Assembly (NCBI GenBank): GCA_016870515.1
Contig: VGBL01000006.1
Coordinates: forward strand, 64,038-128,037
Direction: 5' to 3'
DNA length: 64,000 nt
From: Actinomycetota bacterium
GTDB lineage: Bacteria > Actinomycetota > Actinomycetes > S36-B12
Shown here piece by piece: positions 1 through 64,000 of the stretch. A program made the position numbers and the translations under genes. The notes under the pieces are model-generated. The model had not been told where the DNA came from and did no database searches. It saw nothing but the letters and a program-made list of their open reading frames with translations. Every line of letters starts with the position of its first letter. Positions within the stretch are counted from its first letter, which is position 1.

Positions 1-476
1 GTGATGTCGGGGTACTCGTCACACATCCACTGCGGCACGAACATACCGATCAGCCCAATGTTGCCGCCAGGCCCGAGTTCGACGACAGCGCCGCGGTCGA
101 TCCACTCCTGCCAGCGGCCGCCACCCCAGTCTTCGATGACGACGTCGATCGTGCCGGCCTCCATGGCGTCGTATGTCGTGGCACCTTCGTCAAGCGTGGT
201 CTGCGTGATGTCGCAGCCGAGCCTCTCGCGCGCCACGTCGCTCAGGACCTGGGCTGAAGCCGTGTAGCCCACCCATGCATGCATGGCCACTGACCACGCG
301 CCGCAGTCTGCGGGTGCCGCTGCCTCGCTTGATGCCGGGGCGGCGGCACTGGACTCCGCCGGGGCGGCCGCTGAGGAACTCGATCCGGAGTTCACGCCGC
401 CACCGCAGGCCGCCAGGGCCAATCCGGCAGTGGCGAGCGCGACCATCAGGCCCGCGCGTGTGCTTACTCGCTTCAT
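1..476 (-). CDS. proX: Glycine betaine/proline ABC transporter substrate-binding lipoprotein (ProX/OpuAC type), 3' end cut off by window edge
   Basis: The 158 visible codons start at ATG 476-474 with an SD (GGAGGAAG) directly upstream. A lipoprotein signal peptide ends in the lipobox LALAAC, with Cys24 as the lipidated residue. A Ser/Ala-rich linker of about 35 residues follows, and then the solute-binding domain begins (DCGAWSVAMHAWVGY). Family role: extracytoplasmic capture of glycine betaine or related quaternary amines. It is the last gene of a minus-strand run after the permease and ATPase, which supports the assignment. The C-terminal half lies outside the window, so the ligand-binding aromatic box cannot be checked. 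Substrate choice is inferred from the adjacent choline/betaine catabolic genes. Confidence 0.88.
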   Translation of the reverse strand, partial: MKRVSTRAGLMVALATAGLALAACGGGVNSGSSSSAAAPAESSAAAPASSEAAAPADCGAWSVAMHAWVGYTASAQVLSDVARERLGCDITQTTLDEGATTYDAMEAGTIDVVIEDWGGGRWQEWIDRGAVVELGPGGNIGLIGMFVPQWMCDEYPDI

Positions 477-568
477 ACTTCCTCCAAGGAAGGTAGATAA
501 CTGCCAGCATCGTATGAAGTGCGGGAGGCCGTGGGGCGATATTGGGGGTAACAGATCCGTATCGGCCC

Positions 569-2524
569 CTAGCGGGTGCGGGGCCGTGCCTCCTGGGGGC
601 GCCCCTGGGCGATTCGGTCGAGGATGATCCCCAGGAGCACGATGGCAATTCCGGCGGCCAGGCCCTTGCCGGCAAGCTCGGGCTTGGACTGGCCCACGAT
701 CACGAGGTAGCCCAGGCCCCCAGCGCCAACGAATCCGCCGATGACCACGACGGCCAGCACGAAGATGAGCCCCTGGTTGACGCCCAGGAGAATGGATCGC
801 CGCGAGGTGGGCAACTGGACCTTCGTGATGACCTGGAGGTTGGTCGATCCTGCAGACACGGCCGCCTCGACGGTTTCCTTGGGCACCTTGCGGATCCCGT
901 CGGCCACGAGGCGGATGACCACCGGTGCGGCGTACACGACGCCGAGGACGATGGCGGCAAAGCGGGTCGGTCCGAAAAGCGCCAGGACCGGGACCAGATA
1001 GACGAAGGCAGGCATCGTCTGCCCTGCGTCGAGGAAGGGTCTGAGAACCCTGTCGACCCGCGCACTGCGACCAGCCCAGACCCCGAGCACGATGCCGATG
1101 AGCACGACCACGCCCGTGGCGATCAGGGTCATTGCCAGAGTGACCATGGTGTCGTTCCACAGGCCGGTGGCCATCACGAGGATGAGCAGGCAGAAGGTAA
1201 GGATGCCGATGGTGCGTCCGGCGAGGATGAGCGCGAGCAGGCTGATGGCGATCAAGGTCAGCCACCATGGCGAGTTGGCCAGGAGATCCTGCAGCGGGTT
1301 CAGGAACCACACCGTGAAGCCTTCGCTCCCCGCGACCGTGAGCAACTCCAGATTGGCGGTGATCCACTCGGACAGCGAGTTGGCGACGGCGGCCACCCGC
1401 TCGCCGAAGTCGAGCTGCTCGGGCCACACCGCGAACCACAGCACGAACCTCGACAGGTAGATGGCGAACAAGGTGACGACCGCGAAGACGCCGAGGCCGA
1501 TGCGGCGGCGCACCTTGACCGCCTCTGCGGCCGCGTAGCCGGACTTATCGCGGTTGACCGCTGCGCTCGTCGACCGGTCGATCATGATCGCGAGGAAGAC
1601 CACTGCCAGGCCGGCGACGACGCCGTCCCCGACGTTGCGAATGGTGAGTGCCTCGACCACCGGCTTGCCGAGACCCGGCGCACCGATCAAGGCCGCGATC
1701 ACGACAAAGGACAAAGCGGCCAGCATGGTCTGGTTGACAGCCAGGATGATGGTGCTCTTGGCCATGGGCAACTGCACCTTGAACAGGATCTGGCGCGTCG
1801 TGGAACCTGCTGAGCGTGCCGCCTCGATGGGGCCCTCGCGCAGCGACTTGATGGCATGCGCCGTGATCCGGATGCAGATGGGGATCGCGTAGATCATCGT
1901 GGCGATCGTGGCCGAGGCGATTCCGATGAGGAAGAAAAGCGCCAGTGGCGCCAGGTAGACCAGGGTGGGCAGCACCTGGGCCAGGTCGAGCCACGGTCTC
2001 AGCACCTTCATCACGCGATCGTTGAGGCCGGCCCAGACGCCCAACGGCAGGGCGATCACCAGCGAGAGGACGACGGAGCCGATCGTCATGGCCAGCGTCT
2101 CCATGGTGAGCAGCCACATGCCGAGCATCCCGCAGATGGCCAGCATCGCCATGCTGAACAGAGCCATGCGCAAGGTCGAGGCCGCGTAGACGATGAAGCC
2201 GATCAGGACGAGGGCGCCGAACCAGCCGAGAAGCGGAATCAGGTCGCCCTTGGCGGGCACCGCGATGACGCCCATGATGGTCTCAATGAAGCTTTGTATG
2301 CCGACCCGGATGGGGTTGAAGAAGTAGACGAAGATCGGGCTCTCCGTGCGATTGCCGCGAATCGACGAAGCGAAGTCGCGCAGGATGGTGGTGAACCAGG
2401 AGTTCTTCTGCGTCGAGAGTTCCTGCGTCTGCACACCCTTCAAAACGGTGGCCAGCATCACCCAGAAGATGAGCACGAGCAGCGCCTGCACCCAGCGCTT
2501 CGCCAGCACCGCGCGGAGTTCCAC
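569..2524 (-). CDS. proW: Glycine betaine ABC transporter permease, two ProW domains fused in tandem
   Basis: This 651-residue integral membrane protein forms the translocation path of a betaine importer. It holds two complete ProW-like permease modules. The cytoplasmic EAA loop appears twice, at about residues 234-262 (EAARSAGSTTRQI) and 553-581 (EAAVSAGSTNLQV), about 319 residues apart. Each copy follows a similar LRPWLD or LRPFLD segment. A usual ProW has one module of about 280-350 residues and homodimerises, so this gene probably supplies both halves of the channel in one chain. The start is GTG 2524-2522, two bases after the ATPase stop, so translation is probably coupled. The proX gene follows after 92 bases. 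Confidence 0.92.
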   Translation of the reverse strand: MELRAVLAKRWVQALLVLIFWVMLATVLKGVQTQELSTQKNSWFTTILRDFASSIRGNRTESPIFVYFFNPIRVGIQSFIETIMGVIAVPAKGDLIPLLGWFGALVLIGFIVYAASTLRMALFSMAMLAICGMLGMWLLTMETLAMTIGSVVLSLVIALPLGVWAGLNDRVMKVLRPWLDLAQVLPTLVYLAPLALFFLIGIASATIATMIYAIPICIRITAHAIKSLREGPIEAARSAGSTTRQILFKVQLPMAKSTIILAVNQTMLAALSFVVIAALIGAPGLGKPVVEALTIRNVGDGVVAGLAVVFLAIMIDRSTSAAVNRDKSGYAAAEAVKVRRRIGLGVFAVVTLFAIYLSRFVLWFAVWPEQLDFGERVAAVANSLSEWITANLELLTVAGSEGFTVWFLNPLQDLLANSPWWLTLIAISLLALILAGRTIGILTFCLLILVMATGLWNDTMVTLAMTLIATGVVVLIGIVLGVWAGRSARVDRVLRPFLDAGQTMPAFVYLVPVLALFGPTRFAAIVLGVVYAAPVVIRLVADGIRKVPKETVEAAVSAGSTNLQVITKVQLPTSRRSILLGVNQGLIFVLAVVVIGGFVGAGGLGYLVIVGQSKPELAGKGLAAGIAIVLLGIILDRIAQGRPQEARPRTR

Positions 2525-2526
2525 GA

Positions 2527-3582
2527 TCAGTCGTCCAGATCCGAGCCGGGGTCGCCGGCGATGAGCGTGAGCACGTCGTCGCTGCCCACGAAGCCGACGA
2601 TCTGGCCGCCGACCTGCACGCGAATGGGGGCGACGCAGTCGATGATCGCGTGGGTCGCGTCCCGCACGATCGTGGCGCCGTCGAGCACCGGGCCATCGCC
2701 CAGCTCGCCGTCGCGCAAGGGCCGCGCGATGACCTCCAGCGGCAGCACGTGGCTCTTGGGAATGTCGCGCAGGAAGTCCGCGACGTAGTCATCAGCGGGG
2801 TGCAGCACGAGGTCCATGGCGGTACCCATCTGCACGACGGCACCGTCGCGCATGATGGCAATGCGGTCTCCGAGCTTCATTGCCTCGGCGAGGTCATGGG
2901 TAATGAAGACCATGGTCTTGCCGAGCTCACGATGCAGGCGGATGACCTCGGCTTGCATGTCGCGGCGGATGAGCGGATCGAGAGCGCTGAATGGCTCGTC
3001 GAGGAACATCACGTCGGGATCGACGCTGAGCGCCCGCGCGAGGCCAACGCGCTGCTGCATGCCGCCGGATAGTTGCTCGGGATACGCGTTGGCATAGCCG
3101 ACGAGACCCACGAGCTGGATGACCTCCTCGGCCCGGGAGTACCGAATGTCCTTGCTAACCCCCTGGATCTCGAGCGGATAGGCGATGTTGTCGATGACCT
3201 TGCGGTGCGGGAAGAGCCCGAAGTGCTGGAAGACCATCGAGAACTCGGCGCGTCGCAGTTCGCGCAAGCGCGCGGGGGAGGCGGCGAGCACGTCCTCGCC
3301 CTCGATGACGACCTGCCCGGCAGTGGACTCGATCAGGCGTGTCAGGCAGCGCACCAGCGTGGACTTGCCAGAGCCCGAGAGGCCCATCACGACAAAGACC
3401 TCCCCGGAGGACACCTCGAAGGAGACATCGCGGACCGCAGCAGTGCAACCGGTCTCCGCGAGGAGCTCGTCGCGGGTCAGGTTTTCGTAGGGCGTGCCGA
3501 TGATCTTCCCGGCGTTGGGACCGAAGACCTTCCACAGCCCGCGCACGGAGATGGCCGGGGCGCTAACAGGTGTGTAGGTCAC
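2527..3582 (-). CDS. proV: Glycine betaine ABC transporter ATP-binding protein
   Basis: ATPase of the betaine importer, about 351 residues. Visible motifs are Walker [10 protein letters not shown] (about residues 67-75), the Q-loop ([10 protein letters not shown]), the signature LSGGMQQRV, Walker B VMFLDEP and the switch His in [10 protein letters not shown]. The C-terminal part (about residues 250-351) resembles the CBS-type regulatory tail of ProV/OpuAA. Two GTG codons compete as starts. GTG 3588-3586 overlaps the upstream TGA as GTGA, whereas GTG 3582-3580 sits five bases after AGAGGAG and is preferred. Family knowledge: the CBS tail senses ionic strength in OpuA, but sensing here is only inferred. 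Confidence 0.93.
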
Positions 3583-3584
3583 GG

Positions 3585-5078
3585 TCACTCCTCTTCGCCA
3601 CCGAACCACCCGCTCGGTGCGGGTACGAGGTTGCGGTAGACGTGCTTGGCCTCAAGGTATTCGTGCATGCCGGTCGGTCCGAGTTCGCGCCCCACGCCCG
3701 ATTGCTTGAACCCGCCCCACTCGGCCTGGGGGAGATACGGGTGGAAGTCATTGATCCAGATGGTGCCGTGACGCAGGGTCCGCGCCACGCGTTCCCCGCG
3801 GCCGGCATCCGAGGTCCACACCGCTCCGGCGAGACCGTACATCGTGTCGTTGCCTAGACGGACCGCCTCGTCCTCGGTGGCGAAGGTCTCGACGGTCAGG
3901 ACAGGTCCGAACGACTCGTCCTGCACGCAGGTCATCTTGGTGTGGCACTGATCCAGCACAGTCGGAAGGTAGTAGGAGCCGGACGCGAGCCCGGGGTATT
4001 TGACGGGATCGGGTGCTGATCCGCCACAGCGCAGGACCGCACCCTCGGCCAGCGCGGCGGCAACATAGGCGGCAACCTTCGCTCGATGCGCTTCGGATAT
4101 CAGCGGTCCGGTCTCGGCTCGAGGGTCTAAGGGACCACCCAGGCGGATGGCTCGCGCCCTGGCCACGACGCCGTCCACCACTTCGTCGCGGACGGACTCC
4201 TCGACGATGAGACGGGCACCCGCCGAACAAACCTGCCCGGAATGCAGGAAGACAGCGGTCACGGCATTGTCGATGGCCGCCTGGAGATCGGCGTCGGCGA
4301 AGACGATGTTGGGGTTCTTGCCGCCGAGCTCGAGGGCGACCTTCTTCACGGTGCCTGCGGCCTCCGCCATGATGCGTCGCCCGGTCACCAGGCCTCCGGT
4401 AAACGACACCATGTCAACGGCCGGATGACTCGCCAACGGCGCCCCGGCGGAGGCTCCAGCGCCCAGCACCAGATTGGCCACTCCCGGCGGCAGCCCGGCT
4501 TCGTCGAGCAATCGCAGCAGGTGCATCGTGGTGCTCGGCGTGAGTTCGCTGGGCTTGATGACGAGGGAGTTGCCCGCCGCGAGCGCGGGGGCAACCTTCC
4601 AGGAAGCCTGCAGGAGCGGGTAATTCCATGGCGTGATGAGCCCGCAGACGCCCACCGGCTCGTAGTCCACACGCGATCGCACGTTGGGATTGCCCGCATC
4701 CACCACGCGGGCGCCCACGCAGTCGCCCGCTGCGAGTCCGGCAAAGTAGCGGAAGCACCTGACCACGTCGGCCACGTCGTACTGCGACTCCACCATCCGC
4801 TTGCCGGTGTCGAGGGATTCCGCACGGGCGATGTCGTCGACATCGCGCTCGATGAGGTCGGCCACCCGCAGCAGCAGTTGCGCGCGCCCGGTGAAGGGCA
4901 CCTCGCTCCAGCGGCCATCGTCGAAGGAATGCCGCGCCGCCATGATCGCGCGATCGGTGTCTACCGCTGTCGCCTCGTCGACGACGCGCACCAGCTGGCC
5001 GTCGGCGGGGCAGCGGATCTCACGCGTGCCACCCTCGGCAGCGGGGACCCATTGGCCGTCGATGTAGAGGTCAGGCAT
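3585..5078 (-). CDS. betB: Betaine aldehyde dehydrogenase
   Basis: NAD(P)-dependent aldehyde dehydrogenase of 497 residues that should oxidise betaine aldehyde to glycine betaine. The full ALDH set is visible: Asn152 in TPWNYP, Lys175 in VIKPSE, the general base Glu250 in ELGGK, the catalytic nucleophile Cys284 in GQVCSAG, and ESFGPV near the C-terminus. The start ATG 5078-5076 overlaps the end of the choline dehydrogenase gene by eight bases. The reading frame is open further upstream, but that part lies entirely inside betA. Position between betA and proV makes betaine aldehyde the natural substrate. Other amino-aldehydes remain possible, since the family is broad. Confidence 0.92.
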
Positions 5079-6747
5079 GGGCCTGCGCGTCGTGGCGATG
5101 CCGATAGAAAGGCGCATCGTCCGGCGGCAGCGGGGTGTTGCCGCGAATGAGGTCGGCCGCCTTCTCGGCCACCATCATCGTAGGCGAATAGAGGTTGGCG
5201 TTGGTGATATAGGGCATCGTGGACGCGTCGACTACGCGCAGCCCCTCGGTGCCGTGCACGCGCATGGTGAGCGGGTCGACGACAGACATGCCATCGACGC
5301 CCATGCGGGCCGTGCATGAGGGGTGGTAGGCGGTCTCGCCGTCGCGGCGTACCCAGTCGAGGATCTGCTCGTCGGATTCCACCTCGGGCCCGGGTGAGAT
5401 CTCGCCGCCACTGTAGGGAGCGAATGCGGGCTGCGCCAGGATTTCGCGCGTCTTGCGGATCGCCTCGACCCACTCGCGCCGGTCCTGCTCCGTGGACAGA
5501 TAGTTGAAGCGGAACGCCGGTGGCGCGAAGGGATCCGGACCGGTGATCCAGAGCTTGCCGCGCGCATCGGAGTACATCGGCCCGATGTGCACCTGGTAGC
5601 CGTGGCCGCCGGAGGGGGCGGTCCCGTCGTAGCGCACGGCGATCGGCAGGAAGTGGTACATGAGGTTGGGGTAGTCGACGTCGTCATTGCTGCGGATGAA
5701 GCCGCCGGCTTCGAAGTGATTGGAGGCGCCCGGGCCCGATCGCAGGAAGAGCCACTGCGCGCCGATGAAGGGGCGGCGCCACAATTGCAGGCTGGGATTG
5801 AGCGACACCGGCTGCGTGCAGGCGTGCTGCACGTAGACCTCCAGATGATCCTGGAGGTTCTCGCCCACTCCCGGGAGGTGATGCACGGGAGTAACTCCCA
5901 CTGAGCTCAGCTCGTCGGCATTGCCGATGCCTGACAACTGCAGGAGCTGGGGAGAGTTGAAGGCGCCTCCGCACAGGATCACCTGGGAGCCGCGGACGCG
6001 CATGGGCTTCTTGCCACCCATGGACACGTCGACGCCCGTCGCCTTCGGGGAGCCCGAGGAGGTGTCGAAGACGACGCGCGTGACCCGCGCTCGAGTCTTG
6101 ACCGTGAGGTTGGGTCGTGCGGCCGCGGGACGCAGGTAGGCCTTGGTCGCGGAGTAGCGGCGTCCGTTGTGCACGTTGCGGTCGAAGGCCGCGAAGCCCT
6201 CCTGCTTGAAGCCGTTGACATCGGAGGTCAGGTCGTGGCCGGCCTCCTGCACTGCCGCGAAGAATGCCGCGAACAGCGGATTGCGCGTCTCGCCGCGCTC
6301 CACGATCAGCGGGCCGTCCTTGCCGCGCCACTCGTCGGCCCCGGCGCGGCAGTCCTCCATCTTCTTGAAGTAGGGCAGGCAGTGCGCGTAGCTCCACGTC
6401 TCCATGCCGGGGTCGGCGGCCCAGCGCTCGTAATCGAGGGGGTTGCCGCGCTGGAAGATCATGCCGTTGATGGAGCTGGAGCCGCCCAGGATCTTGCCGC
6501 GCCCGTGGTTGACACGACGACCGTTCATGTAGGGCTCCGGCTGCGACGCGTACATCCAGTCGTAGAGCGGATTGCCGATGGGGAAGGTCAGCGCGGCAGG
6601 CATGTGGACGTAGACGTCAAAGGGGTAATCAGGTCGCCCGGCCTCCAGCACCAGCACCGACGTCGACGAATCCTCCGTCAGGCGATTGGCGAGCACGAGA
6701 CCGGCGGAGCCACCACCCACGATGATGTAGTCGTATCCCCTGGCCAT
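5071..6747 (-). CDS. betA: Choline dehydrogenase (GMC oxidoreductase)
   Basis: FAD-dependent GMC-family enzyme, 558 residues, which oxidises choline to betaine aldehyde. The N-terminal FAD-binding motif is GGGSAG (about residues 11-16). The GMC signature region [17 protein letters not shown], the second signature ([16 protein letters not shown]) and the C-terminal catalytic His region ([10 protein letters not shown]) are present. Its length matches BetA (about 550-560). The start ATG 6747-6745 has no clear SD, but TAAGAT lies six bases upstream, which suits a leaderless mRNA. It is followed by betB with an overlap. The same fold includes other alcohol oxidases, but the neighbours support choline. 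Confidence 0.92.
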
Positions 6748-6753
6748 GGCAAC

Positions 6754-6759
6754 ATCTTA
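6754..6759 (-). promoter_or_regulatory. Candidate -10 box of a leaderless betA promoter
   Basis: On the minus strand, TAAGAT fits the actinobacterial TANNNT -10 consensus and is followed by six bases (GTTGCC) and then the betA ATG. Transcription would therefore begin at or beside the start codon. No convincing -35 element or SD is visible. Confidence 0.45.
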
Positions 6760-7126
6760 TATCGCCATCACCGGCCGACGGTACGCTTTGGCGGATTTGC
6801 AGCCAGCGCCCTGCCCCGATCACCTCGACGGTGCCGCGAAGGCGTCCGTTGGCCACCCACCCCGTGACGGCGGGCGCGAGTACCGCGCCATCCGAGCGGG
6901 TCATCATCACCAGGTCGCTCACCGGACCCGTCCCGTCGGCGGAGATCTGACTGCACATCCGCTCGACGCTGGTCGAGCGACGCACCCCAGGTCGTCATGC
7001 CCGCCAGGCGCCCCTGGCCGTAGGTCAGGTGGTGCGGAAGGCCGTAAATGTCGGACCCGACCGGCTCCAGCTCGAGCGTGAAGACCAGCGTCTTGGCCGA
7101 CGGCTGCGCCTGGCATGGCGAGGCGG
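6760..7126 (-). pseudogene. Possible gene remnant between the methyltransferase and betA
   Basis: This 367-base stretch has no intact gene. On the minus strand, one frame carries protein-like sequence without any start codon (around 7110-6990, including AKTLVFTLELEPVGSDIYG). A neighbouring frame continues with protein-like sequence (around 6975-6790, including GAVLAPAVTGWVANGRLRG). The switch near 6980 looks like a frameshift in a decayed gene of about 110-120 residues. I could not assign a family. It may equally be untranslated spacer, so confidence is low. Confidence 0.3.
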
Positions 7127-8566
7127 TTAGTCTCCGAGCTCGGCACGGCGTTTGATGACGTACTCCTCGAGTTCGGCACGGACCGCGTCATCGAGGGGCG
7201 GCTGCTCGTAGTCCTCGAGCTTCTTCTCGTAGATCTCCCGGGCACGCTCGACCACGTCGCGCGCACCTAGGCGCGTCCAGCGCTCGAAGTTGTCGGAGTT
7301 CCACAGGAACGGGCGGTAGAAGCATGTGCGGAAGCGTTCCATCGTGTGCTCGGCGCCCAGGAAGTGGCCGCCGGCACCAACCTCCTCATGGGCGCCGAAG
7401 GCGAGGGCCTCGTCGTCGAAGTCGACCGGGGTGAACTCGCGCTCGAGCGACTCCAGCATCTGCACGTCGATGACGTACTTTTCGTAGCCGGCCACGAGGC
7501 CGCCCTCAAGCCAGCCAGCCGTGTGCATGACGAAGTTGGTGCCGGCCAGGAAGGTCGGCAGCATCGTCATGAGCGACTCGAAGGCCGCCTGGCCGTCGGC
7601 CGTCTGCGATGAATTGAGGCCACCGCCAGTGCGGAACGGCAGGTTGAAGTGCCGCGCGATCTGGCCGGTGCACAGCAGTCCGACCGCCGACTCGGGCGTG
7701 CCGAACTGCGGCGACCCGGACTGCATGTCGATGTTGGACAGGAATGAACCGAAGACCACCGGTGCACCCGGACGGATGAGCTGGCTCAGGGCGATGCCGG
7801 TGAGGGTCTCAGCGATCTGCTGGGCGAGGGTCGACGGGATCGATACCGGCGACATCGCACCCATGAGCAGGAACGGCGTCAGAATGACCGGCTGCATTGC
7901 CTTGGCGTATTCGAACTGGGCCTCGAGCATGCGGTCGTCCCACCGCAGCGGGGAATTGCAGTTGATGAGCGAGATGCACACGGGCGTCTTCTCGATGGCT
8001 TCGCGGCTACCGAAGAGGATCTCGCTCATGCGGATCGTGTCGAGCGCACGGGTGCCGCTGACGACATTGCCCATGTAGAACTTGTCAGTCAGCGTCATTG
8101 CGGCATAGAGCATGTCGAGATGTCGCGAGTCGAGGGGGGCATCACTGGGCTCGCACACCACACCGCCGACGCTGTCCATGGCGCTGAACGATTGGGCCAG
8201 CTTGGCGAAGTTGCGGTAGTCCTCCATGGTGGCGTCTCGACGTGTGTCCCCCTGGCGCACGAACGGCGGTCCGTAGACGCTCGAGAAGACCATGTGGTCG
8301 CCGCCGATGTGCACGGTGTTGGCAGGGTTGCGCGCCTGAATGTCGAACTCTCGCGGGGCCTTGGCCACCTGCTCGAGCACGAAGTCGGGGTCGAAGAACA
8401 CCTTGTCACCGTCGGTGCGCATGCCGGCAGCCTTGAAAAGCTCGACGGCCTCGGGCTTGATGAACTCAATGCCCAGCTCGGAGACGATCCGACGCCAGCC
8501 GCGGTCCAGGACGGCCATGGAGTCCTCGGAGAGGATCTGGTAGCGCGGGAGCTTGTTGACCAACAT
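7127..8566 (-). CDS. MttB-family methyltransferase without pyrrolysine, probable glycine betaine:corrinoid methyltransferase (MtgB type)
   Basis: Protein of 479 residues from ATG 8566-8564, which has a good SD (GGAGGG) eight bases upstream. Sequence such as AGMRTDGDKVFFDPDFVLEQ and GGGLNSSQTADGQAAFESLM is typical of the trimethylamine methyltransferase MttB superfamily (COG5598). The frame has no internal TAG, so it is a non-pyrrolysine member. That subgroup includes the glycine betaine demethylase MtgB and relatives acting on proline betaine or carnitine. Reaction expected: glycine betaine + Co(I)-corrinoid protein to dimethylglycine + methyl-corrinoid. Choline-to-betaine and betaine-uptake genes lie downstream on the same strand, and the corrinoid protein is divergent. 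Substrate is inferred from context. Confidence 0.85.
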   Translation of the reverse strand: MLVNKLPRYQILSEDSMAVLDRGWRRIVSELGIEFIKPEAVELFKAAGMRTDGDKVFFDPDFVLEQVAKAPREFDIQARNPANTVHIGGDHMVFSSVYGPPFVRQGDTRRDATMEDYRNFAKLAQSFSAMDSVGGVVCEPSDAPLDSRHLDMLYAAMTLTDKFYMGNVVSGTRALDTIRMSEILFGSREAIEKTPVCISLINCNSPLRWDDRMLEAQFEYAKAMQPVILTPFLLMGAMSPVSIPSTLAQQIAETLTGIALSQLIRPGAPVVFGSFLSNIDMQSGSPQFGTPESAVGLLCTGQIARHFNLPFRTGGGLNSSQTADGQAAFESLMTMLPTFLAGTNFVMHTAGWLEGGLVAGYEKYVIDVQMLESLEREFTPVDFDDEALAFGAHEEVGAGGHFLGAEHTMERFRTCFYRPFLWNSDNFERWTRLGARDVVERAREIYEKKLEDYEQPPLDDAVRAELEEYVIKRRAELGD

Positions 8567-8629
8567 GGTGAGTCCCTCCGTCTTGACCGACCTGGCATCT
8601 GATCCTACACTCAGGTTTTGGCACGTATG

Positions 8630-8644
8630 TTCCATATGGTGAAA
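8630..8644. promoter_or_regulatory. Candidate operator TTCCA-N5-TGAAA in the methyltransferase/iclR divergent promoter
   Basis: The 15-base imperfect palindrome reads TTCCATATGGTGAAA and is centred on CCATATGG. It lies in the 92-base gap between the divergent methyltransferase and iclR genes. A second copy of the same arms and spacing (TTCCACACTGTGAAA) lies in the formate dehydrogenase/fdhD divergent promoter at 28956-28970. IclR-family dimers bind sites of this size, so the adjacent IclR protein is the obvious candidate. Confidence 0.5.
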
Positions 8645-8658
8645 CTTCTGGAGGCGGG

Positions 8659-9438
8659 ATGGCGACCACGGTGCCCGTGGGCACGCAGGCGGTCGATCGT
8701 GCCGCCCTGCTCCTTGTCTTCGTGCTCGAGTCGACCGGGCCCATCGCCTCCGCCGAGCTCGTGTCGGCCACCGGGCTCCCCAAGAGCACCGTCTCAAGAC
8801 TGCTCTCGAGCCTGGAGCGCAGCGGACTTGTCCAGCGCACGACCGAAGGTGCCGTCATCGCCGGACCGCGCATCACCCACTTCGCGCTGTCCGTGCGCCC
8901 CGAGGACACACTCGTGCGGCTAGCCCAGCCATCGCTCGATCGCCTGGGCGAGTTGACCGGAGAGACCGTCAACCTGGCCATCCCTCTCGGCGGCGAGGTG
9001 CGCCAGATCGCACAGGTCGATGCCGTCTACCTCCTAGGCGCGGTCAATTGGCTCGACCGCCCGGTGCCCTTCCACTGCAGCGCACTGGGTCGCGTCTTCC
9101 TCGCCCACGGGCATCCCATTCCCACCGGCCGCCTCCCTCGACTCACCGACCGCACCATCACGTCGCGCGCGCAGTTGCAGCGCGCCCTGGATCGTGTCGT
9201 CCACGTCGGCTACGCCGTGGTCGACTCCGAGCTAGAACCCGGCCTGGTTGCCATCGCGGCGCCCATTCGATCCGCGGACGGTTCCGTGAATGCCGCCGTC
9301 TCGGTCTCCGGACCCTCCGTGCGGCTCACCCCCGACGCCCTGCCCACGGTCGGGGCCCTCGTCGTCGAGGCAGCCGACACCATCAGCCGCGCCCTGCGCC
9401 ACGGCCAGTCGAGCACCTCACGCAAGGGAGCAGCATGA
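8659..9438 (+). CDS. IclR-family transcriptional regulator
   Basis: Regulator of 259 residues. An N-terminal winged helix-turn-helix covers about residues 10-75, with the recognition region TGLPKSTVSRLLSSLERSG. An IclR effector-binding domain follows to about residue 245. The start ATG follows GGAGGCGGG. It is divergent from the methyltransferase gene and its stop overlaps the next gene start as ATGA, so it heads the corrinoid-pathway operon. It probably controls that operon in response to glycine betaine or a pathway intermediate; the ligand is not evident from sequence. The candidate binding site is at 8630-8644. Confidence 0.9.
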   Translation: MATTVPVGTQAVDRAALLLVFVLESTGPIASAELVSATGLPKSTVSRLLSSLERSGLVQRTTEGAVIAGPRITHFALSVRPEDTLVRLAQPSLDRLGELTGETVNLAIPLGGEVRQIAQVDAVYLLGAVNWLDRPVPFHCSALGRVFLAHGHPIPTGRLPRLTDRTITSRAQLQRALDRVVHVGYAVVDSELEPGLVAIAAPIRSADGSVNAAVSVSGPSVRLTPDALPTVGALVVEAADTISRALRHGQSSTSRKGAA

Positions 9439-10091
9439 GCCCCGACGACATCCTTAAGGGCCTGTACGACGAGACCATGATCGGCAACAGGCCGGCCGTG
9501 CTCGAGTTGACCCAGGCTGGCCTCGACTCCGGCGTCCTGCCCGAGACCATGCTCTTCGAAGCGCTCATCCCCTCGCTCGAAGAGGTCGGCGCGCGCTTCG
9601 AGCGGGGCGACTGGTTCGTGCCCGAGATGCTCATCGCCGGCAAGGCGATGGCCGCTGCGCTCGACCTGCTCCGCCCCCTTCTGGCGCAGACCGGGGTCGA
9701 AAGCGTCGGCACGTTTCTCATGGGCACCGTCAAGGGAGACGTGCACGACATCGGCAAGAACCTCGTCAACATCATGCTCGAGGGAGCAGGCTTCACGGTC
9801 ATCGACCTCGGCGTACAGGTGCCGCCTGAGAAGTTCATCGCAGGTATCGAGGAGCACAACCCCGACATCGTCGGCATGTCCGCCTTCCTCACTACTACGA
9901 TGCCGATGTTCAAGGCCAACATCAACGCCATCGAGAAGGCCGGTCTGCGCAACAAGGTGGTCGTCATGGTGGGCGGCGCGCCCGTCACCCAGGAATACGC
10001 CGATGTGTGCGGGGCTGACGGCTACGCCGCTGATGCCGCGACAGCTGTGCGCAAGGCCAAGGACTTCGTGGCGGCAAAGCGCGCCGGATAG
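9435..10091 (+). CDS. Methyltransferase cognate corrinoid protein (MtgC/MtbC type)
   Basis: Methyl-carrier protein of 218 residues. A helical cap domain (about residues 1-88) is followed by a B12-binding Rossmann domain with GDVHDIGKN at residues 101-109. His104 is the expected lower cobalt ligand. The glycine-rich loop GGAPVTQEYA is near residue 180. It takes the methyl group from the MttB-type enzyme and passes it to the THF-dependent methyltransferase encoded two genes downstream. The start ATG overlaps the iclR stop (ATGA). Length and motifs match the MtgC/MttC family closely. Partner assignment rests on gene order. Confidence 0.93.
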   Translation: MSPDDILKGLYDETMIGNRPAVLELTQAGLDSGVLPETMLFEALIPSLEEVGARFERGDWFVPEMLIAGKAMAAALDLLRPLLAQTGVESVGTFLMGTVKGDVHDIGKNLVNIMLEGAGFTVIDLGVQVPPEKFIAGIEEHNPDIVGMSAFLTTTMPMFKANINAIEKAGLRNKVVVMVGGAPVTQEYADVCGADGYAADAATAVRKAKDFVAAKRAG

Positions 10092-10093
10092 CG

Positions 10094-10543
10094 ATGCCCA
10101 AACTCCTTCCCCTCATCGAGCACGCCGTCAAGAAGCCGGTGTGGGACTGCCGCATGTGCGGGCAGTGCGTCCTGCACTCCACCGGTATGACCTGCCCAAT
10201 GACATGCCCCAAGACGCTGCGCAACGGCCCGTGTGGCGGGGTGAGGGAAGACGGCAACTGCGAGGTCAAGCCGGAGATGCGCTGCGTCTGGGTCAAGGCC
10301 GAGCAGCGCTCCCACTCACCGGCAAATCCCCATCACTGGGAAGAGGAGTTCAACGACCTGCGGCCGCCGGTCGACAACCGCCTGCAGGGCACGTCGTCGT
10401 GGGTCAACCTCGTGACCAAGCGCGATCGGCGCACACCGGCCGGCTGGCAGGGGCTATCTCGCGAGCAGCATTCGGCGGTGCCAGGCGCGAGCATGGTCGA
10501 GGTCGACGAGGTCGCTTCCCTGCCGATCGGATTCCACTCGTGA
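10094..10543 (+). CDS. MetV-like Cys-rich partner of methylene-THF reductase (MTHFR C-terminal domain, DUF5981 type)
   Basis: Protein of 149 residues with eight cysteines in the first 64 positions: 19, 22, 25, 34, 38, 47, 56 and 64 (for example CRMCGQC and TCPMTCPKT). This layout matches the cysteine-rich domain found fused to, or encoded beside, MetF in acetogen-type methylene-THF reductases (MetV), which can bind Fe-S clusters or zinc. The gene follows the corrinoid protein by two bases and overlaps metF as GTGA, so a MetFV complex is likely. The region after about residue 75 is not recognisable. Its role as electron-transfer or structural subunit cannot be decided from sequence. Confidence 0.8.
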   Translation: MPKLLPLIEHAVKKPVWDCRMCGQCVLHSTGMTCPMTCPKTLRNGPCGGVREDGNCEVKPEMRCVWVKAEQRSHSPANPHHWEEEFNDLRPPVDNRLQGTSSWVNLVTKRDRRTPAGWQGLSREQHSAVPGASMVEVDEVASLPIGFHS

Positions 10544-11487
10544 GCCGCCTGTCTGAGTTGCTTGCTTGCTCTGAGCGCCCCGTCGTCACCGCTGAATTTC
10601 CCAGCATCGACGGCGGCGGGCTTGAAGAATTGGAGAAGGCAGCTGATGAACTGCGGCCCTTCGTCGATGCCGTCAACGCCACCGATAATCCGTCAGCGCA
10701 CGCTCACGCATCCAATACGTCGGTCGCCATCGGCATGATGCAGTTCGGGCTCGAGCCAATCATGCAGGTGGTCTGCCGTGACAAGAACCGCATCGCCATG
10801 CAGGCTGACGTCATCGGGGCCAGTCTCTTCGGAGTCGAAAACGTGGCCTGCCTAACCGGTGACGACGTCACTGCCGGCGACGAGCCCGAGGCGCGCCGGG
10901 TCTTCGACCTCGACAGCACCCAGCTCATCAAGGTGGCCAGCGGCCTGGCCGAGGGTCACTACCTGTCCGGACGAGCCATCAAGCAGCCTCCCGCTCTCTT
11001 CGTCGGGGCCGTCGAAAACCCGTTCGCTCCCCCGCTGGACTACCGCGTGCTGCGCGCCCTCAAGAAGGCCGAGGCCGGCGCACGCTTCCTGCAACTGCAG
11101 ATCGGCTACTACCCCGAGCGACTGGAGGCCTTCGTGCGCGGGTGCGTCGAGGCCGGCCTCACGAGCACCACAGCGCTCATACCCACTGTGGTGCTCACTA
11201 AGTCGGCCAAGGCACTGTCCTTCATGGACAAATCGGTGCCGGGCATCTCCATTCCCGCCGACATGATCGCTCGCGTCGCGGGGGCAGGTGACAAGGACGC
11301 CATTGCCGAGGAGTCCTACCAACTCACCCTCGAACTTTCTCGCCACGCACTCTCGCTGCCTGGAGTCTCCGGTATCCACCTCACCGACTTCCGGCACGAC
11401 GGCTCCCTCGAGCGGCTCGTCCGTGACCTGGGCATCGGGCCAGCCTTCGACCCAATGGCAACCGTCGCCGGTACCACCACGGGATAG
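10540..11487 (+). CDS. metF: Methylenetetrahydrofolate reductase
   Basis: FAD-dependent TIM-barrel enzyme, 315 residues from GTG 10540 (GTGA overlap with the previous stop). Recognisable family features are an N-terminal TAEFPS segment, the conserved barrel strand region NATDNPSAHAH, and VENVACLTGDD. In biosynthesis it reduces methylene-THF to methyl-THF. In this operon it lies between a corrinoid protein and a methyl-THF methyltransferase, so it most likely runs in the oxidative direction, turning betaine-derived methyl-THF into methylene-THF. The electron acceptor is not known; the MetV-like subunit is the likely conduit. Confidence 0.88.
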   Translation: MSRLSELLACSERPVVTAEFPSIDGGGLEELEKAADELRPFVDAVNATDNPSAHAHASNTSVAIGMMQFGLEPIMQVVCRDKNRIAMQADVIGASLFGVENVACLTGDDVTAGDEPEARRVFDLDSTQLIKVASGLAEGHYLSGRAIKQPPALFVGAVENPFAPPLDYRVLRALKKAEAGARFLQLQIGYYPERLEAFVRGCVEAGLTSTTALIPTVVLTKSAKALSFMDKSVPGISIPADMIARVAGAGDKDAIAEESYQLTLELSRHALSLPGVSGIHLTDFRHDGSLERLVRDLGIGPAFDPMATVAGTTTG

Positions 11488-11494
11488 GAGTCCC

Positions 11495-12358
11495 ATGCAC
11501 ACCGTCCTGCGCTCCGCCAAGGCTTCCGTCACCATCGGGCCCGATCAGCCTTTCTGCATCATCGGCGAGCGGATCAACCCCACCGGGCGGAAGAAGTTCC
11601 AGGAGCAGTTGCGTGCCAACGACCTGTCGGCCGTGGAAATCGACGTGCACGACCAGGTTGCTGGCGGCGCGATGATGCTCGACGTCAACATGGGAGCCCC
11701 GCTCGTCGACGAGGCCAAGCTCCTCGGCGAGGCCGTCACCCTGGTGCAGTCGATCACCGACGTGCCCCTGTGCATCGACTCCTCGGTCATCGAAGCCCTT
11801 GAGGCCGGGCTCGCGGCCTACCAGGGCAAGGCCCTGGTCAACTCGGTCACGATGGAGCGCGATCGCATCGAGTTGATCCTGCCGCTGGTCAAGCGCCACG
11901 GCGCCGCCGTCATCGCGCTGCCCAACGACGAGGAGGCGATCCCGGAAGATCCGCACCGCCGCCTGGAACTCGCCAAGCACCTCATCGGCATTGCCACCGA
12001 TGAGTTCGGCATCCCCATCGAGGACATCGTCGTGGACCCGCTAGCGATGCCTGTCGGCGCCGATCACACGCTCGCCTACAAGACCATGGAGGCCATCCAC
12101 CTGATCTCCAGCGAGATCGGGGTCAATACCACCCTGGGCGCATCCAATGTTTCCTTCGGAATGCCCGACCGTCACACGCTCAACGCGGTGTTCCTGCCCA
12201 TGGCTATCCAGGCCGGCCTCACCAGCGCGATCATGGATTCGCGTACACCTCAAACCGTTACCGCTGTCAAGGCTGCCGACCTAATGAAGGGCAACGACGA
12301 GTGGGGTGCCAACTGGATCGCGGCACATCGCGCTAAGCAGGCGGCAGCCGGCACATGA
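11495..12358 (+). CDS. Methyl-THF:corrinoid protein methyltransferase (pterin-binding, MtgA/AcsE type)
   Basis: Pterin-binding TIM-barrel protein of 287 residues; ATG 11495 follows TAGGAGTCCC. The N-terminal motif IIGERINPTGRKKF and the later segments LDVNMGAP and VNTTLGASNVSFGMP are hallmarks of the methyl-THF methyltransferase family that includes AcsE, MtgA and the MetH pterin domain. It should move the methyl group from methyl-Co(III) corrinoid protein to THF. It lacks any cobalamin domain of its own, as expected for a partner of the separate corrinoid protein upstream. The stop overlaps the next start as ATGA. Confidence 0.9.
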   Translation: MHTVLRSAKASVTIGPDQPFCIIGERINPTGRKKFQEQLRANDLSAVEIDVHDQVAGGAMMLDVNMGAPLVDEAKLLGEAVTLVQSITDVPLCIDSSVIEALEAGLAAYQGKALVNSVTMERDRIELILPLVKRHGAAVIALPNDEEAIPEDPHRRLELAKHLIGIATDEFGIPIEDIVVDPLAMPVGADHTLAYKTMEAIHLISSEIGVNTTLGASNVSFGMPDRHTLNAVFLPMAIQAGLTSAIMDSRTPQTVTAVKAADLMKGNDEWGANWIAAHRAKQAAAGT

Positions 12359-14196
12359 ACGAAGGACCCGCTCGCGTCACGCTCGCCTTCGAGCCCGCGG
12401 GCAAGTCCGTGCGCGTGCCGAGCGGGGTATCTGTCTTCGATGCTGCCCTGTGGAACGGCATTCCCGTTGATTCCACGTGCGGTGGTCACGGCACCTGCAA
12501 GAAGTGCAAGGTTCGGATCGCCGATGGATCGATGCCCATTAGCCGGCTCGACGAGCGCGCATTCACCGCCGAGCAACTCGCCGATGGCTGGCGCCTGGCA
12601 TGCATGGCCAATGCCGTTGACAACCTGACGGTCGACGTCCCCGAGATGACCACCCGGCCCAAGGCTGCCACCGTTGGCGTCGGGCGGCAGGTCATCCTGC
12701 GGCCGGCCGTGCAAAAGCGCCTCATCACCCTCGAGGAGCCAACGCTGTCGGATCAGCGCACCGACATCCGCCGGGTCCTCAACTCGCTCGACGACCTTGA
12801 ACTCACCGTCGACCCCCTCGTGCTGCGCACGCTTGGCACGGTCCTGCGACAGGCCAAGTGGACCGTCACGGCTGTCGTCGTTGGCACCGAGCTAGTCGCT
12901 ATCGAGCCCGGCGACACAACGGCCTCCATCTATGGCATCGCCTTCGACCTTGGTACGACGACCGCCGTCGGCACGCTTATGGACCTCGCGGCTGGCGCGC
13001 CGATCGCGGTCGCATCGATGCTCAACCAGCAGCAGCCCTTTGGCGCTGACGTGATCAGCCGCATCAGCGCAACGATGCTCGAGCCTGAGGCACTCGAACG
13101 CCTGCGCGACTTCGCGCACTCCACTCTTAACGAGCTCGCCCAAGACGTCTGCGAGCAAGCCGGCATCTCCCCCGACCAGGTCTACGAGATCGCCCTTGCG
13201 GGCAACGCCACCATGGCCCAGCTCGCGCTCGGCATCGATCCCGAGCCGCTCGGCGTCGCGCCCTTCATCTTGGCCACCGAGTCCTACGAGGGCCTGCTGG
13301 CAAGTGACATGGGCGTGCAGATCCATCCGCGTGCCCGGGCCATGGTCTTCCCGCACCTCGGCGCCTACGTCGGCGGCGACATCATCGCGGGCGTGCTGGC
13401 CGCAGGGATGGACCGCGACAAGCGACTGCGCCTGTTCATCGACATCGGCACCAACTGCGAAATCGTCCTGGGCAACGGCGAGAAGCTCATGGCCACTGCC
13501 GCTCCAGCCGGGCCCGCATTCGAGGCGGCATCGATCCGGTGTGGTATGCGCGCGGCGCCCGGTGCCATCGAGGTCGTCGCCATCGGCGAGGACGGCGTGA
13601 CGCTGCAGGTCATCGACGATGTCGCGCCTATTGGGCTATGCGGGTCGGGCCTCGTCGACGCCATTGCAGAGCTCCACCGGTCGGGGTTGATGGACGACTC
13701 CGGTCGCTTCCTGCCGCAGGACGTCATCGAGGCTGCGTGTCCCACCATGGCGTCGCGATTCGTCGAACGCGACGGTGAGCGGCTGTTCATCCTGGCCACG
13801 GCTGACGAGTCAGGAGACGGCCAGGACATCTTCCTCAGCCAGCGTGACGTCCGCGAACTGCAATTCGCGAAGGCCGCCATCTCCACAGGATGGAAACTGC
13901 TGCTCGAGGAGTTCGGCACCGACGAGTCCGAGATCCAGCAGGTGCTCCTCGCCGGTTCCTTCGGCACCTACCTGTCGGCCAAGAGCGCCGTGGGCATCGG
14001 CCTGGTGCCCAAGATCCCGGTCATGCGCATCGTCAGCGCAGGCAACGTCGCGGGAGAGGGAGCCAAGATGGCACTGCTCTCAGACTCCGAGCGCCACGGT
14101 GCGCATGCCCTGCTCGAGGAGATCCACTACGTCGAGCTCTCCGACCGCGGCGACTTCAATGATCGGTTCGTTGATGAGCTCGCGTTCCCGCGATAG
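12355..14196 (+). CDS. Reductive activator of corrinoid proteins (RACo/RamA-like, ASKHA domain with 2Fe-2S ferredoxin)
   Basis: Protein of 613 residues. A plant-type [2Fe-2S] ferredoxin domain is at the N-terminus, with Cys42, Cys48, Cys51 and Cys83. A linker and an ASKHA ATPase-like region follow from about residue 195, with FDLGTTTAVG and later IDIGTNCEIVLGNGEK. Family role: ATP-dependent reduction of inactive Co(II) corrinoid to Co(I), which oxidation makes necessary every few hundred turnovers. The cluster type (2Fe-2S, not the 4Fe-4S of RamA) resembles acetogen RACo. It overlaps the methyltransferase upstream (ATGA) and the DUF1638 gene downstream by 23 bases. In an aerobe this activator would be used often. 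Confidence 0.9.
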   Translation: MNEGPARVTLAFEPAGKSVRVPSGVSVFDAALWNGIPVDSTCGGHGTCKKCKVRIADGSMPISRLDERAFTAEQLADGWRLACMANAVDNLTVDVPEMTTRPKAATVGVGRQVILRPAVQKRLITLEEPTLSDQRTDIRRVLNSLDDLELTVDPLVLRTLGTVLRQAKWTVTAVVVGTELVAIEPGDTTASIYGIAFDLGTTTAVGTLMDLAAGAPIAVASMLNQQQPFGADVISRISATMLEPEALERLRDFAHSTLNELAQDVCEQAGISPDQVYEIALAGNATMAQLALGIDPEPLGVAPFILATESYEGLLASDMGVQIHPRARAMVFPHLGAYVGGDIIAGVLAAGMDRDKRLRLFIDIGTNCEIVLGNGEKLMATAAPAGPAFEAASIRCGMRAAPGAIEVVAIGEDGVTLQVIDDVAPIGLCGSGLVDAIAELHRSGLMDDSGRFLPQDVIEAACPTMASRFVERDGERLFILATADESGDGQDIFLSQRDVRELQFAKAAISTGWKLLLEEFGTDESEIQQVLLAGSFGTYLSAKSAVGIGLVPKIPVMRIVSAGNVAGEGAKMALLSDSERHGAHALLEEIHYVELSDRGDFNDRFVDELAFPR

Positions 14197-14773
14197 CTCG
14201 CGCACTGCTCTCATCCTGTGCGGCGCCCTCAGCGCTGACGCCACCGCGTGGATCGAGGAGTCCGGGGCCCGGGTCGACATCCATCCGCTCCCACCGCTGC
14301 TCCACAACCGACCCGAGCGCATCGCTCCCGAGGTCGAACGCCTCATCGGCGAACTCCGCGGCAACTACGACGAGATCGTCATAGGCTACGCCGACTGCGG
14401 GACCTACGGAGCCCTCGATGAGGTTTGCGATCGGCTCGGCGCAAGACGTCTCCCCGGGCGCCACTGCTACGACATCTACGCCGGCGAGCAGGAGATGACA
14501 GCGATCTGGGAGGCCGATCCCGGCACCTACGTCCTCACCGACTTTCTCGTGCTGTCGTTCGACCGTGTCGTATGGCGCGAGCTCGGGCTCGACCGGCACC
14601 CCGAACTCCGCGATGACTACTTCCGCCACTACTCCCGGGTAGTCTGGCTGGCGGGGCGGCGTACGCCTGACTTGGAGCGCGCGGCGAGGCGCGCGGCCGA
14701 GCGCCTGGGCTTGCCGCTGGAGATCGTCGACGCCCCGGGGCGCCTGCATTCGCACTTCAACGCTCTCGGCTAG
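14174..14773 (+). CDS. DUF1638 protein, last gene of the corrinoid operon
   Basis: Cytoplasmic protein of 199 residues from ATG 14174, overlapping the RACo gene by 23 bases. Segments ILCGALSADA, GYADCGTYGALD and LPGRHCYDIYAGEQE match the DUF1638 family, with conserved cysteines near residues 16, 76 and 99. The function of the family is not known. Its strict position at the end of a methyltransferase/activator operon suggests a part in corrinoid methyl transfer, such as activator partnering or cofactor handling. That is inference from context only. Confidence 0.8.
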   Translation: MSSRSRDSSRTALILCGALSADATAWIEESGARVDIHPLPPLLHNRPERIAPEVERLIGELRGNYDEIVIGYADCGTYGALDEVCDRLGARRLPGRHCYDIYAGEQEMTAIWEADPGTYVLTDFLVLSFDRVVWRELGLDRHPELRDDYFRHYSRVVWLAGRRTPDLERAARRAAERLGLPLEIVDAPGRLHSHFNALG

Positions 14774-14936
14774 ACGCCGGGACTGTCCACAGGAGCCTGC
14801 AGCGTCTGAAGAAACCTAGCGCGGGGTCGCAGGATGCGACCGGGGTAGGACCGCGCGGCCGTGGATCATCTTCCCCGACCAGACCCTGCAGACTGGCTGC
14901 ATCACCGAGAAGCCGTCGTACGCATAGGAGTCGGGC

Positions 14937-15143
14937 GTGCGCTCATCTGCTTCTCGGCACCTCATTCCGGCCATGGTGGTTGCGGTGGTGCTGGCCGTCA
15001 TCGGCACGGCTGTGGCGGCAGTGGTCACTCCGGGGCGGTCGCAGGCCGCCAGCCTGGTGGGCAAGCCGTGCCCCATGGTGGGGATAGCGAAGGGCGACGG
15101 ACCCCACCTGAGGAATCTGATGTACAACTCGCTGCAAAACTGA
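14937..15143 (+). CDS. Possible small secreted or membrane-anchored protein
   Basis: A 68-codon frame starting at GTG 14937 encodes one hydrophobic segment (about residues 11-31, AMVVAVVLAVIGTAVAAVV) and then a short polar tail. No family is recognised. The remaining bases of the 382-base gap (14774-15155) hold no other gene that I can support. It may be a real signal-anchored peptide or a chance frame. Confidence 0.35.
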   Translation: MRSSASRHLIPAMVVAVVLAVIGTAVAAVVTPGRSQAASLVGKPCPMVGIAKGDGPHLRNLMYNSLQN

Positions 15144-15149
15144 TATATC
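15142..15149 (+). promoter_or_regulatory. Palindrome GATATATC overlapping a probable -10 region of the gntR gene
   Basis: An 8-base perfect palindrome ends six bases before the gntR ATG. The embedded TATATC resembles a -10 hexamer in the position expected for a leaderless transcript. A TGTACA palindrome lies 20 bases upstream at 15121-15126. Either could be an autoregulatory GntR site. Confidence 0.3.
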
Positions 15150-15155
15150 TGTCGC

Positions 15156-15824
15156 ATGACCGCCGCGACCCTCATTCAGCCCGAGCTGACGGGTGGGGAG
15201 TCCCAGGCCGACCGCGCCTATCGCGAGATCCGCGCCCTCATCGTCACCCTCGATCTCCCGCCCGGATCGGTCATCAGCGAGCCCGAGCTCCAGGCACGTC
15301 TGGGTCTTGGGCGCACCCCCATCCGCGAGGCACTGCGCACGCTGGCCAATGAGCGACTGGTCGAGGTCTATCCCCGCCGCGGGATGTTCGTGGCCGCCCT
15401 CGACCCGCGCGACCTGTCGTCGCTGTCGGAGGTCCGCGAGGAGACCGAGCCCTTCGCAGCGCGCCTCGCCGCGCAACGCCGTAGCGATGACGACCTCGCC
15501 GTCATCGAAGAGCTGCTGGCCGCCATCGATGAGGTGGCCAAGGCACCCGACATGCTGTCGCTGATCGAGCTCGATCAGCGCATCCACCACCACATCTACC
15601 GATGTGCGCACAACGAGTTCCTGCAGTCGGTGTGCGACCAGCACTACATGCACGCTCTGCGCATCTGGTTCCTGGCACTCGACCGCGTCACCCACCTCGG
15701 CGATGCCGTGGCCGAGCACCGCGACCTGCTGATGGCCGTCCGCGACGGGGATCCCGACCGGGCGGCCGAGGTCATGTCCATCCATGTCCGAGGCTTCGAG
15801 GCCGAGGTACGCCGGGCCCTCTAG
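15156..15824 (+). CDS. GntR-family regulator, FCD (FadR) subfamily
   Basis: Regulator of 222 residues. The winged helix-turn-helix spans about residues 17-85 (GLGRTPIREALRTLANERLV). A helical FCD ligand-binding domain follows, with the metal-coordinating pattern DQRIHHHIYRCAHN and a later AEHRDLLMAV. FCD regulators usually sense small carboxylates through a bound metal. It precedes the dimethylglycine dehydrogenase/etf/fhs genes by 29 bases and probably controls them. A leaderless start is likely. Confidence 0.9.
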   Translation: MTAATLIQPELTGGESQADRAYREIRALIVTLDLPPGSVISEPELQARLGLGRTPIREALRTLANERLVEVYPRRGMFVAALDPRDLSSLSEVREETEPFAARLAAQRRSDDDLAVIEELLAAIDEVAKAPDMLSLIELDQRIHHHIYRCAHNEFLQSVCDQHYMHALRIWFLALDRVTHLGDAVAEHRDLLMAVRDGDPDRAAEVMSIHVRGFEAEVRRAL

Positions 15825-15853
15825 GGTCGGGCACCACCGCGAAAGAGGAAGAA

Positions 15854-18361
15854 ATGAGCAACCTGCCGAGCAAGGCCAAGTGCGTCGTCATCGGCGCGGG
15901 CATCGTGGGCAACTCCGTGGCCTACCACCTGGCCCGCCTGGGCTGGCGCGACATCGTGCAGATCGACAAGGGCCCGCTGCCCAATCCGGGCGGATCCACC
16001 GGCCACGCGTCGAACTTCATCTTCCTCGTCGACCACAACAAGGAGATGGCGCTCCTCACCCTCGACAGCCTGCGTCAATACAAGGAACTCGACACCTTCT
16101 TCGAGTCGGGCGGCATCGAGGTCGCGCGCACGCCCGAACGCATGCAGGAACTCACCCGACGCATCACGTCCGGCAAGTCCTGGGGCATCGAGGACATGAG
16201 CCTGATCACTCCCGATGAGGTCAAGGAGATGGTGCCCTTCATCGACGAGACCGTCATCCTCGGCGGCTTCTACACCAAGGGCGTCGGGGTCTGCGACTCG
16301 CTACGCGCGGGCACGCTCATGCGCGAGAAGGCCATCAAAATGGGCGCACTGCAGTCGTTCGCCAACGTCGAGGTCGAGGACCTGACTGTGGCCGATGGCC
16401 ACATCAAGGCTGTCGTCACCGACCATGGCACTATCGAGGCCGACTACGTCGTCATCGCGTGCGGCTGCTGGAGCCGTCGGATCGCCGCCATGGCGGGGGC
16501 GCAGATCCCGCTCACGCCTGCGGTGCACCAGATGAAGGACATCGGGCCCGTGGCACGGTTCGCCGACGCCAAGGGCGACCTGGAGTACCCCATCGTGCGC
16601 GACATGGACACCAATATGTACGAGCGCCAGCACGGCACCGGCCTGGAGATCGGCTCCTACGCGCACCGACCGATCCTCTACGACGCAGAGGACATCCCCT
16701 CGAACGCCGAGGCCGCGCTCTCCCCCACCGAGTTCCCGTTCACCCCCGAGGACTTCGCCGACCAGGATGAGCACGCCCTGGAGCTCATGCCTGAGATCGT
16801 CGGCGATGAGGGCGCTCAGGAGAAGTACGCCATCAACGGGCTGCTCTCCCTAACCCCTGACGGCATGCCCATCCTCGGCGAGACACCGGAGGTCAAGGGC
16901 CTGTGGTCGGCTGCAGCCGTCTGGGTCAAGGAAGGACCCGGTGTCGGGCGCGCCATGGCCGAGTGGATGGTGCTCGGTCAGCCCGAGATCGACCTGCACG
17001 CCTCCAACATCGCCCGCTTCTATCCCGGCCAGACGGCGACCAAGCACATCAAGGACCGCACCTCCGAGGGCTTCAACAAGACCTACGGCATCGTGCACCC
17101 GGCTGAGCAGTGGGCATCCAACCGCGAGGTACGCAAGTCGCCCTACTACGACCGCGAGAAGCCGCTGGGAGCGGTGTTCTACGAGACCGCGCAGTGGGAG
17201 CGCCCCTTCTGGTTTGAGTCCAACGCCAGTCTCGTCGCAAGGTTCGGCGACGCCGTGATGCCGCGCACCTCAGAGTGGGAGTCCCGCTGGTGGTCGCCTA
17301 TCGTCAACGCCGAGCACCTGCAGATGCGCGAGACGGCGGGCCTGGTCGATCTCACGGCGTTCTGCATCTTCGACATCACCGGTCCCGGTGCCCTGGCCAC
17401 GGTGCAGCAAGTCTGCGTGCGCCAGATGGACGTCGCCATCGGCAAGGTCGTCTACACCCCGGTGCTGGCCCCCAACGGCGGCTTCGTGTCGGATCTCACC
17501 GTGATGCGCCTCGGCGACGAGCACTTCCGCGTCGTCACCGGCGGCGCCCACGGCATGTGCGACCAGAAGTGGTTCAAGGACCATGCGGCCCCCGGCGCGA
17601 CGTTCACCGACCAGACTGAGGCGATCTCCACGATCGGGGTCTGGGGGCCCAACGCCCGCAAAATCCTCGCCGCCGTCACCAGCGACGACATGAGCAACGA
17701 AGGCTTCCCCTTCGGCACCTGCCGCGAGATCACCGTCAGTGGCAACACCGTGCTGGCCTCGCGCATCTCCTACGTCGGCGACCTTGGCTGGGAGATCTAC
17801 GTGCCCATGGGCGAAGGCCTCACACTCTGGGATGCCGTCTGGAACGCCGGCCAGGATCACGGCCTCATCCCCGTGGGCATCGGCGTCTACGGCACGACCG
17901 GTCGACTGGAGAAGGGCTACCGCGCCTACGGCTCCGAGCTCGAGACCGACTTCACCGCGGTCGAGGCCGGCATGACCACGAAGAAGGTCAAGGACGCCGA
18001 CTTCATCGGTAAGGAGGCACACCTGCGCCATCGCGGGGAGGCCCCGGTCGCCACGGCGTGCGTCCTCACAGTCGACGACCACACGTCATCCACGGGCGAG
18101 AAGCGCTACATGATGGGCGGCGAGCCGATCCTCACCAAGGACGGCCTGGCCATCGTCGACGCGCACGGCCGGCGCTCCTACGTCACCTCGGCCGGGTCGG
18201 GCCCCTCAGTGGGCAAGCACATCCTCATGACCTACCTGCCCCCGGAGCACTCCGAGCCGGGCACCCATCTGCTCGTGGAATACCTCGGTGAGCAGTACCC
18301 CGTGACGGTGACCGGTTCTGGCGCCCTCTTCGACCCGAACAATGATCGGATCCTGTCGTGA
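15854..18361 (+). CDS. Dimethylglycine/sarcosine dehydrogenase-type flavoprotein with GcvT domain
   Basis: Protein of 835 residues; ATG 15854 follows AAAGAGGAAG. The N-terminal DAO-type FAD domain has GAGIVG near residue 14 and GSTGHASNF, whose His aligns with the FAD-linking His of dimethylglycine dehydrogenase. The FAO_M connector and a C-terminal aminomethyltransferase (GcvT) domain follow from about residue 480. Family reaction: oxidative N-demethylation, with formaldehyde captured as methylene-THF and electrons passed to ETF. The etfB and etfA genes follow directly. Dimethylglycine or sarcosine is the likely substrate; the WHAAG motif of the canonical enzymes is changed here to GHASN, so substrate choice is uncertain. 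Confidence 0.88.
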   Translation: MSNLPSKAKCVVIGAGIVGNSVAYHLARLGWRDIVQIDKGPLPNPGGSTGHASNFIFLVDHNKEMALLTLDSLRQYKELDTFFESGGIEVARTPERMQELTRRITSGKSWGIEDMSLITPDEVKEMVPFIDETVILGGFYTKGVGVCDSLRAGTLMREKAIKMGALQSFANVEVEDLTVADGHIKAVVTDHGTIEADYVVIACGCWSRRIAAMAGAQIPLTPAVHQMKDIGPVARFADAKGDLEYPIVRDMDTNMYERQHGTGLEIGSYAHRPILYDAEDIPSNAEAALSPTEFPFTPEDFADQDEHALELMPEIVGDEGAQEKYAINGLLSLTPDGMPILGETPEVKGLWSAAAVWVKEGPGVGRAMAEWMVLGQPEIDLHASNIARFYPGQTATKHIKDRTSEGFNKTYGIVHPAEQWASNREVRKSPYYDREKPLGAVFYETAQWERPFWFESNASLVARFGDAVMPRTSEWESRWWSPIVNAEHLQMRETAGLVDLTAFCIFDITGPGALATVQQVCVRQMDVAIGKVVYTPVLAPNGGFVSDLTVMRLGDEHFRVVTGGAHGMCDQKWFKDHAAPGATFTDQTEAISTIGVWGPNARKILAAVTSDDMSNEGFPFGTCREITVSGNTVLASRISYVGDLGWEIYVPMGEGLTLWDAVWNAGQDHGLIPVGIGVYGTTGRLEKGYRAYGSELETDFTAVEAGMTTKKVKDADFIGKEAHLRHRGEAPVATACVLTVDDHTSSTGEKRYMMGGEPILTKDGLAIVDAHGRRSYVTSAGSGPSVGKHILMTYLPPEHSEPGTHLLVEYLGEQYPVTVTGSGALFDPNNDRILS

Positions 18362-19119
18362 ACATCGCCGTCTGCATAAAGCGCGTGCCGCTGTCACCCG
18401 GCCGCTGGACCCTGACCGCCGATGGCACGGCGATCGACACTAGCGGTAGCGCCATGGGCTGGACGCTGAGCCCGCACGAGGAGTGCGCGGTGGAGGCAGC
18501 AGTGCAGCTCGCCGAGGGAGGGGGCACGGTCACGGCCATCTCCCTCGGCACGCCCGAGTCGGCGGAGCAGATACGCGATGTCATGGCGGTCGGCGTCGAC
18601 CGTGGCCTGCTCCTTGAGACGGACGGCGCCGAGTGGGATCCGCAAGCCACTGCCGGCGCGATCCTCGACGCCATTCGCAACGACGACACGGCGTTCGACA
18701 TGGTCATCCTCGGCACCGAATCAGCTGACACCGGTGACTACCAGGTCGGTGTGCGCATTGCGCATGCCCTCGGCTGGCCGATCGTGACCAACGTCAAGGG
18801 ACTCTCGGTGAGCGACGGGGTCGCGCGCTGCGAACGCGTCGCCGGATCGGAGCGCGAGGTCTACGAGGTGGCGCTGCCCGCGGTGATCTCGGTCAAGGAC
18901 GGCCTCAATATCCCGCGCTATCCGTCGGTGCCCGGTCGCATCAAGGCGCGTAAGAAGCCGATCGACACCAGCACGCCCGCGCACCCCGGCCAGCGCCTAG
19001 AGAAGAAGTCGCTGGCCCTGCCGCCGCAGGAGGTGGGCACCGCCGAGGTGATCGGCTCAGGGCCCGATGCAGCACCCAAAGTCGTCGAGATCCTCAAGGA
19101 GATCGGAGTGCTCACATGA
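18358..19119 (+). CDS. etfB: Electron transfer flavoprotein beta subunit
   Basis: Subunit of 253 residues with the ETF alpha/beta fold. It shows MNIAVCIKRVP, the signature region VISVKDGLNIPRYPSVPGRI, and GTESADTGDYQVG. The start is GTG 18358, overlapping the dehydrogenase stop as GTGA. With EtfA it should accept electrons from the upstream demethylating flavoprotein and pass them to the quinone pool through an ETF:quinone oxidoreductase that is not in this window. Confidence 0.93.
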   Translation: MNIAVCIKRVPLSPGRWTLTADGTAIDTSGSAMGWTLSPHEECAVEAAVQLAEGGGTVTAISLGTPESAEQIRDVMAVGVDRGLLLETDGAEWDPQATAGAILDAIRNDDTAFDMVILGTESADTGDYQVGVRIAHALGWPIVTNVKGLSVSDGVARCERVAGSEREVYEVALPAVISVKDGLNIPRYPSVPGRIKARKKPIDTSTPAHPGQRLEKKSLALPPQEVGTAEVIGSGPDAAPKVVEILKEIGVLT

Positions 19120-20078
19120 TCCTCGTCTACGTCGATCACGATCGCGGCGTTCTCGATGAGCTATCACTGCAGGCGGTCTCTGCTGCCGTGGCGCTCGGCC
19201 AGCCGGTCGAGACTGTGCTCATCGGGGCCAACGCCACCACGGCCGCCCCGCGCCTAGGCGAGTTCGGCGTGACCAACGCGCACATCGCGATCGATCCGCG
19301 CCTGACTGACTACGCGCCGCAGGCTGCCGGCCGCGCCGTCGCCGAGCTCGTCACCTCGCTCTCCCCGGTCGCCGTCCTCGCCGTTGGCTCGCCGCGCGGC
19401 AATGAAGTGCTCGCCCATGTCGGCGCGATCCTCGACCTGCCCTTCGCGGCCGACTGCACAGGCATCTCCCTTGGCTCTGGCTCCTTCGACGTCACGCGCA
19501 ACCGCTGGGCGGGCAACGTGATCGAGGAGGCCGTCGTCCACGCATCCACCCTGATCGCATCGACCGCGCCGCACGCCTTCACGGCCGATCCGGTGATCGG
19601 GAGTACCCCAGCCACGGTGCATGAGTTCACTCCCACACTGACCGATGCCGACGTCGCCGTGCGCATCATCGACCGCACAGGCGGTGGCGGCGGAGGTGGA
19701 GTAGGCCTGGCCGAGGCCAAGGTTGTCGTCTCCGGCGGCCGAGGTGTCGGCGGGGACGGCTTCGGCCCGCTCGAGGAGCTCGCCGAGCTGCTCGGCGGCG
19801 CCGTGGGCTGCTCGCGCGTCGTCACGTCAGCCGGCTGGCGTCCGCACGCCGAGCAGGTGGGTCAGACGGGCACCAAGGTCGCGCCCGATCTTTACATCGC
19901 CTGCGGCATCAGCGGCGCCACGCAGCACATCGCCGGCTGCAAGAACGCCAAAACCATGATCGCGATCAACACCGACCCGGAGGCAACGATCATGTCGTAC
20001 GCCGACTACGCGATCGTCGGCGATGTGTCCACCGTCCTACCCGCTATCGTCGACGCCGTACGCGCAGCCAAGTCCTAG
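19116..20078 (+). CDS. etfA: Electron transfer flavoprotein alpha subunit
   Basis: Subunit of 320 residues. The C-terminal FAD-binding domain carries [38 protein letters not shown] and [20 protein letters not shown], all characteristic of EtfA. A run of glycines (GGGGGGG) lies at the interdomain linker around residue 190, longer than is usual. The start overlaps the etfB stop (ATGA). The pair is probably dedicated to the demethylase, although it could also serve the methylene-THF reductase complex. Confidence 0.93.
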
Positions 20079-20085
20079 GAGTCTC

Positions 20086-21753
20086 ATGCCCTCCGATATC
20101 GAGATTGCCCAGGCGACCCAGATGGATCGCATTTCGTCGGTGGCCGCCACGCTCGGCATCCCCGACGAGGCCCTCGAGCCCTTCGGCCACTACAAGGCCA
20201 AGGTCTCCAACGCCTATCTCGACTCCCTGCCGGAGCGGCCCGACTCCAAGCTGATCCTCGTCACCGCGATCAGCCCCACTCCCGCGGGCGAGGGCAAAAC
20301 GACAACGACGGTCGGCCTCGGCGATGGCCTCCGGCGGATCGGCAAGAGCGTCATGATCTGCCTGCGCGAACCCTCGCTCGGTCCGGTCTTCGGCATGAAG
20401 GGCGGCGCCGCGGGCGGTGGCTACGCCCAGGTGGTGCCCATGGAGGACATCAACCTGCACTTCACCGGCGACTTCAGCGCCATCGGCCTCGCCAACAACC
20501 TCCTCGCTGCGCTGCTCGACAACCATGTGCACCACGGCAATCGACTCGGGATCGACGTACGCCGGGTCACCTGGAAGCGCGTCATGGACATGAACGACCG
20601 TGCCCTACGCGACATCGTCGTCAGCCTCGGTGGCCCGGGCAACGGCTATCCGCGCGAGGATGGCTTCGACATCGTCGTCGCGTCGGAGATCATGGCCATC
20701 TTCTGTCTCGCCACATCGCTCGACGACCTCAAGCAACGCCTCGGCAACATCATCGTGGCCTACAACCACGACAAGGAGCCCATCCGCGCCCGCGATCTCG
20801 ACGCCGACGGCGCGATGACGGTGCTGCTCAAGGATGCTTTCAATCCCAATCTTGTGCAGACCTTGGAGCACACTCCCGCTTTCGTGCACGGCGGACCCTT
20901 CGCCAACATCGCCCACGGGTGCAACACGGTCGTAGCCACTCGTGGAGCGATGAAGCTCGCGGATTACGTCGTCACCGAGGCCGGCTTCGGCGCCGACCTG
21001 GGCGCCGAGAAGTTCATCGACATCAAGTGCCGCAAGTCGGGCCTTCGCCCCTCGGTTGCCGTCATCGTCGCGACGATCCGGGCGCTGAAGTACCACGGAG
21101 GTGCCGACCTCACGACGATCACCGACGAAGATCTCGGGGCCCTCGAGAAGGGCATCGTCAATCTCCAATGCCACATCGAGAACGTGCGTGACGTCTACGG
21201 CGTCAACTGCGTGGTCTCGATCAACCGCTTCACCTCCGACACCGATGCCGAGATCGAACTGCTCACTGGGCTCGTCAGTGACTCCGGGGCCGACGTCGTT
21301 CTCGCCAATCACTGGGCCGATGGTGGGGCCGGCGCTGAGGATCTGGCACGCAAGGTGGTCGCGCTGTGCGAGTTCCCCCGCGAGGTCACCTTCGTCTACC
21401 CCGACGAGGCGAGCCTGTGGGAGAAGATCAACGCCATCGCCACGCGCGTCTACCGGGCATCGGAGGTGACCGCGAGCACGAAGGTCCGCAAGCAGATCAA
21501 GGACCTCGAGGAGATGGGCTACTGCCACCTGCCCGTGTGCGTGGCCAAGACCCAGTACTCCTTCTCGACGGACGCGTCACTGCGCGCCGCACCTACGGGG
21601 CACGTGCTCGACATCCGGGAGGTGCGCCTGTCGGCAGGCGCGGAGTTCGTGGTCATGGTGTGCGGCGACATCATGACGATGCCGGGCCTGCCCAAGGTGC
21701 CGGCCGCCGAGCGCATCGACCTCGTCGACGGCGCAGTGGTCGGCCTCTTCTGA
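20086..21753 (+). CDS. fhs: Formate-tetrahydrofolate ligase
   Basis: Enzyme of 555 residues, the usual Fhs length; ATG 20086 follows TAGGAGTCTC. The P-loop is [12 protein letters not shown] (about residues 65-76), and later conserved segments include [18 protein letters not shown] and [14 protein letters not shown]. It interconverts 10-formyl-THF + ADP + Pi with formate + THF + ATP. In a demethylation operon it probably runs towards formate and conserves one ATP per methyl group. The product would feed the formate dehydrogenase encoded at 23802-28856. FolD, which must link it to methylene-THF, is not in the window. Confidence 0.95.
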
Positions 21754-21773
21754 CCTGACCCCTACTTCTGCAC

Positions 21774-21835
21774 CGCGAGTGTGCAGCTGTGCCGAGTCTT
21801 CCCTCGTGAACATGCGGCACGGCTGCACACTCGCG
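21774..21835. repeat. Long inverted repeat after fhs, possible terminator or palindromic element
   Basis: Two 21-base arms (21774-21794 and 21815-21835; the first begins CGCGAGTGTGCAG and the second ends CTGCACACTCGCG) are complementary except at one position, which would be a G-U pair in RNA. The loop is 20 bases. There is no T-run after it. The stem is much longer than a typical intrinsic terminator, so it may be a dispersed palindromic element. Confidence 0.6.
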
Positions 21836-21859
21836 AAGGGGGAGGTGACCGGTCAGGGT

Positions 21860-22060
21860 TCAGCCAGGCGGGTGGTAGCGAACCGCGAAGCGGCGGCCCG
21901 CCGTGGCCGCTGCGTTGATGCCGGCAACAGCAGGCATCAACGCCCAGAATGCCGCGGCCTGCACCTGCCCGGTGCCCACGTAGGTGACCACGGTCATGAT
22001 CACCGCAGTCACGATCGTCAGGGTGATGATGACGGCTGCCTGCATCAGTCGCTTCGTCAT
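21860..22060 (-). CDS. Small two-helix membrane protein, unknown function
   Basis: A 66-residue product starts at ATG 22060-22058, with AAGGG about eight bases upstream. It contains two hydrophobic stretches (about residues 7-27 and 30-47, for example AAVIITLTIVTAVIMTVV), separated by a short turn. No family is recognised. The frame extends to 22111, but that part is His- and Arg-rich and unlikely to be coding. It lies between the fhs inverted repeat and the tRNA gene. Confidence 0.45.
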   Translation of the reverse strand: MTKRLMQAAVIITLTIVTAVIMTVVTYVGTGQVQAAAFWALMPAVAGINAAATAGRRFAVRYHPPG

Positions 22061-22185
22061 CGGCATACCCTTGCGGGCGCGGCAGCCGTCGTGGTGGTCA
22101 TGGTGCCTCACCCTAGGTCCGCGGAAAGGGGACAGTGTGCCTTTCGGCGCGCGGCGCGCGAGGTCTTCGCCGTCTGCAATGCGAG

Positions 22186-22257
22186 AGCCCCCGGTCAGGA
22201 TTGAACTGACGACCTACCGCTTACAAGGCGGTTGCTCTACCACTGAGCTACGGAGGC
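22186..22257 (-). tRNA. tRNA-Thr (anticodon UGU)
   Basis: The minus strand folds into a complete cloverleaf. The acceptor stem pairs GCCTCCG with CGGGGGC, the D-arm is AGCTCAGTGGTAGAGC, and the anticodon stem ACCGC/GCGGT encloses loop CTTGTAA with anticodon TGT. The T-arm is GTCAGTTCAATCCTGAC. No CCA is encoded. The discriminator base is T. Confidence 0.95.
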
Positions 22258-22283
22258 GGGCCGCCCCATCCTGCCAGGCGTCC

Positions 22284-23045
<762 letters not shown>

Positions 23046-23099
23046 GGCCGTGACCCTAGACCCCCCCTAGACTCCAGGTTCACGCATTCAGGAGGTCCC

Positions 23100-23453
23100 A
23101 TGAGCCACCCGCCCGTCGTCGCATCGACCTGGCAGTCCCTCTTCGACCGACTCGAGGACTGGGGCCTGAAGCCAGGAGCCGACTCTGGCACGCCGATGAC
23201 GCGCGGCTGCGTGCTCAAGACGTGGCAGAACGTCGAGACGGGGCTGTGGGAGTGCACACCAGGTGGATGGACGGTCGAGGACCGGCCCGACGAGGAATCG
23301 GTCATCATCCTCGCCGGGCGCGCCCGCGTGACCGATGCCGATGGCACGGTCAACGTGATCTCGGAGGGAAGCACGGTGGTCTTCCCCCGCGGCTGGTACG
23401 GCCGCTGGGACGTGGAGGAGACGATCGTGAAGTACTACGTCTCCATCAAGTAG
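23100..23453 (+). CDS. Small cupin-domain protein
   Basis: A 117-residue single-domain protein. ATG 23100 follows a strong SD (AGGAGG). Segments LWECTPGGWTVEDRPDEESV, ILAGRARVTDADG and VVFPRGWYGRWDVEETIVKYY resemble the cupin_3 (DUF861) type barrel. The histidines of metal-binding cupins are largely missing, so metal-dependent catalysis is doubtful. It may bind a small ligand. It is divergent from the SDR gene, with a 54-base promoter region between them. Confidence 0.7.
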   Translation: MSHPPVVASTWQSLFDRLEDWGLKPGADSGTPMTRGCVLKTWQNVETGLWECTPGGWTVEDRPDEESVIILAGRARVTDADGTVNVISEGSTVVFPRGWYGRWDVEETIVKYYVSIK

Positions 23454-23455
23454 GG

Positions 23456-23707
23456 CTAACCCTCGATGATGATCTCGCCGGCCTCGGCGACCAGGTTGCC
23501 GTCAGCGTCGTAGACATCCACGACGTCCTCCTCGACCACGAGGTTGCCATCGGCGTCGAAGACATCGATGGTCTCCTCGACGATGGAGCCATCCTCACCG
23601 GTCACGACGATGACGTCGTCAACCACCGTGCCGATGACGTCGCCGGACTCGTCGACGAGCGCACTGACCTCGACGGACTCGCCTACCTCAATGTCGTTCT
23701 CTGCCAT
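23456..23707 (-). CDS. Highly acidic repeat protein without basic residues
   Basis: An 83-residue protein from ATG 23707-23705, preceded by AAGGAGACGTC. It contains 26 Asp/Glu and no Lys, Arg, His, Cys, Trp, Pro or Gln. Four related units of about 15-16 residues can be seen, the last two being nearly identical (DADGNLVVEEDVVDVY and DADGNLVAEAGEIII). The pattern suggests stacked beta-hairpins with acidic turns that could bind divalent cations. No family is recognised. It lies 94 bases after the formate dehydrogenase delta gene on the same strand and ends two bases from the convergent cupin stop. Confidence 0.7.
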   Translation of the reverse strand: MAENDIEVGESVEVSALVDESGDVIGTVVDDVIVVTGEDGSIVEETIDVFDADGNLVVEEDVVDVYDADGNLVAEAGEIIIEG

Positions 23708-23801
23708 GACGTCTCCTTGTGGTGTCGGAAGGCCTATCCAACAGGCATCCGCGCTGCGCGACCGGCGAATGGGGAGAACTCACCCCTGGTTCACAGACTG
23801 G

Positions 23802-24023
23802 TCAGACCTGGTGCTGGGCCTGCAGTCGCTCCAGGGCCCCGAGCACGACCGGGTCGAGCTCGTCGGCGTGCCCGCGGGCGTAGCCGCGGAGCTCATCGAC
23901 CATGGCGGACGTCCAAAACGTCTTGAGGTGCTTGGCCACCCGCTCGATCGCCTCACACTCGCCCACGCCCTCATTGTTGATGGCGATCTGCTGAGCCATG
24001 CGGGTCAGCGTCTCGATGCGCAC
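23802..24023 (-). CDS. fdsD: Formate dehydrogenase delta subunit (FdsD type)
   Basis: A 73-residue protein from GTG 24023-24021, two bases after the alpha-subunit stop. Sequence RMAQQIAINNEG near the start and FWTSAMVDELRGYA in the middle match the small delta subunit found at the end of NAD-dependent formate dehydrogenase operons (FdsD, PF11390). The subunit has no cofactor and helps assembly or stability of the complex. Operon position is decisive for the call. Confidence 0.85.
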   Translation of the reverse strand: MRIETLTRMAQQIAINNEGVGECEAIERVAKHLKTFWTSAMVDELRGYARGHADELDPVVLGALERLQAQHQV

Positions 24024-24025
24024 GA

Positions 24026-26842
24026 CTAGCCAGCCACCGACGAGCCAGCGGCGACGCCCACGGTCTGCTCGCCGGGCCCGCGCAGGGTCGGGGAGACCTC
24101 GACGGCGGTCACCTTGTACTCGGGGCAGTTGGTCGCCCAGTCGGAGTACTCCGTCGTGACGACATTTGCACCGCTGCTGGGGAAGTGGAATGTCGTGTAG
24201 ACGACACCGGGGGGCACCCGATCGCAGATGCGCGCGCGCATCACGGTGGAGCCCACGCGACTCGCGAGGGTCACCCAGGTGCCGTCGGCAATGCCCCGGG
24301 CCTCGGCGTCTGCCTCGTGGATGTCGAGCACGTCTTCCTCGAACCACTCGACGTTGGCCGTGCGCCTCGTCTGTGCGCCGACGTTGTATTGGCTCAGCAC
24401 GCGCCCCGTGGTCAGGAGCAGCGGGTAGCGCCGCGTGCTGCGTTCCTCAGTCGGCACATAGGGGGTCACCTGGAAGGCGCCCTGCCCCCGCACAAACCGG
24501 TCGACGTGCATGACCGGGGTGCCGAGCGGATGGTCGGCGTTGCACGGCCACTGCACGCTGCCCACCTCGTCGAGCAGGTGGAACGACACGCCCGCGAAGG
24601 TCGGGGTGAGAGTGGCGATCTCGTCCATGATCTGGCTGGCCGAGTCATAGTGCATGGGATAGCCCAACGCGGTGGACAGGTCGCAGGTGACCTCCCACTC
24701 CTGCTTGCCGGTCTTGCTCGCCATGACCGGGCGCACGCGGTTGATGCGGCGCTCGGCATTGGTGAAGGTTCCGTCCTTCTCGAGGAACGACGTGCCGGGC
24801 AGGAAGACGTGGGCGTAGCGGGCAGTCTCATTGAGGAAGAGGTCCTGGACGATGACCAGCTCCATCGCCGCGAGGGCTGCCTGCACGTGGTGGGTGTTGG
24901 GGTCGGACTGGGCGACGTCTTCGCCCTGCACGAACAGTGCCTTGAACTCCCCGGTGACGGCGGCATCGAACATGTTGGGGATGCGCATGCCCGGATCGCC
25001 TCGCAATTCAGCGCCCCACAGGGTCTCGAACTGCTCCCGCACGACATCGTCGGACACGTGGCGGTAGCCGGAGAACTCGTGGGGGAACGAGCCCATGTCG
25101 CAAGATCCCTGCACGTTGTTTTGCCCGCGCAGCGGATTGACGCCCACGCCCTCGCGACCGATGTTGCCGGTGGCCATCGCCAGGTTGGCCATCGCCATGA
25201 CCATCGTCGAGCCCTGGCTGTGCTCGGTAACGCCGAGGCCGTAGTAGATGGCGGAGTTGGGGCCGTCGGCGTAAAGGCGTGCGGCGGCGCGGATGTCTGC
25301 TGCTGGCACGCCGGTGATCGCCTCGAGGGCCTCCGGGGAGTTCTCGGGACGCGCGATGAACTCGCGCCACTCGGCGTAGAGGATCGGATCGCAGCGGTCG
25401 GCGACGAAGTCATCGTCGATGAGGCCCTCCTCGGCGATGACGTGGGAGATGGCGTTGACCACGGCGACATTGGTGCCCGGCTGCAATTGCAGGTGGTAGT
25501 CGGCGGTGATGTGGGGCGAGCGCACAAGGTCGATGCGGCGAGGGTCGATGACGATGAGTCGTGCACCCTGGCGCAGACGCCGCTTCATCCGCGAGCCGAA
25601 GACCGGGTGGGCGTCGGTGGGGTTGGCGCCGATCACTACGATCACATCGGACGCGGCGACGGACTTGAAGTCCTGCGTGCCCGCCGAGGTGCCGAACGTC
25701 GTCTTGAGGCCGTAGCCGGTCGGTGAGTGACACACGCGCGCGCAGGTATCGACGTTGTTGTTACCGAAGGCAGCGCGCACCATCTTTTGGACGACGAAGA
25801 CCTCTTCATTGGTGCACCGCGACGACGTGATGCCGCCGATGCTGTCGGTGCCGTGGGCGGCCTGGATCTCCTTCAGCCGGCGCGCGGCGAAGGCGATCGC
25901 CTCCTCCCAAGAGACCTCGCGCCACGGCTCGGTGATCGAGTCGCGCACGAGCGGGGAGAGCACGCGGTCAGAGTGGGTGGCATAGCCCCACGCGAAGCGG
26001 CCCTTGACGCACGAGTGGCCCTCGTTGGCGCCGCCGGACTTCGACGGGACCATGCGCACGAGCTCGTCGCCGCGCAGCTCGGCCTTAAAGGAGCAGCCGA
26101 CGCCGCAGTAGGCACATGTGGTCTCGACGGTGCGGGTGGGCATGCCGAGTTCGATGACCGACTTCTCCTCGAGGGTGGCCGTCGGGCAGGCCTGCACGCA
26201 GGCGCCGCAGGAGACGCATTCGCTGTCGAAGAAGCTGCGCCCGCCGGGGCTGACCTTCGACTCGAAACCGCGGCCGACGATGGTGAGCGCGAGGGTGCCC
26301 TGGATCTCGTCGCACGCGCGTACGCACCGACTGCACACGATGCACTTGGACTCATCGAAGGAAAAGTAGGGATTGGACGCGTCCGTCGGCGCATCGAGAT
26401 GGTTGGCGCCCTCGTAGCCGTAGCGCACCTCGCGCAGGCCGACCACGCCCGCCATGTCCTGCAGCTCGCAGTCGCCGTTGGCCGGGCAGGTGAGGCAGTC
26501 GAGCGGGTGATCGGAGATGTAAAGCTCCATGACATTGCGGCGCAGCCGCTCGACCTTGGGAGTCTGGGTGCGCACGACCATGCCGGGCTCGCACGGCGTG
26601 GTGCACGACGCGGGCGTGCCCTTGCGGCCGTCGATCTCGACAAGGCAGAGGCGGCACGACCCGAAGGGCTGCAGCGAGTCGGTGGCGCAGAGCTTGGGCA
26701 CCGACAGGCCGGCTTCGGCCGCCGCGCGCATGACGGAGGTGCCCTTGGGCACGGTGACGTCGATGCCGTCGACCTGCACCCTAACGGTCTCGTCGCAGAC
26801 GGCCGCGGGCGTGCCGTAGTCGGACTCGTGCAGCAGTGTCAT
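24026..26842 (-). CDS. fdsA: NAD-dependent formate dehydrogenase catalytic alpha subunit (molybdo/tungsto-enzyme, Cys type)
   Basis: Protein of 938 residues from ATG 26842-26840, overlapping the beta gene stop (ATGA). Domains in order: a [2Fe-2S] ferredoxin (Cys52, 63, 66, 80 region); a NuoG-like His/Cys cluster motif (HPLDCLTCPANGDC, residues 112-125); two [4Fe-4S] ferredoxin motifs (CIVCSRCVRAC, 167-177; CVSCGACVQAC, 209-219); the MopB [4Fe-4S] site (CAYCGVGC, 243-250); and the molybdopterin catalytic domain. Cys371-His372 (RVCHSPTG) replaces the selenocysteine of other FDHs and ligates the metal. It oxidises formate to CO2 in the cytoplasm. Electrons pass through the beta and gamma subunits to NAD. 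Confidence 0.95.
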   Translation of the reverse strand: MTLLHESDYGTPAAVCDETVRVQVDGIDVTVPKGTSVMRAAAEAGLSVPKLCATDSLQPFGSCRLCLVEIDGRKGTPASCTTPCEPGMVVRTQTPKVERLRRNVMELYISDHPLDCLTCPANGDCELQDMAGVVGLREVRYGYEGANHLDAPTDASNPYFSFDESKCIVCSRCVRACDEIQGTLALTIVGRGFESKVSPGGRSFFDSECVSCGACVQACPTATLEEKSVIELGMPTRTVETTCAYCGVGCSFKAELRGDELVRMVPSKSGGANEGHSCVKGRFAWGYATHSDRVLSPLVRDSITEPWREVSWEEAIAFAARRLKEIQAAHGTDSIGGITSSRCTNEEVFVVQKMVRAAFGNNNVDTCARVCHSPTGYGLKTTFGTSAGTQDFKSVAASDVIVVIGANPTDAHPVFGSRMKRRLRQGARLIVIDPRRIDLVRSPHITADYHLQLQPGTNVAVVNAISHVIAEEGLIDDDFVADRCDPILYAEWREFIARPENSPEALEAITGVPAADIRAAARLYADGPNSAIYYGLGVTEHSQGSTMVMAMANLAMATGNIGREGVGVNPLRGQNNVQGSCDMGSFPHEFSGYRHVSDDVVREQFETLWGAELRGDPGMRIPNMFDAAVTGEFKALFVQGEDVAQSDPNTHHVQAALAAMELVIVQDLFLNETARYAHVFLPGTSFLEKDGTFTNAERRINRVRPVMASKTGKQEWEVTCDLSTALGYPMHYDSASQIMDEIATLTPTFAGVSFHLLDEVGSVQWPCNADHPLGTPVMHVDRFVRGQGAFQVTPYVPTEERSTRRYPLLLTTGRVLSQYNVGAQTRRTANVEWFEEDVLDIHEADAEARGIADGTWVTLASRVGSTVMRARICDRVPPGVVYTTFHFPSSGANVVTTEYSDWATNCPEYKVTAVEVSPTLRGPGEQTVGVAAGSSVAG

Positions 26843-28389
26843 CGCTCCATCGCCTCCGGTGACCGGTGGAAGTCCTCCGGGAAGTACATAAGTGCGCTGC
26901 GCACCGGGAGCGGAGTAAGCCCGCCCATGGCGCATAGTGAACCGTCGGTCATAGTCTCGCACAGCTCATCGAGCAGGACGAGATTGCGATCACGGTCGAT
27001 TCCGGCCGTGATGCGGTCGATCACCTCGATGCCACGGGTCGATCCGATGCGGCAGGGCGTGCACTTGCCGCACGACTCGACAGCGCAGAACTCCAGGGCG
27101 AAGCGAGCCTGCGCGGCCATGTCGACGCTGTCGTCGAAGACGACGATGCCGCCGTGCCCGAGCAGCCCGCCCGCGGCGGCGAGCGCCTCGTAGTCCATGG
27201 ACACGTCGAGCGCGTCGCCCGGCAGGTAGGCGCCGAGGGGTCCGCCCACCTGCACTGCGCGCACCGGGGCGCCGGTGAAGGTCCCTCCGCCGTAGTCCTC
27301 GACGAGCTCGCGAAGCGTGACGCCGAAAGCCAGCTCGACGATGCCCCCGCGCGCGATGTTGCCAGCAAGCTGGAAGACCTGGGTGCCGCGCGAGCGGTCG
27401 ATGCCGAGGGCCTGGTAAGCGGCGGCCCCGTCGGCGAGGATGCTAGGCACCGCTGAGAGCGTGAGCACGTTGTGCACGAGCGTCGGGTTGCCAAACAGGC
27501 CCTGCAGCGCCGGGATCGGGGGCTTGGGTCGCACCATGCCGCGCTTGCCCTCGAGGCTCTCCAGCATCGCGGTCTCTTCGCCACAGACGTAGGAGCCGGC
27601 GCCCTCGACCACGCGGACATCGAAGGCGCGGCCCGATCCCATGACGTCGTCGCCGAGCCAGCCGTCCACCCGGGCGATGTCGATGGCCGTCCGCAGGGTC
27701 CGGATGGCATCGGGGTACTCCGAGCGCACGTAGATGAGCCCGCGCGTGGATCCCACCGTGGTGCCCGCGATCGCCATGCCCTCGAGCAAAGTGAAGGGGT
27801 CACCCTCCATGAGCATGCGGTCGGCGTACGTCCCGCTGTCCCCCTCGTCGGCGTTGCAGCAGACGTACTTCACGTCGCTCTCGGCCTCGAGGACCGTGCG
27901 CCACTTGATGCCAGCGGGGAAACCCGCCCCGCCGCGGCCGCGCAGGCCGGAGGCCAGCACGTCGGCCGCGACCTCCTCCGGTGGCATCGCCAGGGCCCGC
28001 TCGAGGCCGACGAGCCCGCCGAGGCGGCGATACTCGTCCAGGTCGAGGGGGTCGTGGATACCGACTCGCGCGAAAGAGATGCGCTGCTGGGAGGCCAGCC
28101 ACCAGATCTGGTCGACCGGACCGTGGCTGAGGGCGTAGGCACCGCCCTCCAGAAGGCCGGCGTCGAGCAGCGGCTCGACGTCCTCGACGGTGACCGGCCC
28201 GTAGCCGATGCGGCCAGCCGGTGTCTGGACCTCGACAAATGGCTCGAGCCAGAGCATGCCGCGCGAACCATTGCGCACGATCTCGGCGGCGATACCGCGG
28301 GCGGCGAGCGCGGACTCGAGCGCGCGCGCAACGTCGTCCGCGCCAACCGACACGGCGGCGGAGTCGCGCGGCACGTAGATGCGCGTCAT
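26839..28389 (-). CDS. fdsB: Formate dehydrogenase beta subunit, NuoF-like NADH/FMN subunit with NuoE-like N-terminal region
   Basis: Protein of 516 residues from ATG 28389-28387, overlapping the gamma stop (ATGA). Residues 1-110 look like a thioredoxin-like domain without cluster cysteines. The rest is NuoF-like: GLRGRGGAGFPAGIKW (NADH), NADEGDSGTYADR (FMN), GAGSYVCGEETAMLESLEG, and a C-terminal [4Fe-4S] motif ESCGKCTPCRIG. It passes electrons from the alpha subunit to NAD+. Order and overlaps match fdsGBA of aerobic formate-oxidising bacteria. Confidence 0.94.
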   Translation of the reverse strand: MTRIYVPRDSAAVSVGADDVARALESALAARGIAAEIVRNGSRGMLWLEPFVEVQTPAGRIGYGPVTVEDVEPLLDAGLLEGGAYALSHGPVDQIWWLASQQRISFARVGIHDPLDLDEYRRLGGLVGLERALAMPPEEVAADVLASGLRGRGGAGFPAGIKWRTVLEAESDVKYVCCNADEGDSGTYADRMLMEGDPFTLLEGMAIAGTTVGSTRGLIYVRSEYPDAIRTLRTAIDIARVDGWLGDDVMGSGRAFDVRVVEGAGSYVCGEETAMLESLEGKRGMVRPKPPIPALQGLFGNPTLVHNVLTLSAVPSILADGAAAYQALGIDRSRGTQVFQLAGNIARGGIVELAFGVTLRELVEDYGGGTFTGAPVRAVQVGGPLGAYLPGDALDVSMDYEALAAAGGLLGHGGIVVFDDSVDMAAQARFALEFCAVESCGKCTPCRIGSTRGIEVIDRITAGIDRDRNLVLLDELCETMTDGSLCAMGGLTPLPVRSALMYFPEDFHRSPEAMER

Positions 28390-28856
28390 CGCGCCGCCTG
28401 GATCGCCGTGCGCAGGCGACGGGTGTCGCATCGGCCCACCAGATGACCATTGACCATCACGGCGGGCCCCAGCGCGCAGTTGCCGAGGCAGTAGACCTTG
28501 TCAAACTCCACATCGCCTACAAGAGTGCGCTTGCCGACGGCCACGGCGTACTCCCCCTCAATGCCGCGCAGGAGGTCGCGCACGCCCTGCGCCTGGCAGG
28601 CCTCGGCGACGCACACCTGCACGACCACGGCGGGCGGCGGAGTCTCGCGCAAATCGTGGTAGTAGGTGAGGACGCCGACGACCTCGGCCTTCGCGACGTT
28701 GAGCTCGTCGGCGACCGCGTCGACCGATCCCTCTGGCACGTAGCCGAAGGCTTCCTGCAGGTGCTGGAGCGCGGGGAGGATGAGGCGCTCGTCGGGAGGA
28801 AGCGCGGCGAGCGTCGAGCGGACGGCCTCCACCGATCCGGGCGCGTACGCCGACAT
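28386..28856 (-). CDS. fdsG: Formate dehydrogenase gamma subunit, NuoE-like [2Fe-2S] protein
   Basis: A 156-residue thioredoxin-like ferredoxin. The first cluster pair is VCVAEAC and the second is CLGNCALGPAVMVNG, the NuoE/HydC pattern. The start at ATG 28856-28854 was chosen because conserved sequence begins there; the frame is open upstream to 28961, but the extra residues are low-complexity. First gene of the formate dehydrogenase operon. A candidate operator and the fdhD promoter lie in the 185-base gap upstream. Confidence 0.93.
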   Translation of the reverse strand: MSAYAPGSVEAVRSTLAALPPDERLILPALQHLQEAFGYVPEGSVDAVADELNVAKAEVVGVLTYYHDLRETPPPAVVVQVCVAEACQAQGVRDLLRGIEGEYAVAVGKRTLVGDVEFDKVYCLGNCALGPAVMVNGHLVGRCDTRRLRTAIQAAR

Positions 28857-28955
28857 TGCCGCCTCCGACCCCACGGCCCGGCGCGTCGCCGAGCACCTCA
28901 AGGATAGGTCACGCGCAGGCCCGCCCGGGAGCCCTAGCGGGGCAGCTGCGGGGAG

Positions 28956-28970
28956 TTCCACACTGTGAAA
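28956..28970. promoter_or_regulatory. Candidate operator TTCCA-N5-TGAAA in the fdsG/fdhD divergent promoter
   Basis: TTCCACACTGTGAAA has the same arms and spacing as the site at 8630-8644 in the iclR/methyltransferase divergent promoter. Nearby are TANNNT-like -10 boxes: TATCCT on the minus strand about 60 bases before fdsG, and TAGTCT on the plus strand about 30 bases before fdhD. The pair suggests a common regulator. Confidence 0.45.
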
Positions 28971-29041
28971 CCGGGGCGCCGTCCCCGGAGCGGCCGCTCG
29001 GGGCGGGCCTAGTCTGAGCCGAGCGTCGATGAAGGGGTGAC

Positions 29042-29854
29042 ATGGCTTCGGTGGAGCGTCGGCGAATCGCGCGCTTGCGCGACGGCTGGCAGGCGGGCCC
29101 CGACCAGGTGGCCGTCGAGGCCCCGCTCGTCATCGAGGTCGACGGACGCACCGTCTCCACCACCATGCGCACGCCCGGCGCCGACACCGAACTGGCCCTC
29201 GGCTGGCTAGTGTCGGAAGGCGCGATCGCGTCGATCGACGACATCTTCGAGGCGAAGGAGTGCTTCGAGGAGGTCGACGAGGGCGACGACGTACGCCGGA
29301 TCGTGCAGGTCACCACCCGCGGACTGCCCGCGATGGAGCCGCGACTACACACGACCTCGAGCGCGTGCGGACTGTGCGGGTCGGACCTCATCGACCTCAC
29401 CTCGCGTACGCGCAAGTGGCCGCTCGAAGCCGATCACACGGCGTTCGCGCCTGAGCGCATCCTCGAGCAGCCGCGGCTGTTGCGCGAGGCCCAGCGCGGC
29501 TTCGATGCCAGCGGCGGACTCCATGCGGCAGCCCTGTTCACCCCCGAGGGCGAGTTGGTGTGCCTGCGCGAGGACGTCGGGCGGCACAACGCCGTCGACA
29601 AGGTCGTGGGCTGGGCATTGCGAGAAGGGCGCCTACCGCTGTCGGGTCTGTGCCTGCAGGTCAGCGGACGCGCATCCGCGGAGCTGGTGCACAAGGCGGT
29701 GGTGGCCGGCGCGCCCGCGCTGGCTGCGGTGTCGGCACCCACCACGTTGGCCGTCGACCTCGCTCGTGCCGCCGACCTGACGCTCGTCGGCTTCGTGCGC
29801 GATGGGTCGTTGAATGTCTATGCGGGCTGCGAACGCCTCGGGGTTACGGAGTAG
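29042..29854 (+). CDS. fdhD: Formate dehydrogenase accessory sulfurtransferase FdhD
   Basis: Protein of 270 residues that transfers sulfur to the Mo-bis-MGD cofactor so that formate dehydrogenase becomes active. The CxxC motif is CGLC (Cys109 and Cys112) in TTSSACGLCG. The conserved LREDVGRHNAVDKVVG and SGRASAELVHK segments are present. It is divergent from fdsGBAD, the classical partner. A downstream VOC-family gene starts four bases after its stop. Confidence 0.94.
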   Translation: MASVERRRIARLRDGWQAGPDQVAVEAPLVIEVDGRTVSTTMRTPGADTELALGWLVSEGAIASIDDIFEAKECFEEVDEGDDVRRIVQVTTRGLPAMEPRLHTTSSACGLCGSDLIDLTSRTRKWPLEADHTAFAPERILEQPRLLREAQRGFDASGGLHAAALFTPEGELVCLREDVGRHNAVDKVVGWALREGRLPLSGLCLQVSGRASAELVHKAVVAGAPALAAVSAPTTLAVDLARAADLTLVGFVRDGSLNVYAGCERLGVTE

Positions 29855-29858
29855 CACG

Positions 29859-30230
29859 ATGCATATCGAGTTCACGCTCGACGTCAACGATCCGCAGACC
29901 ATGATCGACTTCTGGTCGCAGGTGCTGCGTTACGACATTCTCGACCAGGACCGATACGACGATCCCGATCAGGTCTACTGGATGATCGCCGACCCCGCGG
30001 GCCGCGGACCGCGCCTGGTAATCCAACGCGTGCCCGAGCCGGTGACCTGCAAGACCCGGGTCCACATCGATGTGCACGTGCCCGACATCGAGGCCGAAGC
30101 CCGGCGCGCGATCGACCTGGGCGCTACCCGCGTGGACGAGTCGCCCCTCGAAGAGGTAGGCGCCGCCTGGATCCGCCTCACCGACCCTGAGGGCAATCTC
30201 TTCTGCTTCGTCCGGGAGGCCAGCGACTGA
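29859..30230 (+). CDS. VOC-superfamily (glyoxalase/bleomycin-resistance-like) protein
   Basis: A 123-residue protein with one pair of beta-alpha-beta-beta-beta modules. It begins MHIEFTLDVNDPQTMIDFW, and the second half has IDVHVPDIEAEARRAIDLG and LTDPEGNLFCFV. Such proteins may be dioxygenases, isomerases, glyoxalases or drug-binding proteins. The metal-binding residues cannot be fixed with confidence. It starts four bases after fdhD, so it is probably cotranscribed, but no functional link is evident. Confidence 0.8.
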   Translation: MHIEFTLDVNDPQTMIDFWSQVLRYDILDQDRYDDPDQVYWMIADPAGRGPRLVIQRVPEPVTCKTRVHIDVHVPDIEAEARRAIDLGATRVDESPLEEVGAAWIRLTDPEGNLFCFVREASD

Positions 30231-30303
30231 TCCGCCGGGCGACACGACACGTAGAACTCGATGGTGCTTGTCTGCCAGGGCACTTGTGTCGCAGTCTTCC
30301 CCC

Positions 30304-30819
30304 ATGGGCATCGAGGTGTCTGCCTTCTCCGGTAAGGATCGCAGCCTGGCCGGCTTCCTCCTGTCGGGCCGGTGGCCGGAGAACACCCGCGAGTGGACCC
30401 AGTTCCTCGCCATCGCAGTGCGCTTCGCGGCCATGCCGGGGCTGGTGCCGACGACGATGGTGTTTCGTGCCGTCGAAGAGTTGCCAGATGATCCCGACCC
30501 CGAGACCGTGGGCCTGGTGACCGTTGCGGGACCCGTGCTTGGCGAGGGCGCGCCTCTTCCGGGCCAGTTCGCCGATCCGCAGCCGCCTGCGCTCCTGGTA
30601 TTGCATCCGCCGTCGGAGACACGCCCGTCCACGCCGGAAGCAGAAGGCGTGGCGTCGGGCTGCGTGCTGCTGCCCGGTGTACCCCACCTGGGCCTCGATC
30701 ACCGGGCGGGCTGGGTCGAGGCCCAGGCGGATGGCACCGTGACACGGCTGGTGAGCCGGGTGGGCGTCACGCTCGGCGACGATCCCGATATCGCGGTGCT
30801 CGCCACCCTCTGCGGCTAG
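30304..30819 (+). CDS. Conserved-looking hypothetical protein
   Basis: A 171-residue cytoplasmic protein from ATG 30304; an in-frame alternative start exists at 30268. No signal peptide or membrane segment is seen. A central region is Pro/Glu-rich (HPPSETRPSTPEAEGV). No family is recognised. Its TAG stop is shared with the convergent gene through a CTAG tetranucleotide at 30816-30819. Confidence 0.6.
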   Translation: MGIEVSAFSGKDRSLAGFLLSGRWPENTREWTQFLAIAVRFAAMPGLVPTTMVFRAVEELPDDPDPETVGLVTVAGPVLGEGAPLPGQFADPQPPALLVLHPPSETRPSTPEAEGVASGCVLLPGVPHLGLDHRAGWVEAQADGTVTRLVSRVGVTLGDDPDIAVLATLCG

Positions 30820-31469
30820 ACCGACTGGCTTCCGCCGTTCGACTCGTCGCTGTCGGCGTAGATCACCTTGATGCGCTCCATTGCGTTGCCGAGGTCGAAA
30901 AGTGTCACCGCGTGCACGAGCGGCCGTCGCGCGTCATAGAAGGTGGAGTTGACCTCAGGCTGCTCACGGAACCATTCGTCGGGATCCTGGCTCGCCGCAT
31001 CGAGGTAGGCGACCCAGGCGGCGTTGTGCCGGAGGTAGGCATCGCGGGCCTCAGCCACGTTGCCCTGCCACGGGAGCACGTTGGTAGCACCGACACCGAC
31101 CCCGGCGGCGGCGATCGAATCGCGGCCACGCGCAGCAACGTCGGCAAGGTCAGCGCGCAGCTTCTCGCGATCGGCGTCTGACATGTCACCGGCCGAATAC
31201 GGCTCGATGGTGGCCGTGAACTCGTCCTGCGCGGCCTTCATGGCGGACTCCGAGGACTCCACCTGAGTGAGCAGGTGGTCCATGGTCACCGTGCGGGCGA
31301 CGAGGTCACCTATGGCCAGGACATAGCCGAGGGTGATGACCGCGAGCGCGACACCACCGATCGCCCACACCACCCACGCGGGGATGCCGTCACGCGACGG
31401 GGGCGCACCGGCTTCAAGGACCTCCTGGCTCACGGGACCATCCTGCGCCAGGGCTACCTTGTGAGGCAT
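30816..31469 (-). CDS. Single-pass membrane protein of unknown function
   Basis: A 217-residue protein from ATG 31469-31467. A short N-terminal cytoplasmic part is followed by one transmembrane helix (about residues 36-58, VVWAIGGVALAVITLGYVLA). A helical, charged extracytoplasmic region of about 155 residues has coiled-coil tendency (QVESSESAMKAAQDEF) and Trp-containing patches. No family is recognised. Its start codon overlaps that of the divergent oxidoreductase gene within CATG (31467-31470), so one of the two starts may really lie further inside. Confidence 0.65.
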   Translation of the reverse strand: MPHKVALAQDGPVSQEVLEAGAPPSRDGIPAWVVWAIGGVALAVITLGYVLAIGDLVARTVTMDHLLTQVESSESAMKAAQDEFTATIEPYSAGDMSDADREKLRADLADVAARGRDSIAAAGVGVGATNVLPWQGNVAEARDAYLRHNAAWVAYLDAASQDPDEWFREQPEVNSTFYDARRPLVHAVTLFDLGNAMERIKVIYADSDESNGGSQSV

Positions 31470-32892
31470 GTCGGCCCAGATGCAGTCACCCCACCAGGTG
31501 GCTCCCCCGCCCTGGCGTGCGTCGTACGACGCGCGAGTCGCGGACCTGCGCCGGCAGTACGCCGCGATCCCCCAGGGTGCGCCCGTGCGACTGGCCAAGC
31601 GCACGTCCAACCTTTTCAGGCAGCGTGTGGCGACGATGACGCCCGGCCTCGACGTCCAGGCATTCGACGGTGTCCTCGAGGTCGATCCGATCAACCGCAC
31701 CGCCCAGGTGCAGGGCATGACGACCTACGAGCACCTCGTGGCGGCCACGCTCCCCTACGGCCTGATGCCCCTGTGCGTGCCGCAGCTGAAGACGATCACC
31801 CTCGGCGGCGCCGTCACGGGCCTGGGCATTGAGAGTTCGAGTTTCCGGTGGGGCCTGCCCCACGAATCCGTCATCGAGATGGACATCCTGACCGGTGAGG
31901 GGCGGGTGCTCACTGTGAGCGGTGCTCCCGACGACCCGCACCGCGACCTCTACTACGGCTTCCCCAACTCCTACGGCACCCTCGGCTACGCCCTGCGGCT
32001 GAAGATCGAGCTCGAGCCGGTGCTGTCCTACGTGCGGCTGCGCCACGTGCGCTTCGACTCCGCCCAGGCCATGGCCGATGCCATCAGCCAGATCGTCACG
32101 TCGCAGGAGTGGGACGGCGTACCCGTGCACTTCCTCGACGGCACGATCTTCTCACCGAGCGAGCAATACCTGTCGCTGGGCCAGATGGTGTCCGACCGTG
32201 GCACGATGACACCGAGCGACTACACCGGGATGCACATCTACTACCGCTCCATCCAGACCAAGCGCGACGACCTGCTGACGATCCACGACTACATCTGGCG
32301 CTGGGACACCGACTGGTTCTGGTGCTCGCGCGCCTTCGGCACGCAGAAGCCACTCGTGCGCCGCCTCTGGCCCAAGGGCAAACTGCGCAGCGACGTCTAC
32401 TGGAAGATCATCGCGTGGGATCGGCGCACGAAGTTCTCCAGCAAGGCAACCCGCGTACGCCGCAAGCCGGCGCGAGAGGAGGTCGTGCAGGACATCGAGG
32501 TGCCCCTCGGCAAGCTGCCGGAGTTCCTCGACTTCTTCCACCGCGAGGTGGGCATCGAGCCCGTGTGGATTTGCCCGCTGCACCAGCGCGACCCCTCGGA
32601 GCGCTGGCCGCTCTACGAGTTCGACCCCGCGGTCACCTACGTCAACGTCGGCTTCTGGTCCACCGTGCCGCTCCCGGCGGGGGTGGGCCCCGCGGAGGGC
32701 CGGGTCAATCGCCGCATTGAGCAGGTCGTCACCGAGATGGACGGCCGCAAGTCCCTCTACTCCTCGGCGTACTACTCACCTGCGGAGTTTGGGAGCATTT
32801 ACGGCAGCGGGGCCTATGAGGGGCTCAAGGCGGCCTACGATCCTCAATCGCGGCTTCTCGACCTCTACGACAAGGTCGTGCGGCGCAGATAA
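31468..32892 (+). CDS. FAD-binding oxidoreductase, probable TmsA/BfaA-type 10-methylene fatty acyl reductase
   Basis: A 474-residue protein of the FAD_binding_4 (PCMH) family. The FAD-domain segments VQGMTTYEHLVAATLPYGLM and LKTITLGGAVTGLGIESSS are visible; the C-terminal half resembles DHCR24-like reductases. It lies directly before a cyclopropane synthase-like methyltransferase, the same arrangement as tmsA-tmsB in mycolata, where the pair makes 10-methylstearic (tuberculostearic) acid. Role: reduction of the methylene intermediate in membrane phospholipid chains. The family call is firm; the lipid role is inferred from the pairing. Confidence 0.75.
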   Translation: MSAQMQSPHQVAPPPWRASYDARVADLRRQYAAIPQGAPVRLAKRTSNLFRQRVATMTPGLDVQAFDGVLEVDPINRTAQVQGMTTYEHLVAATLPYGLMPLCVPQLKTITLGGAVTGLGIESSSFRWGLPHESVIEMDILTGEGRVLTVSGAPDDPHRDLYYGFPNSYGTLGYALRLKIELEPVLSYVRLRHVRFDSAQAMADAISQIVTSQEWDGVPVHFLDGTIFSPSEQYLSLGQMVSDRGTMTPSDYTGMHIYYRSIQTKRDDLLTIHDYIWRWDTDWFWCSRAFGTQKPLVRRLWPKGKLRSDVYWKIIAWDRRTKFSSKATRVRRKPAREEVVQDIEVPLGKLPEFLDFFHREVGIEPVWICPLHQRDPSERWPLYEFDPAVTYVNVGFWSTVPLPAGVGPAEGRVNRRIEQVVTEMDGRKSLYSSAYYSPAEFGSIYGSGAYEGLKAAYDPQSRLLDLYDKVVRRR

Positions 32893-32905
32893 GGACGGAG
32901 TGCGC

Positions 32906-34165
32906 ATGGATCTGGCCACGGCCTTCGCCACGGTCGTGCCCGCGGAGCGCCGCGTGGGCTTCAAGGCCTACGACGGCTCAAGCACCGGCCTCATCGGCGC
33001 CGAGGTCGTGCTCGAGATCACCAATCCCCGGGGCGTGCAGTACATCGCGAGTGCCCCCAGCCAGCTCGGCCTTGCCCGCGCCTACGTCACTGGTGACCTG
33101 GAGATCCATGGCGACGTCTACGAGGCGCTCAAGCGGCTGTATCCCCTCCCCCTCGACCACGTCTCCCTCGTCGGTCGCGCGAAGCTGGCCAAGCGTTTCG
33201 TCAAGGACGCGATCTCCCGACCCGAGCCGCCCGCGATCGAGCGTCGACTCCGCGGTCGCCGCCACTCCAAGGGGCGCGATGCCCAGGCCATTCATCACCA
33301 CTATGACGTGAGCAACCACTTCTACTCCTTCGTGCTGGGCCCGTCGATGGCCTACACCTGCGCGGTCTTTCCGACGGAGGATGCATCGCTCGAATCGGCC
33401 CAGGAGGAGAAATTCGATCTCGTCTGCCGCAAGCTCGGGCTTCAGCCCGGTCAGCGGCTGCTCGACGTCGGCTGCGGCTGGGGCGGCATGGTGCTGCACG
33501 CCGTCAAGAACTACGGCGTAAGCGCCATCGGCGTCACGCTGTCAAAGCGGCAGGCGCAGTGGGGCCAGGGGGCCATCGAGGACGCCGGGCTTGCCGATAA
33601 GGCCCAGATCCGCCACAGCGACTACCGCGACGTGCGCGAGACCGGCTTCGATGCCGTCTCGTCCATCGGCCTCACCGAGCACATCGGCCGCGACAACCAC
33701 CCCGCCTACTTCTCCTTCCTCTATGGCAAGGTCCGCCCCGAGGGCCGGCTGCTCAATCACTGCATCACCCGGCCCAACAGCCTGTGGCCGTCGCACTACA
33801 AGCGCAGCTTCATCAACCGCTACGTCTTCCCCGACGGTGAGCTCACCCCGCCCGGGCTGATCATCAGCGAGATGAACGACGCCGGGTGGGAGATCCGCCA
33901 CGAGGAGAACCTCCGCGAGCACTACGCGCTCACGCTCAAGCACTGGTGCGAAAACCTTGAGCGCAACTGGGACGCCTGCGTGGCCGAGGCGGGCGAGCCG
34001 ACCGCGCGCGTATGGCGCCTCTACATGGCGGCATCCCGCCTTGGCTTCGACATCAACACGATCCAGTTGCACCAGGTGCTCGGCGTCAAGCTCGGCGAGC
34101 GTGGCGAGTCGGGTATCCCGCTGCGGGTCTCCGGGGAGACCTGGTCGCTCACGCAGCCGGCCTGA
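32906..34165 (+). CDS. Cyclopropane-fatty-acyl-phospholipid synthase family methyltransferase, probable TmsB/BfaB type
   Basis: A 419-residue SAM-dependent methyltransferase; ATG 32906 has AAGGACGGAG upstream. A nonconserved N-terminal domain (about residues 1-130) precedes the catalytic domain with motif I LLDVGCGWGGM, IHHHYDVSNHFYSFVLG and the active-site region SSIGLTEHIG. It should methylate the double bond of an oleoyl chain in phospholipid to a 10-methylene group, which the upstream reductase would convert to 10-methyl. A cyclopropane-forming activity is the alternative. Confidence 0.85.
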   Translation: MDLATAFATVVPAERRVGFKAYDGSSTGLIGAEVVLEITNPRGVQYIASAPSQLGLARAYVTGDLEIHGDVYEALKRLYPLPLDHVSLVGRAKLAKRFVKDAISRPEPPAIERRLRGRRHSKGRDAQAIHHHYDVSNHFYSFVLGPSMAYTCAVFPTEDASLESAQEEKFDLVCRKLGLQPGQRLLDVGCGWGGMVLHAVKNYGVSAIGVTLSKRQAQWGQGAIEDAGLADKAQIRHSDYRDVRETGFDAVSSIGLTEHIGRDNHPAYFSFLYGKVRPEGRLLNHCITRPNSLWPSHYKRSFINRYVFPDGELTPPGLIISEMNDAGWEIRHEENLREHYALTLKHWCENLERNWDACVAEAGEPTARVWRLYMAASRLGFDINTIQLHQVLGVKLGERGESGIPLRVSGETWSLTQPA

Positions 34166-34213
34166 TAGCGTCCGCATCCCCGGACGACCGCGTCCCCTTC
34201 CCCGGGAGCACTC

Positions 34214-34588
34214 ATGAGCGCCGTGCAGGATCCCCAGGCCGACGGCCAGGCTCTCTACCTCGAGTTCATCGGCGCGGTCGCCGCCAAGGACTGGGCCGCC
34301 GTCGATGGCATCTTGGCCGCCGACTTCCAGTCGGTGCACACCGATGGTCCCCGCGACAAGGCCAAGGAGCTGGAGATGCTCAAGGCCGAGGATCTGGGCG
34401 AGTACTCCCTCACGGACTTCACCACCACCCGCGCCGGCGACACCCTGGTCGCGACCCACTGGCTCTCGGTGGCCGAGACCATCAATGGCTCGCGGCTGTC
34501 GACGAAGCCCGCCCCGCGTCTGACCGTGTGGCGCAGCGGCCCTGACGGCTGGAAGATCATCGCCATCGCCAACCTCAACCCCGCCTAG
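34214..34588 (+). CDS. NTF2-like/DUF4440-type protein
   Basis: A 124-residue single-domain protein. The N-terminal helices (DGQALYLEFIGAVAAKDWAA) and the strand end VWRSGPDGWKIIAIANLNP fit the SnoaL/DUF4440 cone fold. Catalytic role unknown. It follows the methyltransferase by 48 bases and shares its stop with the convergent SDR in CTAG at 34585-34588. Confidence 0.7.
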   Translation: MSAVQDPQADGQALYLEFIGAVAAKDWAAVDGILAADFQSVHTDGPRDKAKELEMLKAEDLGEYSLTDFTTTRAGDTLVATHWLSVAETINGSRLSTKPAPRLTVWRSGPDGWKIIAIANLNPA

Positions 34589-35391
34589 TAAAGCGCGGGG
34601 CCGGCGAGGTTCATGCCGCCGTCGGCCACCAAGGTGATGCCGGTGATGTAGTCACCGGCGGGACTCATCCAAAAGCCGATGAGCGCCGCCACTTCATCGG
34701 CCGTCTGCAGGCGCTTCAACGGCATGACCTGAGCGACCTGCTCGGGATCGAGGCCGTAGCCCTCCCACGCATCGGTATGCACGACACCGGGCGCGATGGC
34801 GATCGTGCGCACCCCGCGCGGTCCCCACTCCTGCGCCCAGGTGGCCGTGAGGCTCTCGACACCTGCTCGCGCGGCCGACGAGTGAGACATGCCCACGATG
34901 CCGCGGTGCGGCGTCATCGTCATGGTGATGCTCGCGATCTTGCCGAAGCCCTCGGGGAGCATCGAGCGCTTGGCGACCTGGGTAGACAGGTACCAGGTCG
35001 CGTCGAGGTTGAGCCGAGTCACGGCCCGGAATCCCTTGGGGCTGATGTCCTCCGCCGGCGACACGAACTGCCCCCCGGCATTGTTGACCAGCAGGTCGAT
35101 GCGCATCTCGGCGTTCAACACCTCGTCGAGGAGGGCGTCGACGGACTCGGGCTCGCGGATGTCACTTGCGTAGCACGACGCAGACCCGCCCGCCTGCACG
35201 ACCTGGTCGACGGTGGCCGCGAGCAGATCGTCGCGGCGTCCGGTAACGACGACTCGGGCACCCAAGCGCGCCAGCAGCAGCGCGGTAGCGCGGCCGATAC
35301 CCGTGCCGCCGCCGGTGATCAAGGCGACGCGGCCATCGAGTGATCCGGAGGCGAGGACGTCGAGTGCCTCGGGAGAGCGCGGCCCAGTCAT
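34585..35391 (-). CDS. SDR-family protein, 2,4-dienoyl/enoyl-CoA reductase-like
   Basis: A 268-residue short-chain dehydrogenase with cofactor motif TGGGTGIGR and NNAGG. The usual catalytic YxxxK is replaced: the aligned segment is SHSSAARAG, with Ser for Tyr and Arg for Lys. This HS-x-AARAG form is known in peroxisomal-type 2,4-dienoyl-CoA and trans-2-enoyl-CoA reductases. C-terminal LVADGGMNLAG is normal. A fatty acyl-CoA reductase role is therefore favoured. Its end overlaps the convergent NTF2-like gene. Confidence 0.82.
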   Translation of the reverse strand: MTGPRSPEALDVLASGSLDGRVALITGGGTGIGRATALLLARLGARVVVTGRRDDLLAATVDQVVQAGGSASCYASDIREPESVDALLDEVLNAEMRIDLLVNNAGGQFVSPAEDISPKGFRAVTRLNLDATWYLSTQVAKRSMLPEGFGKIASITMTMTPHRGIVGMSHSSAARAGVESLTATWAQEWGPRGVRTIAIAPGVVHTDAWEGYGLDPEQVAQVMPLKRLQTADEVAALIGFWMSPAGDYITGITLVADGGMNLAGPALY

Positions 35392-35410
35392 GCCCGCAGC
35401 CTAGAGATCC

Positions 35411-35460
35411 CCACTCGACACCGCCGAGTGCGCACCCCCCACCGCCGAGTGTGCGAGTGG
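35411..35460. repeat. Short direct and inverted repeats between SDR and csoR-like genes
   Basis: ACCGCCGAGTGCGC (35420-35433) and ACCGCCGAGTGTGC (35441-35454) are near-identical direct repeats. CCACTCG (35411-35417) and CGAGTGG (35454-35460) form an inverted pair around them. This 121-base gap holds nothing else recognisable. Confidence 0.4.
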
Positions 35461-35512
35461 CGCGCGGGGGTGGCGCGCGATTGGCGCGTGAACGAGCGCG
35501 TGGATGTGAAGA

Positions 35513-35791
35513 TCAGGCGAGGGCGAGGAAGAGCTTCTCGAGCTGCTCCGCCGACATCGGGGGCTTCTCGCCCCGACCCTCGGCGGCCGCACACTGCTGC
35601 AGCCCGTTGGCCACGACTTTGAAGCCGACCCGGTCGAGCGCACGCGACACCGCCGCGAGCTGCGTGACGACGTCGCCGCAGCCGCGACCCTCATCGATCA
35701 TCGTCACAATGCCGGCCACCTGGCCCTGCACGCGGCGCAGCCGGGTGATCACCTCGCGTCGGCACTCGTCGTCGAGGCAGATGTCGGCCAT
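35513..35791 (-). CDS. CsoR/RcnR-family metal- or persulfide-sensing repressor with an altered ligand set
   Basis: A 92-residue all-helical repressor starting at ATG 35791-35789. Family segments are visible: RLRRVQGQVAGIVTMIDEGR and GCGDVVTQLAAVSRAL. Cys38 and Cys67 correspond to the two sensing cysteines of CsoR. The copper-ligand His in the usual HxxxC motif is replaced by Gly63 (GLQQC). Loss of that His is typical of non-copper members such as persulfide-responsive CstR. Extra cysteines occur at positions 5 and 10. No copper or sulfur gene is adjacent. Confidence 0.85.
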   Translation of the reverse strand: MADICLDDECRREVITRLRRVQGQVAGIVTMIDEGRGCGDVVTQLAAVSRALDRVGFKVVANGLQQCAAAEGRGEKPPMSAEQLEKLFLALA

Positions 35792-35879
35792 GGGACCCGT
35801 CCTTCGCTCCAAGATCCCAGGGTTCCCCCGGGGGTAGCCACACATCTGTCCCGGCAGGGGCCACGCCGCCCCATCGGGC

Positions 35880-36569
35880 CTACGCGAGCGGCTCGACGAC
35901 GACGTGCGCGGCCAGCTCGGGCGGCAGCTCGACGTATTCGCCCCCCGATCCCACCAGCACGCCGGTGGCGGCTCGCCGCACCTTCACCGTGGCCCCGGGG
36001 GCGATGCCAGCGCGGCGCAGCAACGCCACAGTGTCGGCATCGGCCTGCGCTGGCTCACCGATGCGATGCACGGTCACGTGCAGGCTGTCAGCACCGTCGA
36101 TCGCATCGAGTGGAATCCACGTCGTCGACGGCGTGACCGGAACCAGGCCGGGCATCAGCGCATCGAGGCCAGGAATCGGGTTGCCGAAGGGTGACTCGGT
36201 GGGCGCGCCGAGCATCTCAAGGATGCGGCGTTCGACCGACTCCGACATGACGTGCTCCCAGCGGCATGCCTCGGTGTGCACCTCCTCGAGGGGCATCCCC
36301 AGCACCTCGACGAGCAGGCACTCGGCGATGCGGTGCTTGCGCATCACCTGGGTAGCGTATTCGCGGCCCCGCGCCGTGAGCTCGAGGTGGCGGTCACCGG
36401 AGACGGTGAGGAGCCCGTCGCGCTCCATGCGAGCCACGGTCTGGGAGACGGTGGGCCCGCTTTGGCCGAGGCGCTCGGCGATGCGGGCCCGCAGGGGGAC
36501 GACCCCCTCCTCCTCGAGTTCGAACACCGTGCGGAGATACATCTCCGTGGTGTCGATGAGGTCGCTCAC
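35880..36569 (-). CDS. DtxR/IdeR-family metal-dependent regulator
   Basis: A 229-residue protein from GTG 36569-36567, the start that matches family length. Domains: winged helix DNA-binding (about residues 5-65, SGPTVSQTVARMERDGLL), dimerisation/metal domain (70-140) and C-terminal SH3-like FeoA domain. Metal ligands are recognisable: Met in TTEMYL, His/Glu in KHRIAECLL, and EVHTEACRWEHVMS, which supplies the His98, Cys102, Glu105 and His106 equivalents. It should repress iron or manganese uptake genes when metal is bound. It is divergent from photolyase, 58 bases away. Confidence 0.93.
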   Translation of the reverse strand: MSDLIDTTEMYLRTVFELEEEGVVPLRARIAERLGQSGPTVSQTVARMERDGLLTVSGDRHLELTARGREYATQVMRKHRIAECLLVEVLGMPLEEVHTEACRWEHVMSESVERRILEMLGAPTESPFGNPIPGLDALMPGLVPVTPSTTWIPLDAIDGADSLHVTVHRIGEPAQADADTVALLRRAGIAPGATVKVRRAATGVLVGSGGEYVELPPELAAHVVVEPLA

Positions 36570-36627
36570 CCAGGTATTCAACCGCACCCGGCGTGCTCCC
36601 ACCGCCCGGACGGCCTAGCCTGCCAAC

Positions 36628-37983
36628 GTGCCCGCCGTCGCCTGGTTCCGCCGAGACCTGCGCCTTGGCGATAACCCGTCTCTCGCGGCTGCGGCCGCGA
36701 TCGACGGCACGGTCGTTCCCCTCTTCGTCGTCGACCCCAATCTGTGGGAGCCCGCGAGCAACGTGCGCCGCGCATATCTCGTCGACTCGCTGCGATCGCT
36801 CGATCACTCACTCGGCGGCAACCTCCTGCTCCAGCACGGTGACCCCGTGACGCACGTCGTCGGGGTCGCGCGCGCGGCCAAGGCGTTGCAGGTGCACATT
36901 GCCGCCGACTACGGCCCCTACGGCGCGCGCCGCGACGAGGCCGTGCGCGCCGCGCTCGCCGATCACGGCATCGAGCTCGTCACGACAGGATCGCCATACG
37001 CTGTTGCGCCGGGGCGCGTCACCAAGGACAACGGCACGGCGTACCGCGTCTACACGCCCTTCTATCGCGCCTGGCTGCGGCATGGCTGGCGCGCTCCGGC
37101 TGCCGACGTCGACGCGGAGTGGGTGATGCCCGTGGACTGCCACGGCTACCCCGAGCGACCCGACCTGCCCTTCGACCTGCCGGCCGCCGGCGAACAGGCG
37201 GCCCTAGAGCGCTGGAGCGCCTTCCGCGCCAAGCGGCTGAAGGCCTACGACGACACGCGCAACCTGCCGGCTATCGACGGGACCAGCGTGATGGGCCACC
37301 ACCTGAAGTGGGGCGAGATCCACCCGCGCACGATCCTGGCCGACCTCGGCGACAGCGACTCCGAGGACGTCTACCGCAAGGAAATCGCATGGCGGGAGTT
37401 CTACGCCGACGTGCTGCACCAGCGTCCGGAGAGTGGGCGCGTCTCGCTCGACGCTCGCTTCGACGATGACTTCGCGTGGGACTCCGGCAAGGAGGCCGAC
37501 CGGATGTTCGAGGCATGGGCCAACGGCCGCACCGGCTATCCCTTCGTCGATGCCGGCATGCGTCAGCTTCTCGCCGAGGGCTGGATGCACAACCGCGTGC
37601 GCATGGTCGTGGCGAGCTTTCTGGTCAAGGACCTCCACCTGCCCTGGCAGCGCGGAGCCGCGCACTTCATGCGCTGGCTGCGTGACGGCGACCTAGCGAG
37701 CAACTCCCACGGCTGGCAGTGGACCGCCGGCTGCGGCACCGACGCCTCGCCCTACCACCGGGTCTTCAACCCCGTCGGCCAGGGCGAGAAGTTCGACCCC
37801 CACGGCGACTATGTGCGCCGCTACATCCCCGAGCTCGCACACCTGCCCGGCAAGACCGCGCACACGCCGTGGGATGTCCTCGGGGGCTACGACCACGACT
37901 ACCCCGAGCGTATCGTCGACCACGCCGCCGAGCGCGTCGAGGCCCTGGATCGATTCGCGGCCATGAAGGCCGCCACGGCGTAG
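36628..37983 (+). CDS. phr: Deoxyribodipyrimidine photolyase (class I)
   Basis: A 451-residue blue-light flavoenzyme that repairs cyclobutane pyrimidine dimers. The start is GTG 36628. The N-terminal antenna-binding domain begins AVAWFRRDLRLGDNP, and the C-terminal FAD domain contains WREFYADVLHQRP, TGYPFVDAGMRQL, NRVRMVVASFLVKDLHLPW and SNSHGWQWTAGCGTDASPY. Full family length. Indicates a light-exposed habitat. Confidence 0.95.
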   Translation: MPAVAWFRRDLRLGDNPSLAAAAAIDGTVVPLFVVDPNLWEPASNVRRAYLVDSLRSLDHSLGGNLLLQHGDPVTHVVGVARAAKALQVHIAADYGPYGARRDEAVRAALADHGIELVTTGSPYAVAPGRVTKDNGTAYRVYTPFYRAWLRHGWRAPAADVDAEWVMPVDCHGYPERPDLPFDLPAAGEQAALERWSAFRAKRLKAYDDTRNLPAIDGTSVMGHHLKWGEIHPRTILADLGDSDSEDVYRKEIAWREFYADVLHQRPESGRVSLDARFDDDFAWDSGKEADRMFEAWANGRTGYPFVDAGMRQLLAEGWMHNRVRMVVASFLVKDLHLPWQRGAAHFMRWLRDGDLASNSHGWQWTAGCGTDASPYHRVFNPVGQGEKFDPHGDYVRRYIPELAHLPGKTAHTPWDVLGGYDHDYPERIVDHAAERVEALDRFAAMKAATA

Positions 37984-38077
37984 GGGCTCCTGCCGATCTC
38001 CGGGCGTAATGCGCAGATGAGCTGCACATCTTGCCCGAAGAACGACCGGTGATGCGCACCTGACACACTCGCTCCTC

Positions 38078-38833
38078 GTGACGACGGTGGCGGTGCTCTC
38101 CCTCAAGGGCGGGGTGGGCAAGTCGACCACCACCCTCGGCATCGCCGGAGCCGCGTGGGCGCGTGGCGATCGCGTGCTCGTCATCGACCTCGACCCGCAG
38201 GCCAACGCGACGAGCGCGCTCGATGCCGCGCCCCACCCCTTCACCATGAACGACGTCCTGGCCGACGGGCGTCCGGGCATCGCAGCGGAGGCGCTGGTGA
38301 GCTCAGGGTGGGGTCGGGGGATCGACGTACTCACGAGCGAGGAGGCCCTGGCGCATCGCAACCGGCCCGAGGGGCCCGACTCAGCCACCCGTCTGCGGAT
38401 CACGCTCCAGGGGGTGGCCGAGGCTTACACCCTAGTGATCATTGACTGCCCGCCCTCACTAGACGAGCTCACGCGCAACGCGCTCGCGGCTGCCGATCGC
38501 GCGTTGATCGTCACCGAGCCCGGCTATTTCGCGCTGCAAGGCACCGATCGAGCGCTTCGCGCCGTCGATGTCGCGCGCGACACCTTCAACCTGCGCCTGC
38601 GCCCGGCAGGAATCCTCGTCAATCGCGTGCGGGAAACGCTCGGTGAGCACCGGCGCCACCTGCAGACGCTGCGCGATGACTACCCGAGCCTGCTCGTCGG
38701 CATGGAGGTGCCGGAGTCGCCGGAGATCCCCGAGGCACAGCGGGCCGGCGTTCCCATCCAGGCATGGCCCTCGCCCGGAGCGCGGATCGTGGCCAATGCC
38801 TTCGATGACGTGCTGGACGTCCTGATGTCCTGA
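38078..38833 (+). CDS. ParA-family ATPase
   Basis: A 251-residue P-loop ATPase from GTG 38078. The deviant Walker A motif is LKGGVGKSTTT (about residues 9-19), followed by VIDLDPQANATSAL and the Walker B-like VIIDCPPSLDELT. Such proteins place plasmids, chromosomes or protein cargo in the cell. No parB follows. Instead a small basic ribbon-helix-helix-like protein is encoded 12 bases downstream. A chromosome-segregation ParA would normally lie by parB near the origin, so this is an orphan positioning ATPase. Confidence 0.88.
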   Translation: MTTVAVLSLKGGVGKSTTTLGIAGAAWARGDRVLVIDLDPQANATSALDAAPHPFTMNDVLADGRPGIAAEALVSSGWGRGIDVLTSEEALAHRNRPEGPDSATRLRITLQGVAEAYTLVIIDCPPSLDELTRNALAAADRALIVTEPGYFALQGTDRALRAVDVARDTFNLRLRPAGILVNRVRETLGEHRRHLQTLRDDYPSLLVGMEVPESPEIPEAQRAGVPIQAWPSPGARIVANAFDDVLDVLMS

Positions 38834-38845
38834 CACGATGGGGCG

Positions 38846-39199
38846 GTGTCCACGCCCGAGCCGCTCGGCAAGGCCCCCGATGCTGAGGTGCATCCGGTCA
38901 CCGGGCCGGCCGCGACGCCCCGGTCCGCTGCCGGGGCACCTGCGCCGACGCCTGCAGCGCCCGCTCGGCCGGAGCGGGCTGCGGCCGACGGCAAGGGCAA
39001 GCGCAAGTCACTCAAGCGCAAGGGCAAGGCAACCTCCGACGCCCTCCTGGGCGCGCCTAAGGACAAGCTGGTCGACCTCGACGTACGGGTGCCGAAGTCG
39101 GTGCGCAAGCGCTTGCGCACCGAGGCGAAGGCGCGCGGTCTGTCAACCGATGCGATCGTCACCGCGATCCTCGACGCCGCACTCGACAACCAGCCCTAA
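38846..39199 (+). CDS. Small basic protein with C-terminal ribbon-helix-helix domain, partner of the ParA-like ATPase
   Basis: A 117-residue protein from GTG 38846. Residues 1-45 are Ala/Pro-rich and disordered. A Lys/Arg-rich stretch follows (GKGKRKSLKRKGK). The C-terminal 45 residues (VDLDVRVPKSVRKRLRTEAK onward) read as a beta-strand and two helices, as in ribbon-helix-helix DNA-binding proteins. It probably binds DNA and interacts with the ATPase through its flexible N-terminus, as small ParG-type partners do. This role is inferred. Confidence 0.7.
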   Translation: MSTPEPLGKAPDAEVHPVTGPAATPRSAAGAPAPTPAAPARPERAAADGKGKRKSLKRKGKATSDALLGAPKDKLVDLDVRVPKSVRKRLRTEAKARGLSTDAIVTAILDAALDNQP

Positions 39200-39216
39200 T
39201 CGGCGACCGCCCCTCA

Positions 39217-39298
39217 CCCACGTTGTGGGAGAAACAGTCGATGTAGCGACCAACCCGGCCCTGTTTCCACCGTTTGTCCCACAACGTGGGACAAACGG
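39217..39298. terminator. Nested palindromes in a convergent intergenic region, probable bidirectional terminator
   Basis: The arms CCGTTTGTCCCAC (39270-39282) and GTGGGACAAACGG (39286-39298) form a perfect 13-bp hairpin with loop AAC. A second element, CCCACGTTGTGGGA (39217-39230), is the exact reverse complement of 39277-39290. GAAACAG/CTGTTTC adds a further inverted pair (39231-39237 and 39261-39267). The block separates the convergent ribbon-helix-helix and MFS genes, so a terminator is the simplest reading; binding sites for the upstream protein are an alternative. Confidence 0.6.
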
Positions 39299-39316
39299 CA
39301 GGGGTCGGGGGCATCG

Positions 39317-40570
39317 CTAGGGGATGGGGCGCTGGGCGTCATAGCGCAGGAATGTCGGTACCGCGGCGACCAGCACCCCGGCAAAGAGGATGCACAGCAG
39401 CCCGCCGGACACCGCTGACACCGCCTCGCCGAACACCGCGGCCACCGCACCGGACTCTACGTCTCCCAGGCGCGGGCCGCCCACGACGACCACGGTGAAG
39501 ATGCCCTGCAGTCGTCCGCGGTACTCGTCGGGGGTGGCCGCCTGCAGGATTGTCGCGCGAAAGATCGCGCTCACGGTGTCCGCCCCGCCCGCGATGGCGA
39601 GCGCCAGGAGCGCCGCCGGCAGCCAGCGAAGCAGGCCGAAGACGGCGATTCCCGCGCCCCACACGAGGATGCAGAGGACGACCGCGAGTCCCTGGCGCTG
39701 GATGCGACCGAGCGGGCCCGAGAAGATGCTGGCGAAGAAGGCCCCGACGGCCGGCGCTGCCGACAGCAGGCCAACAACAAGGGCTACATCAGCGACCGAT
39801 CCGCCGTACCACATCGTGGCGATGGCCGGGAAGAGCGCGCGTGGCATGCCGAAGACCATCGCGACAAGGTCGAGATAGAAGGTCATCTGCAGATTGCGCT
39901 TGCCCTTCAGAAAGCGCAGACCCTCGATCACGCTCGCCCAGCCGCGCGGAGCGCCCTCGACCGAAGCCTCGGGCGGCAGCGCGGGAAGCCGCCACATCGC
40001 CCACACCGCGACGCCGAACAGCACAAGATCGATGGCGTAGACGATCGTGACGGTGCCAGACGCCGCCACCAAGAGCCCGCCGACGACAGGGCCGAGGGTG
40101 AAGGCGATGCTCCAGGTCAAGGTCGTGAGGGCATTGGCGGCTGGCAGCAGCTGGATTGAAATGAGACGCGGGATGATCGACTGGCGAGCGGGGTTACTGA
40201 ACGCGAAGAATCCGGACTGCACGGCGATGAGCGCATACAGGACCAGCACCGAGTCCAGGCCCAGCACCGCTTGAGCGACCAGTCCCAGGGTGCAGACCCA
40301 CTGGCCGACCGTCGACCACAGGGCGACGATGCGGCGGTCGAAGCGATCCAGCACCGCACCGGCGTAGAGCCCCAGCACAACGAGCGGGACGAGCTGAAAG
40401 AGACCTGTCAGCCCCACCGCCCACGACGACCCGGTGATCTCGTAGATCTGCAGGGCGACGGCAACGGTTGCCATCTGCTGGCCGACCGTGCCAATACTGT
40501 GGCCGATCCACATCCGCCTAAAGGGCGGGCTCACGCGAAGCGGCGTCAGATCAGCGAAGATCGAAGCCAC
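39317..40570 (-). CDS. MFS transporter (EntS-like exporter family)
   Basis: A 417-residue membrane protein with about 12 predicted helices. The start is GTG 40570-40568, one base after the pdxH stop. Segments RRMWIGHSIGTVGQQMATVA, LYAGAVLDRFDRR and PDEYRGRLQGIFTVVVVGG match the MFS_3/EntS branch, which exports siderophores, drugs or macrolides. Substrate unknown. Probably cotranscribed with pdxH. Confidence 0.88.
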   Translation of the reverse strand: MASIFADLTPLRVSPPFRRMWIGHSIGTVGQQMATVAVALQIYEITGSSWAVGLTGLFQLVPLVVLGLYAGAVLDRFDRRIVALWSTVGQWVCTLGLVAQAVLGLDSVLVLYALIAVQSGFFAFSNPARQSIIPRLISIQLLPAANALTTLTWSIAFTLGPVVGGLLVAASGTVTIVYAIDLVLFGVAVWAMWRLPALPPEASVEGAPRGWASVIEGLRFLKGKRNLQMTFYLDLVAMVFGMPRALFPAIATMWYGGSVADVALVVGLLSAAPAVGAFFASIFSGPLGRIQRQGLAVVLCILVWGAGIAVFGLLRWLPAALLALAIAGGADTVSAIFRATILQAATPDEYRGRLQGIFTVVVVGGPRLGDVESGAVAAVFGEAVSAVSGGLLCILFAGVLVAAVPTFLRYDAQRPIP

Positions 40571-40571
40571 G

Positions 40572-41240
40572 TCAGGGCGACAGCCGTTCGACGATCCAGG
40601 CGTCGGCATCGTCCAGGAGTGCATCAGCGCGAGTACGCCGGAACCGCAAACGATCGTGCAGCCGCGACGCGCGTCCCTGCCAGAACTCAACCGACTCGGC
40701 GACGACGATCCAGCCGCCCCAGAAGTCCGGTAGCGGCACGTCGCCCGGGAAGCGCTCGGCGAGCTCGGCGTAGCGCTCATCAAGGACCGAGCGGTCGGCG
40801 ATGACCCGCGACTGATGACTGGTCCATGCGCCCAGCCGGGACTCGCGGGGGCGGGATGCGAAGTAGTCGGCGGCCTCCTCGCGCGGAACCTCGACGGTCT
40901 CGCCGACGACGACCACCTGCCGGTGCAGGTCGTGCCAGGGGAAGACAAGGGAAGCACGGCGCGTGGCCGCGAGCTCAGCGCCCTTGCGCGACGTCAGGTT
41001 GGTGTAGAACGCGAAGCCTCGGGCATCGACGTCCTTGAGCAGGACCGTGCGGGCGCTGGGCGCGCCATCGGGCGACACGGTGGCGACCACCATGGCATTG
41101 GCCTCCGCGAGGCCCGCGGCGGCGGCCTCGGCGAACCACGCGCGGAAGTGCTGGAGGGGACTGGGAGCCAGATCCTCCTCCGACAAGGTGCCCATGTCGT
41201 AATGGACCCGCAGGTCCCGCAGATCGCGCTGCTTTGGCAC
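40572..41240 (-). CDS. pdxH: Pyridoxamine 5'-phosphate oxidase
   Basis: A 222-residue FMN enzyme that converts PNP or PMP to PLP. Family features: RTVLLKDVDARGFAFYTNLT (FMN phosphate contacts), SRKGAELAATRRASLVFPWH, SRPRESRLGAWTSHQS, and the C-terminal EFWQGRASRLHDRLRF. Normal length. It lies back to back with citrate synthase, 63 bases apart. Confidence 0.94.
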   Translation of the reverse strand: MPKQRDLRDLRVHYDMGTLSEEDLAPSPLQHFRAWFAEAAAAGLAEANAMVVATVSPDGAPSARTVLLKDVDARGFAFYTNLTSRKGAELAATRRASLVFPWHDLHRQVVVVGETVEVPREEAADYFASRPRESRLGAWTSHQSRVIADRSVLDERYAELAERFPGDVPLPDFWGGWIVVAESVEFWQGRASRLHDRLRFRRTRADALLDDADAWIVERLSP

Positions 41241-41303
41241 GCCGCCATCCCATCACGGCGTCCCCGCCAGCGCCTCCCGGGGCTCGCGGGGTTGAATGGG
41301 GGC

Positions 41304-44791
<3,488 letters not shown>

Positions 44792-44814
<23 letters not shown>

Positions 44815-44878
44815 CCACGCCCACGCCGCAGGCAGCCAGCACCCCGAGGGTGATGAGACGACGCGTGCGGTGATCCAC
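44792..44878 (-). CDS. Possible 28-residue membrane micropeptide
   Basis: A short minus-strand frame from GTG 44878-44876 to TAG encodes a basic N-terminus (MDHRTRR), then one hydrophobic helix (LITLGVLAACGVGVVIAALV). It overlaps the convergent MFS gene end by 23 bases. The layout is typical of small membrane peptides but cannot be confirmed from sequence. Confidence 0.3.
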
Positions 44879-44914
44879 CCCGTCACTGTACGGCGTTCGC
44901 GCTAGCGTGCTGCC

Positions 44915-45184
44915 ATGAGCACGGCGTCCGAACCGTCACCCATGGACCGGATCCTGGCTGATCCCGCCCTGCGCTCCCGCGACGACAACGGGGTTGCCGC
45001 TATTGCCATCGGCACGGTCGCGTGGACCCTCGCCCTGATCGTCCTCGTGCTATTCGGGAGTGACTCAAGCGGAATCGACGTCGACCGATGGATCCTCGTC
45101 TGCGCCATCGGCGCTGCTCTCGGGATCCCCGGACTCGTGATCGTCATCGCCCGACGCGCTCGGCTGCGTCGACGTCGGGCCTGA
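44915..45184 (+). CDS. DUF2530-type small membrane protein
   Basis: An 89-residue protein with two transmembrane helices (about residues 28-47 and 60-79, AIAIGTVAWTLALIVLVLF and ILVCAIGAALGIPGLVIVIA) and a basic C-terminus (RRARLRRRRA). This fits DUF2530, found next to DUF3027 in actinomycetes. Its last 120 bases are antisense to the end of the convergent DUF3027 gene. Confidence 0.7.
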   Translation: MSTASEPSPMDRILADPALRSRDDNGVAAIAIGTVAWTLALIVLVLFGSDSSGIDVDRWILVCAIGAALGIPGLVIVIARRARLRRRRA

Positions 45185-45868
45185 CGTGTCGATGATTTCC
45201 GAGTGGGCGCCGCATCCGTAGTTGAGTGCGACGACACAGCCGTCAGCGGGCGACATGTCGTGCGCGCATACGCCGAACGCCTGGCCGAGCGGCCCGCCGA
45301 TGGGAATGAGGAAGCCGCAGGAGGAGCACGTAAGCGAGACCGAGCGCGCCATGGGGGAATCCGGGCCGCGCTCGCCCTCCACCCAGCGCTCTGCAGCGAC
45401 GTCACGGCCGTAAGACGACAGCACCCGCACGCGGCCCAGTCCGATCTCCCACTGTCCGGGATGGACCGGCGACTGACTGGCGGCCCCGTCGAGGTCTGCG
45501 CTCGCGGTGAATCCCGCGGTCAGTCGGGGATCGTCCGCGGGTGTCGCCCACACGGTGCCGACGCCGAGGTCGCCGGGTCGCACGCGCTCACTCCAGGGCA
45601 CCCACGCGGGCGCGATGAGCGCGTCCGCTCCGGGGAGGAGCACGACCTCGCTGACCGTCGCCGCTCGTGCGCGCGATGCGCGAGTGACTACCACGGCCCA
45701 GCGCCAGCCGACGTAGGCAGGATCCAAACACGCGAAGTAGTGCGTGACCACGCGCTCATCGTCGGAGTCGAAGCCGAGATGCTCGCCTACGGTGCCGACG
45801 GGGGCATCCTGGTCAGCCGCCTCGCGCGCAAGAGAGACCGCCTTGGCCATCACAGCATCGGTTGCCAT
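45065..45868 (-). CDS. DUF3027 protein
   Basis: A 267-residue cytoplasmic protein. The conserved part runs to about residue 225 and includes DPAYVGWRWAVVVTRASRA and a Cys/His cluster (LTCSSCGFLIPIGG, then VCAHDMS, YGCGAHSE) that could bind zinc. The last 40 residues are acidic and Ser/Asp-rich and overlap the convergent DUF2530 gene. Family function unknown. Next to DUF2771 and a cold-shock gene, a conserved actinobacterial order. The start ATG shares one base with the upstream stop. Confidence 0.85.
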   Translation of the reverse strand: MATDAVMAKAVSLAREAADQDAPVGTVGEHLGFDSDDERVVTHYFACLDPAYVGWRWAVVVTRASRARAATVSEVVLLPGADALIAPAWVPWSERVRPGDLGVGTVWATPADDPRLTAGFTASADLDGAASQSPVHPGQWEIGLGRVRVLSSYGRDVAAERWVEGERGPDSPMARSVSLTCSSCGFLIPIGGPLGQAFGVCAHDMSPADGCVVALNYGCGAHSEIIDTSGPTSTQPSASGDDDHESGDPESSADGADEDPSVDVDSA

Positions 45869-46422
45869 CAGGAGGCTCCGCTCGGTGACGAATCGCTGGT
45901 CGGCGACTCGCTGGTCGACGACTCGGAAGGTTGGGGGTCGGGTGGGGCGCCTGTGGTGGGGACGATGCGGAACACCCGCAGTCCCAGCGTCTCGGTGCCC
46001 TGGCCGGCGACGACTTGGAGCGCCACGCCCTTGGGCGGAACGGGCTGCAGATCGGAGTAGGTGGATCGGTAGTAGGTCGTGAAGACCGGCTCCTGGGTCA
46101 GCCGCTGCGATCCAACGACCGGATACCAGCCCAGATCCGCCACCTTGGGGTCCACGCTGACGCCCACGACATCACCCGACAGGACCGGCAAAGTCGCGAC
46201 CTGCTCACCTTCGAGCGCCTGCGTGAGGACATTCTGCGCGCACGTGTCGGATTCGAGCGGCTCGCCGCCGAAGGACCAGCACAGTGCCTCGCGATATGCA
46301 CTGATCGTGCCCGAGACCACGCTCACTCCAGGGGCTGGCTTCTCGCAGGCCGCAAGGAGAAGTGACGACGCGACCGCGAGGAGTGTGATCACCGCGGGCG
46401 CAGCGAGGCGGCGCACAGGCAT
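45868..46422 (-). CDS. DUF2771-type lipoprotein
   Basis: A 184-residue exported protein. The signal peptide ends with lipobox SLLLAAC (Cys26). The mature part has WYPVVGSQRLTQEP and QVVAGQGTETLGLRVFRIVP, consistent with DUF2771, and a Ser/Pro-rich tail. Function unknown; conserved neighbour of DUF3027 and the cold-shock gene. Confidence 0.8.
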   Translation of the reverse strand: MPVRRLAAPAVITLLAVASSLLLAACEKPAPGVSVVSGTISAYREALCWSFGGEPLESDTCAQNVLTQALEGEQVATLPVLSGDVVGVSVDPKVADLGWYPVVGSQRLTQEPVFTTYYRSTYSDLQPVPPKGVALQVVAGQGTETLGLRVFRIVPTTGAPPDPQPSESSTSESPTSDSSPSGAS

Positions 46423-46433
46423 GGTGGCCTGCC

Positions 46434-46817
46434 TCAGACGTCGAAGTCGTCGGCGACGGCGCGCAGGACAGCGGCGATCTTGCGAGACTGGTCATCAGCC
46501 GGGTAGCGCCCTCGCCGGAATTGGTTGGACGCTCCGTCGAGCAACTTGATGAGATCCTCGACGATCACGGCGATGTCTTCGGCCGGCTTGCGTCCTGACT
46601 TCACCAGGGAGACCGGCTGCTCGAGCACCGTCACCGTGAGCGCCTGCTTGCCGCGCTTGCCATCGACGATGCCGAACTCGACCCGGGCGCCCTGGCGGAG
46701 CGAGGTGACGGCAGGGGGAAGCGCCGAGGCGTGCACGAACACATCCTCGCCGTCGTCCGTGGTGAGGAAGCCGAAGCCCTTCTCCACGTCGTACCACCTG
46801 ACCTTGCCGGTCGGCAT
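46434..46817 (-). CDS. Cold-shock domain protein with C-terminal extension (CspB type)
   Basis: A 127-residue protein. Residues 1-65 are a cold-shock domain with RNP1 EKGFGFLTT and RNP2 DVFVHASAL, which bind single-stranded nucleic acids. A helical extension of about 60 residues follows (AVIVEDLIKLLDGASNQFRR), as in the larger actinobacterial Csp of this locus. RNA chaperone role expected. Confidence 0.92.
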   Translation of the reverse strand: MPTGKVRWYDVEKGFGFLTTDDGEDVFVHASALPPAVTSLRQGARVEFGIVDGKRGKQALTVTVLEQPVSLVKSGRKPAEDIAVIVEDLIKLLDGASNQFRRGRYPADDQSRKIAAVLRAVADDFDV

Positions 46818-46855
46818 GGTGTCCCCTCTATCTCGCCGTGCGGTGCCACATAAGG

Positions 46856-47131
46856 CTAGTCGGCGGCGCGCGCCAGCGCCTTCTTGGGTGGGGCCGTGAC
46901 CAGCCAGGGCTCATCGCCGACCCCCGGTCGCCACCTCATGCGTGCGGGCGTGGTGACCGTGGCGGGCAAGGTGACCCCGGCTGCGGATGCCACCGGGTGT
47001 GAGAAGGTCATCGTCAAGGCGGAATTGTCGACATCTGATTCCACCAGGCCGGCCTCCACCGAGCGGACCGCGCCGTGCAGTCGCAGGTAGGCGACGACTA
47101 GACGCTTGCCAGGTCGATCACGGCCGACCAC
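46856..47131 (-). CDS. Hypothetical protein downstream of the enolase-family racemase
   Basis: A frame of up to 91 codons, starting at ATG 47131 inside the end of the upstream gene. The middle (SALTMTFSHPVASAAGVTLP) looks protein-like, but no family is recognised. The overlap of 34 bases with the racemase gene could allow coupled translation. Confidence 0.4.
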   Translation of the reverse strand: MVGRDRPGKRLVVAYLRLHGAVRSVEAGLVESDVDNSALTMTFSHPVASAAGVTLPATVTTPARMRWRPGVGDEPWLVTAPPKKALARAAD

Positions 47132-48222
47132 GTCGTGAGCTCATCGAGGATCGCGGGCACCGGATCCACGCCGATGCCCGGTGCCGTCGGCACGCGAAGG
47201 CGCCCGTCGTCGAGCACGAACGGCGGGGTGATGTCGAACGCGTAGTAGCGACTCGATGCGCTGGTGTCGCCCGGGAGGGTGAAGCCGGGGAGGGCAGCGA
47301 GGGCGACATTGGCGGCCCGGCCGATGCCGGTCTCGAGCATGCCCCCGCACCACACCGGGACCCCTCTCTCGAGGCATAGATCGTGGATCTCGCGCGATTC
47401 CAAGTATCCGCCTACGCGACCAGGCTTGATATTGATAATGCTCGCGGCCTTGAAGGCGATGGCGGTGTCGGCCGTGGCCACGGAGATGATCGACTCGTCG
47501 AGGCACACCGGCGTGGCGATCTGCTCGGCCAGCAGGGCATGCCCGAGAAGATCGTCTTCGGGCAGCGGCTGCTCGACGAGCAGCAGGTCGAACGGATCCA
47601 TGGCGGCCAGCACGTGGCCGTCCGCACGTGTGTAGGCCTGGTTGGCGTCGGTCTGCAGCGGGATGGCGGGCCAGGCTTCGCGGATCGCGCGTACGGCCTG
47701 CACGTCCCAGCCGGGCTGGATCTTGAGCTTGACGCGACGATAGCCCGCTTCGACGTAGCCGCCCACTTCCTCAAGCAGGGAGTCGATGCTCTCGTCGACG
47801 GGGATGCCCACTGAGACTCCGCAGTCGACCTCCGCCCGCACTGCGCCCAGGTAGCTGGCGAGCGACTGCCCGTCTGTGCGCAGCCACGCGTCAAGGACGG
47901 CCGTCTCGAGCGAAGCCTTCGCCATGGGGTGACCCATGAGCCGGTTGAGGCGGCGGTTCACCACGTGTGGATCGAGGGTGCCATCTGGCACTGCGACGGG
48001 GATGAGGTGCTCGGCGAGCACGTCGACCGCTCCGTCGACGTACTCAGACGAGTAGCCGGGCCACTCCATCGCCACACACTCGGCCCAGCCGGAGACGCCG
48101 TCCTGCGTGACCGCCTGCACCAGTAGCACGTCGCGCGTCTCCTGCGTGCCGAACGACGTGCGAAAGGGCCGCACCAGGGGTATCTCAATGCGGTGGAGCC
48201 GGATCTCGGCCAGCCTGCTCAT
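47098..48222 (-). CDS. Enolase-superfamily N-succinylamino acid racemase / o-succinylbenzoate synthase
   Basis: A 374-residue TIM-barrel enzyme. N-terminal capping domain has PLVRPFRTSFGTQETRD. Catalytic features of the MLE subgroup are visible: RRVKLKIQPG (KxK pair), QTDANQAY (metal Asp), LLVEQPL (metal Glu), CLDESI (metal Asp) and IINIKPGRVGG (second catalytic Lys). The WCGGMLETGIGRAANVALA segment is typical of the NSAR/OSBS family. Overlap with a COG3375-type GNAT gene and closeness to an M20 hydrolase gene support the racemase role, but menaquinone OSBS activity is common in the family. Confidence 0.85.
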   Translation of the reverse strand: MSRLAEIRLHRIEIPLVRPFRTSFGTQETRDVLLVQAVTQDGVSGWAECVAMEWPGYSSEYVDGAVDVLAEHLIPVAVPDGTLDPHVVNRRLNRLMGHPMAKASLETAVLDAWLRTDGQSLASYLGAVRAEVDCGVSVGIPVDESIDSLLEEVGGYVEAGYRRVKLKIQPGWDVQAVRAIREAWPAIPLQTDANQAYTRADGHVLAAMDPFDLLLVEQPLPEDDLLGHALLAEQIATPVCLDESIISVATADTAIAFKAASIINIKPGRVGGYLESREIHDLCLERGVPVWCGGMLETGIGRAANVALAALPGFTLPGDTSASSRYYAFDITPPFVLDDGRLRVPTAPGIGVDPVPAILDELTTWSAVIDLASV

Positions 48223-49100
48223 GCGGCAACCTCTCGGGAGAAGACATACGAGCCCTTGTCGGTGACCGTGGTGACGCTGAGGCCGGCTGCGTAGGCGGCC
48301 TCGATGGCCTCGCGCACGGCAAGTCGCCAGCGCAGGGCGCGGTCGGGATCGGCCCGCCGGATCGCCACGATGTCATCGGGGAGTGCCACCAGCACGGTCT
48401 CGTCGATGGATGGGTCCACAGCCCGCACCGGCTCGCCATCGATGTCGGCAAGAAGGCTCCGCGCATACCCCGCGAGAGATGCCTCGTCAGGAGCGTGGAC
48501 CTCGCCCGCAGCCGCCAGTGCCGCCAGCGGCGAATCGACTACCCACCAGGCGACAAAGCGGTCGGTGCGGTCGCCGGCATTGATCGTGTCGGTCATCTCG
48601 CCGTAGAAGTCGCGGTGGTATTCGCGGACCTCCACGCCCAGGCGGATGGCATTGAGAAAGGCGTTGCGGCGTACGAGCGGATCGAAGGTCCACGAGACCA
48701 CGGGGATGCCCTGATCCATCGCCCACCAGCGCTGATGCAGCTTCAGCGCGGTGCCGACGCGACGATTGCGCAGGCTTTCGCGCACCGCCGCCATGTGACT
48801 GTGGAGGTAGAGACGCCCAGGCACGTCCGCACGGTGACCGGGGAACCCGAGGGCGGCACCGATGGGCTCACCGGTCGTGGAGTCGAGGGCCATGGAGGCG
48901 TAGGAGCCCGAATGCACGAGGGCGTGGAGGAGATTGGACGTGACCTGGGTGCCATCCTCCAGTGTCGGCCATACCTCGTCGAACACCGCGCGCACCGCAT
49001 CCTCGTCACCGCGACCCTCGGCCAGCCGCACGGTCACCCCCGAGCGCCGGGCTGCCGCAGCGGCCGCTTGGCGCGCCACGACGACGGGGACATCGGCCAT
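48219..49100 (-). CDS. GNAT-family acyltransferase (COG3375 type), candidate D-amino acid N-succinyltransferase
   Basis: A 293-residue protein with the acetyl-CoA binding fold; LYLHSHMAAVRESLRNRRVG contains the Q/RxxGxG/A-like region. FDPLVRRNAFLNAIRLGVEV matches the COG3375 group. In Geobacillus kaustophilus a homologue of this type is encoded with an N-succinylamino acid racemase and an M20 hydrolase. Its stop overlaps the racemase start (ATGA). Acyl donor is inferred from that precedent. Confidence 0.82.
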   Translation of the reverse strand: MADVPVVVARQAAAAAARRSGVTVRLAEGRGDEDAVRAVFDEVWPTLEDGTQVTSNLLHALVHSGSYASMALDSTTGEPIGAALGFPGHRADVPGRLYLHSHMAAVRESLRNRRVGTALKLHQRWWAMDQGIPVVSWTFDPLVRRNAFLNAIRLGVEVREYHRDFYGEMTDTINAGDRTDRFVAWWVVDSPLAALAAAGEVHAPDEASLAGYARSLLADIDGEPVRAVDPSIDETVLVALPDDIVAIRRADPDRALRWRLAVREAIEAAYAAGLSVTTVTDKGSYVFSREVAA

Positions 49101-49134
49101 GCGAGGACGCTACGACATACGGCAGGATGGGGTG

Positions 49135-50280
49135 ATGCGGCCAGCCTCCCTGCCCGAGCTGCGTGCGGCCGCGCAGTCTCGCGCCGCTGACCTGATCGAG
49201 GGCATTCGAACGCTGGTGGAGGTCGAGTCGCCCAGCTCTGATGTCGCCGCGTGCACACGGGTGGCCAGCGTGACCGCAGACCTCATGCAGTCCTGGCTCG
49301 GCTCGCCCGCGCGCATCCGCGAGTATGGCGGTCGCCCGGTCGTGCAGTGGGGACCCGATCGACCGCGCATCCTCCTGCTCGGGCACATCGACACCGTCTG
49401 GCCGATCGGCACGCTCGAGCGCATCCCCTGGGCCATCGATGGCGATCGATTGCGCGGGCCGGGAGTCTTCGACATGAAGACCGGCGTGATGCAGGCCATT
49501 GGTGCGCTGGCACTTCTCGAGGCCGATCAGGCCGATGGCGTGGCCATACTGCTCACCACCGACGAGGAGATCGGCTCGACCACCTCACGCGACCTCATCG
49601 AGGACACCGCGCGCGATGCGGCGGCCGTCCTCGTGCTCGAGCCCTCCATCGAGGGCGACCTGAAGAGCGCACGCAAGGGCACCTCCTGGTACGTCGTGCA
49701 GATCACCGGCCGCGCCGCTCACGCCGGGCTCGATCCCGAGCGCGGCATCAACGCCCTTATCGAGGGTGCCGCGCTGGTCACCGAATGCGTCGCGTGGGCC
49801 AATCCCTCGGTCGGCACGACGGTCACGCCCACGACGGCCAAGGCCGGGGTCACCGACAACACCGTGCCGGATCGCGCCGTGATCGGCATCGACGTGCGCG
49901 CTTGGTCGGGCGAGGAGCAGGAACGCATCGACGCGCTGATGCGCTCCTGGCGGCCGAGTCATCCCGAGGCGGAAACGGCGATCATCGCCGGCGGCATCAA
50001 CCGCCCGGCCATGGAGGAGTCCTCCGGCCGAGCGCTCGCGGAACTCGCAACCTCCTGCGCCTTTGGCATGGGATTGACGCCGATCGCCTCGCGTGCCGTG
50101 GGTGGGGCCAGCGATGGCAACTTCACCGCGGCGATGGGAGTGTCTACGCTCGATGGTCTCGGTGCGGTCGGTGACGGCGCGCACGCTGACCACGAGTGGG
50201 CTTCGGCAGCAGCGGTGCCCGAGCGCACGGCTCTCGTGGCCGCAGTCGTCGCGTCGCTCCACGACGGGGCTGGGTCATGA
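49135..50280 (+). CDS. M20-family metallohydrolase, candidate N-succinyl/N-acyl-L-amino acid hydrolase
   Basis: A 381-residue zinc peptidase-like enzyme. Metal and catalytic residues: GHIDTVWP (His and Asp), GVFDMKTG (bridging Asp), TTDEEIGS (catalytic Glu and ligand Glu), and GAHADHEWA (His ligand) near the C-terminus; a dimerisation domain has ITGRAAHAGLDPERGIN. Carboxypeptidase G2-like. Divergent from the GNAT gene by 34 bases. ATG 49135 or the GTG just before it may be the start. Confidence 0.88.
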   Translation: MRPASLPELRAAAQSRAADLIEGIRTLVEVESPSSDVAACTRVASVTADLMQSWLGSPARIREYGGRPVVQWGPDRPRILLLGHIDTVWPIGTLERIPWAIDGDRLRGPGVFDMKTGVMQAIGALALLEADQADGVAILLTTDEEIGSTTSRDLIEDTARDAAAVLVLEPSIEGDLKSARKGTSWYVVQITGRAAHAGLDPERGINALIEGAALVTECVAWANPSVGTTVTPTTAKAGVTDNTVPDRAVIGIDVRAWSGEEQERIDALMRSWRPSHPEAETAIIAGGINRPAMEESSGRALAELATSCAFGMGLTPIASRAVGGASDGNFTAAMGVSTLDGLGAVGDGAHADHEWASAAAVPERTALVAAVVASLHDGAGS

Positions 50281-50789
50281 CCGAGAGCACTACATCGCCG
50301 GAGAAAACGCGGCGTCGCCTGTCCGACGCCACCCTCGCGATCTACGCCGCCATCACTCTCCTCGGCGTCATCGCGGCCGCGAGCTGGGAGGGACTCTTCG
50401 CCGACGAGAAGGAGCTATTCGTGATCATCGTCGGCACCGCCGTGACCTTGGCCGTGGGCCACGCCTGGTCAGCGGTGGCCGCGCACCGCCTGGTGTACGG
50501 CACGAAACTCACATCGAGTGAACGTCGTCTGGAGTTGCGCGGGATGGCGGTGACCCTCGCCGTCGGCGGGGCGGCCACGGCAACCTTTGGGATCTCAGCG
50601 CTCGTGAGCGACAACCTCGACCAGGAGGTCCAGCTCACGCTCCTGGTGCTCGTCGCGGTGCTCTTCTTCGTCGGCCTCGTGGGCTCGCGCCGCCGCAGGG
50701 ATGCGTGGCCGCGAGCCATCGGCTGGGGTCTCATCGATGCCTCCATCGGCATCGCCATCTTCGAGCTTAAGGTGCTCGTCGGCAGCTAG
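50277..50789 (+). CDS. Four-helix membrane protein of unknown function
   Basis: A 170-residue protein with a basic N-terminus and four hydrophobic helices (for example ATLAIYAAITLLGVIAAASW and LTLLVLVAVLFFVGLVGSRR). The start overlaps the M20 stop (ATGA). No family recognised. Its stop shares CTAG (50786-50789) with the convergent gene. Confidence 0.7.
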   Translation: MTESTTSPEKTRRRLSDATLAIYAAITLLGVIAAASWEGLFADEKELFVIIVGTAVTLAVGHAWSAVAAHRLVYGTKLTSSERRLELRGMAVTLAVGGAATATFGISALVSDNLDQEVQLTLLVLVAVLFFVGLVGSRRRRDAWPRAIGWGLIDASIGIAIFELKVLVGS

Positions 50790-51265
50790 GCCGAGCGCAG
50801 CCCCACCGTGCCATCGAGGCTGAAGGTGACGCTGGTGATGCCGCTCAGTCCGGGGATCGGGATCGAGATGTCGTTCATCGTCACCGAGCCGCCAAGCAGA
50901 AGCTGCCGCGGGTCATCACTGGGCTTGGGGGTGGCCTCGACCGACATCGGCACATCCACCTGCCCCGCCTTGGCATTGCCCGCGACCGTCCACGGATGAC
51001 TGCTGGCCGTGCCCTCGGCGTCGAAGACCAGTAAGTCGCCGTCGAAGCGCTTGACCAGCGCACGCGCGGCGCCCTGCATCAGGAAGTTGGACGCCTTCAG
51101 CCTCTCCAGCGACATCTCGATGCGCAGTCGCACCGACGCCGTTGCTACGTGCAGCTGTCCGCCCGTCACGGGGGCGCTGACCTCGAGTGACGTGGGGAAC
51201 TCGTGAGTCTGCAGGGTTATTGGGCTGCCGGGCTCGACGGTCCAGGCGCCATGCGGGGTGGCCAT
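50786..51265 (-). CDS. Hypothetical protein, possibly YceI-like beta-barrel
   Basis: A 159-residue protein without signal peptide. It has alternating beta-strand patterns (TASVRLRIEMSLERLKAS, VDVPMSVEAT, TSVTFSLDGTVGLRSA), and an AWTVEPGS opening reminiscent of YceI-family lipid-binding barrels. The match is weak. It lies downstream of, but 17 bases beyond, the second dimethylglycine dehydrogenase stop on the same strand. Confidence 0.5.
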   Translation of the reverse strand: MATPHGAWTVEPGSPITLQTHEFPTSLEVSAPVTGGQLHVATASVRLRIEMSLERLKASNFLMQGAARALVKRFDGDLLVFDAEGTASSHPWTVAGNAKAGQVDVPMSVEATPKPSDDPRQLLLGGSVTMNDISIPIPGLSGITSVTFSLDGTVGLRSA

Positions 51266-51282
51266 GGGGGCGAGCCTGCAAG

Positions 51283-53733
51283 TCAGCCGCGCACGCGCGC
51301 GCGTTCGGGGTCGTAGAAGGGCGCGAACTGCACCGTCGCCGGATACGCAGTCCCGTTGACGACGACCTCGAACCCACCGCTAGCCAGCCAATCGGCGGTC
51401 ACGCCGTCAGCGTTGTCGACAGTGGCCAGCCCGACTGAGGTACCTAGCGTATGACCGAAGCCGCCCACCTGCAGGTGGCCCACGCGCCTCCCGTCCTTGT
51501 GGACGGGCTCGCTGCCATGAAGCAGCGGAGTCGAGTCGTCGACTCGCAGCGGCACCAGTCGGCTCGTGCGATCGGCGCGCAGCTTCTCGAGCGCTTCCTT
51601 GCCGCGGAATTCCGTGGGCTTGTCCCAGGCGACCGCGAACGACAGCCCCGCAGAGACGGGAGTGTCGGTGACGTCGATGTCGACGCCGTAGTCGCGATAG
51701 GCCTTCTCCAGACGCAGACCGTGCATCGCCGCAAGCCCGACAGGCCGGAAGCCGAGATCGGATCCGGCGGCCTCGAGGGTCTCCCAGACCGACTGCGCCT
51801 GATCGCTGGGGATCAGGAGCTCGAAGCCGAGCTCGCCGACATACGTCACCCGCAGGGCGCGAATGCGGGAGTAGCCGATCTCGATCTCCTGCGTCGTGAG
51901 GTAGGGGAATGCCTCCTCGGACAGGTCGTCAGGACTCACGCGCTGCAGGAGCTCACGCGATCGTGGACCCTGGATCGTCAGCAGGCAGTACGCCGAGGTC
52001 ATGTCGGTGACGGTCGCGAACTCGCCTTCGCGGTGCTCATCGCGCAGCATGCGCTCGACGCGTCGATGGCTGATGTCGGAGACGATGACCATGAACTGGT
52101 CGTCAGCCAGGCGCGTCACCGTGAGATCGGCCTCGATGCCACCTCTCTCGTTGCACCACTGGGTGTAGACCACTCCACCGACCGGACCGGCCACCGCATT
52201 GGCACTGAGTCGGTCGAGGATGGCTGCTGCCCCGGGGCCTTGCACGAGGAACTTCGACATCAGCGTCATGTCAATGGCACCGACGGCCTCGCGGATGACG
52301 CGGTGCTCGTCGGCCACCCAGGGGCTCCAGAAGCCACGCCCCCAGGTCCAGGGGATCTCGCGCACGGGCTCACCGGGAGGGTAGAACCACTCGACGAACT
52401 CCCAGCCCGCCGAGTCGGCGAAGTGGGCGCCCTTGTCCGCCCACACATGATGCAGCGGCGTGCGTCGGATATCGCGAGCCGTGTGCTGGTGGAACGTCGG
52501 ATATCCGCCGTCACCGAAAAGCACGCCGAGTTGCTCCACGATCCGCTCGGAACGAAATCTCTGGGTGTTCTGATGGGGAACCGCGCGCTCGATCGTGTAG
52601 CCGGCGTTGTCGAAGGGACACACGCCATCGACCAGCCACGACGCCACCATGTTGCCGACTCCGCCGCCGAGTATGATGCCGACCGAGTTCAACCCCGCAG
52701 CCACCCACAGCCCGTCCACTTCGGGGACTGGGCCGACCATCGGGGCGATATCAGCCGTGAAGCTCTCGGGGCCGCAAAAGAAAGTGCGCACTCCAGCCTC
52801 CGACAGCGACGGGATGCGGGCCATCGCCCTCTCCAGGTGCGGGGTCATGCGGTCCCAGTCGGGGGGGATCGTGCCGAAGGCGAAGTCGTCGGGAGCGCCC
52901 TCCGGGTGCCAGCCTGCCGCCACCGGCTCGAATAATCCGACGAGCATTCCTCCGCCTTCTTCGCGGAAGTAGCCGTAGCAGTCAAGGTCCTCGATGATCG
53001 GCAGGTCGCGATGCACGCCCGCCATTGGCTCGGTGAGCAAGTAGTAGTGCTCGGCAGCCTGCAGCGGAATGTCGACACCGGCCTTGCGTGCCAGTTGCCT
53101 GGTCCACAGCCCTGCGGAGAGGATGACCGTGTCGGCCTCGATATCTCCCCGGTCCGTCGTCACGCCGGTGACACGTCGGCCATCCATCAGGAAGCCGGTG
53201 ACGCGCACACCCTCCTCGATCGTCGCTCCGCCCATCTTCGCGCCCTTGGCCATGGCCGTGGCGACACCGACCGGATCCGCGCGCCCCTCATCGGCCACGT
53301 AGGCTCCGCCAACGAGGTCGTCCACATTGGCAAGCGGCCAAAGCTCGGCGATCTCTTTCGGATCGACGATCTGATTGGGCACGCCGAATCCGACCTGGAA
53401 GTCGCGCTCACGCACTAGCGTCTCCATGCGCTCGGGCGTGGTGGCCACCGACAGATGCCCGACGGCGCGGAAACCTGTCGAGTGCCCGGTCTCCTCCTCC
53501 AGCCGGGCATACAGATCGCGGGAGTAGCGGCACATCCACAATGAGGTCTCATCGTGGAATCCAGCGCTCGTGATGAGCCCTGCCGCATGCCAGGTCGTGC
53601 CGGCCGTGAGGTTGTGCTTCTCGAGGAGCAGGACATCGTGGACGCCGAGCTTGGTGAGGTGGTAGGCGATCGAGCAGCCGATCACGCCGCCACCGACGAT
53701 CACAACCTGGGCCCGTGCGGGCAGCGTGCTCAC
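51283..53733 (-). CDS. Dimethylglycine/sarcosine dehydrogenase (FAD + GcvT domains)
   Basis: An 816-residue flavoprotein from GTG 53733. N-terminal FAD motif GGGVIGCSIAYHL and the canonical FAD-attachment motif GTTWHAAGL are present, then FAO_M and GcvT domains from about residue 430, with VTYVGELGFELLIPSDQ and LRLEKAYRDYGVDID. It should demethylate dimethylglycine or sarcosine, forming methylene-THF when THF is bound. It is the better match to classical DMGDH/SARDH of the two paralogues in the window. It lies at the end of a spermidine/putrescine-type importer operon, so the imported substrate may be its own. Confidence 0.92.
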   Translation of the reverse strand: MSTLPARAQVVIVGGGVIGCSIAYHLTKLGVHDVLLLEKHNLTAGTTWHAAGLITSAGFHDETSLWMCRYSRDLYARLEEETGHSTGFRAVGHLSVATTPERMETLVRERDFQVGFGVPNQIVDPKEIAELWPLANVDDLVGGAYVADEGRADPVGVATAMAKGAKMGGATIEEGVRVTGFLMDGRRVTGVTTDRGDIEADTVILSAGLWTRQLARKAGVDIPLQAAEHYYLLTEPMAGVHRDLPIIEDLDCYGYFREEGGGMLVGLFEPVAAGWHPEGAPDDFAFGTIPPDWDRMTPHLERAMARIPSLSEAGVRTFFCGPESFTADIAPMVGPVPEVDGLWVAAGLNSVGIILGGGVGNMVASWLVDGVCPFDNAGYTIERAVPHQNTQRFRSERIVEQLGVLFGDGGYPTFHQHTARDIRRTPLHHVWADKGAHFADSAGWEFVEWFYPPGEPVREIPWTWGRGFWSPWVADEHRVIREAVGAIDMTLMSKFLVQGPGAAAILDRLSANAVAGPVGGVVYTQWCNERGGIEADLTVTRLADDQFMVIVSDISHRRVERMLRDEHREGEFATVTDMTSAYCLLTIQGPRSRELLQRVSPDDLSEEAFPYLTTQEIEIGYSRIRALRVTYVGELGFELLIPSDQAQSVWETLEAAGSDLGFRPVGLAAMHGLRLEKAYRDYGVDIDVTDTPVSAGLSFAVAWDKPTEFRGKEALEKLRADRTSRLVPLRVDDSTPLLHGSEPVHKDGRRVGHLQVGGFGHTLGTSVGLATVDNADGVTADWLASGGFEVVVNGTAYPATVQFAPFYDPERARVRG

Positions 53734-53745
53734 GATCCCTCCTCG

Positions 53746-54669
53746 TTACAGGTTGCCGGCAAAGGAGCCGAGGTCGGTGGCCTGGCCCTGGCGCTTCAAC
53801 CAACGACGGTAGAGCAACCATCCCAGGACGATGACCAAGGTTGACACTACCAGAATAATGGTTGCCATCGCATTGAGCGCAGGAGTGGGTGCGGCACGGG
53901 CCGTCTGGTAGATGCGCATAGACGTCGTCTCGGTCGAGGCGTCTGACGAGAGGTAGCGCACGATTACGAAGTCGTCGAGCACGTCGGCAAAGACGAGGGT
54001 CGCGCTGACGAGGATTGCCGGGAAGAGCATGGGCAGGATAACGCGGCGCACGGCGCCGATCGCCGATGCTCCAAGATCTCGCGCCGCCTCCTCGTAGTGG
54101 GAGCCGATGGTGAGCAGGCGAGCCCGGCATATGACGATCGGATAGGCGAGTTGGAAGGTCACCAGGCCGATCACCTGCGCCCAGGCGCCGAGGCCGAACG
54201 GTGTCGCGAGATAGGTGACCATGAAGAGCAGGCCGATCGCCAGAGCGATCTCCGGGATGACGAATGTGATCAGCGCAAGGAAGTTGGCGCCCGCGGGAAT
54301 GCGCCCGCGCCAGCGGTCGAGCGCCAGGGCAAAGAGCACGCCGAGCGGCACGGTGATGCTCGTCGCAATGATCGCGAGGGTGACCGTGTGCATGAGCGCC
54401 GTGCGTATCGACTCGTCGTTGAGCACCGATCCCGTAGGATCCCAGGTGTACCAGCGCAGCGAAAACCCTTGCCAGGTGCTGCGAGAACGGCCCTCGTTGA
54501 AGGAGAAGAGCACGGTGATGGCCACCGGCACGAGCGCCCAGAGCAGGTAGACGACCGTGATCGTGCCGAGCCCATAAGCGCGAGCGTCCGAACTGCCGCG
54601 CAGCCGCCGGGGGCGGCTACCCCTGCTCTCCTCGAGGATGGCCTCGGCAGGCGCAGCGGACACGGTCAC
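53746..54669 (-). CDS. ABC transporter permease (PotC type)
   Basis: A 307-residue membrane protein with six helices and a proline-rich N-terminus. The EAA loop EEAARDLGASAIGAVRRVIL is near residue 195. GTG start 54669 overlaps the upstream permease stop (GTGA). Family: spermidine/putrescine-type importer. Cargo here may be a methylated amine, given the demethylase downstream. Confidence 0.9.
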   Translation of the reverse strand: MTVSAAPAEAILEESRGSRPRRLRGSSDARAYGLGTITVVYLLWALVPVAITVLFSFNEGRSRSTWQGFSLRWYTWDPTGSVLNDESIRTALMHTVTLAIIATSITVPLGVLFALALDRWRGRIPAGANFLALITFVIPEIALAIGLLFMVTYLATPFGLGAWAQVIGLVTFQLAYPIVICRARLLTIGSHYEEAARDLGASAIGAVRRVILPMLFPAILVSATLVFADVLDDFVIVRYLSSDASTETTSMRIYQTARAAPTPALNAMATIILVVSTLVIVLGWLLYRRWLKRQGQATDLGSFAGNL

Positions 54670-55562
54670 GACCGCACCTCCGCCTTCGCATTGCTGCGCG
54701 TGTAAAGCACCATCGGCGCCAGCAGCACGAGAAGCACGAGGATGAGCAGTGCCCCGGCCTGCCCGGCCTGCCCGGGCGTGACGATCGACAGGTTGACCAG
54801 GTTGCCGATCATCGCCGTATTGGGTGATTTAGACAGCATGTCAGAGGTGAAGTAGTCGCCCATCATCGGCAGCGCGATGAGGAGGCTACCCGCGACGATG
54901 CCGGGGACGCTCATCGGCAGGATCACTCGGCGGAAAAGGTCCATCCCGGTTGCTCCCAGATCACGCGCCGCCTCGATCAGGCTGGGGCTGATGCGGTCAA
55001 GGGCGGCAAAGAGGGGCAGGAGCATGTAGGGGATGTATCCGTAGATGAGCCCCATGACGACGGTGAAGGGGTTGCCGCTGAGCCAGTTGATATCGATGGG
55101 TATCAGGCCCCCCATCGTGATGACCGTGTTGACCAGGCCCTCCGGCTGCAGGAGGTTGATCCACGAGAGCATGCGCATCATGTAGGAGATCCAGAAGGGC
55201 GCGATCAGCAGTGCAAGTACCAGTCCGCGATATTTGCCGGCGTAGCGTGCGGTGAAGTAGGCGACCGGGAAGGCAATGAGCAGGCATGAAGTGACGGCGA
55301 TCGCGACGTAGACCAGGGTGCGAATCACCGCTGGCAGGTAGAAGTTGTCAGGGCCGACCAGGCGGTCCCAGACGACCCCCATTTGGCTGAACTGCCACTC
55401 GAGGGGATTCCACACGGGGATCGGCGAGCGGAAGATCGGGTCGACCACCCCGAAGGCCACGCAGAGCACGACGTAGAAGGGCACGAAGAAGAACAGGACG
55501 ATCCACACGATTGCCGGCAGTCCGAGGATCGGCCAGAGGGGCCGAGTGGAGCGATCCTTCAC
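54666..55562 (-). CDS. ABC transporter permease (PotB type)
   Basis: A 298-residue membrane protein with six helices (first: PILGLPAIVWIVLFFFVPF). The EAA loop is IEAARDLGATGMDLFRRVIL near residue 200. GTG start 55562, one base after the binding-protein stop. Pairs with the PotC-type permease to form the channel. Confidence 0.9.
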   Translation of the reverse strand: MKDRSTRPLWPILGLPAIVWIVLFFFVPFYVVLCVAFGVVDPIFRSPIPVWNPLEWQFSQMGVVWDRLVGPDNFYLPAVIRTLVYVAIAVTSCLLIAFPVAYFTARYAGKYRGLVLALLIAPFWISYMMRMLSWINLLQPEGLVNTVITMGGLIPIDINWLSGNPFTVVMGLIYGYIPYMLLPLFAALDRISPSLIEAARDLGATGMDLFRRVILPMSVPGIVAGSLLIALPMMGDYFTSDMLSKSPNTAMIGNLVNLSIVTPGQAGQAGALLILVLLVLLAPMVLYTRSNAKAEVRS

Positions 55563-55563
55563 A

Positions 55564-56853
55564 TCACGCCCCGGCCTTGAACTGCTGCCAGATCGCCTGG
55601 TATTCAGTCTCCACCTCTGGCGATAGCTCCAGGAGCGGGTAGCCCACCTGGAACCACTCGGGCTTCACGACGGCACTCGCGAGATTGGCTGGCACAAGCC
55701 CGTCGGCCACCATCATGTCGGGCGTGAGCGATCGCAGCGGCGGCTGGTAGCCGATCCACGAGGAGTTCTTGCGCGACACGGCGTCATTCAGCATGTAGTT
55801 GATGAAGTGGTGGGCCATAACAGGGTTCTCGCCGCCCTTGAGGGCCAGCATGAAGTCGTTGCCGATGACGCCTCGGCCATCTGGCGGACTCCAATAGCGC
55901 AGGACCGATGGGTCCACACCGTCCGGCATGTAGAACTGACCGGTGAGCATGTCGCCGGACCAGCACTGCGAGAGCGACAGGACCCCCTCGGGGATGTCTG
56001 TGTATCCCGTGATGGTTACTCGCGGCCGGCTGATGGACAACATCTCCAGCATCGCATCGCGAGTGGCCCTCAACACAGCCGGGTCGCTCGTGTTCACGTC
56101 GGTGCCGCCGTCGCGCAAGATGGTCATGCCGATGACCTCGCGGTCATCGTCAAGCACGGCGATCTCACCGGCGTACTTGCTGTCCCAGAAGACGTCGTAG
56201 GGGTCGGGACGAGCACCGATGTCCTCAGGGATGATGTCCGCCCTCCAGCCGATACCGGTCGTGTAGATGACGTAGGGGGCGGTGTATTGCCAGCCCTGGT
56301 CGTACCACGGGTTCTGGAACTCCTCCCAGACATCGGAGATATTGGGGATGTAGTCGTGATTGAGCGGACGAATCAAGTTGCCGTAAACCAGGCGTGCCAT
56401 GTAGTTGTAGGACATGAACGTCACGTCGTAGGGGACGCTACCGCTGCGGATCTTCGTCAGGGCCTCGGGATAGTCATTGAAGCTGGAGTACTCGACCTTG
56501 ACGTTGTAGTCGGCGTACTCTTTCTGGAAGTCCTTGATGACGCCCTTGTCGAGATAATCCGGGTAGTTGTAGACACGCAGGGTGGCATTGCTCTCCGGCT
56601 CAAGACCACTGGCGATGGGCTCGTTGCCGGGGTTGATCGGCCACTTGACGGGGTTGGTGGGCGACGCGATCTGGAGTTCGGCGGGAGCTGACGTGGCTCC
56701 CCCGGCAGTGCCGCCACTTGCTGACGCCGCACCCGTGGGCCCGCCGAGAGGCTGCGCACGCGCGCATGCGGCCAGCGCCCATGAGCCCGGGACGGCCAGC
56801 GCCGAGGTCTGCAGGAGGCGGCGTCGGGAGAGCGGACGGCGGGGCTGAACCAT
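55564..56853 (-). CDS. ABC transporter substrate-binding lipoprotein (PotD type), Tat-like signal
   Basis: A 429-residue binding protein. The N-terminus SRRRLLQTSALAV is Tat-like, followed by lipobox ALAAC. A Gly/Ser/Ala linker precedes the periplasmic-binding fold with LRVYNYPDYLDKGVIKDF and YDVTFMSYNYMARLV. SD AGGAAG lies before ATG 56853. Family ligands are polyamines, but related proteins bind betaine-like or other amines; the ligand is not clear. Confidence 0.88.
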   Translation of the reverse strand: MVQPRRPLSRRRLLQTSALAVPGSWALAACARAQPLGGPTGAASASGGTAGGATSAPAELQIASPTNPVKWPINPGNEPIASGLEPESNATLRVYNYPDYLDKGVIKDFQKEYADYNVKVEYSSFNDYPEALTKIRSGSVPYDVTFMSYNYMARLVYGNLIRPLNHDYIPNISDVWEEFQNPWYDQGWQYTAPYVIYTTGIGWRADIIPEDIGARPDPYDVFWDSKYAGEIAVLDDDREVIGMTILRDGGTDVNTSDPAVLRATRDAMLEMLSISRPRVTITGYTDIPEGVLSLSQCWSGDMLTGQFYMPDGVDPSVLRYWSPPDGRGVIGNDFMLALKGGENPVMAHHFINYMLNDAVSRKNSSWIGYQPPLRSLTPDMMVADGLVPANLASAVVKPEWFQVGYPLLELSPEVETEYQAIWQQFKAGA

Positions 56854-56986
56854 CGGCTTCCTCGACCTCCCTCGGGGGATTCAGGACAGGTGTCTAGACT
56901 GTGCCACCAGCAAGGCTTTGGCAAGTACTTCTGCGCTATCTCGCGAGAGGAATCGCATGACACGACGCGATGGGACCGGCGGCTAG

Positions 56987-58066
56987 GTGCGCGGCGGGCG
57001 AGTGCAGGTCACCGATCTGCAGAAGCACTACGGCGATGTCCCCGCCGTGCGCGGGATCTCCATTGATATCGCCGCTGGCGAGTTCTTCAGCCTTCTCGGC
57101 CCATCCGGATGCGGCAAGACGACGACCCTGCGCATGATCGCGGGCTTCGAGACGCCCACGTCCGGCGACATCCTCATCGATGGGTCCGACATGTCGCGGG
57201 TCCCCGCCAACGAACGTCCCGTCAACACCGTCTTCCAGAACTACGCGCTCTTCCCCTTCCTCTCGGTGGAGGACAACGTCGCCTTTGGCCTTCGCTATCA
57301 GAAGGTCGGCAAGTCCGACGCGAAGCGCAAGGTGGGCGAGGCCCTCGAGATGGTGCGCATGGGCCAATACGCCAAGCGCAAGCCGGGGCAACTCTCGGGC
57401 GGTCAGCAGCAGCGCGTTGCCCTGGCGCGCACGATCGTCCTAGGGCCGCGCGTACTCCTGCTCGACGAGCCCCTCGGTGCCCTCGACGCGAAACTGCGCA
57501 AGGCACTGCAGATTGAGCTCAAGTCCCTGCAGCAGTCGCTCGGCATCACGTTCATCTACGTCACGCACGACCAGGAAGAGGCACTGACGATGTCCGATCG
57601 CCTCGCGGTCATGGCAGGTGGCCTGGTCGAGCAGGTGGGCACTCCAGCCGAGGTCTACGACTCCCCCGCGACGGCCTATGTCGCCGACTTCCTCGGCAAC
57701 GCCAACGTTCTCGACGTCGAGGTGGCCGGGCCGGCCGGCACCGGGCGTACGACGGTGCGACTCGCAGGACAGACCCTCACCTGCCAGGGTGACGCGGGGC
57801 CTGGTGACGCGGTCAAGCTCGTCGTCCGACCTGAGCGCCTGCGGCTCGAAGGGGCGGCCGCAGAGTCCAGCGCGATCGACGGCAGCGTGTCGCGTGTCGT
57901 CTACCAGGGGCCGACCACCGACATTCATGTGCGCCTGGGCGATGGCGAGGAACTCGTGGTGCGGCTGCCCAGCGCGCGCGCGGGTCAGCACTCCACGGGT
58001 GAAGTCGTCACGGTGCACTGCCAGCCCGACGCCCTGCGGCTTCTACCCCGCGGCGCCCTGTCCTAG
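56987..58066 (+). CDS. ABC transporter ATP-binding protein (PotA type)
   Basis: A 359-residue ATPase with Walker A GPSGCGKTTT, Q-loop VFQNYALFPFL, signature LSGGQQQRVALAR, Walker B VLLLDEPLGALD and switch His VTHDQEEA, then a TOBE domain (about residues 270-355). It is divergent from the binding-protein/permease operon. The best start signal is not at GTG 56987: GAGAGGA with ATG 56957 lies 30 bases upstream in the same frame, but TAG at 56984-56986 interrupts. Translation probably restarts at GTG 56987, directly after the amber codon. Confidence 0.88.
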   Translation: MRGGRVQVTDLQKHYGDVPAVRGISIDIAAGEFFSLLGPSGCGKTTTLRMIAGFETPTSGDILIDGSDMSRVPANERPVNTVFQNYALFPFLSVEDNVAFGLRYQKVGKSDAKRKVGEALEMVRMGQYAKRKPGQLSGGQQQRVALARTIVLGPRVLLLDEPLGALDAKLRKALQIELKSLQQSLGITFIYVTHDQEEALTMSDRLAVMAGGLVEQVGTPAEVYDSPATAYVADFLGNANVLDVEVAGPAGTGRTTVRLAGQTLTCQGDAGPGDAVKLVVRPERLRLEGAAAESSAIDGSVSRVVYQGPTTDIHVRLGDGEELVVRLPSARAGQHSTGEVVTVHCQPDALRLLPRGALS

Positions 58067-58123
58067 CGGCGTTCTTCGGGAATTCCCGGGCAGAATTCGC
58101 CCTGGATCTCCCGAAGGAAGCAC

Positions 58124-59193
58124 TCACGCATTGGCCCTCTCCGGCTGCGGTCGTACGCCGAGCGGCTGGCCGAGGTGGCCCCGCGCCACCATTGTCACGA
58201 ACTGGTAGTCGGGCGGGAATGCCCAGGCGCACTCCACCCACGTCTCGCGCGGCGAGACAGGGATGGCGCGATGCGTCATGACGTAGTCCGGGTGCAGGCT
58301 GATCAACAGATTGGGGAACGCTCCGATGTAGTCGACGCGGCGTAACTCCTCATCGTTGGGGCCGGGGATGAACGCGCCGTTGATGTGGCCGTCAAGCGAC
58401 ATCGTGACCGCCTGCTCCGGCAGCTCAAGGTGGCCGCCGACTCAGGCACCCTCCGTCGCTCCCCAATTGGCACCGCTCTCCGGCAGACTCACGACACAGC
58501 GCTCGGGGTGGATTGACGGGCAGTGGTCACACTCCTGATACTTCTCGGTGATGGTCTTGTAGTTGGCCTGGATGACGAATTGGTAACTGCCGCGCACCTG
58601 GAGAGTCTCAAGGCGATAGGGAGCGACGCGCTCCTCGAGTCCGGCCAGGTGCGCATCGAGTGGCCCAGCCTGGCCGGAGATATCGACGGACGAGAAGCCG
58701 TGCCACTCCGCCACCTTCAGCGAGCGAAGCGGAAACTTTGACTTGTCGAACGACGAAAGGCCACCGTAGCCCGCAGCGCTGCAGAGCTCTCCGTCGAGGC
58801 GATAGGACCACGAGTGGTAGGGGCAGGTGATCGCGCGCGCCTGCGCGGAGCCGCCGCAGGGCCGGATGTCGTGGCCTCGGTGGCGGCAGACCTCGGCGAA
58901 AGCGCGGAGGACACCGTCTTCGCCTCGCACCAGCAGAGCAGTAGTGTCCCCTGCACGCTCGGCGCGCTGCATGCCCGGCTCGGCGATGTCAGCGCTGCGC
59001 CCCACGCAGATCCAGCCGCTGAAGAAGTTGCGCCTCCCCACTCGAAGACCTCGTGCGACGAGTCCGCCTCGACCGGGAGCATGCGGCCCTCGCCGAAGGG
59101 GGCGAGAGTGCGGGCGAGTGCGTCGGCGGGCAGCGGAGGGGGTGAACGTGAAGGCCGACGATCAGCGTAGACGCGGGAATGGGCCCCCACCAC
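58124..59193 (-). pseudogene. Rieske-type oxygenase alpha subunit (choline/glycine betaine monooxygenase-like), frameshifted and with an in-frame stop
   Basis: Three segments rebuild one protein of about 355 residues. The start (59193) to about 59044 reads to DSSHEVFEW. A single-base deletion moves the frame, and RRNFFSGWICVGR continues to a TGA at 58444-58442. The same frame then resumes with VGGHLELPEQAVTMSLDG to 58124. At the TGA position relatives carry Trp (GAWVGG), so TGG to TGA is likely. The Rieske motif (CRHRGH then CPYHSW) and the iron site (ECDHCPSIHPE) are intact. Homologues include choline monooxygenase, GbcA and stachydrine demethylase. It is probably inactive unless the two changes are assembly errors. 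Confidence 0.82.
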
Positions 59194-59205
59194 GGCGATG
59201 GCGCC

Positions 59206-61206
59206 CTAGGCGATGATCGCGTCGACTGCAATCGATTGCGTGGCGCCGACAATGCAGGGGTTGACCTCGATGAGACGGCACTGCTGGGTGAGAAGGGCGT
59301 CACCCACCCCCGAGGCGAGGGCGCACAGCCCATCGACGTCATACGCCGTCCCGCCGCGGTCGCCTCTGAGCAAGCGCACGGCGCGCAGTGACTCCACAGC
59401 CACCCGCACGCGATCGATGTCAGCGGGGAGCGGGATCACAGCAACATCGGAAAGGGCTTCGGTCCACACGCCACCCAACCCGATGGTCAGTGTCGGCACT
59501 ACGCCGTCGCGGCGCGCGCAGACGAGGACTTCGAGCCCCGGCTCGACCATCTCCTCGACGAGGATTCCACAGCCCGCATGCACCGCCAACAGGCGACCAG
59601 CCTCTCGCTGGACATCCTCCGCGGTTCGAACGCCCACGACGACGCCGCCCACGTCGGACTTGTGCAGCAGTCCCGGCACGACGGCCTTGAGCACGACCGG
59701 GAAACCCACCTCAAGGGCGGCGTCGACGGCCTCGTTCGCCGACACGGCGACCTGACCTCGCGGCACGGGGATACCGTGCCGCGCGAGCATGGCCTTGGCC
59801 TCAGGTTCTGAGATCGGCGCGTTCTCGCGCCCGACCACTGAAGCAGCGGTCGCCATGTCAAGCAAACGGTGCTGCGACGATCGCGCACCCTGGAGCGCAG
59901 CCAGTGATCGCAAGGCGTTGTCGAGTCCCTCGACCGCATCTGCGGCACCCTGCCCCGGGAGCGTAGCCACGACCAGCGTGTCGTGGCCCGCGCGTTCGCC
60001 GCCTACGACGCCCCCCAGGCGAGTCGCGCGCCACTCGGCCAGAGACCCAGCAGGCAGACCAGGCGGCTCGTCCTGCACGTAGACCAGGTGACCGACACCC
60101 GGATCACGCCCGACCGTCTCCGCGAGCGCGGCGATGGCCTCGGTGTCGGCCCACACCAGTGCGGTGTGATCCAGCGGATTCGCAACGGTCGCGGCCGGCG
60201 GCAGCAGTTCTCGCAGCCTCTGCTCGGTGGCATCCGACAGGTCGGCGAGCCCCACACCTAGATCGGCGGCGAGGTCGGCCGCGATGGCCGCATCTCCGCC
60301 GGAGCACGTGAGCACGCCGGCCCCCCGCGGATCACGACGGCCCACGGCCAGCGCACGCGCCGTTTCCAGGAGTTCGAGTGGTTGTCGCACCATGACCGCG
60401 CCGGCTTCCTCCATCATCGCCGCGAACACCGTCTGGTCGCCGACGATGGCCGCGGTGTGCGCCTGGCCGACAGCTGCGCCGCGCGAACTGCGTCCGACCT
60501 TGAGGACCACCAAGCGCACATCGCGTTCACTGCACGCCGCGAGCGCCCTGCACCAGCTGGTCCCGTCGCCGTCGGCCTCGAGATACAAGGCGATGGCACG
60601 CACTCCCTGGAGTTGGGCCAGGTGTTCGACCGCCATCGCCGAGTCGACAACCGCGGCATTGCCGATCGATATCACCGTATGCAGCCCCAGGCCGCCGCGA
60701 TGCCCCATGCCGATGACACCGACGTTGCCGCTCTCCGACACGAGCGCGATACCCCCCGCCGCCGCTGGCAGGGCGACGGCGTCGCCCCACAGCGGTGCGC
60801 GCGCCGCCACACTCACGAGTCCGTTGCCGTTGGGTCCGATGACGGCGAGATCGCCGGCGGCTGCATTCAGCTCATCTTGGAGGTCGCCGCGACCGCTCTC
60901 GGCGAAGCCCGCGGCGTAGACGACCGCTCCTCCGCAGCCGCGCTCGCGGGCCTGTGCGACATAGGCGGGAACGGTCTCGGCCGGCGTGGCGATGACCACC
61001 GCGTCGACCGGGCCGACATCGAGGAGGCTCGGCACGCAGGGGAAGCCTGCCGCGGAGGTGCGCGTCGGATGCACGCCCACGACGTCGCCCGCGAATCCCG
61101 CACGCGCGAGGTTCAGCAGGGTGGCGTTGGCATAACTGCCCTCACGGTCGGTCGCGCCGACAACCGCCACCGATCGGGGCGCCAGAAGTCGAGTGAGGTC
61201 AGGCAT
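59206..61206 (-). CDS. Acyl-CoA synthetase, ADP-forming (fused alpha and beta domains)
   Basis: A 666-residue protein from ATG 61206-61204. Domains: CoA-binding (about residues 1-130, PRSVAVVGATDREGSYANA), two succinyl-CoA ligase-like domains (about 140-430, with GQAHTAAIVGD around the phospho-His), and an ATP-grasp domain (about 450-666, ARHGIPVPRGQVAVS, GFPVVLKAV, IEVNPCIV). It makes acyl-CoA with ATP to ADP + Pi, or runs in reverse to conserve ATP. It is four bases after an acyl-CoA dehydrogenase gene. Acid substrate unknown. Confidence 0.9.
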   Translation of the reverse strand: MPDLTRLLAPRSVAVVGATDREGSYANATLLNLARAGFAGDVVGVHPTRTSAAGFPCVPSLLDVGPVDAVVIATPAETVPAYVAQARERGCGGAVVYAAGFAESGRGDLQDELNAAAGDLAVIGPNGNGLVSVAARAPLWGDAVALPAAAGGIALVSESGNVGVIGMGHRGGLGLHTVISIGNAAVVDSAMAVEHLAQLQGVRAIALYLEADGDGTSWCRALAACSERDVRLVVLKVGRSSRGAAVGQAHTAAIVGDQTVFAAMMEEAGAVMVRQPLELLETARALAVGRRDPRGAGVLTCSGGDAAIAADLAADLGVGLADLSDATEQRLRELLPPAATVANPLDHTALVWADTEAIAALAETVGRDPGVGHLVYVQDEPPGLPAGSLAEWRATRLGGVVGGERAGHDTLVVATLPGQGAADAVEGLDNALRSLAALQGARSSQHRLLDMATAASVVGRENAPISEPEAKAMLARHGIPVPRGQVAVSANEAVDAALEVGFPVVLKAVVPGLLHKSDVGGVVVGVRTAEDVQREAGRLLAVHAGCGILVEEMVEPGLEVLVCARRDGVVPTLTIGLGGVWTEALSDVAVIPLPADIDRVRVAVESLRAVRLLRGDRGGTAYDVDGLCALASGVGDALLTQQCRLIEVNPCIVGATQSIAVDAIIA

Positions 61207-61210
61207 GCGA

Positions 61211-62428
61211 TTAGGTGAGCATCGCGCGTACGCCGCGCCGCTCCAGCGAGCGCGCAACGATCAGCCGCTGGATCTCGGACGTGCCCTCCCAGATGCGGTC
61301 GACGCGCAACTCGCGCCAAAACCGCTCGGCCGCCGTCGTGCGCATGTAGCCCCGGCCACCGAAGATCTGGACAGCACGATCCGCGCAGCGGTTGGCCGCC
61401 TCCGAGCAGAAGAGCTTGGCCATCGACGCCTTGCCGTGCACCAACTTGGGGTCAGCACCCTCATCGGCGAGCGCGGCCACGTCAAGGCCGAGCAGACGAC
61501 CCGCCGCGGCATCGGCAGCGCTGTCGGCAAGCGGAAAGCTCACGCCTTGATGATCGATCAGGCGCGCGCCACCCTGCTCGCGATGCATGGCCCAGTCGAT
61601 GCTCTCCTCGATGAGGCGCTGCATGGCACCCACGCAGCGAGCGGCGATACCGAGCCGCTCCTCAGTGAACCAGCGGCGCTGAAGCTCGTCGCCCTCGCCC
61701 ACCCCGCCGATGATGTCGTCGTCGGTCACGATGACGTTGGTGAAGCGGAGTGTCGGGTGCCCGTGCGGGTAGCTGTGCGTGAACGGCACGTCGGCGACGG
61801 TCTCGATGCCGGGAGCGTCGGCTGGCACTGCAAAGAGAGTGGGAAGCGCTCGTCGGTCTGGATCCCCGTATGCCATCACGACGATGACAGCCGCGATGGA
61901 ACCATAGGTGACGAACCACTTCTCACCGTTGATAACCCATCGGCCATCGCCGAGCGGACGCGCCGTGGTGGTCATGCCCGACGGATCACTGCCCGCCTCG
62001 GCCTCGGTCACGGCGTAGGCGTCATGAAGCTCCCCGCGAAGGGCCGGCAGCAGCCAGCGCTCCTGCTGGGCGGGCGACGCGTGCTTCCAGACGTTGTACG
62101 CCGTCGGGATGTACCAGGACACCCCGTTGGTGGATCGGCCGAACTGCTCCTCGACCAAGAACCACTCCGTGACGCTCCAGCCATTGCCACCTTGCTCGCG
62201 CGAGTGGGAACCACCCTGAACTCCGTACTCCATGGCCTTGGCACGTATGCGCTCCTGGTCGGCGACGGGCAGCGGACCGCCGGCCAACTCCGCCGTCACC
62301 TCGAGCGGGATCAGCACGTCATCGACGAAGGCGGCCGCCCGAGCCTGTAGGTCGGCGTGGTCTGCGATAGCGACTGAGCGGCCCCTGTCGGGCTGGCGCG
62401 GGTCCGTGCGCACGGCATCTCCAGCCAC
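61211..62428 (-). CDS. Acyl-CoA dehydrogenase
   Basis: A 405-residue flavoenzyme. Family segments: AYAVTEAEAGSDPSGM (FAD/substrate), INGEKWFVTYGS, QIFGGRGYMRTTAAERFWRE and VDRIWEGTSEIQRLIVARSL, where the Glu of WEGTSE is the usual catalytic base position. GTG 62428 is taken as start; TATCCT just upstream would allow a near-leaderless transcript. The substrate is likely the product of the adjacent synthetase. Electrons would go to ETF. Confidence 0.92.
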   Translation of the reverse strand: MAGDAVRTDPRQPDRGRSVAIADHADLQARAAAFVDDVLIPLEVTAELAGGPLPVADQERIRAKAMEYGVQGGSHSREQGGNGWSVTEWFLVEEQFGRSTNGVSWYIPTAYNVWKHASPAQQERWLLPALRGELHDAYAVTEAEAGSDPSGMTTTARPLGDGRWVINGEKWFVTYGSIAAVIVVMAYGDPDRRALPTLFAVPADAPGIETVADVPFTHSYPHGHPTLRFTNVIVTDDDIIGGVGEGDELQRRWFTEERLGIAARCVGAMQRLIEESIDWAMHREQGGARLIDHQGVSFPLADSAADAAAGRLLGLDVAALADEGADPKLVHGKASMAKLFCSEAANRCADRAVQIFGGRGYMRTTAAERFWRELRVDRIWEGTSEIQRLIVARSLERRGVRAMLT

Positions 62429-62495
62429 TGGAAGGATATGGACGCGGGCTAGCGTATCTCAGTGATCGTTCAGCCCACCTGCGCTGGGAGGCTTG

Positions 62496-63110
62496 ATGGC
62501 GAAGGGGGCCCTGTCGGCCAAGGCGCCGGAGGAACGCCGTGAACTCATCCTGCGCGCCACCGTGGCCGTGGTGAGAGAGCGGGGATTCGCCGGCACGCGT
62601 GTCGCCGACATCGCCGAGGCGGCCGGCACATCGCAGGGTCTGGTCCTCTACCACTTCGGCTCCCTCGCCGGCGCCCTCGACCAGGCGCTGACCCTGCTCG
62701 AGGATGAGTTCTACGTCGACCTTGAGCACGACCTGCAGGAGCAGAAGGGCCCCATCGAGCGCCTGCGCCACATGGCCGAACTCGGCACCGGCCTCGGCCC
62801 TGCCGTCGGCGACTGGCGACTGTGGCTGGAGATTTGGTCGCGCGCCCTGCATGACGACGATGCGCGCGAGACCCGCGAGTCCCTCGACCGACGCTGGCGC
62901 GCAGCTCTGCGCGACGTCATCGCAGAGGGAGTGTCGACGGGCGACCTGAGATCCACCGACGTCGACGGGGCCGTGGTCCGGCTGGCCTCCCTCATGGACG
63001 GGCTCGCCATTCAGTTGGCCCTTGAGGATCCCGTCATGACCCCCGACCGCTTCACCGACCTGTGGTGGGAGGCGGCCCGCCTCGAGTTGGGCATGATGAC
63101 CACCTCATAG
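62496..63110 (+). CDS. TetR-family transcriptional regulator
   Basis: A 204-residue regulator; ATG 62496 follows GGGAGG. The helix-turn-helix is TRVADIAEAAGTSQGLVLYHF (first 20 shown by position, residues about 35-55). A ligand-binding all-helical domain follows, BetI/PsrA-like in layout. Divergent from the acyl-CoA dehydrogenase gene; 86 bases before an aminotransferase gene whose promoter carries two palindromes that are probable operators. Confidence 0.9.
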   Translation: MAKGALSAKAPEERRELILRATVAVVRERGFAGTRVADIAEAAGTSQGLVLYHFGSLAGALDQALTLLEDEFYVDLEHDLQEQKGPIERLRHMAELGTGLGPAVGDWRLWLEIWSRALHDDDARETRESLDRRWRAALRDVIAEGVSTGDLRSTDVDGAVVRLASLMDGLAIQLALEDPVMTPDRFTDLWWEAARLELGMMTTS

Positions 63111-63123
63111 GCCCTGTTGCTTG

Positions 63124-63139
63124 CTGAACGACTATTCAG
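63124..63139. promoter_or_regulatory. TetR operator candidate 1
   Basis: CTGAACGACTATTCAG is a 16-base inverted repeat (CTGAAC/ATTCAG with four-base spacer). It overlaps the -35 and spacer of the promoter whose -10 is TACGCT. The second copy is centred 37 bp downstream. Confidence 0.6.
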
Positions 63140-63144
63140 GGTGC

Positions 63145-63150
63145 TACGCT
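63145..63150 (+). promoter_or_regulatory. Candidate -10 box of the aminotransferase promoter
   Basis: TACGCT fits TANNNT. TTGCTG at 63121-63126 is a possible -35 with an 18-base spacer. Transcription would start near 63157 and run into the aminotransferase gene. Confidence 0.45.
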
Positions 63151-63158
63151 GGGGGAAA

Positions 63159-63178
63159 TCCTGAACAACCGTTCAGGA
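63159..63178. promoter_or_regulatory. TetR operator candidate 2
   Basis: TCCTGAACAACCGTTCAGGA is a perfect inverted repeat with 8-base arms and a four-base centre. It lies just after the predicted transcription start. Shares the CTGAAC-N4-(G/A)TTCAG core with site 1. Confidence 0.65.
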
Positions 63179-63196
63179 TGAAGGAGCGTGAGACCC

Positions 63197-64000
63197 ATGG
63201 ACGCTTCGCAGCGTCGAACCGGCCACGTTGGCGCCAGCGACACCCGACGGCAGGCGCGCGACCACCTGCTCCTCAACTTCACCGACATGGGCGAGTACGC
63301 CGAGGCCGGGTCCAAGGTGATCGTACGCGGCGAGGAGTGCGAGGTCGTCGACGACCGCGGTCGCCGCTTCATCGACGGGCTGTCCGGCCTGTTCTGCTCC
63401 AACCTCGGCCACTCATACGGCGATGAGATCGGCAGGGCCGCGCACCAGCAGTTGGCGACACTGCCCTTCACGCCCACGTGGTACCTCGCGCATCCGCCGG
63501 CCGCCGCTCTCGCCGAGATGCTCGTCGAGCGCGCCGCACCACTGGGCATGCAGCGCGTGTTCTTCACCAACAGTGGCGGTGAGGCGGTGGAGTCGGCGTG
63601 GAAACTCGTGCGCCAGTGGCACACGGCCAACGGCGAGCCCCAGCGCACCAAGGCCATCGCGCGGCGCATCGCCTATCACGGGACCACGCTCGGAGCGCTG
63701 AGCTTCACCGGCATGCCCGACTGCCGCGCGGGATTCGAGCCCTTGGCCGTGCCGACATCCCACCTGTCCCCGACGTACGCGTATCGCCATCCCGCCGGCG
63801 ACGACCCCGAGGCCTTCACACGGGCGCTGCTCGAGGAGGCGGAGGAGGCGATCCTCTTCGCCGGCCCCGACCAGGTCGCCATGCTCATCGCCGAGCCCGT
63901 GCAAAACGGCGGCGGCGCCTTCGTGCCCCCGCCCGGCTACTGGCCGGGCCTGCGTGCCCTGTGCGACCGGTACGGCATCGTCCTCGTCGCCGACGAGACC
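63197..64000 (+). CDS. Class III PLP-dependent aminotransferase, 3' end beyond window
   Basis: The first 268 residues are visible from ATG 63197, preceded by AAGGAG. Family sequence: FIDGLSGLFCSNLGHSYGDE, FFTNSGGEAVESAWKLVRQW, RRIAYHGTTLGALSFTG and IAEPVQNGGG, ending at the DET motif before the PLP Lys region. The group uses pyruvate or 2-oxoglutarate with omega-amino compounds such as beta-alanine, taurine or putrescine. Regulation by the TetR upstream is likely. Substrate unknown. Confidence 0.92.
   Translation, partial: MDASQRRTGHVGASDTRRQARDHLLLNFTDMGEYAEAGSKVIVRGEECEVVDDRGRRFIDGLSGLFCSNLGHSYGDEIGRAAHQQLATLPFTPTWYLAHPPAAALAEMLVERAAPLGMQRVFFTNSGGEAVESAWKLVRQWHTANGEPQRTKAIARRIAYHGTTLGALSFTGMPDCRAGFEPLAVPTSHLSPTYAYRHPAGDDPEAFTRALLEEAEEAILFAGPDQVAMLIAEPVQNGGGAFVPPPGYWPGLRALCDRYGIVLVADET

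Follow-up and report, generated by a model that had tools for sequence, protein, structure and literature searches.

The broken Rieske oxygenase gene in the 64,000-nucleotide stretch of DNA analysed here (the window) is very probably a pseudogene that still occupies its ancestral position in a conserved cluster for uptake and demethylation and is redundant with an intact oxygenase on another contig, C11, of the same genome; its decay does not require that any pathway was lost or replaced. The cluster is hosted by a Nanopelagicales-type freshwater actinobacterium, whose draft genome (G000; 2.4 Mb, 61 contigs, 96.7% complete) was compared with 10 congeners and 74 other members of the family, making a sample of 85 genomes. 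It is unlikely that the pathway was given up in this organism; most likely a spare gene copy is decaying. The case may thus be one of complementary gene loss after redundancy in a small aquatic genome, and it advises caution against inferring the loss of a pathway from a single broken copy. A literature search returned no paper that treats glycine betaine, Rieske, pseudogene and dimethylglycine dehydrogenase together.

The decayed gene and its cluster

The original prediction described a broken Rieske oxygenase of the choline/betaine monooxygenase type; the reading frame on the minus strand, the lesions and the alignment with orthologues all bear out a broken gene for an enzyme of the quaternary-amine kind (Table 1). 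The gene matches PF00355 with 55.4 bits and PF00848 with 87.4 bits, both above the cut-offs, although the latter match covers only positions 1-141 of the 208 in the profile. Two of its lesions had been foreseen: a TGA at 58444-58442 replaces the Trp codon of the intact orthologues (GAWVGG motif), and one base, expected to be missing near 59044, is lost at about 59041, splitting ...EVFEW from RRNFFSGW. TGA is an ordinary stop here, since it terminates six of 15 intact window genes checked. In addition, alignment with intact orthologues shows that the conserved ATG has been replaced or lost in a start region that carries small indels at about 59160-59140, and that an in-frame deletion of 51 codons at 58209/58208 joins FPP directly to YQFVTMVARG. 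The stretch FWDITNREDW falls inside the deleted codons.

Table 1. Features of the window that bear on the Rieske pseudogene, its cluster and the corrinoid route
Feature	Position	Strand	Remarks
MTTB-superfamily methyltransferase, corrinoid route	7127..8797	minus	also in 10/10 congeners
Dimethylglycine-dehydrogenase-like (DMGDH) FAD/GcvT enzyme, intact	51283..53733	minus	C-terminal end persists fused on C11
PotC-like permease, intact	53746..54669	minus	
PotB-like permease, intact	54666..55562	minus	N-terminal 125 aa persist as fused remnant on C11
PotD-like substrate-binding protein (SBP), intact	55564..56853	minus	nearest C11 SBP in tree
PotA-like ABC ATPase, intact	56987..58066	plus	
Rieske oxygenase pseudogene, type A of the genus	58124..59193	minus	PF00355 and PF00848 matches, four lesions
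Junction of 153-bp in-frame deletion, iron-ligand Asp gone	58208..58209	minus	orthologue alignment, PMC7948474
Premature TGA at conserved Trp codon	58442..58444	minus	alignment with intact orthologues
ADP-forming acyl-CoA ligase-like gene, intact	59206..61257	minus	conserved neighbour
Acyl-CoA dehydrogenase (ACAD), intact	61211..62428	minus	conserved neighbour
TetR/BetI-like regulator, intact	62493..63110	plus	conserved neighbour

The mononuclear iron of the carnitine monooxygenase CntA is held by His208, His213 and Asp323 (PMC7948474). The Asp of the NRED motif in the intact paralogue aligns on CntA Asp323 (chain position 343 minus a 20-residue offset, by our own count) and on chain position 360 of Stc2. 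The His-His-Asp site is complete in the C11 copy and in the orthologues, whereas the window copy keeps both His and has the Asp deleted. The claim that the Rieske and iron-site residues are intact thus stands for the [2Fe-2S] ligands (CRH...CPYH, which the pseudogene shares with every orthologue shown), for the bridging Glu and for the two His, and is wrong for the iron site as a whole because the 153-bp deletion removed the equivalent of Asp323. The surroundings of the site are eroded as well, ENYQECYHC having become EKYQECDHC. Within this motif lies a Cys-x-x-Cys pair, a feature found near the iron site of some Group V Rieske oxygenases (PMC10952381), which reads ECDHC in the pseudogene and ECYHC in the orthologues. 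Judged by its sequence, the gene is an ordinary pseudogene, dead in the window and intact in relatives, and its enzyme is Group V-like (the Rieske oxygenases of quaternary-ammonium substrates) by the Cys-x-x-Cys pair.

The surrounding genes follow a conserved order: TetR, ACAD, ADP-forming CoA ligase, Rieske, PotA, SBP, PotB, PotC and DMGDH-like. This cluster is visible partly or wholly in most relatives, depending on how far their contigs extend; in one genome (G009, contig L124) the transporter/DMGDH part is absent from beside the Rieske gene within the stretch read. Some relatives carry inserts of 1.0-1.7 kb between Rieske and potA, whose main open frames do not look reductase-like by eye. 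Of the 85 genomes, 22 (G000 among them) carry a close Rieske gene, with an identity of 62% or more, and only the window copy has internal stops; at the loci compared, the genes of the relatives and the C11 copy are intact. This Rieske gene is also present on three contigs titled Bifidobacterium breve (L048, L056 and L110), in two of which it is 63-71% identical to the window copy; these titles look like mislabelled environmental bins.

Intact copies and the history of the decay

The original prediction had itself named an intact second copy as evidence against its reading, and such a copy was found on C11 (L116:9862-11037 and upstream). This gene has an open frame of 416 codons, all Rieske and iron ligands and a normal branch length (0.049), and it belongs to a second type (type B) and is 93% identical to the gene of congener G023. 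Downstream of it lie an SBP gene whose product is 81-82% identical to that of the window and then a frame of 176 codons, in which PotB residues 1-125 are fused to the C-terminal DMGDH residues 762-811 (tblastn E 3e-15 over 754-815 for the DMGDH tail); no PotA or PotC remnants were detected beside the C11 Rieske gene. The best match of the Rieske protein, the SBP, the PotB fragment and the DMGDH tail is G023 in every case (93, 84, 82 and 71%), and because all parts of the block are closest to this congener, its origin would most likely lie in a G023-like cluster. Mis-binning of C11 was considered and rejected: the pabB-like gene of this contig is the single close copy in G000 and is most similar to those of G022 and G029, the genomes that are also nearest to G000 by rpoB (97%, G022), MTTB (97-98%) and ACAD (93%, G022). 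The same contig carries a trimethylamine-dehydrogenase/OYE-like gene (L116:13114-15140) that is apparently split by a frameshift, one frame matching PF00724 positions 2-123 and a different frame positions 139-340. A third, more distant Rieske gene, Group V-like, intact and 39% identical, lies on contig C30 (C30:23272-24057; L185:8075-9337), near genes for a DMGDH-like protein and a peptide-type ABC transporter.

In a protein tree the pseudogene groups with the Rieske proteins of G025, G030 and G026 (type A; support 100/100), on an end branch of 0.35 compared with 0.048-0.10 for these three. It alters 17 of 158 columns scored as invariant (identical in all intact copies); the same columns have 0-4 changes in intact copies, with 10 and 11 in the two most divergent ones. 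Compared with the type A relatives, it shows at each codon position an excess difference of about 0.04-0.09 per site over the level among the relatives (our own arithmetic from column counts), as a neutral phase would give. In a two-ratio codon model, omega on the pseudogene branch is about 0.026, similar to the background, on a branch that is very long and probably saturated, and the branch-specific models run for neutrality, saturated in this way, gave no raised omega on it. Setting omega to 1 along the entire branch worsens the fit by about 23 log units and is rejected; therefore constraint acted over most of the branch, and we read the decay as recent, atop what would be a long constrained history.

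The losses at the two loci are complementary, with the transporter and the dehydrogenase kept in the window and the oxygenase kept on C11. In the scenario that we favour, C11 came to carry an additional, incomplete copy of the cluster that most resembles the one in G023, the two oxygenases would thereby have become redundant, and the window copy would then have decayed. The C11 oxygenase presumably acts in trans with the PotABCD-type importer and the DMGDH-like enzyme of the window, and we infer that it may serve both; its electron donor is presumably a reductase that does not belong to the FAD_binding_6 family. A wider reading, to which we give about an even chance, is that two copies of one quaternary-amine cluster were exchanged and that their complementary decay leaves a single working pathway split over two loci, the oxygenase on C11 and the importer and dehydrogenase in the window; within the genus the Rieske gene would then be a swappable cassette, its types A and B occupying equivalent positions in close relatives. 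In G023 and G025, for example, the products of TetR, ACAD, PotB, PotC and DMGDH are 94-96% identical, yet at the same position of the cluster the former has a type B and the latter a type A Rieske gene, and these are 80% identical to each other. Nearly identical neighbours around different Rieske types suggest that alleles of the oxygenase may have been exchanged within the cluster.

The corrinoid route and other readings

From 569 to 28431, the window carries choline/betaine-type uptake and oxidation genes followed by a complete-looking corrinoid demethylation set. The set comprises MTTB, a B12-binding corrinoid protein, a pterin-binding transferase, an MTHFR-like protein, RACo, a DMGDH-like protein, ETF, FTHFS and formate dehydrogenase, and is adjoined by GMC and aldehyde dehydrogenases. 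Aerobic corrinoid demethylation of glycine betaine has been published for marine bacteria (PMC12478193). The original prediction saw here the replacement of one route by another: the corrinoid (MTTB-type) route at 7-28 kb would have taken over from the oxygen-dependent one, leaving an unneeded Rieske gene to decay. The complete appearance of the set favours this idea, but the comparison of relatives with and without the corrinoid cluster, proposed as a check, speaks against it, since all ten congeners have an intact Rieske gene together with MTTB. MTTB is likewise present in 15 of the 22 family genomes with a close Rieske gene (G000 counted), and G000 itself retains intact Rieske genes on C11 and C30. 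Outside the genus but within the family, Rieske without MTTB and MTTB without Rieske both occur. Because the two coexist across the genus, replacement is unsupported and we regard it as very unlikely; the broken gene is no sign that oxygen-dependent demethylation was abandoned for the corrinoid route. In two genomes of another genus (G037 and G038, contigs L155 and L156), a single TGA lies inside each MTTB match.

One may also argue that errors of sequencing or assembly in a metagenome-assembled genome only mimic a broken gene, for G000 is a draft in 61 contigs and the frameshift and the TGA are one-base events each. Nevertheless, base-calling cannot explain the deletion, the lost start codon and the 17 changes at invariant sites, and no internal stop occurs in the 15 window genes checked, which include all eight intact genes flanking the pseudogene in the cluster. 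This makes an artefact highly improbable, and the window gene is a genuine pseudogene rather than sequencing noise. Another possibility is that the 199-codon frame from 59041 to 58442, which holds the Rieske domain and the first part of the catalytic domain, continues to be produced in a new role, for example in electron transfer. The intact Rieske cluster ligands and the constraint on the branch overall would agree with such a role; the missing conserved start and the alteration of otherwise invariant sites would not, and a similar truncated form was found in no relative at the loci compared. We therefore consider a new role improbable in the extreme.

Enzyme identity and the reductase partner

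The best NCBIfam match of the window enzyme is GbcA (NF058607), with which it shares the Rieske plus non-heme iron architecture. However, the pseudogene scores 120.3 bits and the intact C11 paralogue 190 bits against this model, far under its equivalog cut-off of 670 bits, which leaves the predicted GbcA-type identity, with dimethylglycine as the product, unproven. The best PDB sequence match of the intact paralogue is the stachydrine demethylase Stc2 (PDB 3vca), on which the ECYHC motif and the TN-ED Asp are aligned, although the similarity is remote (E 5e-43) and the window copy has lost the region of this Asp. As for CntA (PDB 6y8j), its His208, His213, Asp323, bridging Glu205 and Cys206/Cys209 are matched in the intact orthologues (PMC7948474, PMC10952381), whereas the window copy has no equivalent of Asp323. 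Both GbcA and CntA differ further from the present system in that the genus has no detected FAD_binding_6 reductase of the GbcB or CntB kind.

It had been proposed to look for a reductase (gbcB) elsewhere, and none was found in any of the 11 genomes of the genus: FAD_binding_6 (PF00970) reductases of the GbcB/CntB type were undetected in 11 of 11, while the control matched in 8 of 14, and a search by PF00175 gave a single marginal match. Because these reductases are undetected throughout the genus, the absence of gbcB from G000 is no sign of decay. The genus retains its Rieske oxygenases although the FAD_binding_6 domain was detected in none of the 11 genomes. What emerges is a conserved cluster with a putative betaine-type substrate and an oxygenase without its usual reductase partner. 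The oxygenase gene has a CoA ligase gene and an acyl-CoA dehydrogenase gene as neighbours, and in this setting the enzyme could act on some betaine different from glycine betaine.
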